DNA from: Frankia nepalensis
GTDB taxonomy: Bacteria > Actinomycetota > Actinomycetes > Frankiales > Frankiaceae
Assembly (NCBI RefSeq): GCF_016786325.1
Contig: NZ_JADWYU010000190.1
Coordinates: 1 to 37,460, forward strand
Reading direction: 5' to 3'
Length of the DNA: 37,460 bases
The translations under genes and the position numbers were made by a program. The notes under the pieces are model-generated. The model ran no database searches. It was not told the origin of the DNA and saw only the letters and a list, made by a program, of their open reading frames with translations. This document shows, in pieces, positions 1 through 37,460 of this stretch; position 1 is the first letter of the stretch; each line of letters begins with the position of its first letter.

Positions 1-246
1 GGCCGCGACGAACGCAAGTACGACGACCCCGACCACTACGACATCCACCGCCGCTTCGACAGCCACGTCTCCTTCGGACACGGCGTCCACTTCTGCCTCG
101 GCGCCGCACTCGCCCGCCTCGAAGGACGCATCGCCCTCGAGGAGACCCTGCGCCGCTTCCCCACCTGGGACATCGACCACGACAACGCCGTACGACTGCA
201 CACCAGCACCGTCCGCGGCTACGACAAACTGCCGATCACAGTCTGA
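1..246 (+). CDS. cytochrome P450, C-terminal part (5' end outside window)
   Basis: Open from the first base in frame 1 to a TGA at 244-246, giving 81 residues. The heme-binding loop is visible as FGHGVHFCLG with the cysteine thiolate ligand, followed by the L-helix ALARLEGRIALEE. The fragment is about 83% identical by eye to the C-terminus of the complete P450 at 9442-10632, so the two are close paralogues in opposite orientation. P450s use two electrons from a ferredoxin system to insert oxygen into a substrate; the substrate is not readable here. A perfect 18-bp GC palindrome begins 12 bases after the stop. The family call is secure; the start and the upstream partner genes lie outside the window. 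Confidence 0.95.
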   Translation, partial: GRDERKYDDPDHYDIHRRFDSHVSFGHGVHFCLGAALARLEGRIALEETLRRFPTWDIDHDNAVRLHTSTVRGYDKLPITV

Positions 247-257
247 CCCACGGTCCC

Positions 258-275
258 GCGCCGCCCGGGCGGCGC
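258..275. terminator. perfect 18-bp GC palindrome after the P450 gene
   Basis: GCGCCGCCC is followed immediately by its complement GGGCGGCGC. It sits 12 bases after the P450 stop and before the convergent hydrolase gene. There is no T-run, which is common for actinomycete terminators. A role as terminator is inferred from position. Confidence 0.4.
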
Positions 276-378
276 CGCGCACGTCGGCGCGCCGGCGGTC
301 GCCGTTCCGCTCTTTCCATGGAGGTCCGGGGTCCTTCAGGGATCCGGCGTCGGTCCGGTGTCTCGCGGGGATGCGCGG

Positions 379-1299
379 TCACCGCGGCGCGGGCAGCCGG
401 TCGACGAACCGGGCGGCGACGTCCAGCGCCGCCGCCGAGGCGGGGTGGTGGGGGGCGACGCTCGGCCAGGTGTGCGGCACGCCGGGGATGACGGACGTCG
501 CCACCGGCACCCTGGCCTGGGCGAGCGCCGCCGCCATGGTCATCGTGTCGTCGAGCAGCACCTCGTCGCTGCTCGCGAACAGCAGCGACGGAGGAAACGT
601 GGCGACGTCGGCGAGGAGCGGAGACGCCAGCGGGTCGTCGGCGGCGTGGCCCTGGAGGTACTGCTCCGCGGCCTGGCGGGCGGCCTCGAGCGAGAACAGC
701 TGGTCGGTCGCCGACCGCGACCGGTAGCTGGCCGCGGCGCACCGCAGGTCCAGCCACGCCGACAGGAGGACGAGGCCCCGTGGGACGGCGATCCCGGCGC
801 GGACGCACGCGGTCACCAGCGAGGCCGCCAGCCCGCCGCCGGCCGAGTCGCCCACGGCGACCGGGGGCGTGCCCGACTCGGCGAGCAGGTGCCCGTAGAC
901 CTTCGCCGCGTCATGGAGCGCCGCCGGGTAGGGGTGTTCCGGCGCGAGCCGGTAGTCGACGACGACCACGCGGGCGCGGGCGGCGCCGGCCAGACGCGCC
1001 GCGAAGGGCGTGAACTGGGCGGCCGAGCCCAGTCGGTAGCCGCCGCCGTGGAAGTACACGAGGACGTCGCGCGGCTCCGGCGGCGCGCACACGACGCACG
1101 GCACCCCGGCGTAGGCCGTGTTCTCGATGGCGATGCCGGGGACCGGTTCCGGTGGGGGCAGGGCGCCGAGCGCCGCGCGGCGGGCGGCGAGGTCGGCCGG
1201 CGTCGCCAGGGTGGACGGGCGTAACGCCGGCAGCGCCCAGCGGTCGGCGGCGGCGCGTTCCGCGGCCGCGGGGACCCGGCTGGAGTCGGTGGCCGTCAT
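379..1299 (-). CDS. alpha/beta hydrolase (hormone-sensitive lipase family esterase)
   Basis: 306 residues, typical for the HSL/acetyl-esterase group. The oxyanion-hole motif HGGG is at residues 84-87, the nucleophile is Ser152 in GDSAGG, the probable acid is Asp245 in SSDE, and the base is His276 in GVPHTWP. DYRLAPEHPYP after the HGGG region is also characteristic of the family. There is no signal peptide, so it is cytosolic and probably hydrolyses a small ester or lactone. It is transcribed divergently from the IclR regulator at 1427, and the 127-bp gap holds a dyad also found before the SDR/LLM operon, suggesting one shared catabolic pathway. The exact substrate cannot be read from sequence. 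Confidence 0.92.
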   Translation of the reverse strand: MTATDSSRVPAAAERAAADRWALPALRPSTLATPADLAARRAALGALPPPEPVPGIAIENTAYAGVPCVVCAPPEPRDVLVYFHGGGYRLGSAAQFTPFAARLAGAARARVVVVDYRLAPEHPYPAALHDAAKVYGHLLAESGTPPVAVGDSAGGGLAASLVTACVRAGIAVPRGLVLLSAWLDLRCAAASYRSRSATDQLFSLEAARQAAEQYLQGHAADDPLASPLLADVATFPPSLLFASSDEVLLDDTMTMAAALAQARVPVATSVIPGVPHTWPSVAPHHPASAAALDVAARFVDRLPAPR

Positions 1300-1351
1300 G
1301 AGGTCAGCCTTTCTGCGCGACCGTCGCGGACGAGAGCTTGTGCGAAACTTT

Positions 1352-1367
1352 TTTCGTCAAAGCGAAA
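1352..1367. promoter_or_regulatory. operator dyad TTTCG-N6-CGAAA between hydrolase and IclR genes
   Basis: TTTCGTCAAAGCGAAA has five-base complementary arms around six bases. A second GCGAAAC occurs 20 bases upstream (1342-1348), in direct repeat with the one at 1362-1368. The same 16-mer with two changes is at 5451-5466, before the SDR operon. On the minus strand TTGACG (complement of 1355-1360) inside the dyad could be a -35 element. IclR proteins commonly bind such dyads in divergent promoters; assignment to this regulator is inferred. Confidence 0.6.
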
Positions 1368-1426
1368 CATGCGGGGCGTTGCGGTAGCGTGTTCGCCCAA
1401 ACGGCCCACGCTCCGGGGAGCACCTG

Positions 1427-2257
1427 ATGGCGAGACCGGCACCCGCCGTCGACAAGGCACTGAAGATCATAGATCTTCTGGTGACGCACCGCGGCGAGCA
1501 GTTCACGATCTCCGATCTCGCGCGGCGCACGGGCAGCAGCCTCGGCTCCGCCCACGCGGTGCTCGCCGTCCTCGAGCAGACCGGCTACCTCAGCCGGCAC
1601 CCGACCCGCAGGACCTATGGGCTCGGGCCGGCCCTGGTGAGCGCCGGCATGGTGGCGCTCGAGCAGCATCCGGCGATCCGGGCCGCCGCCGACCAGATTC
1701 CCCGGCTCGCCGGCGAGCTCGACGCCGACGTCGTCGTGACCGCCGCGACGCCGACGGAGATCGTGTTCGTCGCCGTGGGGGGGACGGGCTCCCGGTACGG
1801 CCCCGGTTTCCGGGAAGGCGAACGGGTGCCGCTCGTCCCGCCGCTCGGCCTGGTGTTCATGGCGTGGGCGCATCCCCTCGAGGTGGCGGCGTGGCTGGGG
1901 CGCGCCCCGGCCACGCTCGAGCCCGACCGCGTCGAGCGTGGGCTCGCGGCCGTGCGCGACCGGGGGTACGCGCTGGGACTGGCACTGGGGCTGGCACCGG
2001 GCAGCCGGGAGGAGCCGCGGGGGTTGGCCGCCCTGCGGGACGACTACGACCTCCCGACCGTCGAGCCCACCCGGAAGTACGACCTGGGCATGGCGTCGGC
2101 GCCGGTGTTCGACGCCGACCGCCGCGTGCTCGTCGCCATCACCGCGTCGGGCTTCTCACCCGGCCTGACCGGGCGCGACGTCCTCGACATCGGGGAGCGG
2201 GTCCGCGCCTGCGCCACCGTCGTCACCAAGCAGACGCGGGGGCGGCTTCCCCTCTGA
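1427..2257 (+). CDS. IclR family transcriptional regulator
   Basis: 276 residues, normal for IclR. The N-terminal winged helix-turn-helix covers about residues 6-70 (KALKIIDLLVTHRGEQ, then TISDLARRTGSSLGSAHAVL and GYLSRHPTRRTYGLGPAL). The rest matches the effector-binding domain that senses small aromatic or carboxylic ligands. The start has a GGGGAGC ribosome site seven bases upstream. It is divergent from the hydrolase and convergent with the LLM/SDR operon. Because both target promoters carry the same TTTCGTYAWAGCGAAA dyad, it is the best candidate local regulator of both units. Whether it represses or activates cannot be told. Confidence 0.92.
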   Translation: MARPAPAVDKALKIIDLLVTHRGEQFTISDLARRTGSSLGSAHAVLAVLEQTGYLSRHPTRRTYGLGPALVSAGMVALEQHPAIRAAADQIPRLAGELDADVVVTAATPTEIVFVAVGGTGSRYGPGFREGERVPLVPPLGLVFMAWAHPLEVAAWLGRAPATLEPDRVERGLAAVRDRGYALGLALGLAPGSREEPRGLAALRDDYDLPTVEPTRKYDLGMASAPVFDADRRVLVAITASGFSPGLTGRDVLDIGERVRACATVVTKQTRGRLPL

Positions 2258-2366
2258 CTCCCCCCGCGCATCCGCCTCTTCCCACGTGACTGGCTCGTCC
2301 CGCGCGCGTTCCGACTCCTCCCGTCGGCGTCGGGCCTCCTGGCGTAGCAGCGAGATCAGGTCCATG

Positions 2367-3521
2367 TCATGACGCCCGGAAGAGGGTCTCGTAGTCGACG
2401 CGGTGCCCGCGCTTCTCCAGCTCGGGGATGACCTTCGTGCCGAGGAGCTCGAGGTTGCGCATCACCTTCTCGTGCGGCAGCGTGCCGAACTGCGTGTAAC
2501 ACAGCAACTGGTCGACGCCCGCCGCCTCGTACCGGAGGATCTTCTCGAGGCACTCCTCGGGCGTCCCCACGATGATCATGTCCTCGTCGGTGTACTTCCT
2601 GATGTCGATGTCGCCCCTGATGGTCGGCTCGAGCAGCGGGAAGACCTGCGCCTTCTCCTCTTCGGGCAGGTGCGCGAGCTCCCACTGGAGGGTGAACTCG
2701 GCGAGGTTCTGGTACCACCACCGCACGGAGTCCCAGAGGCCGTAACGCTCGGCCTCCTCGGGGTCGTCGGTGCAGTGCACGAGGGTGTAGGCGCCCACCC
2801 GGTCGTTCGTGAACTTCGGCAGCGGCGCCTCGCAGGCGGCCTGGCCGCGGCGGTAGGTCGCGATGTGCTCGGCCATCTTGTCGACCGGCTGCATGAGCGC
2901 GAACGACAGCAGGCCGAGGCCGAGTTTTCCGGCGTTGTAGGCGGACTGCTCGCTGGCCGCGGCCAGCCACGCGGGCGGATGCGGGTCCTGGTACGGCCGG
3001 GGCGTGATGAAACGTTCCGGGAAGTCGATGGTCGGCGATTTCCAGCTCAGCCGCTCGTTCGTCCACGCGGCGATGACGAACTCGAAGGCCTCACGCCACA
3101 TTTCGCGCGACCGGTCGTCGGCCGGGACGCCGAAGGCGAGTTGCTCGTTGGGCGTCGAGCGGCCGGTCCCCCACTCGACCCGGCCGCCGCTGAGCACGTC
3201 GACGGTGGCCACCTTCTCGGCGACCCGCACCGGGTGCTGGAATCCCGACGGTAGGAGCACGACGCCGAAACCGAGCCGGATGTTCTCGGTGACCTGGGAC
3301 AGCGCCCCGAGGATCGTCTCGTTGCACGGGGCGGCCGACCGCCCCTCCCGGAAGTGATGCTCCACCACCCACGCGGTCTGGAAGCCGAGCGTGTCGGCGA
3401 AGGTGATCTCCTCGATCGCCTCGCGGTAGGTCTGCTGTTCCGCGCGCTTCTGCCCAAGGGGGAACGGCTCGGAATACGGGCCTGTCTTCGGCTGGAACTC
3501 GTACAGTAAGTCGAGTTTCAT
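2367..3521 (-). CDS. LLM class flavin-dependent oxidoreductase
   Basis: 384 residues with the bacterial luciferase-like (F420/FMN) TIM-barrel pattern. It begins with the MKLDLLYEFQP strand; AWVVEHHF carries the conserved EHHF motif, followed by LGFGVVLLP and GGRVEWGTGRS. The C-terminal part has the VGTPEECLEKI segment typical of the family. Such enzymes are reduced-flavin monooxygenases or F420-linked dehydrogenases; which one cannot be told. It is the last gene of a minus-strand operon after two SDRs, with a 52-bp gap. Its ribosome site is doubled: GAAAGGAACC occurs twice in tandem just before the ATG. With the esterase and SDRs it suggests stepwise oxidation of a ring or side chain. Confidence 0.92.
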   Translation of the reverse strand: MKLDLLYEFQPKTGPYSEPFPLGQKRAEQQTYREAIEEITFADTLGFQTAWVVEHHFREGRSAAPCNETILGALSQVTENIRLGFGVVLLPSGFQHPVRVAEKVATVDVLSGGRVEWGTGRSTPNEQLAFGVPADDRSREMWREAFEFVIAAWTNERLSWKSPTIDFPERFITPRPYQDPHPPAWLAAASEQSAYNAGKLGLGLLSFALMQPVDKMAEHIATYRRGQAACEAPLPKFTNDRVGAYTLVHCTDDPEEAERYGLWDSVRWWYQNLAEFTLQWELAHLPEEEKAQVFPLLEPTIRGDIDIRKYTDEDMIIVGTPEECLEKILRYEAAGVDQLLCYTQFGTLPHEKVMRNLELLGTKVIPELEKRGHRVDYETLFRAS

Positions 3522-3573
3522 CTCGGTTCCTTTCGGTTCCTTTCGCGGCCGTGGAGGTTGCGCGTCCCGCCCT

Positions 3574-4386
3574 TCACCAGGGCATGGTCACGCCGCCGTT
3601 GGGGCGCAGGATCTGGCCGGTGACGAACCGCGCGGCGTCCGACGCGAGGTACAGGGCCGCCCAGCCGATGTCCTCCGGCGTCCCGATCAGACCCAGGGGC
3701 GAGCGCTCCCGCATGGGCCGGAGCACGGCGGCACGCCGGTCCTCGTCGACGGAGCCGTCGGGGCGGGCGTAGTGGCGCCGCGTGATGTTCGTTTCGACCA
3801 GGCCGGGCGCGATCGCGTTCACCCGGACCCCGGCCTGGCCCAGCTCGACGGCCAGCGTCCTGGTGAGCTGCACGATGCCGGCCTTGGACACGCCGTAGGC
3901 GGCCAGCCCGGGAGCGGCGGCGTCGACCGCGCCCGAGGCCATGTTGATGATGCTGCCGCCACCGGCCGCCGCCATCGCCCGGCCTGCCTCCTGGCAGCCG
4001 AAGAGCACGCCCTTGAGGTTGACGGCGAGCACGTGGTCGAACTCGGCCTCGTCGAGGTCGAGCACCGGGACGTCGATGATGATCCCGGCGTTGTTGCAGA
4101 TCACGTCCAGGCGGCCGTGCTCGGCCACCGCGGACGCGACGAGGCCCGCGACCTCGTCGCGGCGGCTCACGTCGACGGTCGCGGCCTTCGCGACGCCCCC
4201 TTCGCCGCGGATCAGCCCGGCCGTCTCCTCGGCCGCCGCGGCGGAGATGTCCGCGCAGACCACGGCCGCGCCCGCCGTCGCGAACACCTGGGCGACGCCG
4301 CGCCCGATGCCGCTCCCGGCGCCGGTCACGATCGCGGCGCGTCCCGTCAGGTCGGTCGGGATGGCGGGCCGCGCCTCGCCGGTCAC
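3574..4386 (-). CDS. SDR family NAD(P)-dependent oxidoreductase (classical)
   Basis: 270 residues from a GTG that overlaps the stop of the upstream SDR (GTGA at 4383-4386), so the two are translationally coupled. A longer reading of the same frame runs to 5328 but is only the shadow of the neighbour. Classical SDR motifs are all present: TGAGSGIG cofactor loop, CADIS acidic strand end (favouring NAD), NNAG, catalytic Ser in NMASG, YGVSK with catalytic Tyr and Lys, and the C-terminal ITG-like TGQILRPNGG. It probably oxidises a secondary alcohol in the pathway shared with the LLM enzyme. Confidence 0.93.
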   Translation of the reverse strand: MTGEARPAIPTDLTGRAAIVTGAGSGIGRGVAQVFATAGAAVVCADISAAAAEETAGLIRGEGGVAKAATVDVSRRDEVAGLVASAVAEHGRLDVICNNAGIIIDVPVLDLDEAEFDHVLAVNLKGVLFGCQEAGRAMAAAGGGSIINMASGAVDAAAPGLAAYGVSKAGIVQLTRTLAVELGQAGVRVNAIAPGLVETNITRRHYARPDGSVDEDRRAAVLRPMRERSPLGLIGTPEDIGWAALYLASDAARFVTGQILRPNGGVTMPW

Positions 4387-5231
4387 GAGGACTGTCCGGT
4401 CGCGGTCAGGTAGTCGGCCTCGGAGAACCGTCTCGACTGGGCGGCGTCGAGGCCCCACAACGAGTGGATGCTGGCGCCGCCGTCGACGACCAGGGTCTGC
4501 CCGGTGATGCGCTCGGCGAGCGCGGAGCACAGGAACAGCACCGCGTTCGCGATGTCGTGTGCCCGGGGCGCGGCGAGCGGGTTGATCCCGTTGACGGCGT
4601 ACTCGCCCGGCGGCTGGTCCTCGTTGCCGCTGCCGACGTTGCCGGGGGCGACGGTGTTGACCCGGATGCCGTAGCGGCCCAGTTCGTCCGCGAAGGTCTT
4701 CGCCAGCGAGATCACGCCGGCCTTGGCCGCGCCGTAGGGCGCGTGGAAGCCGGCGGCCGTGATCCCGTCGACCGACGTGAGCGCGACGATCGACCCGCCC
4801 GTGCCCTGCTCGATCATCCGCCGGCCGGCGGCCTGGAACAGGTAGAACACCTGCGACAGGTTCTCCCGGAGGGTGTCGTCCCAGACCTGGGCGGTGAACC
4901 GCTCCGCGTTGCCCCAGGTGGCCCGGCCGATGATGTCGACGCACACGTCCAGCCCGCCGCCGAGCCCGCGCACCGCCTCGCCGAGGGCGCGCTCGACCTC
5001 GTCGGGCACCGTCATGTCCGCGACGACCGGGAACGCGTTGCCGCCCGCCGCGGCGATCTCCTCGACGATCCCGTTCGCCCGGCCCTCGTCGATGTCGACG
5101 CAGGCGACCGTCGCGCCGGCCTCCGCGAGCCGCAGCGCGGTGAACCGGCCGTGCCCGGCGCGCTCCGGGATGTAGCCCGCGCCGGAGACGAGGGCGCGTT
5201 TCCCGGTCAACCCCAGATCGATCACTCTCAT
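4383..5231 (-). CDS. SDR family oxidoreductase with atypical cofactor loop
   Basis: 282 residues. The overall SDR fold is clear: CVDID after beta-2, VVADMTVPDEVERA, a Ser in ALTSVDG, YGAAK with the catalytic Tyr and Lys, RVNTVAPGNVG, and TGQTLVVDGG near the end. The Gly-rich loop is expanded to SGAGYIPERAGHG instead of TGxxxGxG, and the usual NNAG is replaced by DIIGRA. The catalytic residues remain, so it is probably active but may bind its cofactor or partner differently. The start has GAAGGAG seven bases upstream. It overlaps the next SDR by four bases and is itself overlapped (ATGA) by a short upstream reading frame. Confidence 0.9.
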   Translation of the reverse strand: MRVIDLGLTGKRALVSGAGYIPERAGHGRFTALRLAEAGATVACVDIDEGRANGIVEEIAAAGGNAFPVVADMTVPDEVERALGEAVRGLGGGLDVCVDIIGRATWGNAERFTAQVWDDTLRENLSQVFYLFQAAGRRMIEQGTGGSIVALTSVDGITAAGFHAPYGAAKAGVISLAKTFADELGRYGIRVNTVAPGNVGSGNEDQPPGEYAVNGINPLAAPRAHDIANAVLFLCSALAERITGQTLVVDGGASIHSLWGLDAAQSRRFSEADYLTATGQSS

Positions 5232-5434
5232 TGCTCCTTCGCTTCGGCCGATCCAGCTCCGGCCGGCTCGCGGCGCCTACTGGCGCCGTACGGGTGATCG
5301 GTTCGAGTTCGGGGCGGCGCGTCGACAACGTGGTCGGGGTTGCCGCGCCGGACGAACATCGGACGCGGCCCGCGGCAGGAGGCCGAACTCATCTCGTTCG
5401 CGGTCCGCCACAGATAGCGGACAGCCGCACGCAT
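5228..5434 (-). CDS. possible 68-residue leader ORF coupled to the SDR operon
   Basis: An ATG at 5434 opens a 68-codon frame whose TGA overlaps the SDR start codon as ATGA. It begins about 16 bases after the operator and near the predicted transcription start, so it would be almost leaderless; there is no Shine-Dalgarno site. The peptide is Arg/Pro-rich with no recognised domain. It may be a translated leader that couples initiation to the SDR, or simply a long 5' untranslated region. Weakly supported. Confidence 0.25.
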   Translation of the reverse strand: MRAAVRYLWRTANEMSSASCRGPRPMFVRRGNPDHVVDAPPRTRTDHPYGASRRREPAGAGSAEAKEQ

Positions 5435-5449
5435 AAAGCTGCGCGCATA

Positions 5450-5476
5450 CTTTCGTTATAGCGAAAGATCCTTCGC
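5450..5476 (-). promoter_or_regulatory. operator and promoter of the SDR/SDR/LLM operon
   Basis: CTTTCG-TTATAG-CGAAAG (5450-5467) is a perfect six-base-arm dyad. It overlaps a second dyad GCGAA-N6-TTCGC (5461-5476). Bases 5451-5466 match 14 of 16 positions of the dyad at 1352-1367, including most of the spacer. On the minus strand the spacer contains TATAAC, a good -10 box, so a bound protein would cover the promoter. The nearest annotated start is about 220 bases downstream. Confidence 0.6.
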
Positions 5477-5550
5477 TTCCTGAATTATGAAAGGTCCCCG
5501 TCGCGACTGTCAACAGGCCTGCCGAGATCCCGCGGGCCGGTAGGGTGGCG

Positions 5551-5571
5551 GCGGCGGCCGCTGGCCGCCGC
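5551..5571. other. strong GC hairpin upstream of crcB
   Basis: GCGGCGGCC and its exact complement GGCCGCCGC flank a three-base loop. It lies about 105 bases before the first crcB start and could be a 5' leader structure or a terminator for upstream transcription. I could not match it to the fluoride riboswitch pattern. The rest of 5477-5675 holds no gene I can support. Confidence 0.35.
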
Positions 5572-5675
5572 GGCGGTGGGGCCCGCCGTACCCGAACCGC
5601 GGCAGCCCGCCGCCAACGGTCCCTACTTGTGACGAGTCGCGCCCGGGCTGGCCCTGGGCGCCGCGCAGGTAGGGG

Positions 5676-6158
5676 GTGCCCGTGGCCCGCGTCGAGCGGA
5701 CGACCGGACCGACCGACTCCGACGTCGACCTGCATGTCCCCGCGCAGCGCTCGGAACTTCGACGCGCGCCGATTCCGACGCTGGCGGTGATCTCCGCCGG
5801 CGGGGTGCTGGGATCATGCGCCCGCTACGGGGCGTCGCTGGCGTGGCCGACGCCGCCCGGGGCGTTCCCGTGGACGACGTGGGCGGTCAACGTGACCGGG
5901 TGCGCGGCGATCGGCGTCCTGATGGTCCTGATCGCCGAAGTCCGCGCCGCGCATCCGCTGGTCCGGCCATTCCTGGGCACCGGGATGCTGGGCGGGTTCA
6001 CCACCTTCTCCACCTACGCCGTCGACGCGCAGCGGCTGGTGGACGAGGAGCGGGCCGGGATGGCGCTGGCCTATCTGGTGGTGACCGTGCTCGGCGCGCT
6101 GGGCGCGGTCTGGGTCGCCGCCGTCATGACCCGGCGGTACGCGAGGAGGCGGATATGA
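5676..6158 (+). CDS. crcB: fluoride efflux channel subunit CrcB (first copy)
   Basis: 160 residues with a ~30-residue polar N-terminal extension, then four predicted membrane helices. Family motifs: [11 protein letters not shown] in helix 1, WAVNVTGC with the conserved Asn in helix 2, and [17 protein letters not shown] in helix 3, whose Phe and Thr/Ser residues line the fluoride path. CrcB/Fluc channels are dual-topology dimers that let fluoride leave the cytoplasm. The GTG start follows AGGTAGGGG. The stop overlaps the DUF190 gene as ATGA. As in many Gram-positives, a second crcB follows, suggesting a heterodimer. Confidence 0.95.
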
Positions 6159-6502
6159 CGAGGCTGACCGGCCGGGCGCTGCGGCTGACGGTGTTCATCG
6201 GCGAGAGCGACCAGTGGCACCATCGGCCGCTGGCCAGCGAGATCGTGCACCGTGCGCACCGCTCGGGGCTGGCCGGCGCCAGCGTCTTCCACGGGGTGGA
6301 GGGGTTCGGTGCCTCGTCGGTCGTGCACACCACCCGGCTGCTGTCCCTGAGCGAGGACCTGCCGGTCGCGGTGGTCATCGTCGACGACGAGCCGCGGATA
6401 CGCGCCTTCCTGCCCCAGCTCGACGAGCTCGTCCGCGAAGGACTGGTCATCCTCGACGAGGTCGAGGTGATCCGTTACGTCGGTCGAGAGGCGGGCCGGT
6501 GA
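6155..6502 (+). CDS. DUF190 family protein in the fluoride operon
   Basis: 115 residues from an ATG that overlaps the crcB stop (ATGA) and has GAGGAGGCGG just upstream. The sequence matches the PII-like DUF190 fold: [32 protein letters not shown], and [17 protein letters not shown]190 genes commonly lie beside crcB; the biochemical role is not established, though a nucleotide- or ion-sensing PII-like role has been suggested for the fold. It is soluble, without signal peptide or membrane helix. Its stop overlaps the second crcB as GTGA, so all three proteins are probably made in fixed ratio. Confidence 0.9.
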
Positions 6503-6873
6503 ACTTGCTGCTGGTGATCGCCGGAGCGGCGGTGGGCGCGCCGCTGCGCTACCTGACCGACCGGGCGGTGCAGGCCCGCCACGACGCGGTCTTCCCGTGG
6601 GGGACGTTCGCGGTGAACGTCGCGGCCAGCCTGCTGCTCGGCCTGGTCACCGGCGCGGTGGTGGCGGGAGCCGCCTCGCAGCGGGTGGCGTCGCTGGTCG
6701 GAACCGGGCTGTGCGGCGCCCTGAGCACCTATTCGACGTTCTCCTACGAGACGCTGCGGCTGGCCGAGACCGGCTCACGGATGCTCGCCGTGGCCAACGT
6801 CGTCGCCAGCGTGCTCGCCGCGTTCGCGGCCGCCGTCGCCGGTACGGCGATGGCGCGGGCGATCTGGGCGTGA
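6499..6873 (+). CDS. crcB: fluoride efflux channel subunit CrcB (second copy)
   Basis: 124 residues, the standard CrcB length without extension. Motifs: [13 protein letters not shown] in helix 1, [15 protein letters not shown] with the pore Asn in helix 2, [17 protein letters not shown] in helix 3, and a fourth hydrophobic helix. Start is a GTG overlapping the DUF190 stop. It differs enough from the first copy that an obligate heterodimer with opposed topologies is likely, the usual arrangement for paired actinobacterial copies; this is inferred from gene pairing. Confidence 0.95.
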
Positions 6874-6935
6874 CCCACCCCGCGCGCCCTGCCGCGCCCT
6901 GCCGCCGGTTTCAGCCTCGTTGGTTTTCCTGGCCG

Positions 6936-7382
6936 TCAGTACGGGTGGCGGTCGGGCTTGCGGCTCCAGGTCGCGTATGCCTTCTCACCCAGTTCCGGGC
7001 TGAGCTGCTCGACGTGGATCGAGCGCTCGGCGAGCGGCCGGGCGAAGTCCTCATACTGGAAGGCATCGCTGAAACCGATCGTCCGGGTCGCGTCGAGGTC
7101 GCTGCTGTAGTAGACGTCGCTGATCCGCGACCAGTAGATGGCGCTCATGCACATCGGGCACGGGATGCCGGCGGTGTATAGCGAATAGCCAAGCAGCATC
7201 CGGGCGCGCTCGGGAACCAGGTCAGGCGAGCCGGGTGGCCGGGCGGCGAACTGAAGCGTCGCGTGGTTCTGCTCCTCCGGGCTGATCGTCGGCCCGTCCG
7301 GGTTGAGCACCTGGACCGCCTTGCGGATGCACTCGACCTCGGCGTGCGTGGTGGGGTCCCCGGTCAGCAGCACACGGTTCTG
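6936..7382 (-). pseudogene. cytidine/guanine-deaminase-type nucleoside deaminase, 5'-truncated
   Basis: The reading frame has the zinc motif THAEVE and PCPMC with the second and third ligands, followed by YSSDLDATRTIGFSD, as in guanine/nucleoside deaminases of the CDA fold. The usual N-terminal ~40 residues (first beta strands and the NRVLLTGDP lead-in) are missing. Family-like residues NRVLLTGDP can be followed only to about 7380, after which the frame hits a stop at 7389-7391. A GTG at 7373 could still start a 145-residue product, but the core sheet would be incomplete. The break coincides with the break in the opposed gene at 7381, so both lost their 5' ends together. Confidence 0.75.
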
Positions 7383-7920
7383 GGAGCTCTACCCACCCAC
7401 CTCCGCCGACGACCGCGCATGGGTGGTGGTGTTCCGGTTCGGAACCGTCGGCCAGCTCCGCGCATGGCTGGACTCGCCGGATCGGCGGCGCCTGCTCGAC
7501 GAGGGCCGTGACCATGTCACCGGCTTCGACGTCCGGAAGGTCGGCTCCGCCTTCAGCGGTTGGTTCCGGTTCGGTGAGGCGGGTGGCCGGGAGGCGCAGG
7601 CGCCGCCCAACTGGAAACAGGCGATGATGGTGCTGCTCGCGCTCTACCCCACGGTCATGGTGCTGAGCCTCACCGTCAGCAAGGCGCTGACCGACGGCGG
7701 GGTACCCGAGTTCCTGGTCTTCTTCGTCGGCAACATCCTGAGCGTCGCCACACTGACCTGGTTCCTCATGCCCCTCGTCAACCGGGTCTTCGCCTTCTGG
7801 CTGGTGCCGGGAGTCGCCAGGACACGGCGGCGGCAGGCCGCCGGCGCGGCCCTCGTGATCGCCTGCTACGCGTTTTCCCTGCTCGTGTTCGGGCTGACCG
7901 GCTGGCTGACGGCCGACTAA
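7381..7920 (+). pseudogene. ABM-domain membrane protein, 5'-truncated
   Basis: From WELYPPTSADDRAW onward the frame matches the second half of antibiotic-biosynthesis-monooxygenase-like domains fused to a membrane tail: WVVVFRFGTVGQLRAWLDSP, RRRLLDEGRDH, then two or three hydrophobic segments (LALYPTVMVLSLTVSKAL, FLVFFVGNILSVATLTWF, and VIACYAFSLLVFGLTG). The N-terminal half of the ABM domain is absent. Upstream sequence in this frame is the antisense of the deaminase, so the 205-residue frame starting at 7303 is a chimera of noise and gene. Natural function would be unclear even if whole; the fragment is probably not expressed from its own promoter. Confidence 0.7.
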
Positions 7921-8009
7921 CCACATACCGGGACGGGTCGGCGCCCTGGCCGGCCGGGGGTGTGCGCCGTCAGCTGTCGGGTAGCCCCGTGCTCGGGGAG
8001 GGAAGTTGC

Positions 8010-9263
8010 ATGTCCGGATGCCCGGCCTGCCTGGGACCGCGCAGCGACGTGTGCGCGCCGAGCGAGGCGCTGGTCGCCCTGGTCGATCTGCTCCGGCGGC
8101 GGCTGCGGATGGAGGTCGCCTGCCTTGGTCGCCTCGACGGGGACCTGCTCGTCATCCAGGCGGTCTGCGGCAACATCCACCCGTTCGACCTGTCGCCCGG
8201 CTGCACCATCCGCCGCGAGGCCGGGGTGTTCGGACGGGTCATCTCCGGGGAGTTGCCCGAGCTGATCCCCGACACCCGGCGCGACCCGCGCACGGCCGAC
8301 ACCTCGTCCATCCGCGAGCTGGGCATCGGGGCCTACGTGGCGACGCCCGTCCTCGACACGAATGGCGACGTCTACGGCCTGATCGGCAGCGCCCACCGCG
8401 CGCCCCAGCCGTCCCTAGGCGCACGCGACCTGCGGTTCCTGCATCTGCTCGCCGGGTTCCTCACGGACTACGTCTCCGACCTGCGCAAGATGTGGGAGGT
8501 CCGCAGCCGGGTGTGGCACCGCGTGCACGACCTGATTCACTCCGGCGGGCTGCGGATCCACTACCAGCCGATCGTCGACCTCGTCGCCGGGCGAACCGTC
8601 GCCGTCGAGGCCCTGACGCGGCTCCCCGATCCGTCACGGCCGCCCGCCGCCCTGTTCAGGGACGCCGCGGCGGCCGGCCTGGGCCCCGAACTCGAGACCG
8701 CGGCGATCCAGCGGGCGCTGCCGGCCCTGTCCGACCTGCCAGCCGGTGTCCGCCTGGCCGTCAACGCCGCTCCCTCGACCGTCGCCAGCGGGCTCGTCGA
8801 TCTCCTCCTCGACACCGGCCAGGCCGGCCAGCTCGCCGTCGAGATCACCGAGCATGAACACATCCACGACAACCCGCGCCTGCTGGCCGCCGTCGGCGCG
8901 CTGCGCAGCCACGGCGTCCTCATCGTCGTGGACGATCTCGGCGCCTGCTACTCCGGCCTGGAACTCCTCCTCTACCTGCGCCCCGACGTCATCAAGATCG
9001 ACAGTTTCATCATCCGGACCATGAGCAGCGATCCGGCCCACCGCGCCGTCGCCGCCGGCATCACCACCATCGCCAGCGAGATCGGAAGCCGGGTCGTCGC
9101 CGAGGGCATCGAGTCCCCCGCCGACCTCACCGCCGTCCGCGCCGCCGGCATCGGCTGCGGGCAGGGATTTCTCCTCGGCCGCCCGACCCCGGACCCGCTC
9201 ACCGCCTGCCACGCGCCCCCCGGCCCGCCGCTCGCGCACCAGCCCACGGTGGCGGCCCGTTGA
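8010..9263 (+). CDS. GAF-EAL protein, probable cyclic-di-GMP phosphodiesterase
   Basis: 417 residues from an ATG preceded by GGGAGGGA. Residues ~15-155 form a GAF sensor domain (VIQAVCGN, GVFGRVISGE, YVATPVLDTNGDVYGLIG). Residues ~178-395 form an EAL domain. The catalytic set is complete: Glu200 of EALTR, Asn252, Glu278 in VEIT, Asp308-Asp309 of DDLGACYSGL, Lys329, Glu365 of AEGIES and Gln385. It should therefore hydrolyse cyclic-di-GMP to pGpG in the cytoplasm, gated by a ligand or redox signal at the GAF domain. Three Cys in the first 15 residues (CPAC and a later Cys) could bind a metal. No GGDEF domain is present. Confidence 0.92.
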   Translation: MSGCPACLGPRSDVCAPSEALVALVDLLRRRLRMEVACLGRLDGDLLVIQAVCGNIHPFDLSPGCTIRREAGVFGRVISGELPELIPDTRRDPRTADTSSIRELGIGAYVATPVLDTNGDVYGLIGSAHRAPQPSLGARDLRFLHLLAGFLTDYVSDLRKMWEVRSRVWHRVHDLIHSGGLRIHYQPIVDLVAGRTVAVEALTRLPDPSRPPAALFRDAAAAGLGPELETAAIQRALPALSDLPAGVRLAVNAAPSTVASGLVDLLLDTGQAGQLAVEITEHEHIHDNPRLLAAVGALRSHGVLIVVDDLGACYSGLELLLYLRPDVIKIDSFIIRTMSSDPAHRAVAAGITTIASEIGSRVVAEGIESPADLTAVRAAGIGCGQGFLLGRPTPDPLTACHAPPGPPLAHQPTVAAR

Positions 9264-9441
9264 ATCCGGCTCCGCGCTCCGAGGACCTCCTCCGGTCGTG
9301 GGACGCGGACCCACGCCCCAGAATGCTCCGCGACGGTCATCTGATCCACGCGACAGGTTCCGCGGGTGGCCACGGGTGACGACGGACAGGCGGGCCGGCG
9401 GCGCGCGAGAGCCGGTCCCGCGCCGGCCGGATCCGTCCTGG

Positions 9442-10632
9442 TCAGACCACGATGGGTAGCTTCTCGTAGCCGCGGACCGTGCTGGTGTGCAGGCGCACGG
9501 CGGCCGCGCGGTCGATGTCCCAGGTCGGGAAGCGCTTGAGGGTCTCCTCGATCGCCACCCGGCTCTCGAGGCGGGCGAGCCCGGCGCCGAGGCAGAAGTG
9601 GATGCCGTGGCCGAGGGAGACGTGGCTGTCGAAGCGCCGGTGGATGTCGTAGACGTCGGGGTCGTCGTACTTGCGGTCGTCGCGGCCGGCGGAGCCGGTC
9701 AGCAGCAGGATCTTGGACTTGGCCGGGATCCTGGTGCCGTGCAGTTCGACGTCGCGGGTGGTGACCCGGCCCTGGACGGGCGAGGGCGCCTCGTAGCGCA
9801 GCGTCTCCTCGAGGGCGTTCGGGATGAGGGACGGGTCGGCGGCCAGCTCGGCTCGCTGGTCGGGGTGGGCGGCGAGCAGGTCGCACGCCCAGCCGAGGAG
9901 GCGGGCGACGGTCTCGGTGCCGGCCGCCGTGAGCAGGGTGGTGAAGTCGGTGGCCTCGCGCGTGGACAGGCGGCGGGTGCCGCCGTCGGCGGCGCGGACC
10001 TCGGCCTGGACGAGGGCGGTCATCAGGTCGTCGCGGGGCGCGGCGCGGCGTGCCTCGATCTGCTCGGCGAAGTAGACGTGCAGCTTCCTGGCGGCCGCGA
10101 CGGCGATCTCGTTGGCCATTCCCGCGGTCTCGTCATGGTGGAAGGTCTCGTCGATCGTGCGGCGGACCTCTTCCCGGTCGGCCGGGTCGACTCCGATGAG
10201 CCGGGAGATGACCATGGAGGGCAGCTGCGCGGCGAATTCCTGGACGTAGTCGAATCCCCCGCCGCCGACGAGCGGATCGAGCAGCTCCGCGCAGATCTCG
10301 CGGACGACCCCCTCCAGGCCGCCGACCCGGCGCGGGGTGAAGGCCCGGGAGACCAGCACCCGCAGCGTCGTGTGGACCGGCGGATCCATGAAGATCATTT
10401 GCCCGGTGTCCCACGGCTCCGGGGTCATGATCTCCAGCACCGTGCCGTAGCGGGAGCTGTAGGTCGCCGGGTCCAGGTGGGCGTCGTCGACGTCCTCGAA
10501 CCGCGATAACGCGTAGAAGTCGAACTTCTCGTTCCGGTACACGGGCCGCTCGTCCCGCATCCGCCGCCACAGCGGGTGCGGATCCACGTCGATCACCTTG
10601 TCGTACGGATCCCAGTACAGATCCTCGGTCAC
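9442..10632 (-). CDS. cytochrome P450
   Basis: 396 residues, full length for a bacterial class I P450. The I-helix oxygen-activation motif AGTET is at 238-242, the K-helix ExxR is Glu276/Arg279, and the heme loop LGHGIHFCLG carries the Cys347 ligand. FMDPPVHTTLR is the conserved C-helix region that contacts heme propionates. It closely resembles the fragment at 1-246. No ferredoxin or reductase gene is adjacent, so redox partners come from elsewhere. It is divergent from the TetR gene at about 10987, and a 25-bp perfect dyad in the gap suggests TetR control. Substrate unknown. Confidence 0.95.
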   Translation of the reverse strand: MTEDLYWDPYDKVIDVDPHPLWRRMRDERPVYRNEKFDFYALSRFEDVDDAHLDPATYSSRYGTVLEIMTPEPWDTGQMIFMDPPVHTTLRVLVSRAFTPRRVGGLEGVVREICAELLDPLVGGGGFDYVQEFAAQLPSMVISRLIGVDPADREEVRRTIDETFHHDETAGMANEIAVAAARKLHVYFAEQIEARRAAPRDDLMTALVQAEVRAADGGTRRLSTREATDFTTLLTAAGTETVARLLGWACDLLAAHPDQRAELAADPSLIPNALEETLRYEAPSPVQGRVTTRDVELHGTRIPAKSKILLLTGSAGRDDRKYDDPDVYDIHRRFDSHVSLGHGIHFCLGAGLARLESRVAIEETLKRFPTWDIDRAAAVRLHTSTVRGYEKLPIVV

Positions 10633-10873
10633 GATGGCCTTCCTTCACTCGCCGCGGTCGCGGCGCGCAGGAGTCGGAGACGACTCGATGGGATGCCGTC
10701 ACTCGGGCAACGAGCGGTCCACACACGACCTCCGTCTCGTCGCCGACAACGGTCATCGACTGGCGGCACCCGGCTGCCCAGAGGGCGCGACCTTCGCGAT
10801 CGGCCGTCGCCGGCCCGGCGACCGGGACCCCGCGCCACACCGGCGCGATCGCCGATCGCTTTCCAGTGCGAGG

Positions 10874-10898
10874 AGTATGCGATCGTCGATCGCATACT
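10874..10898. promoter_or_regulatory. 25-bp operator dyad between P450 and TetR genes
   Basis: AGTATGCGATC-GTC-GATCGCATACT: 11-base perfect arms around three bases. It lies in the divergent region, roughly 240 bases from the P450 start and about 90 bases from the likely TetR start. This size and symmetry are typical of TetR-family operators. Confidence 0.65.
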
Positions 10899-10964
10899 GT
10901 CAAGATGGTGTTTGATGGGTGGGATGGAGCGGCGATCACTTGCGGAGGGCGGCGGCGCCCAGTT

Positions 10965-10992
10965 CGACATAGCCGGGCGCCCGGCTATGTCG
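10965..10992. promoter_or_regulatory. 28-bp perfect palindrome over the TetR start codon
   Basis: Fourteen bases CGACATAGCCGGGC followed directly by their complement, without a spacer. The ATG at 10987-10989 lies inside the right arm. It could be a second operator or an mRNA hairpin that hides the start. If translation begins upstream (10915 or 10924) the palindrome would be coding instead. Confidence 0.5.
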
Positions 10993-11811
10993 CGCACGCG
11001 CGAGACCGCGACTCCCGCGCGCGGCATCGGCGCCCCGGAGCCCGGACCAGGCGAACTCGGACCGGGCGGGCCCGGACCAGTGGAGCCCGAATGCGGAGAG
11101 GCGCCACCCGAGGCGGGGTCGGCCCGCTGGTGGGCCCAGCGGGCGGCGTCCGCGGGCAGGCGGCGCCCGCGCCCAGGAGGGCTGTCCTCGGAACGCATCG
11201 TCGAGGCCGCGCTGGATGTCCTGCGGGAAGGCGGGATGGACGCGCTGACCCTGCGCTGCGTCGCCGAACGGCTCGACACCACCATCGCCTCGCTCTACCG
11301 GCACATCGCCAGCCGCGACGAGCTGATCGCGCTGATCGCCGATCACGTCATGGGCGATATTCGGCTCGACCGCACCGGCCGAGGCTGGCGAGCCGACATC
11401 GAGGCATTGATGCGGGACTTCCGCCGGATCGGTATTGACCAGCCGCTGCCGTCCTCGGCGCGGAACAGGTCGGGCTACGGGCCGAACATGCTGCGCGTCG
11501 TCGACGCGGCGCTCCGCCTGTTCCTCGAGGCCGGCCTGACCGAAAAGAAGGCGGGCTACGCGACCATCACGATGCTGGAGCTCATGGCCAGCTCCGCGGT
11601 CCTGCGGGTCCACCGCGGCCAGGCCTCGGGCAGGGCGAAGGGGTCCGACGGATTCGGCGAGCTGCTCGACCAGCTACCGGCGGACCAGTTCACCGCGCTG
11701 CGCACGTCCGGGGACTTCTACGTCTCCGCGCAGGCGGACGACATCTTCGAGCACAGCATGGCCCTCTTCCTCGACGGCGTGACCAGCCAGCTCTCCGCGA
11801 GCCGCCCGTAA
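10987..11811 (+). CDS. TetR family transcriptional regulator
   Basis: 274 residues from the ATG at 10987, although in-frame ATGs at 10915 and 10924 are possible and none has a strong ribosome site. A Pro/Gly-rich tail of ~60 residues precedes the DNA-binding domain. The HTH is clear: SSERIVEAALDVLREGGMDALTL then VAERLDTTIASLYRHIASRDELI. The C-terminal ligand-binding domain (residues ~115-270) includes LRVVDAALRLFLEAGLTEKKAGYA. It is divergent from the P450 gene and most likely controls it and itself through the dyads at 10874 and 10965. Usual role is repression relieved by a small hydrophobic ligand. Confidence 0.88.
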   Translation: MSRTRETATPARGIGAPEPGPGELGPGGPGPVEPECGEAPPEAGSARWWAQRAASAGRRRPRPGGLSSERIVEAALDVLREGGMDALTLRCVAERLDTTIASLYRHIASRDELIALIADHVMGDIRLDRTGRGWRADIEALMRDFRRIGIDQPLPSSARNRSGYGPNMLRVVDAALRLFLEAGLTEKKAGYATITMLELMASSAVLRVHRGQASGRAKGSDGFGELLDQLPADQFTALRTSGDFYVSAQADDIFEHSMALFLDGVTSQLSASRP

Positions 11812-11814
11812 CGA

Positions 11815-12375
11815 TCATGGCCGGTGCCGGCCGGCTCGCGGTCGGACGCGCGTGCCGCCGCGGCGGCGTCCGGCGTCGGGCGTGGCCGGCCTCGGTGCCG
11901 CCACGGAGATCAGGATGATCCCGAGGCCGCAGAGCAGCAGCGCGCCCAGCGCCACCAGCACGGGCGGCATCATGCCGGTGAAGGGCAGCCAATCCCCCTG
12001 TTCGGTCGGCCTGGCGCCCGCGCCGGCCGGACCGGCCGGGCCAGCCGGGCCAGCCACCGCTCCCGCGCCTTCCGCGACGCCCGCCTCGGGGGGACCCGCC
12101 GGTTCCGTCCCTCGGCTCCCGAAGCCGCCGCCGACGACAACGCCGACGACGACGCTGCCGGTATCGCCCCTGCCGCCAGCGCCGACGAGCGTGAATCCGA
12201 CGGTACTGCCCGCGGCGACGACCGGTCCGCCGCCGGCCGGCTGCCCCTTGGCGACGTCGGCCGCGCACAGCGCGCCAGCGGCCGACATCAGCAGCGCCAC
12301 GCCGAGAACGATCCCTCGAACCGCGTTCACCGCGGCGCCGCGAAACCGCCTCGCCGGCCGGAATGGACCTGACAT
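11815..12375 (-). CDS. LPFTG-anchored cell-surface protein
   Basis: 186 residues from an ATG with GGGGAG five bases upstream. Basic N-terminus then hydrophobic VLGVALLMSAAGALCAADV gives a signal peptide. The mature part is Gly/Val-rich, then a Gly/Pro/Ala stretch with three PAG repeats (GPAGPAGPAG). Near the end comes the sortase motif LPFTG, one hydrophobic helix (PPVLVALGALLLCGLGIILI) and an Arg-rich tail: the standard wall-sorting signal. A sortase would cut after Thr and link the protein to peptidoglycan. No sortase gene is in the window. Convergent with the TetR gene, three bases apart. Function of the mature domain unknown. Confidence 0.8.
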   Translation of the reverse strand: MSGPFRPARRFRGAAVNAVRGIVLGVALLMSAAGALCAADVAKGQPAGGGPVVAAGSTVGFTLVGAGGRGDTGSVVVGVVVGGGFGSRGTEPAGPPEAGVAEGAGAVAGPAGPAGPAGAGARPTEQGDWLPFTGMMPPVLVALGALLLCGLGIILISVAAPRPATPDAGRRRGGTRVRPRAGRHRP

Positions 12376-12891
12376 ATCGCTCCCCGACAACCGCGCCCAC
12401 AACCAGGCGTTTCCGAGATCACACGTCCGTCTGGCCGAAATCCGCTGTGAAAAATCCTCGCGACAAACCGCCGGAGAACGCGGATCCCGGTCCCCCTCTC
12501 ACGACGGGACCATACGGCCGGCCCTCGGTTTCCGCGCGCCGGGCGGGCACCGATGCGGCCATCGACCGTACAGCCGTAAATGAGCGTGTTGCGCGTTGGC
12601 CTTCTTCGCGGCCGAGACCGACCGGTCGTCGAGGTCTTCACGCGGTTCGCCCGCGGTTCGTCCACGAGCACGCGGATCACGCCGACAGTGGGCCACACCG
12701 GGCGCCGAACGGAGGCGCTCTCGCGTACGGCGAACTCGTCACCGTGGCGTTTCGCCGGCCCCTCGCGTTTCGATCATGACGGGGACGCGCTCGCTGACGG
12801 CCGTCGGCGGGTGTGCCGCGCCCGGTCGGTTCGCACTGCGGTTTTCCGCACCTTGCTGGGTGGGCGCACCGGATAGTCCGTCCGACCGGGA
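12376..12891. other. 516-bp intergenic region, no supported gene
   Basis: It separates the divergent LPFTG gene and histidine-kinase gene and must hold both promoters. Short open frames on both strands show no domain or ribosome site that I can defend. I see no long inverted repeat. Confidence 0.5.
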
Positions 12892-13983
12892 ATGCCTACC
12901 GTGACGTCCGTGAAGACGATTCGTCGCCTGCTGCCAGGGCTCGTGTTCGGGCTGCTGCTCGGCGCGCTCACCGCCGCGTCATTCGGGTTCACGGTGCTGC
13001 TGTGGATCGCCGCGGTATGGAGTCTGGTGACCGGGCCGACGGGTCACTGGGTACTGAGTGTGATCTATGTGGCGACGGCCGTCGCCGCGCCGTTGCCGCT
13101 GTTGTGGTGCGTGCACGGCCTGAGCACGCTGCAGCGTGACCGGCTGGGCCGGATGTCCGGGGTCCTGATCGAGCCGCCGCCGACGAAACGATCGTGGCGG
13201 GCCGTCGGTACCTGGCGCCAGCTCGCCTATCACCTGGCCACGGCCACCCTGGTCCTGCCGGTACTGCCCAGGACGGACGAGGCCATGGCCCGGCGGCTGC
13301 TCGGGCCCAGCCAGGCCGAGGCGCTGGCGCTGCGGGTCGAGAGCCTGGCGCGCAGCAGGGCCGACGTGGTCGCCGCGACCGACGCCGAACGGCGCCGAAT
13401 CGAACGCGACCTGCACGACGGAACGCAGCAGCGGCTACTCTCGCTGGCGATGAACCTCGGCATGGCCCGCGCCGCCCTCGTGGACGCGCCCGACCCGGCC
13501 CGGACGGCGATCGAGCAGGCGCACGACGAGGCCACGCTGGCCCTGACCGAGCTACGCGAGTTCGTCCGCGGGCTGCATCCGGCCGTTCTCGACGACCGGG
13601 GGCTCGACGCCGCCCTGTCCGGGATCGTCGCTCGCTCGCCGCTGCCCGTCACGTTGCGGGTCGACGTCCCCGCGCGCTGCGCGCCCAGCATCGAGGCGAT
13701 CGCCTACTTCGTCGTCTCGGAGGGGCTCGCCAACGTGGTCAGGCACGCCGAGGCCACGAAGGTCGAGGTGGTCGTCGAACGGGCCGGCGACCGGTTGCGC
13801 GTCGCGGTCACCGACGACGGCCGAGGCGGAGCGGTGATCGCCTCGGAGAGGCTCCCGGCGGGATCGGGTGGCTCCGGGTTGCGGGGGCTCGGGCAGCGGG
13901 CGGCGGCCGTCGACGGGACGCTGACCGTGACCAGTCCACCGGGCGGCCCGACGTCGGTGGTCGTGGAGCTGCCGTGCGAGTAG
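12892..13983 (+). CDS. NarL-type sensor histidine kinase
   Basis: 363 residues. Two membrane hairpin segments occupy residues ~11-75. A linker leads to the HisKA_3 dimerisation motif ERRRIERDLHDGTQQRL with the phospho-acceptor His175. The ATPase domain has the N box EGLANVVRHAE (Asn281), DDGRGG (308-313) and GSGLRGL. It lacks a large extracellular sensor loop, so the signal is probably sensed in or near the membrane. The partner response regulator starts four bases after the stop. An alternative GTG start lies nine bases downstream. Target genes are not evident; the LPFTG gene is divergent and is one candidate. Confidence 0.93.
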   Translation: MPTVTSVKTIRRLLPGLVFGLLLGALTAASFGFTVLLWIAAVWSLVTGPTGHWVLSVIYVATAVAAPLPLLWCVHGLSTLQRDRLGRMSGVLIEPPPTKRSWRAVGTWRQLAYHLATATLVLPVLPRTDEAMARRLLGPSQAEALALRVESLARSRADVVAATDAERRRIERDLHDGTQQRLLSLAMNLGMARAALVDAPDPARTAIEQAHDEATLALTELREFVRGLHPAVLDDRGLDAALSGIVARSPLPVTLRVDVPARCAPSIEAIAYFVVSEGLANVVRHAEATKVEVVVERAGDRLRVAVTDDGRGGAVIASERLPAGSGGSGLRGLGQRAAAVDGTLTVTSPPGGPTSVVVELPCE

Positions 13984-13987
13984 CCCG

Positions 13988-14629
13988 GTGCGAGTAGTTC
14001 TGGCCGAGGATTCGCTGCTGATCCGCACCGGTCTGACCACGCTGCTCGGCGGTGGTGGCTACCAGGTCGTCGCGGCCGTCGGCGACGCGGACGCGCTGCT
14101 GCGGGCGGTCGCCGAGCACGAGCCCGACCTCGTCGTCGTCGACGTCCGGATGCCGCCCACGCACACCGATGAGGGCATCCAGGCCGCGCTCGTCCTGCGG
14201 CGCCAGTACCCACGGACCGCGGTCGTGGTGCTGTCCCAGTACGTCGAGGAGCGTTACGCCACCGACCTGCTCGCCGGGGACACCAGCGGAGTCGGGTACC
14301 TGCTCAAGGACCGGGTCGCGCAGGTGCCGGAGTTCCTCGCGGCACTGCGCCGGGTCCTCGGCGGCGGAACCGCGCTCGACCCGGAGGTCGTCGCGCAGCT
14401 GATGGCGCGCGGGCGCCGCGGCCCGCTGGATCGGCTCACCCCCCGGGAGCGGGAGGTGCTGCGGCTGATGGCCGAGGGCCGGTCGAACACGGGTGTCGCC
14501 ACGGCGTTGCGGGTCAGCCACAGCGCCGTTGAGAAATACGTGAGCAGCATCTTCACCAAACTCGACCTGCCGCCGTCCGACGTCGACCACCGACGGGTGC
14601 TGGCGGTTCTCAAGTTCCTGAACGGATGA
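13988..14629 (+). CDS. NarL/FixJ family response regulator
   Basis: 213 residues from GTG. The receiver domain has the acidic pair Glu7-Asp8, phospho-acceptor Asp52 in VVVDVRMPP and Lys107 in YLLKDR. The LuxR-type HTH covers residues ~148-190 (LTPREREVLRLMAEGRSN, then SHSAVEKYVSSIFTKL). Co-transcribed with the kinase at 12892. When phosphorylated it would dimerise on promoter DNA. Convergent with the serine hydrolase, with a hairpin in between. Confidence 0.94.
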   Translation: MRVVLAEDSLLIRTGLTTLLGGGGYQVVAAVGDADALLRAVAEHEPDLVVVDVRMPPTHTDEGIQAALVLRRQYPRTAVVVLSQYVEERYATDLLAGDTSGVGYLLKDRVAQVPEFLAALRRVLGGGTALDPEVVAQLMARGRRGPLDRLTPREREVLRLMAEGRSNTGVATALRVSHSAVEKYVSSIFTKLDLPPSDVDHRRVLAVLKFLNG

Positions 14630-14659
14630 GTTCGCATCCGGCGGCGGCCGGACACGGTT

Positions 14660-14705
14660 GATGACCGGCGGCCGGACACGTGTGGCTGCCCGGTCGCCGG
14701 TCATC
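14660..14705. terminator. hairpin between convergent genes
   Basis: GATGACCGGCG (14660-14670) pairs with CGCCGGTCATC (14695-14705) around a 24-base loop. It fills the space between the response regulator and the serine hydrolase and would terminate both transcripts. A direct repeat CGGCGGCCGGACACG also occurs twice here (from about 14642 and 14666). Confidence 0.5.
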
Positions 14706-14724
14706 TACGACGCCTGCGTAGCGA

Positions 14725-15915
14725 TCACGCGCCCTGACACACGGCGTGGTCGATCAGGTCCCATGCCGCCTGGCGGACCGGCCCCTCGGCGTTGACGTTG
14801 AGGGAGACGACGGCTGTCGTGGCGCCGTCCTCGCTGACCGCGCTCACCGTGTGGAAGCCGGGCACGTCGCCGTTGTGCGTCCAGGCGCCTCCGCCGCAGC
14901 TCAACGGCCTCCAGGCGAGGCCGAGGCCGTATGTGCCACCCGCCGGCTGGTCGTCTCCCGTGGTCGGTACGGTTCGGCGCATCTGCTCGGCCAGTTCCGG
15001 CGTGACGAGCTCTCCGCTGCCGACCGCCCGCCAGAACCGGCTCAGGTCGTCGACGGTGGTGACCAGCGAGCCGCCCGCCCCCGCCCACGTCATGTTCTGC
15101 TCGGGGTGCTCGACCGTCGTCCCGTCGAGGACCTCGTATCCCTTGGGATGCGGGTCCGGCAGCACGGTCGCCGTCCCCGGCTCCGACGTGTGGGCCATCC
15201 CCAGCGGTTCGAGGACGCGGCGCGCGACCTCGGTGTCCCAGCTCCGGCCGGCGACCTCTTCGATGATCATTCCGATCAGGGCGTAGCCGGTGTTCGAGTA
15301 GTCCCACCCCTGGCCCGGCGAGAAGTCCGGCGGCGACTGCAGCGCCAGCGTGACCAGCTCCCGTGGGGTGAAGGTCGTGGCGAGCAGTTCGCGGTAGGCC
15401 TCCATGGAGTCGACCCGGGCGAGCAGGTCGTCGGTGTAGTCGTGCAGACCGCTGGTGTGCTGGAGCAGCTGCCGGACGGTGATCGACGCGCCGTCGTTGC
15501 CGTTGCCGGTGACCACACCGGGCAGCCACCGCTCGACGGTGTCGTCCAGCGTGAGCGCGCCCTCCTCGACGAGCTGGAGGACGACGATCGCGACGAAGGG
15601 CTTGGTGTTGCTCCCCATCCGGAAGTAGCCGTCCACGTCGAGCGGGGTGTCGGCCTCGACGTCGCTCACCCCGCTGGTGCCACGCAGCCGCTGCGAGCCG
15701 TTCACCTGCGCGATCACCCCGACCGCCCCGGCGTCTCGGACGGCGTCCAGATCTCGCTGGAGCTCGGCCTGCCCGTACCGGGGCGCCGCTGGCGGCGGCG
15801 AGGGCGTGGAAGCCTCGCCCTCGCCGTCACTGGTCACCGCGCGCGTCAGCACCCATATTCCGGCGATCACGACGAGGATCACGACCACCGCCTTGAACCT
15901 TCCCCTGCTGAACAC
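14725..15915 (-). CDS. membrane-anchored serine hydrolase (class C beta-lactamase / DD-peptidase fold)
   Basis: 396 residues from a GTG at 15915 with GGTGAGGAG upstream; a longer reading to 16005 lacks a good ribosome site. The N-terminal helix AVVVILVVIAGIWVLT anchors it outside the membrane, followed by a Pro/Ser linker. Active-site motifs: Ser102-x-x-Lys105 in GSNTK, Tyr206-Ser-Asn in WDYSNTGY, and His347-Asn-Gly in THNG. This set fits D-aminopeptidase, DD-carboxypeptidase or esterase members of Pfam beta-lactamase. A role in wall maintenance or beta-lactam resistance is possible but cannot be settled. Confidence 0.92.
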   Translation of the reverse strand: MFSRGRFKAVVVILVVIAGIWVLTRAVTSDGEGEASTPSPPPAAPRYGQAELQRDLDAVRDAGAVGVIAQVNGSQRLRGTSGVSDVEADTPLDVDGYFRMGSNTKPFVAIVVLQLVEEGALTLDDTVERWLPGVVTGNGNDGASITVRQLLQHTSGLHDYTDDLLARVDSMEAYRELLATTFTPRELVTLALQSPPDFSPGQGWDYSNTGYALIGMIIEEVAGRSWDTEVARRVLEPLGMAHTSEPGTATVLPDPHPKGYEVLDGTTVEHPEQNMTWAGAGGSLVTTVDDLSRFWRAVGSGELVTPELAEQMRRTVPTTGDDQPAGGTYGLGLAWRPLSCGGGAWTHNGDVPGFHTVSAVSEDGATTAVVSLNVNAEGPVRQAAWDLIDHAVCQGA

Positions 15916-16498
15916 GATGCTCCTCACCGTCGGAGGGGATGAACCGATCCCGTTTCGCCCGCTTTGGGCGCGTCTCCGACCGTAGAAAGCGCAGCTCGGC
16001 CGCACGATCCGGTTTCCAGCCGGTCGTGGTGTGGATTTCCGCAGGGTCCTGCTGGGGTCGGCCGGACGGCCGTCGCCTTCCGGAAGGACCGGGCCGGGGC
16101 GTCTGGGCCTGCTGTCGCCCCGTCCCGGCCGCCCTCGACGCGCCGCGGGCCGTGTTCAGCACGACCGAGTAGTGCCCATGCCCGGCAAGGTTCGCCCGGT
16201 GCCCACGTGCGACCACGCGCTCGTCCTGACCGACGTCACGGGCAATCGTGTCAGGCACCAGAGCCACGGCCGACACCATTTCGTGACCCTGACGTCTGGC
16301 TGGACGTCCGGGATCCTCCAGGTGTCTGCCCGACGCGGGAGCGGAGGCGGTCAGGATGTCAGCCCAGGCCTCCGCCGGCCCTGGCGATGGGACAGCATGG
16401 GCGAGTTCGGTGAACACGGCCGACAGCCGCGGCGCGGGCCGTGGGTCGGCGTCGATGGCGAGTTCCGCGGCGGCGACGGACCGCGGTTCTGGTCTTCT
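15916..16498. other. 583-bp region without a supported gene
   Basis: It lies upstream of the serine hydrolase and downstream of the dehydrogenase pair. Several open frames run through it on both strands because of GC bias, but none has a recognisable domain, ribosome site or good codon pattern. It may hold a decayed gene. Confidence 0.4.
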
Positions 16499-17407
16499 TC
16501 AGCCGCGGACTTTGAGCATCTCGTAGAGGACGGTCCAGTTCTCGGTGCCGCGGCCCGCGGTGACGGCCTCGTCGTAGTGCGCCTTGACGGCTTTGGGCAG
16601 CCGTGTGTCGATGCCAGCCTTCGCGCTCGTCCACACGATGTGGTTCGCTGTGGCGCCCATCATCCGCGCCGTGCTGAGGTCGCCGGGGTGTTCGCCCGCT
16701 TCCAGGCGCCGGGCCAGCTCCCGTCCGTCCCCGATCATCGCCGGGATGTCGGCGAGGGTGTTCAGCGCGCCGGGTAGGAAATCGGCGGCCGGGACACCGG
16801 CGGCGGTGACGAGGGCGGTGGCGTGGAGCAGGCTTGACAGGGCGGTGAGGAAGACGTCGAGGTGCGCCTGGTAGAAGAGCTGAGCCAGTCCTGGGTCCTC
16901 TCCGAGGTATCTTGGTTCGCCGATCAGGCTGAGCGTCGGTTCGTGTGTTTCGAACACCACGCGGGGCCCGCTGTAGAACACATATGCCCCTGGGCCGCCC
17001 ACGGCGGGGGCGGGAACCATCACGCCTCCGGTCACGAAGCTCGCTCCCTGTCTGGCCGCCCAGGCCGCCGCGTCCCGGGAGGCGTCGGGTGTGTCCGAAC
17101 TGAGATTGACCAGGACCTTGCCGGCGAGCACACCGGAGGTTCGCGAGCTCTCGACTACCGGGCCGAGGATGTCGTACATCGCCTGGTAGTCCGTGAGGCT
17201 GAGGATGGTCAGCTCACTGGCGGCGACCGCGGCCGCCGCGGTGGGCGCCAGCGTCGCGCCCCCGGCGAGGAGGTCGTCGGCGCGCCCCGCGGTGCGGTTC
17301 CACACCGTCACCGGATGACCGGACCGCAGCAGGGACACGGCCGTCGCTCGGCCCATCGGGCCAAGGCCGACGACCGTCACGGAGGTCGGACCGCCCGCGC
17401 CGCTCAT
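16499..17407 (-). CDS. NAD(P)-dependent oxidoreductase, imine-reductase / 6PGDH-like
   Basis: 302 residues. The Rossmann motif VVGLGPMG and the following VWNRT, where Arg favours NADPH, mark the 6-phosphogluconate-dehydrogenase superfamily. The C-terminal all-helical half has DPGLAQLFYQAHLDVFLTALSSLLHATAL, resembling the imine reductase dimerisation helix more than hydroxyisobutyrate dehydrogenase. It overlaps the upstream homologue by ATGA, so the pair is translationally coupled and may act as a heterodimer or on related substrates. Reduction of a cyclic imine or similar C=N compound is inferred from family, not shown. Confidence 0.85.
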   Translation of the reverse strand: MSGAGGPTSVTVVGLGPMGRATAVSLLRSGHPVTVWNRTAGRADDLLAGGATLAPTAAAAVAASELTILSLTDYQAMYDILGPVVESSRTSGVLAGKVLVNLSSDTPDASRDAAAWAARQGASFVTGGVMVPAPAVGGPGAYVFYSGPRVVFETHEPTLSLIGEPRYLGEDPGLAQLFYQAHLDVFLTALSSLLHATALVTAAGVPAADFLPGALNTLADIPAMIGDGRELARRLEAGEHPGDLSTARMMGATANHIVWTSAKAGIDTRLPKAVKAHYDEAVTAGRGTENWTVLYEMLKVRG

Positions 17408-18273
17408 CGGGACTTCCTGAGCTCTTCGAAGATGCGGGCGGTTCCCTGCCCGCCGTACCCGGCCGCGATCTGCCGGCGCACGACGTCGAGCACGGGCCGC
17501 AGCACCTCGACGTTGACCCCTTGATCGAGGCTGGCCGTCACCAGCGAGGCCAGCGCGGCTTCGGTGAACTCAAGGCTCTGTTGGCCGGCCCCGCCGTAGT
17601 CTTCGGCGTCCACCGTCGCGGCGAGGCCAGCCAGCTGGCCGGTCATGGCGGCGAGGAAAGGCGTCTGTCGTCGGGCGAACTCGGCCGCCGACACGCCAGC
17701 GGCACCGACCATCGCCGCGCCGTGCAGGAATCCGGCGAACATCGTGTACATCCCGACGAGCATCGCCATGTCACGGAGCGAGGCCATGCCGGGGTCGGCC
17801 CCGAAGTAGTCGCTCCGCCCCCACAGGTCGAACAGTTCCCGGTTCTCCTCGAAGGCGGCCTCGGGTCCGCTGTAGAAGACCGCCGCGTCCGGATGTCCGA
17901 TCATCTCGGGTACAGCCATGATCGCGCCGTCAAGATAGGTGATGCCGTGCTCCGCCGCCCAGGTCGCGAGCCCGCGGGCCTGGTTCGGTGTCGTCGTCGT
18001 CAGATTGATCACGGTGCGTCCGGCCAGGTCGGCGGCGAACGGATCGAGCACGGCGCGCACCGACTGATGGTCGAACAGGCACACGACGATCACTCCATCG
18101 TCGGTGATCGCCTTGTCGGCGGTCTCGGCAACGGTGGCGCCTCGCTCGCCGAGCGCGCGCGCTCTGCCTGGAGTGCGGTTCCACACCACCGATGGTCGGC
18201 CGGCGTCGAGAGCCGCGGCGGCGAGCGCGCTGCCCATCGCGCCGAGGCCCAGGAAGGTCGTACGGGTCGTCAT
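17404..18273 (-). CDS. NAD(P)-dependent oxidoreductase, imine-reductase / 6PGDH-like (first of pair)
   Basis: 289 residues from ATG 18273 with GGAGCAGGAG upstream; the open frame continues to 18903 but that part overlaps the divergent regulator. FLGLGAMGSA is the cofactor loop and VVWNRTPGRA supports NADPH. VFYSGPEAAFEE and DPGMASLRDMAMLVGMYTMF align with the partner at 16499 (VFYSGPRVVFE and DPGLAQLFYQAHLDVF), showing an old tandem duplication. Divergent from an HxlR regulator, which probably controls the pair. Product and substrate uncertain beyond C=N or C=O reduction. Confidence 0.87.
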   Translation of the reverse strand: MTTRTTFLGLGAMGSALAAAALDAGRPSVVWNRTPGRARALGERGATVAETADKAITDDGVIVVCLFDHQSVRAVLDPFAADLAGRTVINLTTTTPNQARGLATWAAEHGITYLDGAIMAVPEMIGHPDAAVFYSGPEAAFEENRELFDLWGRSDYFGADPGMASLRDMAMLVGMYTMFAGFLHGAAMVGAAGVSAAEFARRQTPFLAAMTGQLAGLAATVDAEDYGGAGQQSLEFTEAALASLVTASLDQGVNVEVLRPVLDVVRRQIAAGYGGQGTARIFEELRKSR

Positions 18274-18368
18274 GGACTGTCTCCTGCTCCACTTGGCGGT
18301 CTGACTGGCGCGCCGACCCGACCCTCCGCCCATGCCTCCCCACCGGCAAGTACCTACAATTTTGTTCA

Positions 18369-18390
18369 ACACATACCAGGAAGTAAGTGT
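18369..18390. promoter_or_regulatory. 22-bp imperfect dyad upstream of the HxlR gene
   Basis: ACACATAC-N6-GTAAGTGT, with one mismatch in eight-base arms. It lies in an AT-richer stretch (from about 18350) between the divergent dehydrogenase and HxlR genes. HxlR proteins bind TAC/GTA dyads of this spacing, so autoregulation and control of the dehydrogenases is likely. Confidence 0.5.
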
Positions 18391-18415
18391 CCAGCTCAGG
18401 CGAGGTGGAGGTCTG

Positions 18416-18775
18416 ATGGCGACGAGCGCGCGGCGCGGTCCGTACGTCTGCGGCATAGACGCCGGCATGGACGTGGTCTCCGGGAAGTGGAAGTCGCTGA
18501 TCCTCTGGGAGCTGAACAACCACGGAGTCCGGCGGTTCGGAGAGCTGCGGCGCGGCCTTCCCGGCGTCAGCGAGAAGATGCTCATCCAGCACCTGCGCGA
18601 GATGGAGGAGGACGGCCTGGTCCACCGCGAGGTGTATCGCGAGGTCCCGCCCCGGGTCGAGTACTCCCTCACCGAGCACGGCACGTCCCTCAACGAGGCC
18701 CTCCGCGCGCTGGGCGAATGGGGAAAGCGACGGTGCGAGCGCCTCGCCGCCGAGGGCGCGCTCGAATCCGTATGA
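18416..18775 (+). CDS. HxlR family winged-helix regulator
   Basis: 119 residues from ATG with GAGGTGGAG upstream. The HxlR pattern is complete: Cys12, VVSGKWKSLILWEL, RRFGELRRGLPGVSEKMLIQHLREMEEDGLVHR, and VEYSLTEHG. The conserved N-terminal Cys is the redox or aldehyde sensor in several HxlR members (for example HypR, YodB). The protein would bind DNA as a dimer. Divergent position and the nearby dyad indicate control of the two imine-reductase-like genes. Confidence 0.93.
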   Translation: MATSARRGPYVCGIDAGMDVVSGKWKSLILWELNNHGVRRFGELRRGLPGVSEKMLIQHLREMEEDGLVHREVYREVPPRVEYSLTEHGTSLNEALRALGEWGKRRCERLAAEGALESV

Positions 18776-18864
18776 CCACCCGCGCCGGCGGTGTCGTGTT
18801 CCGGGTAGGCAGGTGCGCGCCGACGGTATGCCGACGCAACAGGGCTGAGCCGGCCCGGGGCATC

Positions 18865-18900
18865 AGCTCTGTCGTACGCGGTAGCTCTGTCGTACGCGGT
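18865..18900. repeat. 18-bp unit in exact tandem duplicate
   Basis: AGCTCTGTCGTACGCGGT occurs twice head to tail between the HxlR and metzincin stop codons. Short, noncoding, of unknown meaning. Confidence 0.8.
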
Positions 18901-18938
18901 CACGCCATACGCGGCCCGGCATCAGATCCTTCCCCGCG

Positions 18939-21900
18939 TCACCCGACGACGAGAGTCGATGTTCCTCGCCCGGACACCCCGGTCAGGCCGGGGTTGTAGT
19001 CGAATGTTCCCGCTGGTGTGAGCACCAGCGGGAAGGTGCGGCCGGCGGGGCAGGACACGAAGGTGAACGAGCCGGGGAGCAGCCGCGGCTGGCCCGCGGC
19101 CGGATGCGCGGGTATCCACCCGGTGGTCGGGCTGAGAGCGAAAGCCTGGCAGGTCAGTGCGGTGGCATCGATCGTGACCGGCAGGCCCTGCACCGCGAGG
19201 GTGGTGGTCCCACGGCCCGACGCGTAGCCGATCTGCGGGTCGAAATCGACCCTGCCGTCGGCTCCGACGGTGAACGGAACAGGTGTGCTACCGGCGACGG
19301 TGAAGCTGTACCGCCCGGGCAACAGCCGCACGACCTGCGACGTCCGCGAGTTCAACCACCCCGTAGCCGGAGCGATACTAAACGCCTGCGCCGTCAACGA
19401 CGTCGCATCCACCGTGACCGGCAAGCCCTGCACCGCGAGCGTGGTGGTCCCACGGCCCGACGCGTAGCCGATCTGCGGGTCGAAATCGACCCTGCCGTCG
19501 GCTCCGACGGTGAACGGAACAGGTGTGCTACCGGCGACGGTGAAGCTGTACCGCCCGGGCAACAGCCGCACGACCTGCGACGTCCGCGAGTTCAACCACC
19601 CCGTAGCCGGAGCGATACTAAACGCCTGCGCCGTCAACGACGTCGCATCCACCGTGACCGGCAAGCCCTGCACCGCGAGCGTGGTGGTCCCACGGCCCGA
19701 CAGGTAACTGATCTGCGGATCGAAATCGACCCTGCCGATCGAGTTCACCGTGAAGGGGACGGCCGCGCTACCCGGTGTGTGCACGGTGTACCGGCCCGGC
19801 GCCAGCTGCCGGGTGTGGGTCACCCGCGCGTTCAGCCATCCGTTCACGCCGGAGAGGCTGAACGACGAGGCGGACAGCGCGGTGAGGTCGAGCGTGGTGG
19901 GAGCCGCGGCGACCGTGAACCCGCTCATCTGGCGCTCGGCGGCCTCGATGACGGCGGGGTCGGCCTCGTACTGGACCGGGTGGATCGGGCCGGCGTCGGC
20001 GAGGTTCGGTAGCCCCTGGAAGTCGAAGAAAAGATTGTTCCAGTCCTCGAACCCGTTCAGAGGAGTGATCTTGTTGTCGTCGGTGCCGTCACCGTCATCG
20101 TCGTTGTTGATATCCAGGGAAAGGTTGGTGTTATTCGGCGGCGGGCACGTCGCGCCCTGCAGGGTCTCCATCATCGAAGCGTCGACGCTTTGGTCCCAGT
20201 TTTTGGTGAGATCGAGTGCAGGGCCCAAGCCGGCGCATTCATCGAGACTGTTCTCGTCAAGATTCACGACGATGCGGCTGTAGTCACAGCCACCGGGGAG
20301 CTGGACGGTCGCGAGCGGCCCCGAACGGAACACCAGGCATCTTTGGAACGCGTAGTTCATGACGCTGGGGTAGTTGGGCTTTCTGTTCACGTCGTCCCCG
20401 CCGCCGTGCTTGAGCCCGAGGGTGTGGCCGAGTTCATGCATGAACGTGCCGGCCTGCTCGGCGGCGTTGCCTACCGAGAATCCGCTGTCTTCGTCGACGC
20501 CGAGGTCCCCGCGGTCGCACGGGTCCCCGTCTCCGTCCGTGTCACCGGCGCAGTCGTTGTCGTCCGGTTCGTCGACGTCGTTCCAGGGGTCTTCGTCCGT
20601 GCGCCCGTCGCCGTCGTCATCGATCCCGTTGGACGCGGTCGGGGTCCAGCACGGAATTTCGGGCGCCGAGTCACTGTCGAGATTACGGCCGCCGCCCAGG
20701 GTGACCATGAAATCGTTGCCCTTGATGTCCTCGGCCCAGCCACTGGTGCAGTCGTTCGCTTGGGCCCGCGAGTTGGTCTGGTGGCCGAAGATGGCGTAGC
20801 GGAAGATGTCCTCCCGCTGGGAATAGCTGAAGTTGGCGCCCTTCAGCTGATGGAAGTCCGTACCGGGCCACCCGTTGGTTCCGTCCCAATCTATGATCTC
20901 GTTGCCCGCCTCGGGGATCTGGCTGCCGCCACCGCCCAGGTTGCCGATGCTTCCCCTGACGCCACCGGAGCCGTTGATCTGGACGGAGCCCGGGCCGTAC
21001 AGCGGGCCGGTGTCGAGGTGAAGCTGGATGCCGGTGGTGCCGTCGCCGGGATTCGACACCGGCGCGGCGGCGAACGCTCTGACGACGTCAGTCAGCGCGG
21101 ACTGGTCGGGGCAGTGTGAATGGCTGGCCGCGACCAGGCAGTCGACCTCGACGAAGACGTCCTTGCGCAGCGGGTTGGCACCGAGCGCCGGCAGGTCGAC
21201 GTAGACGTTCCCGGCGGAGTCGTATCCGTGGTATCCGTACGTCTCCCAGCTGTCGAACAGGGCGTCTCCGTCGGCGTCCCCGCTGGCCGAGAGGGTGCTG
21301 GCCGCGAAGCAGAGCCGGACCGCCCGGCCGCCGGAGCCCTCGGCGCAGCCGGGCCACGCCACGTCCCCCGACCACTTGCCGTCTGCGAGATTGACGGTGA
21401 GCGCAAGCGTGCTCGACTCGGTCGGGCTGACGTCGGCCTGCTGGTCGTCGATGATGTCGTCGTCGTCCCAGATTTCGATGGCGACAGGTACGCTGCCCAG
21501 GGCGCTGTCCACCGTCTGGGTAATGGTCCAGGACTTCGGTGGTGTCAGCTTGTACGTACCGCCCGGCCCCGCGACGGTGCCGGTACCGACACTGAACCCG
21601 AAATCGAACCGGTTCGCATAGGTGTCCTGCCACGGGCCGCCGTTGATGGACACGCGCGCGTAGAAGTCGCCGATCGGGCCGTCGATCAAAGGAATGTCGT
21701 CGATGCCCTGGCCGATCTGGATCAGTTTGGTGAACGAGATGGTGACCGGAACCGGCGTCCCGGCCGCAGCGGGTTGGGCGGTCACGGCGCCGACGGTGAA
21801 CGCCGCCAAAGCGGCCGCGGCAGCGGCGGCCAGGCGGCATCTCCATGGCCGGCGGTCACGTGCCGACGACACTCCCGCGGGACGCGTCCCCGCCGGTGCC

Positions 21901-21995
21901 GAAGCCACGAGGCTGCACAGCAGATGTGGCGCGCGCCGCCGCCCCGCTAGTTCACCCCTGGTCGACCGGGCATTGCTTCGCCCAATTTTCAGCAT
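18939..21995 (-). CDS. secreted metzincin metalloprotease with calcium motifs and C-terminal repeats
   Basis: About 1018 residues from ATG 21995 (frame open to 22118). A basic stretch and RLAAAAAAALAAFTVGAV with AQPAAAG form a long signal peptide. The middle holds zinc motif HELGHTLGLKH (His520, His524, His530; Glu521 general base) and the Met-turn SVMNYAF, which define metzincins. Calcium-type Asp-rich loops (DADGDALFDSW, DDDGDGRTDED, DTDGDGDPCD, DDDGDGTDDN) surround it, like thrombospondin type 3 or dockerin loops. Residues from ~720 form four ~80-residue repeats with GLPVTVDATSLTAQAFS and GWLNSRTSQVVRLLPG, possibly beta-sandwich modules for wall or substrate binding. Likely an exported protease; substrate unknown. 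I do not recognise the repeat as a named domain. Confidence 0.85.
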   Translation of the reverse strand: MLKIGRSNARSTRGELAGRRRAPHLLCSLVASAPAGTRPAGVSSARDRRPWRCRLAAAAAAALAAFTVGAVTAQPAAAGTPVPVTISFTKLIQIGQGIDDIPLIDGPIGDFYARVSINGGPWQDTYANRFDFGFSVGTGTVAGPGGTYKLTPPKSWTITQTVDSALGSVPVAIEIWDDDDIIDDQQADVSPTESSTLALTVNLADGKWSGDVAWPGCAEGSGGRAVRLCFAASTLSASGDADGDALFDSWETYGYHGYDSAGNVYVDLPALGANPLRKDVFVEVDCLVAASHSHCPDQSALTDVVRAFAAAPVSNPGDGTTGIQLHLDTGPLYGPGSVQINGSGGVRGSIGNLGGGGSQIPEAGNEIIDWDGTNGWPGTDFHQLKGANFSYSQREDIFRYAIFGHQTNSRAQANDCTSGWAEDIKGNDFMVTLGGGRNLDSDSAPEIPCWTPTASNGIDDDGDGRTDEDPWNDVDEPDDNDCAGDTDGDGDPCDRGDLGVDEDSGFSVGNAAEQAGTFMHELGHTLGLKHGGGDDVNRKPNYPSVMNYAFQRCLVFRSGPLATVQLPGGCDYSRIVVNLDENSLDECAGLGPALDLTKNWDQSVDASMMETLQGATCPPPNNTNLSLDINNDDDGDGTDDNKITPLNGFEDWNNLFFDFQGLPNLADAGPIHPVQYEADPAVIEAAERQMSGFTVAAAPTTLDLTALSASSFSLSGVNGWLNARVTHTRQLAPGRYTVHTPGSAAVPFTVNSIGRVDFDPQISYLSGRGTTTLAVQGLPVTVDATSLTAQAFSIAPATGWLNSRTSQVVRLLPGRYSFTVAGSTPVPFTVGADGRVDFDPQIGYASGRGTTTLAVQGLPVTVDATSLTAQAFSIAPATGWLNSRTSQVVRLLPGRYSFTVAGSTPVPFTVGADGRVDFDPQIGYASGRGTTTLAVQGLPVTIDATALTCQAFALSPTTGWIPAHPAAGQPRLLPGSFTFVSCPAGRTFPLVLTPAGTFDYNPGLTGVSGRGTSTLVVG
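19201..19701 (-). repeat. exact 240-bp tandem repeat inside the metzincin gene
   Basis: Bases 19201-19440 and 19441-19680 are identical at all 240 positions, and the identity continues 21 bases into a third copy. The period is 80 codons, so the frame is kept. Flanking repeats one and four are diverged. Identity including synonymous sites means very recent duplication or conversion. Confidence 0.97.
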
Positions 21996-22239
21996 GCGAC
22001 GGGCCCCCGTTCCGCCGGCACTGTGTCCCGGGCGCGACCCGCCGAAGGACAAGAGGAGCATAGAGGTTTGAAGTGGTGACTGGGAACGGTCTCGCCAAGA
22101 ATTTCGAGACCGTGACACAGTCAGGGCCTATGGAGTCATGTTCCCGTTGGCCGGCCCGCCGCCGGTCGCGAGAGCTAGGTACGGGGCGCTGTCGCGTTCG
22201 GCGGAGGCGAGGCATGGCGGATGCGGGTTACCGCCCTGC

Positions 22240-22500
22240 TCAGAGGGCCAGAGCGAGTTCGGTGAATGCTGTGGCGAGCCGGCGGTGGTGTTCGGTGTCG
22301 GTGGCGAGTTCGTAGTGGCCGCGCCGGGCGTTCTCGACGGAGGCATGCCCGGAGGCGATGACCTGTGCGGAGCGGGGCATTTGAGCCCTCGCATCGGCCA
22401 CAGTCGACCATGATCGACCTCGACCTTGTTGTTCGTTACCACACGTCGATGTGGTGACTGGCGGGTAGCTGTTCGTCGAGGACTCGCGGATAGGCCGGAG
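22240..22500 (-). pseudogene. IS6-family transposase, C-terminal remnant
   Basis: Read on the minus strand, three frames give successive parts of one IS6-type transposase: TDRAPAYPRVLDEQLPASHH with the second catalytic Asp, then NNKVEVDHGRLWPMRGLK with the catalytic Glu of the DDE triad, then RSAQVIASGHASVENARRGH and TAFTELALAL to a stop. At least two frameshifts and a four-codon deletion separate them. The gene is dead. Two more pieces of the same kind of transposase lie at 23225-23337 and 27383-27500. Confidence 0.75.
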
Positions 22501-22506
22501 CCCGGT

Positions 22507-22764
22507 CGGTGGTCGGGGACTACCTGCGATGTGGGTTCGTCGTCCGCGCCTACCTGGGCCTCTCGCCGTGCCGGATCTGCGGTCGTGACAACGGCTCCCT
22601 GGAACTGCGCGACGGAACCTACGTCTGGCCGGAGGGGCTGGCGCACTATGTCGCCGACCACGGCGTGTCCCCCCGAGCCGTTCGTCTCCCACGTGCTGGC
22701 GACGACCGAGGCGTTCGAGGCGGCTGGCCGCGACGAATCCTGGTGGCGCGGCCAACACCAGTGA
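22507..22764 (+). pseudogene. small conserved hypothetical protein with CRICG motif, frameshifted
   Basis: One frame reads DYLRCGFVVRAYLGLSPCRI then CGRDNGSLELRDGTYVWPEG and LAHYVADHGV; the continuation EPFVSHVLATTEAFEAAGRD and ESWW is in another frame. The switch falls at a run of six C (22669-22674), so a one-base indel explains it. The 5' end abuts the IS6 remnant and has no start. I recall similar short proteins in actinomycetes but no function. Confidence 0.5.
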
Positions 22765-22939
22765 TCAGGCTAGAGATCCACTACGGCCGACCACCGCCAA
22801 TGCCCGCGCTGATCGGCCGTACCCAGGGTCCGACGTCAATGCTCGGCACAGGTCAAACCCACGGCGGCCTGGCCTGGGTGGACGGCGCGATGCGGCAGTC
22901 GCCAGCAGCGCACGCCGGCTCGGCCGCTCGCTCTCTCAC

Positions 22940-23216
22940 GGCGCGCGGACGTCCTCCTGGCGATCGAGGTGGTCTCCCGCGGCTCAGGCAGCGACGGGAA
23001 GATCGGGGACGCAAGATCACCGAGCACGCGCTCGCCGGCATCCCCCAGTACTGGATCATCAACTTCGACCCCGAACCGCGCATCCAGATCCTGCGCCTCA
23101 CCGACGACCTGGGACGCTACGGAACGCCACAGGTGTTCAGCGGTGACGACACCGTCAAGATCGAGAACCCGTTCCCGGCCTCGTTCCCCTCGTCTGACCT
23201 GCAGGACTTCACCTAG
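22940..23216 (+). pseudogene. Uma2-family (DUF820) nuclease-fold remnant
   Basis: ADVLLAIEVVSRGSGSDGKI with the Asp and Glu of the PD-(D/E)XK core is followed, after a frameshift near 23012, by RKITEHALAGIPQYWIINF and a C-terminal beta region ending at 23216. The N-terminal half is missing. Uma2 genes are numerous in some actinomycetes and cyanobacteria; the in vivo role is poorly known. Not functional here. Confidence 0.65.
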
Positions 23217-23224
23217 CCACCACC

Positions 23225-23337
23225 CGCCGCGGGCTGGGAGGACGTCGACGAGCTGTCCGTGCCGGTCGACGGCTCGATAGAAGCAGGCACGATGGCCTGC
23301 GATCTTGACCTAGGTCTCATCAACATGCCACCCGTGG
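23225..23337 (-). pseudogene. IS6-family transposase, middle remnant
   Basis: Minus-strand reading gives GWHVDET, a stop in place of the usual Tyr, then VKIAGHRACFYRAVDRHGQL and VDVLPARGG. This is the first catalytic Asp region (WHVDETYVK) of IS6 transposases. The Uma2 fragment ends nine bases away. Confidence 0.7.
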
Positions 23338-23611
23338 CTGGACATAACCCTCAATATTCCATCTGTCGAGAATCGCGTATTCTGCCGGATCGCGGTCGAG
23401 CACCGCGAAAGGCCGGTCGTTCCCGGTTAGCGGTCCATTCATCGGGTAGAACTGCGCCGCGACGGTTACGGCGTCGCGGGGCGTAACCCCTTCCTGCCGG
23501 GTTTTTCGAGCCAACAGTCGGGAACCGACGAGCCTCCTGTTAACGTGGGCCGCGGTGACCCACCATTCGGCTGCGCTATGAACGAGTTTCGAATGTCAGA
23601 GGTGAGAACAG

Positions 23612-23923
23612 ATGACGGCTACCATCTCCAAACATCGCGTGATGGCGGCTGCGACGTCGATCGTGCTGGCCACCGCGGGTGTCGGACTGCCAGCGACCGC
23701 CATCGCCGCGCCGACGGCGCATGCGACCGCCCCGATCGCGAGAGTCACCACCCACAGCTGCTATGATCAGGGATACGACGACGGCTGGTGGGACGGCTTC
23801 TGGGACTCACTCGTCGGATCGGAAACTCCAGTCGTCCCCGCGCCGCCGGTCGAGTGCCACGATGGCCTTGACTATAGCGACTATGTATCCGGTTACCTCA
23901 TCGGCTACGCCGCCGGCTATTAA
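23612..23923 (+). CDS. small secreted protein with xDG-aromatic tetrapeptide repeats (family member 1)
   Basis: 103 residues from ATG with AGAGGTGAG upstream. Residues 1-33 form a signal peptide (MAAATSIVLATAGVGLPATA then AIAA). The mature part has Cys50 followed by a period-4 run YDQGYDDGWWDGFWDS, a Pro linker, Cys82, and a tail GLDYSDYVSGYLIGYAAGY with Gly-Tyr every four residues. The signal peptide clearly aligns with those of the genes at 25110 and 26197. The two Cys may form a disulfide outside the cell. No known domain recognised; an adhesive, metal-binding or antimicrobial role would be speculation. Confidence 0.75.
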   Translation: MTATISKHRVMAAATSIVLATAGVGLPATAIAAPTAHATAPIARVTTHSCYDQGYDDGWWDGFWDSLVGSETPVVPAPPVECHDGLDYSDYVSGYLIGYAAGY

Positions 23924-24524
23924 TGAAACGGGAGTCGCTGACCGGTTTCCGGCGCCTTACGTCTCAAGGGAGAAGTCCGGCTGCGAGGTGCTGCTTCCGC
24001 TGGTCCCGTTGGCTGGCGCGGCTGTGATGAGGACGCTCGCGGAAATGGCCCGACCCGGCTCTCCGCACGCCAAGCCGGCAGACCGCGGTAGGCGATGACA
24101 GAGAGTTGGCGGCGGGGGGCGGTGGTCGGTCTGGGATGTTCGCGAGCTGGGGCTGATCCATCCGCGCGGCAGCCGTCCTCCGAGGGACATGCCCCCGGAG
24201 GACGGCTGCCGGTCGACAAGAGCTGTGCGCCGAGCGCGCGACCGAACACACCCGAAACAAGGCCACCGGGCAGGGCCACCGCCATCCCCGCCGAGGCCGC
24301 GAGGAGAAGTGCAAGCGCCGCCCCCACCGCCGCCTCCCACCGTGGGCTCCACCATCCGGTCGACTTGACCGGTGGCGTCCCCCTCCGTCCCGCGCCAGCG
24401 CCCCCCAGCCACCCGCCGCGGGAGCGGGGCCGCCGTCGGACAAGGCGAACGGACCGCCCCAAGCGGGCAGGCCGCGCCGTCACAGTCACAACGCGAACAT
24501 GCGAGAGCCCTGGGTGGTCGAGCA
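23924..24524. other. 600-bp region without a supported gene
   Basis: It follows the small secreted gene. Long overlapping frames on both strands are GC artefacts, although one minus frame has a hydrophobic run near 24270-24345 that could be left from a membrane protein. The only clear structure is the hairpin at 24167-24211. Confidence 0.4.
24167..24211. terminator. 16-bp-arm stem-loop
   Basis: CGGCAGCCGTCCTCCG (24167-24182) pairs perfectly with CGGAGGACGGCTGCCG (24196-24211) around 13 bases that can add three more pairs. It is 244 bases after the small secreted gene; no T-run. It may be a terminator or the remnant of an inverted repeat. Confidence 0.45.
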
Positions 24525-24943
24525 CCTGTCGACCAGTCCCTGCTGAAGGTCGACGACACGCCATCGGGCACCCGGTTTCGCATGCTGGAGACGGTGCGGG
24601 AGTTCGGCGAAGCCAGGCGGAACGCCGCGGGCGAGACCGAGCGGGTCGTCGAGGAGTTCCCGGCCTGGGCCCGGGCCTTCGCCATCGCGTGTCATGACGG
24701 TCCGCTCGAGCGCGCGAGCCGGCGCCGGCCGCCGAGTGCGTACGGGGCCGAACACAACAGCCCGCCGCGGGCGCTGCGCTTGGGGCTGGCGGCCAGCGGC
24801 GGCACCACCGTCGTGGCGAACTGGCCGGTGACGCCTATAGCCGCGCGGACCGCGTCCGGTTCCGCCGCCAGGTCGCGACCTGCGACGGGACAACATCCGC
24901 CTCACCCAGGTCCTCGAGTTCTCCCTGGACCGCCGCTGAGGCG
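24525..24943 (+). pseudogene. fragment of NB-ARC / LuxR-SARP type ATPase regulator
   Basis: VDQSLLKVDDTPSGTRFRML and ETVREFGEARRNAAGETERV match the winged-helix segment after the NB-ARC ATPase of large actinobacterial regulators. Weaker family-like pieces follow (RALRLGLAASGGTTV, then in another frame DNIRLTQVLEFSLDRR and a stop). ATP-binding motifs and DNA-binding parts are absent. A decayed relic. Confidence 0.5.
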
Positions 24944-25065
24944 CTGCCCGCGGGAGACCGGGCGCGGGAGAGCGGCCGCGTCGCGTGGCACGGCCACCGT
25001 CGTTGAGTAATAGCAGGGCACGGGGGGGGGATCACGAAGGACGGCGTGACCACGTTGATCGAAAG

Positions 25066-25096
25066 CAGCGGCTGGTGCTCATGGCGCCAGCCGCTG
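25066..25096 (-). terminator. hairpin after small secreted gene A
   Basis: CAGCGGCTGG pairs with CCAGCCGCTG across an 11-base loop, 13 bases after the stop of the gene at 25110. In copy B only the arm next to the gene survives, because the duplication begins inside the loop at 25083. Confidence 0.5.
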
Positions 25097-25887
25097 TCAG
25101 CGCTCAGGACTAGAATTGACCACAGTCGGTGCATCCGGCGGACCAGCCGATGTCATAGCCGTCGGAATAGCCGTCCAAATAGCCGTCGCTGTAGTCCGAG
25201 GCGTCCTTTGTGATAGCGGTGGTGGAGTGCGCGGGAGATGCGGCGGTCGCGGCGGTCGGTACTCCCACACCGGCGGTGGTCAGCAATGCCAGAATCGCGG
25301 CCGCCGTCATGCGACGGCACTTCGACGTAGTAGCCATGAACAGCTCCATCCTGTGACATCGGATCTCGTCCCCCAGACGGGGGAGCGGCGTCCGGAGACG
25401 GCCGCGCGGCGAGCGCGCCATCATCTCCCTTCCATTCGCCTGGCCGGAAATCCCCATGGAAGGCGATACCGAGGGTCGACGGCGGACTGGTCACGCGTCG
25501 TCATTTTTCCCGGGAGGCCGGACGCCAACCAGGCGCGCCCGTTTTATGGATGCTCCATGACCGGCTTGCCCGGGGAAAGACCCCTCTTATCTGCGCCGAT
25601 CCCCCGGCGCGGCGCGAGTCCAGCCGGTCTGGGAAAGTCCCGTCCGATATGACTCATGTGCGGACGGCGCGCACATTCATTCGCAAGACTCCGGCATGTT
25701 TGCGTTCTGTCCGGCTTGTCGCGGGAAGCCGTGGAGGTTGAGCGCGGCGGCGGCGGTCTTGTGGGCGCGGCGGCCGGGCGGGATGTAGCGGTAGCCGGCG
25801 CGGCGGAGGACGTTGACGACGGCGCCGCGGAAGACGTTGACGACGGCGCCGCGGAAGACGGCGAGGGACGCGCCTGTCCCTTTGACC
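25083..25887. repeat. ~800-bp direct repeat, copy A
   Basis: Matches 26170-26950. Apart from about a dozen substitutions in the last ~75 bases of the peptide gene and one extra 24-bp tandem unit (EDVDDGAA codons in one frame, near 25815-25862), I saw no differences. The copy contains a small secreted gene, its leader, and a piece of a transposase-like end. It stops exactly where the inverted-repeat element at 25886 begins. Confidence 0.93.
25110..25337 (-). CDS. small secreted xDG-aromatic repeat protein (family member A)
   Basis: 75 residues from ATG 25337, with GGAG six bases upstream; a longer frame to 25457 is unlikely. Signal peptide: basic SKCRR, then AAAILALLTTAGVGVPTAA and cleavage near TAA-SPAHS. 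The mature ~42 residues are acidic and aromatic: DYSDGYLDGYSDGYDIGW, a four-residue periodicity, then SAGCTDCGQF with a CxxC pair. Exported by Sec; the CxxC may form a disulfide or bind metal. Homologous to 23612 and nearly identical to 26197 except at the C-terminus. A hairpin TCCCCC-AGAC-GGGGGA lies in its leader (25369-25384). Unknown function. Confidence 0.75.
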   Translation of the reverse strand: MATTSKCRRMTAAAILALLTTAGVGVPTAATAASPAHSTTAITKDASDYSDGYLDGYSDGYDIGWSAGCTDCGQF

Positions 25888-26170
25888 CGACTTTTGTCAG
25901 GCTAGTGCGCACCGCACGCCCGACCAGCCCTTGACAATCTTGCCGTCACGGACCGTTAGGCCGGGCGGCCGCCGGAGGGCTCTGCCTGCGAGCGAGTTGG
26001 CACTCTGTGGGTAAAGACGTTGACCACGCGGGGCTGGTGGATCCGGCCGAGGGTGCAGCGGCGCGGGGCCGGGCCGTCAGCTAGTGCGCACTTTTCACCG
26101 CCAGCGCCGACATCCTCGCGGATCACAGGATCGGGATCTAGCCGGAGTGATCAACGTGACAAAAGTCGGG
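25886..26170. mobile_element. 285-bp element with perfect 14-bp terminal inverted repeats
   Basis: CCCGACTTTTGTCA at 25886-25899 and its exact complement TGACAAAAGTCGGG at 26157-26170 bound a segment lying precisely between repeat copies A and B. An internal CTAGTGCGCAC occurs at 25902 and 26081. There is no transposase frame; it looks like a MITE or internally deleted IS. No target duplication is obvious. Confidence 0.6.
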
Positions 26171-26950
26171 GCGCCAGCCGCTGTCAGCGCTCAGGACTAG
26201 AATTCAAGACAGGCGTCGCATCCGGCGGACCAGCCGTCGTCATAGCCGTCGGAAAGGCCGTCCCAGTAGCCGTCGCTGTAGTCCGAGGCGTCCTTTGTGA
26301 TAGCGGTGGTGGAGTGCGCGGGAGATGCGGCGGTCGCGGCGGTCGGTACTCCCACACCGGCGGTGGTCAGCAATGCCAGAATCGCGGCCGCCGTCATGCG
26401 ACGGCACTTCGACGTAGTAGCCATGAACAGCTCCATCCTGTGACATCGGATCTCGTCCCCCAGACGGGGGAGCGGCGTCCGGAGACGGCCGCGCGGCGAG
26501 CGCGCCATCATCTCCCTTCCATTCGCCTGGCCGGAAATCCCCATGGAAGGCGATACCGAGGGTCGACGGCGGACTGGTCACGCGTCGTCATTTTTCCCGG
26601 GAGGCCGGACGCCAACCAGGCGCGCCCGTTTTATGGATGCTCCATGACCGGCTTGCCCGGGGAAAGACCCCTCTTATCTGCGCCGATCCCCCGGCGCGGC
26701 GCGAGTCCAGCCGGTCTGGGAAAGTCCCGTCCGATATGACTCATGTGCGGACGGCGCGCACATTCATTCGCAAGACTCCGGCATGTTTGCGTTCTGTCCG
26801 GCTTGTCGCGGGAAGCCGTGGAGGTTGAGCGCGGCGGCGGCGGTCTTGTGGGCGCGGCGGCCGGGCGGGATGTAGCGGTAGCCGGCGCGGCGGAGGACGT
26901 TGACGACGGCGCCGCGGAAGACGGCGAGGGACGCGCCTGTCCCTTTGACC
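26170..26950. repeat. ~780-bp direct repeat, copy B
   Basis: Second copy of 25083-25887, in the same orientation, beginning at the right end of the inverted-repeat element. It lacks one 24-bp tandem unit. Past 26950 the sequence continues into the transposase-like remnant, so this copy keeps the longer, presumably ancestral, flank. Confidence 0.93.
26197..26424 (-). CDS. small secreted xDG-aromatic repeat protein (family member B)
   Basis: 75 residues with the same start, ribosome site and signal peptide as the gene at 25110; the first ~53 residues are identical. The mature tail differs at seven of the last 22 residues: DYSDGYWDGLSDGYDDGW then SAGCDACLEF. The CxxC pair and Gly periodicity are kept while residues between them change. 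Its downstream hairpin has been lost at the duplication joint, so expression may read through. Unknown function. Confidence 0.75.
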   Translation of the reverse strand: MATTSKCRRMTAAAILALLTTAGVGVPTAATAASPAHSTTAITKDASDYSDGYWDGLSDGYDDGWSAGCDACLEF

Positions 26951-27052
26951 GCGACACGTGGCCCAGCCGTGTCCACTCCCGCGAACCACCCACCACCAGT
27001 CCGACCTGGCAGACCCGGCATACCGGTCAACCTCAAACATGCCGGAGTCTTG
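26771..27052 (-). mobile_element. IS remnant with 19-bp inverted ends and transposase C-terminus
   Basis: CAAGACTCCGGCATGTTTG (26771-26789) and its exact complement (27034-27052) bound 282 bp. Inside, a minus frame reads ASLAVFRGAVVNVLRRAGYR then RAHKTAAAALNLHGF and ends at 26764 within or just past the left end, as transposase genes often do. The pattern resembles the end of IS4/ISAs1-type transposases (LRNLAIGLLRLAGxxNIA), though this is a weak match. Copy A keeps only the left end at 25684. Confidence 0.55.
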
Positions 27053-27382
27053 GCGACCCAGCGGGGCGTGAAGGCGCTCGATCGGTGTAGGGCTGCAACT
27101 CGGCTGCTTGCAGGGCAACGGAGGGCTAACTGCATGCTGTCGCACCTCGGGCACGGACTGTGCGATGTCGGTCATCCGTGAGCAGATAGCCGGCGGGTTC
27201 CGGGAACCGATGGGTTCGTAGGAGCTGTCCGGCGCCTAGGCCGGCCTGGTGCCCGTCGGGGTGCGGGCGGCGGAGGAGCCAGCGATGACCATGACGGCGC
27301 ATGTCATGACCGACGAGTCCGGGGAGGATGTGGCGGACAGATCGATCCTGCTGGTGGAGTTGCGGTTGGCGGATCGGAGGGA
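27053..27382. other. 330-bp region without a supported gene
   Basis: It joins the inverted-repeat-bounded IS remnant to the IS6 N-terminal remnant. I see no protein family, RNA gene or notable repeat in it. Confidence 0.4.
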
Positions 27383-27500
27383 GATGCCGCGTTCGACCAG
27401 CAACTCCTCGACATCCCGGTACGACAGCGCGATCCCCAGGCACCAGCGACACCGAGCATGATCATTTCCGGCGGAAACCGGAACCCCGCGAACTCCGAGA
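27383..27500 (-). pseudogene. IS6-family transposase, N-terminal remnant
   Basis: Minus-strand reading gives SEFAGFRFPPEMIMLGV, then after a one-base shift RWCLGIALSYRDVEELLVER and GI. This is the start of IS6 transposases (FRFPPEVI, RWYLRYGLSYRDVEELLAERG). The rest is missing here; middle and C-terminal parts lie 4-5 kb downstream on the same strand. Confidence 0.7.
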
Positions 27501-27558
27501 CCGCGCGGTGCCGGAGGCCGGGACCGGGTCCGGAAGCGGCAAGCTGGCGAGCGAGGGC

Positions 27559-28401
27559 TCAGCTCCGCGCGGCGGCCAGGTCGACGCGGCCCGTCGAGAC
27601 GGCGGCGACCGCGCCTCCGTCGACGAGCAGGTCGATCCCGGTGATGAACGAGGCCGCGTCCGACAGGAGGAACTGCGCCGCGGCCGCGATGTCGTCCGGC
27701 GAGCCGAGCCGGCCGGTGCCCGAGGCCGCCACCATGGCGCGCATGCCGGCGCCCGACTCGCTCGCGAGCTCCTGCTGTCCCATCTTCGTGGAGATGACTC
27801 CGGGGCTGATCGAGTTGACCCGCGCGCCGCGCGCGCCCCAGGCGACGCTCGCGGCCCGGACCCGCAGCCAGTTGGCGCGCTTGGCGAAGGAGTACGCGTA
27901 ACCGGCGGACCCGAACGCGTCCGGCGCCGTGAACGGCAGGTTCAGCAGGTCCTCGGTCGCGGTGTTGGCGAGCTGCGCCTCGACCTCGCGGGCCGGCGGG
28001 GGCGCGAGGTAGCTCGACATGCTGGAGATGATCACGCCGGCGCCGCCTGGCGCGATGACCTCGGCGAAGGCGTCGAGCACGAGCGCGGTGCCGAGCAGGT
28101 CGACCTTCAGGATCGCCTCGGTCGGCGCCTGGGTGGGCGAGACGCCGGCGGTGTGCACGACGTGCCGCACCGGGCCGAGGGCTTGGGCGGCCCGCGCGAG
28201 CGCGTAGACGGAATCCCGGGACGACACGTCCACGACCTGGGGAGTCACCTGCTGGCCCTCCTCCCGGAGGGTCTCGGTGACCGCGCTCAGCGCCGCCTCG
28301 TCGTAGTCGGCCAGCAGCACCGTCCTGCCCGCGCCGACCCGCCGGGCCACGGCCACACCCATACCGCCGGTACCGATGACGACCAGTACTTCGTTCGGCA
28401 T
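27559..28401 (-). CDS. SDR family oxidoreductase
   Basis: 280 residues from ATG 28401 with AGGGAG upstream; an in-frame ATG at 28437 lies inside the operator and is unlikely. IGTGGMGVAVA is a shortened cofactor loop, LADYD ends beta-2, VDVSSRD follows, HTAG replaces NNAG, and the catalytic set is Ser in SSMSS, Tyr-x-x-x-Lys in YSFAK. RVNSISPGVI and TGIDLLVDGG finish the fold. The insertion between Ser and Tyr (APPPAREVEAQL) resembles hydroxysteroid-dehydrogenase-like SDRs. Divergent from a TetR gene and probably repressed by it. Confidence 0.92.
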   Translation of the reverse strand: MPNEVLVVIGTGGMGVAVARRVGAGRTVLLADYDEAALSAVTETLREEGQQVTPQVVDVSSRDSVYALARAAQALGPVRHVVHTAGVSPTQAPTEAILKVDLLGTALVLDAFAEVIAPGGAGVIISSMSSYLAPPPAREVEAQLANTATEDLLNLPFTAPDAFGSAGYAYSFAKRANWLRVRAASVAWGARGARVNSISPGVISTKMGQQELASESGAGMRAMVAASGTGRLGSPDDIAAAAQFLLSDAASFITGIDLLVDGGAVAAVSTGRVDLAAARS

Positions 28402-28420
28402 GCCCGAGCTCCCTACACCC

Positions 28421-28447
28421 AGTTTCGAGACGATCATTCTCGAAACT
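28421..28447. promoter_or_regulatory. 27-bp TetR-type operator
   Basis: AGTTTCGAGA-N7-TCTCGAAACT, perfect ten-base arms, starts 20 bases upstream of the SDR start and 72 bases before the TetR gene. Position and form strongly suggest it is the TetR binding site controlling both genes. Confidence 0.75.
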
Positions 28448-28518
28448 CAGCGTACACCTCCCGCCCGCCCATCCTGTGCCCGCCCAGCCCGGCCCAGGCC
28501 TCTCCTAGACTCGGGCGG

Positions 28519-29094
28519 ATGACAGGCGGGCGCCGGCGCAGCGAGACGTCGAGGCTGGCCATCCTCGACGCGGCGCGCGACCTGCTCCTCGAAGGCGGCT
28601 ACGAACAGCTGACGATCGACGCCATCGCCGGCCGGGCGGGCGTCGGCAAGCAGACCATCTATCGCTGGTGGGGATCGAAGGGCGCCGTCGTCGCCGACGC
28701 CGCGCTCGAAGGCGGGCTCGCGCAGCCGCTGACCCCCCTGCCCGACACCGGCGACATCGAGACCGATCTGCGCCGGTGGCTGCGCGCCTGGACCGAGCAC
28801 CTGACGACCGCGCAGGGCACCGGCCTCATCCTCGCCCTCACCGCGGCCACCGCCGACGACCACACCGTCGCCGACGTCCTCTTCGAGCGCTTCACCCAGC
28901 CGCACGAGCAACTCCTGCGCGACCGGCTCGAACGCGCCCGCGGGGCGGGCCAGCTCGCCTCCGACGCGCCGGTCCCGACGATCGCCAGCGTGCTCATCGG
29001 CTCGCTGCTCTACCGCGTCCTCACCCGCCAGGCACCGCCCACCGTCGACGACGCCGATCTGGTCGTGCGCCTGGTGCTGGGCGGCGCCGGCTGA
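28519..29094 (+). CDS. TetR family transcriptional regulator
   Basis: 191 residues. HTH at residues ~10-55: SRLAILDAARDLLLEGGYEQ, then IDAIAGRAGVGKQTIYRWW. The C-terminal domain has FERFTQPHEQLLRDRLERAR and ASVLIGSLLYRVLTRQ, fitting the AcrR/TetR_C_11-like group. Start ATG 28519 is preceded by GGGCGG only, so initiation may be near-leaderless. Divergent from the SDR at 27559; the 27-bp dyad between them is the probable operator. Confidence 0.92.
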   Translation: MTGGRRRSETSRLAILDAARDLLLEGGYEQLTIDAIAGRAGVGKQTIYRWWGSKGAVVADAALEGGLAQPLTPLPDTGDIETDLRRWLRAWTEHLTTAQGTGLILALTAATADDHTVADVLFERFTQPHEQLLRDRLERARGAGQLASDAPVPTIASVLIGSLLYRVLTRQAPPTVDDADLVVRLVLGGAG

Positions 29095-29240
29095 CGACGT
29101 CCGGCGCGGACCACGTCACCGGGCGACCGCGTCACCGCGCGGCTGAGCGACCGCGCGGCTGGGCGACCGGACGGCCGGAGGACGGGCGGTGCGCGCGCCC
29201 ACCTGAAGCGCCCTCGCGGGGTCTCCGCGAGGATGCCTCG

Positions 29241-30197
29241 TCACGCGAGGTCGGCTCGGGTGGGAAGGGCTTCGTAGGCGCCGGGACGGGTGATGGTCAG
29301 CGCGGCGGCGGCCTGTGCCCGGTGCACGGCTTCGGCCTGGTCCGCCCGCGCGACGTGGTGGGCGGAGAAGATCGCGGTGAAGACGTCGCTGGCGCCGGTC
29401 GTGTCAAGGACCTCGGTGGGGTGCGCCGGGTAGGCGCGGGTCCGCGCGCCGTCGTAGACCGCGCAGCCACGTTCGGCCAGGGTGACGCAGACCAGCGGGA
29501 CGGCGAGCGCCTCCCCGACGGCTTCGGCGAGCTTCTCGGCGGGGCCGGCGCGGCCCGGGTGGTCGTCGGGCAGGAGGGCGCGTGCCTCGGCCTCGTTCGG
29601 GATGAGGACGTCGACGAGATCCCAGCGCACGGCGTCGAACTGGGAGCGGTCGGCTGGGCGCGGCGCCGGGTTGACGATGACCGTGGTGCCCGCGGCGCGG
29701 GCGATCTCGGCGACGCGGGAGATCGGCTCGGGGGCCTCGAAGGTGAGCAGGACGGCGTCCGCGTCGCGAATGGCCTTCTCCGCGTGGGCGATGACCTCGG
29801 GCGTGACGGCGTACTCGTCGGGCGGACGCCAGACGAAGGCGTTGCGGCCGTCGGGGGCGGTGAACACGAGACAGGCCGGGGTTGGCACGGTCGGGTGCCG
29901 GGTGATCATGGTGACGTCGACGCCCTCGGCGGCGAGGGTCGCGTGCAACGACGATCCGACGGGGTCGACGCCAAGGACACCGACGGCCTGGACGTGGGCG
30001 CCGGCCCGGGCGAGGGTGACGGACTGGTTCAGGCCCTTGCCGCCCGGGATCGTCCGGATCGACTCGGGGCGCAGGTCGTCACCCCAGTCCGGGAGGCGCG
30101 GGGTGCTGATCAGACAGTCGACGTGGTAAGCGCCGACCACGACGAACCGCAGCTCGGACGTCGGTCGCGGTGCCGCGACGGGTTCGGCCCGGGTCAC
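29241..30197 (-). CDS. PfkB family carbohydrate kinase (ribokinase/nucleoside kinase-like)
   Basis: 318 residues from GTG 30197, which overlaps the stop of a short upstream frame (GTGA). The family signatures are present: PGGKGLNQSVTLARAGA near the N-terminus and DTTGASDVF at 265-273 with the catalytic Asp271. The anion hole normally reads GAGD; here it is GASD. NPAPRP and VTLAERGCAVYDG are also ribokinase-like. It would phosphorylate ribose, a nucleoside or a similar sugar with ATP. The nucleoside transporter and cytidine deaminase next to it support a role in nucleoside or pentose salvage. Confidence 0.88.
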   Translation of the reverse strand: MTRAEPVAAPRPTSELRFVVVGAYHVDCLISTPRLPDWGDDLRPESIRTIPGGKGLNQSVTLARAGAHVQAVGVLGVDPVGSSLHATLAAEGVDVTMITRHPTVPTPACLVFTAPDGRNAFVWRPPDEYAVTPEVIAHAEKAIRDADAVLLTFEAPEPISRVAEIARAAGTTVIVNPAPRPADRSQFDAVRWDLVDVLIPNEAEARALLPDDHPGRAGPAEKLAEAVGEALAVPLVCVTLAERGCAVYDGARTRAYPAHPTEVLDTTGASDVFTAIFSAHHVARADQAEAVHRAQAAAALTITRPGAYEALPTRADLA

Positions 30198-30358
30198 CGC
30201 GGGCTGGTGACGACGACCGGGGCGGCCAGAGCGACGAGCGCGGCGCGGCCGGCCTCGAGGCGGGCGGCGCGGTCCCGACCGGGCCCGCGATCCTCGTGGC
30301 CGGGACCGGTCGGGCGCCGCGAGCAGGCAGCGGACAGGCGGCACGCGAGGCGGCGCAT
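30194..30358 (-). CDS. possible 54-residue ORF coupled to the PfkB kinase
   Basis: ATG at 30358 has an excellent ribosome site (AAGGGGAGG, nine bases upstream), and the TGA overlaps the kinase start as GTGA. The product is Arg- and Ala-rich with no known domain, so it may serve mainly to deliver ribosomes to the kinase. The region 30359-30775 further upstream otherwise holds only control sequence. Confidence 0.4.
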   Translation of the reverse strand: MRRLACRLSAACSRRPTGPGHEDRGPGRDRAARLEAGRAALVALAAPVVVTSPR

Positions 30359-30584
30359 CGTCGTCGACCTCCCCTTCCTCGAGTTGGCTGGGCGGTTGTC
30401 GGGGGCGAAGGACAAAGTAGCGAGCCGTGCCAGGGCGACGGTCCGACCGGGGAGGTCGCGGGCCGGTGACTGCCCGGACGGCACGTTGCTACGAGATGAA
30501 CGACCGATAACGGACGACGGGCCCGCCCACCGGCAACCCTCCCCGTCACGCCATCGTCAGCCCCGACCCAACACTTTCGGGCCA

Positions 30585-30602
30585 TGTAACACAAGCGTTA
30601 CA
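30585..30602. promoter_or_regulatory. operator-like dyad before the transporter operon
   Basis: TGTAAC-ACAAGC-GTTACA, six-base perfect arms, lies about 175 bases upstream of the BmpA-type gene and about 230 bases upstream of the divergent PfkB unit. LacI- and GntR-type regulators of sugar or nucleoside uptake use similar sites. No regulator gene is adjacent. Confidence 0.45.
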
Positions 30603-30775
30603 GGCATCTGAGGCTCCGAAACTCTAGACGCATTGCAAGTGAAACGTGCCACTCCTAACCTCCCAGCAACTGCGCCCAAACCGGGGAAATTTGGATGATC
30701 ACTTCCCGGGCAGGGGCCGACGCGGTGACGCCAACGGGCGTAGTGCCCGGGGCAAATGGAGGGGAGACAGGTTAC

Positions 30776-31870
30776 TTGCGCGCAGACAGGCGTGTGCAGA
30801 GATTCGGCCGCTTCCGGAAGATGACGGGACTCGTCGCGGCCGCCAGCGCGGTGGTGCTCGTTCTCGGTGCGTGTGGTGGTGACGACGGAGACGAGACCCC
30901 GGCGCCCGGCGGTGGCACCACCGCCGCCGCCAGCGAGATCAAGGTTGGCCTGGCGTACGACATCGGCGGCCGGGGCGACAAGTCCTTCAACGACTCGGCG
31001 GCGGAGGGGCTCGACAAGGCCTCCGACGAGTTCGGTGTCGAGGCCACCGAGCTGGAGGCCGCCGAGGGTGAGACGGACGCGCAGAAGGAGGAGCGGCTGC
31101 GGCAGCTCGCCGACGCCGGCAACAACCCGATCATCGCGGTCGGCTTCGCCTACGCCACGGCGCTCGCCGCGGTGGCCCCCGAGTACCCGGACGTCAGCTT
31201 CGCGATCATCGACGACGCCACGCTCGTGGACGAGCCGAACGTCGCCAGCCTGACCTTCGCCGAGGAGCAGGGCTCCTTCCTCGTCGGCGCGATCGCGGCG
31301 CAGGCGTCGAAGACGAACAACATCGGGTTCGTGGGCGGCGTCGAGACCCCGCTGATCCACAAGTTCCAGGCCGGCTACGAGGCGGGTGCGAAGGCGGTCA
31401 AGCCGGACATCCAGATCCAGGTGACCTACCTGACCCAGCCGCCGGACTTCACCGGCTTCAACGACCCGGCCAAGGGCCAGACCGCGGCCGCCGGCATGTA
31501 CGACAGCGGCGCCGACGTCGTGTACCACGCGGCGGGCGGTTCCGGTGGCGGTGTGTTCACCGCCGCGAAGGCCGGCGGCAAGCTCGCCATCGGCGTCGAC
31601 GCGGACCAGTACCTGGGTGCCGCGCCGGATGTCCAGCCGGTCATCCTCACCTCGATGCTCAAGGAGGTGGACGTCGCCGTCTACGACATGATCAAGTCGT
31701 CCGTCGACGGCAAGCCGCTGACCGGGGCGAAGGTGTACGACCTGGAGGCCGGCGGCGTCGGCTTCTCGACGTCGAACAGCATCGTCGCGCCGTTCACCGC
31801 CACCGCCGAGGACTACGAGAAGAAGATCATCTCCGGGGAGATCGTCGTCCCGACCGAGGTGGGCGGCTGA
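30776..31870 (+). CDS. BmpA-type nucleoside-binding lipoprotein
   Basis: 364 residues if translation starts at TTG 30776, which has GGAGGGGAG upstream; GTG 30794 and ATG 30821 are alternatives. The lipobox LVLGAC places the lipidated Cys at residue 33. After a Gly/Thr linker comes the BMP/PBP1 fold: KVGLAYDIGGRGDKSFNDSA, ADAGNNPIIAVGFAYA, NNIGFVGGVETPL, DVVYHAAGGSGGGVF and IGVDADQY. These match PnrA/BmpA proteins that capture purine or pyrimidine nucleosides outside the membrane. First gene of the import operon with ATPase and two permeases. Confidence 0.93.
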   Translation: MRADRRVQRFGRFRKMTGLVAAASAVVLVLGACGGDDGDETPAPGGGTTAAASEIKVGLAYDIGGRGDKSFNDSAAEGLDKASDEFGVEATELEAAEGETDAQKEERLRQLADAGNNPIIAVGFAYATALAAVAPEYPDVSFAIIDDATLVDEPNVASLTFAEEQGSFLVGAIAAQASKTNNIGFVGGVETPLIHKFQAGYEAGAKAVKPDIQIQVTYLTQPPDFTGFNDPAKGQTAAAGMYDSGADVVYHAAGGSGGGVFTAAKAGGKLAIGVDADQYLGAAPDVQPVILTSMLKEVDVAVYDMIKSSVDGKPLTGAKVYDLEAGGVGFSTSNSIVAPFTATAEDYEKKIISGEIVVPTEVGG

Positions 31871-32172
31871 GCCGGCCGTAGGGCCGAACACCTGGTGAGC
31901 CCGGTTGGGCTGGCCGGGCCGGCCGTGGCCAGGGCACTGGCCACGGCCGGCTCCGGTCGGGCCACCCCGGCCTGGCCACCGGACCGAACGGATCCCGGGT
32001 CGCGACGCGACCGGGCTCGCGCGGCCCGTTGAACGGTCGAGGCGCTACCTCGATCCGGCCAGAACGGCCGCGCGAGCAGCACGGGGCACGGGTTCCGGGC
32101 CTGTCCGGCGACAGCCGGGCACGGCCCGGAGCCCACGCCCCCATTCCCTCCATCCCACGAGGAGCGTCTCCC

Positions 32173-33996
32173 ATCGGCACCGAGGGCAAGAAGTCGTCAG
32201 CTGCCGACGACACCGGCGCGCCGGGCGCCGGGCCGGCCACCGGCGACGGCGAGGTGACGGCCGCCGAGACCGCCAGCGCCGCCGAGACCGCCAGCGCCAC
32301 CGCCACCGGCACCGAGCCGGCGGCCTTCGCCGTCGAGCTCCGCGACATCACCAAGACCTTCCCCGGCGTGGTCGCCAACCGGGACGTCTCCATCCGCGTC
32401 CGGCGCGGCTCCGTGCACGCGGTGGTCGGTGAGAACGGCGCAGGCAAGTCGACGCTGATGAAGACGCTGTACGGGATGCACCGTCCCGACTCGGGAACGA
32501 TCCTCGTCGACGGCGCGGAGGTCACCCTGCACAGCCCGTCGGACGCGATCGCCCGCGGCATCGGCATGGTGCACCAGCATTTCAAGCTCGCCGAGAACCT
32601 GACCGTGCTCGAGAACGTAGTGCTCGGCGCGGAGCCGCGGCAGCGTGGCTGGCGCCGGTTCCTGCTCGACTCCCGCCGGGCGCGGGCCCGCATCGACGAG
32701 ATCGCCACCCGCTACGGCCTCGACATCCGGCCCGGCGCCTACGTCCGTGACCTGGGCATCGGCGAACGGCAACGGGTCGAGATCCTCAAGGTGCTCTACC
32801 GGGGGGCGCGCACCCTCATTCTCGACGAGCCGACCGCGGTCCTCGTCCCGCAGGAGGTCACCGAGCTGTTCGGAGCGCTGCGGGACCTCGTCGACGAGGG
32901 CCTGTCCATCATCTTCATCTCGCACAAGCTCGACGAGGTGCTCACCGTCGCCGACGACATCACCGTGATCCGGCGCGGGACGACCGTCGGCACCGTGCGG
33001 CCGGCCGAGGTCACCACGCGGCAGCTCGCCGAGCTGATGGTCGGCAGCGAGCTGCCCTCGCCGGAGACCTCGGAGGACACCGTCACCGACGAGGTGGCGC
33101 TGACCGTCGAGGGCCTGACCGTCGACACCGAGGACGGCCGCCGGGCCGTGACCGACGTCAGCTTCATCGTGCGGCGCGGGGAGATCCTCGGCATCGCCGG
33201 CGTCGAGGGCAACGGCCAGGCCGAGCTGATCGAGGCTGTGATGGGCATCCGGCCCGCCGCCGCCGGCCGGGTGCTGCTCGGCGGGACCGACGTCACCGCG
33301 TGGCCGACGCGACGCCGCAGGGAGGCCGGCGTGGCCTACGTGCCCGAGGACCGGATCCGCTCCGGCATCCTCGTCGACTTCCCGCTGTGGGAGAACCGCG
33401 TACTCGGCCATCAGACCCAGCCGCCGTGCTCCCGCGCCGGCCTGCTGACGCCTTCCCCGGCGCGGGCCGACACCCGCCGGATCGTCGCCGAGTACGACGT
33501 GCGCACCCCGTCGGTGGAGGTCGCCGCCGGCGCGCTGTCCGGCGGCAACCAGCAGAAGCTGATCGTCGGCCGGGAGATGCGCGGCAGCCCGACGCTGCTG
33601 GTCGCGGCGCATCCGACCCGCGGGGTGGACGTCGGCGCCCAGGCCGCGATCTGGGACCAGCTGCGGGCGGCCCGCAGGGAAGGCCTGGCCGTGCTGCTGG
33701 TCAGCGCCGACCTGGACGAGCTGATCGGCCTGTCCGACACGCTGCGGGTCATCCTGCGCGGCCGGATCGTCGCCGAGGCCGACCCCGGCAGCGTCACCCC
33801 GGAGGACCTGGGGTCGGCGATGTCCGGCATGAGCGGCGTGACAGCCACGCCCACCACGGACACGGCCACGCCCACCACAGACTCGGCCGCCACCGACACG
33901 ACCGCCACGGACACGGTCACCGCACCCGCCACGGACACGGCCGGGCCGGACACCGGCGACGCCGGGTCCGCGGCGGAGCCCGGGGAGGAGCGGTGA
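32173..33996 (+). CDS. nucleoside ABC transporter ATP-binding protein (two ABC domains)
   Basis: About 607 residues. The best ribosome site (GAGGAG at 32159-32164) is eight bases before an ATC codon at 32173; GTG 32254 and a distant TTG 32029 are other starts. Domain 1 has Walker A GENGAGKST near residue 86, Q-loop VHQHFKL, signature LGIGERQRVEI (not LSGGQ) and Walker B LILDEPTAVL. Domain 2 has a degenerate P-loop GVEGNGQAEL, signature LSGGNQQK and LLVAAHPTRGVD. This asymmetry is normal for the sugar/nucleoside (NupA-type) class. A Thr/Asp-rich low-complexity tail of ~50 residues follows. Stop overlaps the permease as GTGA. Confidence 0.92.
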   Translation: MGTEGKKSSAADDTGAPGAGPATGDGEVTAAETASAAETASATATGTEPAAFAVELRDITKTFPGVVANRDVSIRVRRGSVHAVVGENGAGKSTLMKTLYGMHRPDSGTILVDGAEVTLHSPSDAIARGIGMVHQHFKLAENLTVLENVVLGAEPRQRGWRRFLLDSRRARARIDEIATRYGLDIRPGAYVRDLGIGERQRVEILKVLYRGARTLILDEPTAVLVPQEVTELFGALRDLVDEGLSIIFISHKLDEVLTVADDITVIRRGTTVGTVRPAEVTTRQLAELMVGSELPSPETSEDTVTDEVALTVEGLTVDTEDGRRAVTDVSFIVRRGEILGIAGVEGNGQAELIEAVMGIRPAAAGRVLLGGTDVTAWPTRRRREAGVAYVPEDRIRSGILVDFPLWENRVLGHQTQPPCSRAGLLTPSPARADTRRIVAEYDVRTPSVEVAAGALSGGNQQKLIVGREMRGSPTLLVAAHPTRGVDVGAQAAIWDQLRAARREGLAVLLVSADLDELIGLSDTLRVILRGRIVAEADPGSVTPEDLGSAMSGMSGVTATPTTDTATPTTDSAATDTTATDTVTAPATDTAGPDTGDAGSAAEPGEER

Positions 33997-35267
33997 CGGT
34001 GCCGAACCCCACGAAGCTGCTGACCTCGGTGGGCGCCGCGCTGGCCGCGCCGCTGCTGGCGCTGGTCACCGCGGTCACGGTGACGGTGCTGGTGCTGGTC
34101 GGCTCCGGCAGCGACCCGCTCGACGTCCTCGACACGATGGTCACGTACGCCGAGCGGCCACGGTCCCAGACGCTGATGGTCAACTCGGCGGTGACGTACT
34201 ACTTCTCGGCGGTCGCGGTCGCGATCGGGTTCCGGATGAACCTGTTCAACATCGGCGTCGACGGGCAGTACCGGCTGGCCGCCCTCCTCGCGGCCGCCGC
34301 GGCGGCCGCGATCAGCCTGCCGCCGGTCCTGCACGTCGCGGTCACGCTGCTCATCGCGATGGGCGTGGGCGCGCTGTGGGCCGCCGTCGCGGCGCTGCTG
34401 AAGGTCTACCGCGGCGTCAGCGAGGTCATCTCGACCATCATGCTGAACTTCATCGCCACCGCGCTGATCGCCTACCTGCTGGCGCCGGGGCGGCTCGCGG
34501 TGCGCACCCCCGGTTCGAACAACATCGGCACCGAGACCATCCCGGCCTCCGGGCAGGTCCCCGGGATCTCGCTCGTCCCGGACTCGCCGCTGCGGGTCTA
34601 CGGCCTGGCGATCCTCGCGGTCGTGGTCGGGGTCGGCTACTGGTTCCTGCTCTCGCGCACCCGGTTCGGCTTCGACCTGCGGGCCGCCGGCACCAGCGAG
34701 GACGCGGCGAGGTCCAGCGGCGTGCGGGTCGGCCGGATGATCATCATCGCGATGCTGCTGTCCGGCGCGGTCGCCGGGCTCGTCGGCATGCCGCAACTGC
34801 TCGGCGCGTCGCACACGTTCGCGATCGACTTCCCCGCCGGGCTCGGCTTCACCGGGATCGCGATCGCGCTGCTCGGCCGCAACCACCCCGTCGGCATCGC
34901 GATCGGCGCGCTGCTGTTCGGCTTCCTCGACAACGCGGCGACCTCGCTGGAGCTCCAGGGCGTCTCGCGGGACATCGTGCGGGTCACCCAGGGCGTCATC
35001 GTGCTCTCGGTCGTGGTGGCCTACGAGCTGGTACGGCGGCTGCGCACGCGAGCCGAGCAGCGGGAGGTCGCGCGGCGGCTGAGCGCGGCGGGGACGCCCG
35101 GCGGCCCCGGCACGCCGGGGGCACCCGGGTCGCCGGGCGCTCCCGGGTCGCCGGGGGCACCGCCGGGTGACCCGGGCGGGCCCGGGCGCCCCCCCGGCTC
35201 CGGCGGCACGCCGCCGGCCGCCCCCGTCCCACCCGTCCCGCCGACGCCGCAGGAGGTGGGCGCGTGA
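33993..35267 (+). CDS. nucleoside ABC transporter permease with collagen-like tail
   Basis: 424 residues from GTG overlapping the ATPase stop. The BPD_transp_2 fold has about nine or ten membrane helices; NLFNIGVDGQYRLAAL, YRGVSEVISTIMLNFIA and GLGFTGIAIALLGRNHPVG are characteristic of NupP/YufP-like permeases. It would pair with the next gene to form the pore. After the last helix and an Arg-rich segment, about 40 residues are Gly-X-Y collagen-like (GTPGAPGSPGAPGSPGAP), which is unusual for a permease. Overlaps the next permease by GTGA. Confidence 0.92.
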   Translation: MTVPNPTKLLTSVGAALAAPLLALVTAVTVTVLVLVGSGSDPLDVLDTMVTYAERPRSQTLMVNSAVTYYFSAVAVAIGFRMNLFNIGVDGQYRLAALLAAAAAAAISLPPVLHVAVTLLIAMGVGALWAAVAALLKVYRGVSEVISTIMLNFIATALIAYLLAPGRLAVRTPGSNNIGTETIPASGQVPGISLVPDSPLRVYGLAILAVVVGVGYWFLLSRTRFGFDLRAAGTSEDAARSSGVRVGRMIIIAMLLSGAVAGLVGMPQLLGASHTFAIDFPAGLGFTGIAIALLGRNHPVGIAIGALLFGFLDNAATSLELQGVSRDIVRVTQGVIVLSVVVAYELVRRLRTRAEQREVARRLSAAGTPGGPGTPGAPGSPGAPGSPGAPPGDPGGPGRPPGSGGTPPAAPVPPVPPTPQEVGA

Positions 35268-36682
35268 CCACGGTCCTGACCCCCGCTCCCCCGCCCCCGC
35301 CGCCGGCCTCCGGGCCCGGCACGCCGTCCGCGTCGGGCCGGGGCTCCACGCCGGCGCCGCCGTGGCGCCGCGCCGTGGGCCCGCGCTGGCTGTGGGTCGC
35401 GTTCGGCGTCCTCGTCGTCGTGGCGTTCGCCCGGGTGCTGTCCGGGGCCGACCAGCTCACCTCGTCGGGCACCGTGTCGGCCGCGCTCGGCGCCACGGTC
35501 CCGATCGCGATGGCCGCGCTCGGCGGCATGTGGGCCGAGCGGGCCGGCGTGGTCAACATCGGCCTCGAGGGCATGATGATCCTCGGCACGTTCGGGGCCG
35601 GCTGCATCGGCTGGGAGCACGGGCCATGGGCCGGGCTGGTCGCGGCCGTCCTGTTCGGCGCGATCGGCGGGCTGGTGCACGCGATCGCCACGGTCACCTT
35701 CGGCGTCGATCACATCGTCAGCGGTGTGGCCATCAACATCCTCGGCCTGGGTGTCACCAAGTACCTGGCCGCCGAGCTGCTCGAAGGCACTCCGGGCGGC
35801 GGCCAGTCGCAGTCGCCGCCGATCGGCTCGGTCGCGCGGGTGTCGGTGCCCGGCATCGAGTCGGCGCTGCGGCCGGTCGAGAACCGGCACTGGTTCCTCG
35901 TCTCCGACCTGGCCGGGCTGCTGCGCGGCCTGCTCACCGACGTCTCGCTGTTCACGCTGATCGCGGTCGCGCTGGTGGTGCTCAGCGCGGTCATCCTGTG
36001 GCGGACCCCGTTCGGGCTGCGGCTGCGTTCGTGCGGTGAGGAGCCGCACGCCGCGGAGACGCTCGGCGTCAACGTGTACGCGTACAAGTACGCGGCGGTC
36101 GTGGTCTCCGGCGCGCTGGCCGGCTTCGGCGGGGCCTACCTCGCCGAGGTCGCGGCCAACATCTACCGGGAGGGCCAGACCGGCGGCCGGGGCTACATCG
36201 GCCTGGCATCGATGATCTTCGGCAACTGGCGGCCCGGCGGGCTCGCCGCCGGCGCCGGGCTCTTCGGCTACACCGACGCGCTGCAGTTGCGGAACGCGCC
36301 AGCCGTGCACGCGCTGCTGCTGGTCGCCGCGGTGCTGCTCGCCGCGGGCGGGCTGGTCATGCTGCTGCGGTGGTTCGGGATCCTCGGAGCCGGCGGTGGC
36401 CCCGGAAGCGTGGGCGGCGGCAACGGTGACGCGGGCGGCAAGGGCGGCGCCGTGGCCGGGAAGGCCGGCGGTCGCGGGGGGCGTCGGCGGATCGTGGTGG
36501 CCATCGCGTGCTTCGTGGCCGCCGGCGGGCTGGCCGCCTGGTACGCCGGCACCGACTCGCTGCCCGGCCAGGTCGTCACCGCCACTCCGTATGTGACCAC
36601 GCTGCTGGTGCTGGCCTTCGCCTCGCAGCGGCTGCGGCCGCCGAAGGCGGACGGCCTCGTCTACCGGCGCGGCGAGGAGTAG
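35264..36682 (+). CDS. nucleoside ABC transporter permease (second subunit)
   Basis: 472 residues from GTG. A Pro-rich cytoplasmic N-terminus precedes about ten membrane helices. ERAGVVNIGLEGMMILGTF, FGVDHIVSGVAINILGLG, LRSCGEEPHAAETLGVNVY and GRGYIGLASMIFGNWRPGG are hallmarks of the NupQ/YufQ half. A Gly/Lys-rich insertion (~residues 380-405) precedes two extra C-terminal hydrophobic segments that many homologues carry. Works with the genes at 30776, 32173 and 33993 for nucleoside import. Confidence 0.92.
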   Translation: MTTVLTPAPPPPPPASGPGTPSASGRGSTPAPPWRRAVGPRWLWVAFGVLVVVAFARVLSGADQLTSSGTVSAALGATVPIAMAALGGMWAERAGVVNIGLEGMMILGTFGAGCIGWEHGPWAGLVAAVLFGAIGGLVHAIATVTFGVDHIVSGVAINILGLGVTKYLAAELLEGTPGGGQSQSPPIGSVARVSVPGIESALRPVENRHWFLVSDLAGLLRGLLTDVSLFTLIAVALVVLSAVILWRTPFGLRLRSCGEEPHAAETLGVNVYAYKYAAVVVSGALAGFGGAYLAEVAANIYREGQTGGRGYIGLASMIFGNWRPGGLAAGAGLFGYTDALQLRNAPAVHALLLVAAVLLAAGGLVMLLRWFGILGAGGGPGSVGGGNGDAGGKGGAVAGKAGGRGGRRRIVVAIACFVAAGGLAAWYAGTDSLPGQVVTATPYVTTLLVLAFASQRLRPPKADGLVYRRGEE

Positions 36683-36758
36683 CGCGGGGCCGGCCCCGCC
36701 AAGGCCGGCCCGGCCCGGATGCCAGCACTCGACATCGACAGGAGCGGGCGCGGCAGCT

Positions 36759-36809
36759 CGCGAAGAACACTCGGCCAGCCGGAAGATCGGGACCCGAGTG
36801 TTCTTCGCG
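36759..36809 (+). other. 16-bp-arm stem-loop between permease and cytidine deaminase genes
   Basis: CGCGAAGAACACTCGG (36759-36774) pairs perfectly with CCGAGTGTTCTTCGCG (36794-36809) around 19 bases. It ends 36 bases before the deaminase start. There is no T-run. It could be an intercistronic processing or stabilising hairpin, an attenuator, or an operator. Confidence 0.55.
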
Positions 36810-36845
36810 GCGAGAGATGCCGTTTCGAGGGTCAAAGGGGCTGTG

Positions 36846-37295
36846 GTGAGCGGTGCTCAGATCGACGAGCAAGTCGTCGGCGAACTCGTGAGACTGGCGA
36901 CGGAGGCCACGGAGTTCGCCTACGCGCCGTACTCGATGTTCCAGGTCGGCGCGGCGCTCCTGACCGGCGACGGCCGGTTCTACTCGGGCGCCAACGTGGA
37001 GAACCGGTCATACCCGATGTCGCTGTGCGCCGAGCGCGCGGCGGTGATCAAGGCCGTGACCGAGGGCAGGGGACCCCTGGAGATCGTCGCGGTCGCCGTC
37101 GCCGAGTCGAAGGGCGGGCCGTGCGCGCCGTGCGGCGGCTGCCGGCAGGTCATCTCCGAGTTCTCGCGGGCGGGCACGCTCCTGATCTACCGGGGCGTGG
37201 ACGGCGCCTTCAGGCGGGTGACGATCGAGGAGGCGCTGCCGGACGCGCGCGCCTTTCTCACGGAGACGTCGCCTCTCACGGAGACGTCGCCGTGA
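36846..37295 (+). CDS. cdd: cytidine deaminase
   Basis: 149 residues from GTG 36846 with AAAGGGG upstream; GTG 36843 is possible. It is a homotetrameric-type cytidine deaminase: YAPYSMFQVGAALL, NVENRSYPMSLCAERAAV with zinc ligand Cys61 and catalytic Glu63, and PCAPCGGCRQV with Cys96 and Cys99. It converts cytidine or deoxycytidine to uridine forms in the cytoplasm. Position after a nucleoside importer fits salvage. The last 12 residues are LTETSP twice, from an 18-bp tandem duplication (37257-37292). Confidence 0.95.
   Translation: MSGAQIDEQVVGELVRLATEATEFAYAPYSMFQVGAALLTGDGRFYSGANVENRSYPMSLCAERAAVIKAVTEGRGPLEIVAVAVAESKGGPCAPCGGCRQVISEFSRAGTLLIYRGVDGAFRRVTIEEALPDARAFLTETSPLTETSP
37257..37292 (+). 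repeat. 18-bp tandem duplication at the end of cdd
   Basis: CTCACGGAGACGTCGCC(T/G) occurs twice in frame, adding LTETSP to the C-terminus beyond the conserved fold. Only the last base differs. Confidence 0.9.
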
Positions 37296-37428
37296 GGGGT
37301 CCGAGGATGTGCTCGACCTCGGCGTGACCGGCGCCGGTGGGATGGTGGGGCCGCCCGGCTCGGCACATGTCGCCCAGCGGCGACGCCCCCAACGGGTGGT
37401 CATACCACTGGTCATGTCGGTGACGGCT

Positions 37429-37460
37429 GGCCGACCTGCTCGCGCGCGAGCAGGTCGGCC
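37429..37460. terminator. perfect 32-bp palindrome at the window end
   Basis: GGCCGACCTGCTCGCG is followed directly by its complement CGCGAGCAGGTCGGCC, 134 bases after the cdd stop. It may extend past the window. Likely a strong bidirectional terminator, though no T-run is visible. Confidence 0.5.

What the first reader, a model, noticed from the sequence alone, without database searches (positions are those of the whole stretch)
23612..26424. A family of small secreted proteins built on xDG-aromatic tetrapeptide repeats
Three genes (23612-23923, 25110-25337, 26197-26424) share an alignable signal peptide and a mature part in which Gly then Tyr/Trp/Phe recur every four residues (YDQGYDDGWWDGF; DGYLDGYSDGYDIGW), with two Cys each. 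I recognise no named domain. Strict period, acidity, aromatics and export suggest a surface, adhesive, metal-binding or self-assembling peptide. All three lie in an island of mobile-element debris.
Basis: partly seen in the sequence, partly recalled or inferred. Interest (0 to 1): 0.75.

Follow-up and report, generated by a model that had tools for sequence, protein, structure and literature searches.

The report
Variable secreted glycine-aromatic repeat peptides
One actinomycete genome carries at least seven small export-type genes whose front ends are kept alike while the glycine- and tyrosine-rich exported part varies; they may be surface or matrix peptides that stick to one another, but no function has been shown.

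Summary
The three ORFs are at the stated coordinates. Genes 2 and 3 lie on the minus strand and are a recent tandem duplicate (91% identical protein), so they are not independent evidence. Four more paralogues lie on three other contigs of the same genome. No true relative appeared in the 34 other held genomes of its family, a 393-genome class sample, or the GTDB, viral, phage and plasmid collections as searched. No Pfam or NCBIfam cut-off is met.

The repeat itself is not unprecedented. In the clearest member, Gly plus aromatic every four residues resembles the GxxxG segment of FliH (E 1.3e-6; 0 of 5 shuffles match), and DGYxDGYxDGY recurs in unrelated proteins of many phyla.

What is unusual is the pattern of change. 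Leader and signal peptide are better conserved than the mature part in most comparisons; the tandem pair has 0 differences in 692 nt but 12 in a 62-nt stretch of the repeat. A diversity-generating retroelement was sought and not found; dN/dS in the mature part is not significantly above 1. 'Mobile-element debris' is supported by one Uma2 fragment only. Most likely: lineage-restricted, duplicating, exported, self-associating surface or matrix peptides; export and self-association are inferred.

The parts
23612..23923 (+). gene a: 103-aa precursor; signal peptide about 23612-23710, mature part 23711-23920 with QGYDDGWWDGF and SGYLIGYAAGY
   Evidence: no signal-peptide predictor was available, cleavage site read from the sequence
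23469..23611 (+). approximate type B leader of gene a, alignable with the leaders of the C374 pair
   Evidence: start is approximate, set by the 143-nt identical run of the C374 pair
25110..25337 (-). gene b: 75-aa precursor, DGYLDGYSDGYDIGWSAG repeat
26197..26424 (-). gene c: 75-aa precursor, DGYWDGLSDGYDDGWSAG repeat; tandem copy of gene b
25338..25684 (-). type A leader of gene b, conserved in the C49 unit (and its nearer part in C275)
26425..26771 (-). type A leader of gene c, identical to that of gene b
25066..25096 (-). hairpin after gene b, terminator-like; a stronger relative follows the C49 gene
   Evidence: z -2.33 for gene b, -5.34 for C49; not reported by the strict consensus scan
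25083..25887 (.). tandem duplication unit 1
26170..26950 (.). tandem duplication unit 2; lacks one 24-nt repeat and the far half of the hairpin
25118..25179 (-). 62-nt stretch of gene b that holds all 12 coding differences from gene c
26205..26266 (-). the matching 62-nt stretch of gene c

Best explanation
A family of at least seven stand-alone genes in one actinomycete genome. Each has its own upstream leader, conserved within each of two subtypes, a Sec-type signal peptide of about 32 residues, a short linker, and an acidic mature peptide of 34-79 residues; two also have a terminator-like hairpin. In the clearest members the mature part carries GxxxG repeats with Tyr or Trp after the glycine and mostly Asp before it. 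Inferred mechanism: the precursor is exported by Sec and cut at A-x-A; the peptide then self-associates through its Gly/aromatic face (GxxxG helix packing as proposed for FliH, or multivalent aromatic contacts if it stays disordered) and forms part of the cell surface or extracellular matrix. Variants arise by gene duplication, with expression and export elements kept alike while the mature segment changes. Shown: paralogy, anatomy, period in four of seven members, pattern of divergence. Inferred: export, self-association, location, any benefit of variation.
For: Seven paralogues on four contigs, profile E 1.1e-39 to 4.8e-27. Leader conservation, hairpin after genes b and C49, signal part with pN/pS 0.40-0.80. 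Period against shuffles in four of seven. FliH-type GxxxG match of the C49 protein to four NCBIfam FliH models, best 1.3e-6; the mature part alone still matches and 0 of 5 shuffles do. Of 23 GxxxG units, x1 is Tyr 19, Trp 3, Leu 1; in FliH GxxxG repeats Tyr and Phe exceed 45% of x1 (PMC2674601, passages). 0 differences in 692 nt against 12 in 62 nt between genes b and c.
Against: Only 1 of 7 members matches the FliH models; 3 of 7 show no significant period. AlphaFold2 gave no confident structure (mean pLDDT 49.9 and 55.8). x3 is mainly Asp, whereas FliH prefers Glu, Gln and Ala. No relative outside this genome, no expression data, no sigma-70-type promoter match. dN/dS in the mature part not significantly above 1 (p 0.20).
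Confidence: 0.4

Rival explanations
1. Diversifying secreted recognition or antagonism peptides (kin recognition, bacteriocin-like, host- or phage-facing): conserved export leader, selected variation in the mature peptide.
For: 12 changes in 62 nt of the mature part against 0 in 692 nt around it, 7 of 8 changed codons nonsynonymous; second pair with 143 identical leader nt and a mature part 81% identical with indels.
Against: dN 0.208 vs dS 0.144 combined, Fisher one-sided p 0.20; synonymous change is raised too in the C374 mature part; no immunity, processing or transport gene seen beside the copies that were read; PADLOC gave nothing.
Confidence: 0.25
2. Neutral or decaying repeat family: slippage of the 12-nt repeat and gene conversion of the 5' part make the mature part look variable; the peptides have little function.
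For: 12-nt tandem repeats in genes a and b; dN/dS not above 1; no orthologue in 34 family genomes; three members with weak period.
Against: All seven frames are open, with conserved start region, signal part under constraint and ribosome-binding-site-like sequence in most; conversion on both sides of a 62-nt stretch is not an obvious neutral outcome.
Confidence: 0.22
3. Acidic metal- or calcium-binding exported peptide.
For: Net charge of the mature parts -6 to -12.
Against: Cys not conserved; no known metal-binding motif matched in Pfam; untested directly.
Confidence: 0.08
4. Variable regions of a diversity-generating retroelement (DGR).
For: In the tandem pair 11 of 12 differences fall at codon positions 1 and 2, and all four doubly changed codons are NNY with the same third base.
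Against: No template copy of the region found in the assembly; the only RVT_1 matches are two pieces on one contig that read like one interrupted group II intron maturase (that label is my reading, not a test); the C374 pair changes many third positions and has indels. The assembly is a draft, so absence is not proof.
Confidence: 0.03

Closest known systems
GxxxG repeat segment of the flagellar export regulator FliH (and YscL)
   Same: Gly every four residues with an aromatic at x1; C49 mature part matches four NCBIfam FliH models, best 1.3e-6 for the precursor and 1.2e-5 for the mature part, 0 of 5 shuffles
   Different: FliH is a long cytosolic protein; only the repeat matches (28 bits against a cut-off of 180), 1 of 7 members matches, x3 is mainly Asp, and these precursors carry a signal peptide
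deca-GX3 motif of Yae1/Lto1 (Pfam Yae1_N)
   Same: GX3 repeat; proposed there to drive complex formation (PMC4523923, passages)
   Different: Match below cut-off (E 0.02, 15 against 27.5 bits, 1 of 7 members); eukaryotic cytosolic adaptors
phrog_4785 (phage protein family of unknown function)
   Same: C49 protein matches at 5.7e-8 over the repeat; mature part alone 2.4e-5, 0 of 5 shuffles
   Different: Only profile positions 37-76 of 94 match; no function known; likely a shared repeat rather than descent
Exported lipoproteins of Bacteroidota and others with DGY runs
   Same: Runs such as YWNGYNDGYWDGYWDGYYDG behind export-type N-termini
   Different: Much larger proteins, other phyla, other N-termini; probably convergent

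Membership tests
FliH | GxxxG repeat with aromatic x1 | tested here: met
   C49 member only, 1 of 7
FliH | Curated full-length model cut-off | tested here: not met
   28.2 bits against 180 for the best model
FliH | Cytosolic, beside flagellar export genes | tested here: not met
   signal-peptide-like start; neighbours read are not flagellar
Yae1_N (deca-GX3) | Pfam gathering score | tested here: not met
   15 against 27.5 bits
DGR target protein | Template repeat near-identical to the variable region | tested here: not met
   only the two tandem copies match well in the draft genome
DGR target protein | DGR-type reverse transcriptase in the genome | tested here: inconclusive
   two RVT_1 matches on one contig, read as a split group II intron maturase without a specific test
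DGR target protein | Variation confined to adenine-derived positions, typically NNY codons | tested here: inconclusive
   b/c pair compatible; C374 pair not
Sec-exported small protein | Basic n-region, hydrophobic core, A-x-A-like site | tested here: met
   by eye on all seven; no predictor available
Sec-exported small protein | Presence outside the cell | not testable with these tools
   needs secretome data
Named surface proteins of actinomycetes (chaplins, rodlins) | Pfam or NCBIfam match | tested here: not met
   no such family among the matches listed for the seven members; that these families are in the libraries is assumed

The most novel reading that the evidence does not exclude
A bacterial counterpart of conotoxin-style families: secreted peptides whose leader and signal peptide are held identical while the mature part changes far faster than its flanks, by an unknown recombination or targeted-mutation process under selection for novelty.
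Probability: 0.2. Interest if true: 0.75.

Novelty: new variant of a known kind. Interest (0 to 1): 0.45.

Why it matters
It places the GxxxG-aromatic repeat, described in cytosolic adaptors, in small export-type peptides, and offers a compact case (seven copies, two close pairs) in which to ask how and why a bacterium keeps an export leader fixed while the exported peptide varies.

Tried and rejected
Families: Pfam, NCBIfam and PADLOC gave nothing at cut-off; sub-threshold Pfam matches were Yae1_N 0.02, nec1 0.062 and DUF2623 0.1, one member of seven each. PHROGs has no cut-offs; phrog_4785 matched 3 of 7 members at E<=1. Rfam: nothing at gathering score in the window, one sub-threshold match taken as chance. 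Structured leader RNA: covariation term +0.8 on three sequences, no support. DGR: not found, see rivals. MelC matches among PDB sequences (E 0.03) run through an Ala-rich signal peptide and were dropped. No fold search was run, because both models were of low confidence.

Relatives: pattern hits L013, L015 and L020 are other proteins. The five class hits outside the own genome at E<=1e-4 were read and carry no such repeat; L242 is a small Trp/Tyr/Gly-rich export-type frame, at most an analogue. The weak family hits (G004, G024, G031, G021, G027), the class hits L010 and L011 and the weak own-genome hits on C107, C336 and C88 were read: long frames of other kinds; L024, L026 and L032 hold one, one and two GYxxGY motifs somewhere in frames of 486, 509 and 591 codons. 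Other weak or unlisted candidates were not read. phrog_4785 was found in 7 of 296 class genomes, own included; those six other loci were not read.

The GTDB scan gave 59 stretches and 58 frames, a number of them short frames without a start and not convincing genes. The signal-peptide scans used one peptide pattern each. tblastn of phages and plasmids found nothing, but BLAST's low-complexity filter may hide the repeat.
Full report
What is there. The three ORFs exist at the stated coordinates. Gene a is on the plus strand; genes b (25110-25337) and c (26197-26424) are on the minus strand. Genes b and c belong to two copies of one tandem unit, 25083-25887 and 26170-26950, start-to-start distance 1087 nt. 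They count as one sequence plus a recent copy.

The family. A search of the window's own genome (10.7 Mb, 398 contigs; the window is contig C10) found four further members on contigs C49, C374 (two) and C275. A profile of the seven (A1) recovers all seven with E 1.1e-39 to 4.8e-27. The C49 member has the clearest repeat, YYDGYYDGYSDGYDYGYEYGYDGGYQDGYTDGL, with seven GxxxG steps, and no cysteine in its mature part; C275 also lacks them. The copies lie in different contexts: beside ArsR/phosphatase and amidohydrolase genes (C49), an aminotransferase and an ADP-ribosylglycohydrolase (C374), a GNAT protein and an enoyl-CoA hydratase (C275). Each looks self-contained.

Distribution. None of the 34 other held genomes of the family has a convincing member; at E<=0.01 five of them gave weak matches, all read as long frames of other kinds, and at 1e-4 only G004 remained. 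In the class sample, 6 of 393 genomes match at E<=1e-4, one of them the own genome; the other five were read and are not members. In the mixed set of 58 relatives, 4 matched at E<=0.01, own included. GTDB and viral scans keyed on the signal peptide and tblastn of phages and plasmids found nothing. Limits: one peptide pattern per scan, BLAST masks simple repeats, one genome per species.

Is the period more than chance? G-x3-G counts against 20000 composition shuffles: p 0.0019 (a), 0.0005 (b), 0.0001 (c), 0.00015 (C49), 0.058 (C374b), 0.43 (C374a), 0.74 (C275). It is real in the window genes and in C49, and weak or absent in three members. Over the seven, 23 GxxxG units have x1 = Tyr 19, Trp 3, Leu 1 and x3 = Asp 14.

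What the repeat resembles. No Pfam or NCBIfam cut-off is met. Below cut-off, the C49 protein, alone of the seven, matches four NCBIfam FliH models, best 1.3e-6; its mature part alone still matches (1.2e-5) and 0 of 5 shuffles do. The same control holds for phrog_4785 (2.4e-5 against none). In FliH, Tyr and Phe make up over 45% of x1 in GxxxG repeats, Glu, Gln and Ala about two thirds of x3, and contacts of aromatic side chains with glycine backbone of a neighbouring helix were proposed (PMC2674601, passages). In Yae1-Lto1 the deca-GX3 motif serves complex formation (PMC4523923, passages). DGYxDGYxDGY is also found elsewhere: at least 120 stretches of viral contigs (of the 80 read, most are GYGD low complexity) and, with G-starting codons excluded at x, 59 stretches of GTDB genomes, several in long export-type Bacteroidota proteins. 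So the repeat recurs, probably by convergence; the small family that carries it here is not in the libraries searched.

Anatomy of a unit. Upstream DNA is alike between copies on different contigs: type A (b, c, C49, C275) over about 350 nt between b and C49 and about 200 nt between b and C275, and type B (a and the C374 pair), with 143 identical nt in the C374 pair. A purine-rich AGGATGGAGC-like element precedes the start codon in most. Genes b and C49 have a hairpin right after the stop (z -2.33 and -5.34); the other five 3' flanks folded no better than shuffles (z -0.01 to 0.91), gene c included, whose duplicate ends inside it. The consensus scan found neither a sigma-70 promoter nor a strict terminator in 24950-27100. 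The signal part has pN/pS 0.40-0.80 in the four paralogue pairs compared.

Where the change sits. Between genes b and c there are 0 differences in 499 nt of leader, the first 158 coding nt, the last 8 and 27 nt beyond the stop (692 nt in all), a 24-nt indel farther up followed by 27 identical nt, and 12 differences within 62 nt of the repeat; if changes fell evenly the bound on such clustering is about 7e-11. Seven of eight changed codons are nonsynonymous. In the C374 pair, 143 leader nt and the first 62 coding nt are identical, the first 78 coding nt differ at 2 places, and the mature part is 81% identical with 50 gap columns. In five more distant pairs the mature part is 55-57% identical, the signal part 69-85% and the 170-nt leader 57-81%; in C49/C275 leader and mature part hardly differ (57 and 55%). 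The mature coding part is thus the fastest-changing part in most comparisons, which are not independent of one another. Against a simple selection story, dN exceeds dS only slightly (0.208 and 0.144 for both pairs together; Fisher one-sided p 0.20; b/c alone p 0.15), and synonymous change is also raised in the C374 mature part. Conversion that spares the mature part, slippage of the 12-nt unit or a local hot spot remain possible. A DGR was looked for and not found. The genome is a draft, so the identity of the tandem units should be confirmed.

Structure. Two AlphaFold2 runs, with the seven-row alignment and with the C49 mature part alone, gave mean pLDDT 49.9 and 55.8; the first has one short helix in the signal peptide only, and for the second DSSP returned nothing. 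This neither supports nor excludes helical packing in an oligomer.

The neighbourhood. The stretch between 22.1 and 27.5 kb is gene-poor by codon composition. Of seven debris ORFs scanned with Pfam one matched, the C-terminal part of Uma2, and 26760-27240 has no further genomic match at E<=1e-6 than itself and its tandem copy. I saw no transposase match.

Literature. A secretome study of three Frankia strains (PMC2266912, passages) and a Parafrankia exoproteome study (PMC11093716, passages) show no such family in the passages I saw. Searches for Frankia secretomes, Pseudofrankia genomes, conserved-leader peptide families and YDGY repeats listed no paper whose title or abstract start describes it; this is no proof of absence from print.

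Verdict. Observation confirmed with corrections; interpretation partly supported. Best reading: a lineage-restricted, expanding family of export-type, acidic, Gly-aromatic repeat peptides that probably self-associate at the surface or in the matrix, with the exported part changing faster than its expression and export elements.

Noticed in passing
window 18939-22118 (-): Long export-type protein with weak metallopeptidase matches (M66, M10, reprolysin-like) and near-identical C-terminal repeats of roughly 80 residues.
   Followed up: no
window 5676-6158 and about 6490-6873 (+): Two small membrane-protein frames in a row that look like paired CrcB/FluC fluoride channels (recalled resemblance, no test).
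   Followed up: no
window 25684-25702, 26771-26789 and 27034-27052: A perfect 19-nt sequence, CAAGACTCCGGCATGTTTG, in both tandem units and inverted once beyond them; possibly a relic of the duplication or of an element end.
   Followed up: partly
window 25796-25860: 24-nt tandem repeat, 2.7 copies, whose copy number differs between the two tandem units.
   Followed up: partly
L004 573-689 (+): Rfam Ms_IGR-7 small RNA match above gathering score, about 20 nt beyond the stop of one C374 paralogue, on the opposite strand.
   Followed up: no
L242: A small export-type frame in another family of the class ending in HHDGWWDDGYYYGGG, possibly an analogue.
   Followed up: no
L091 (viral contig): A lipoprotein-like frame of 203 codons with YTDGYWDGYTDGYWDGYWNGYYED on a contig classed as viral.
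   Followed up: no
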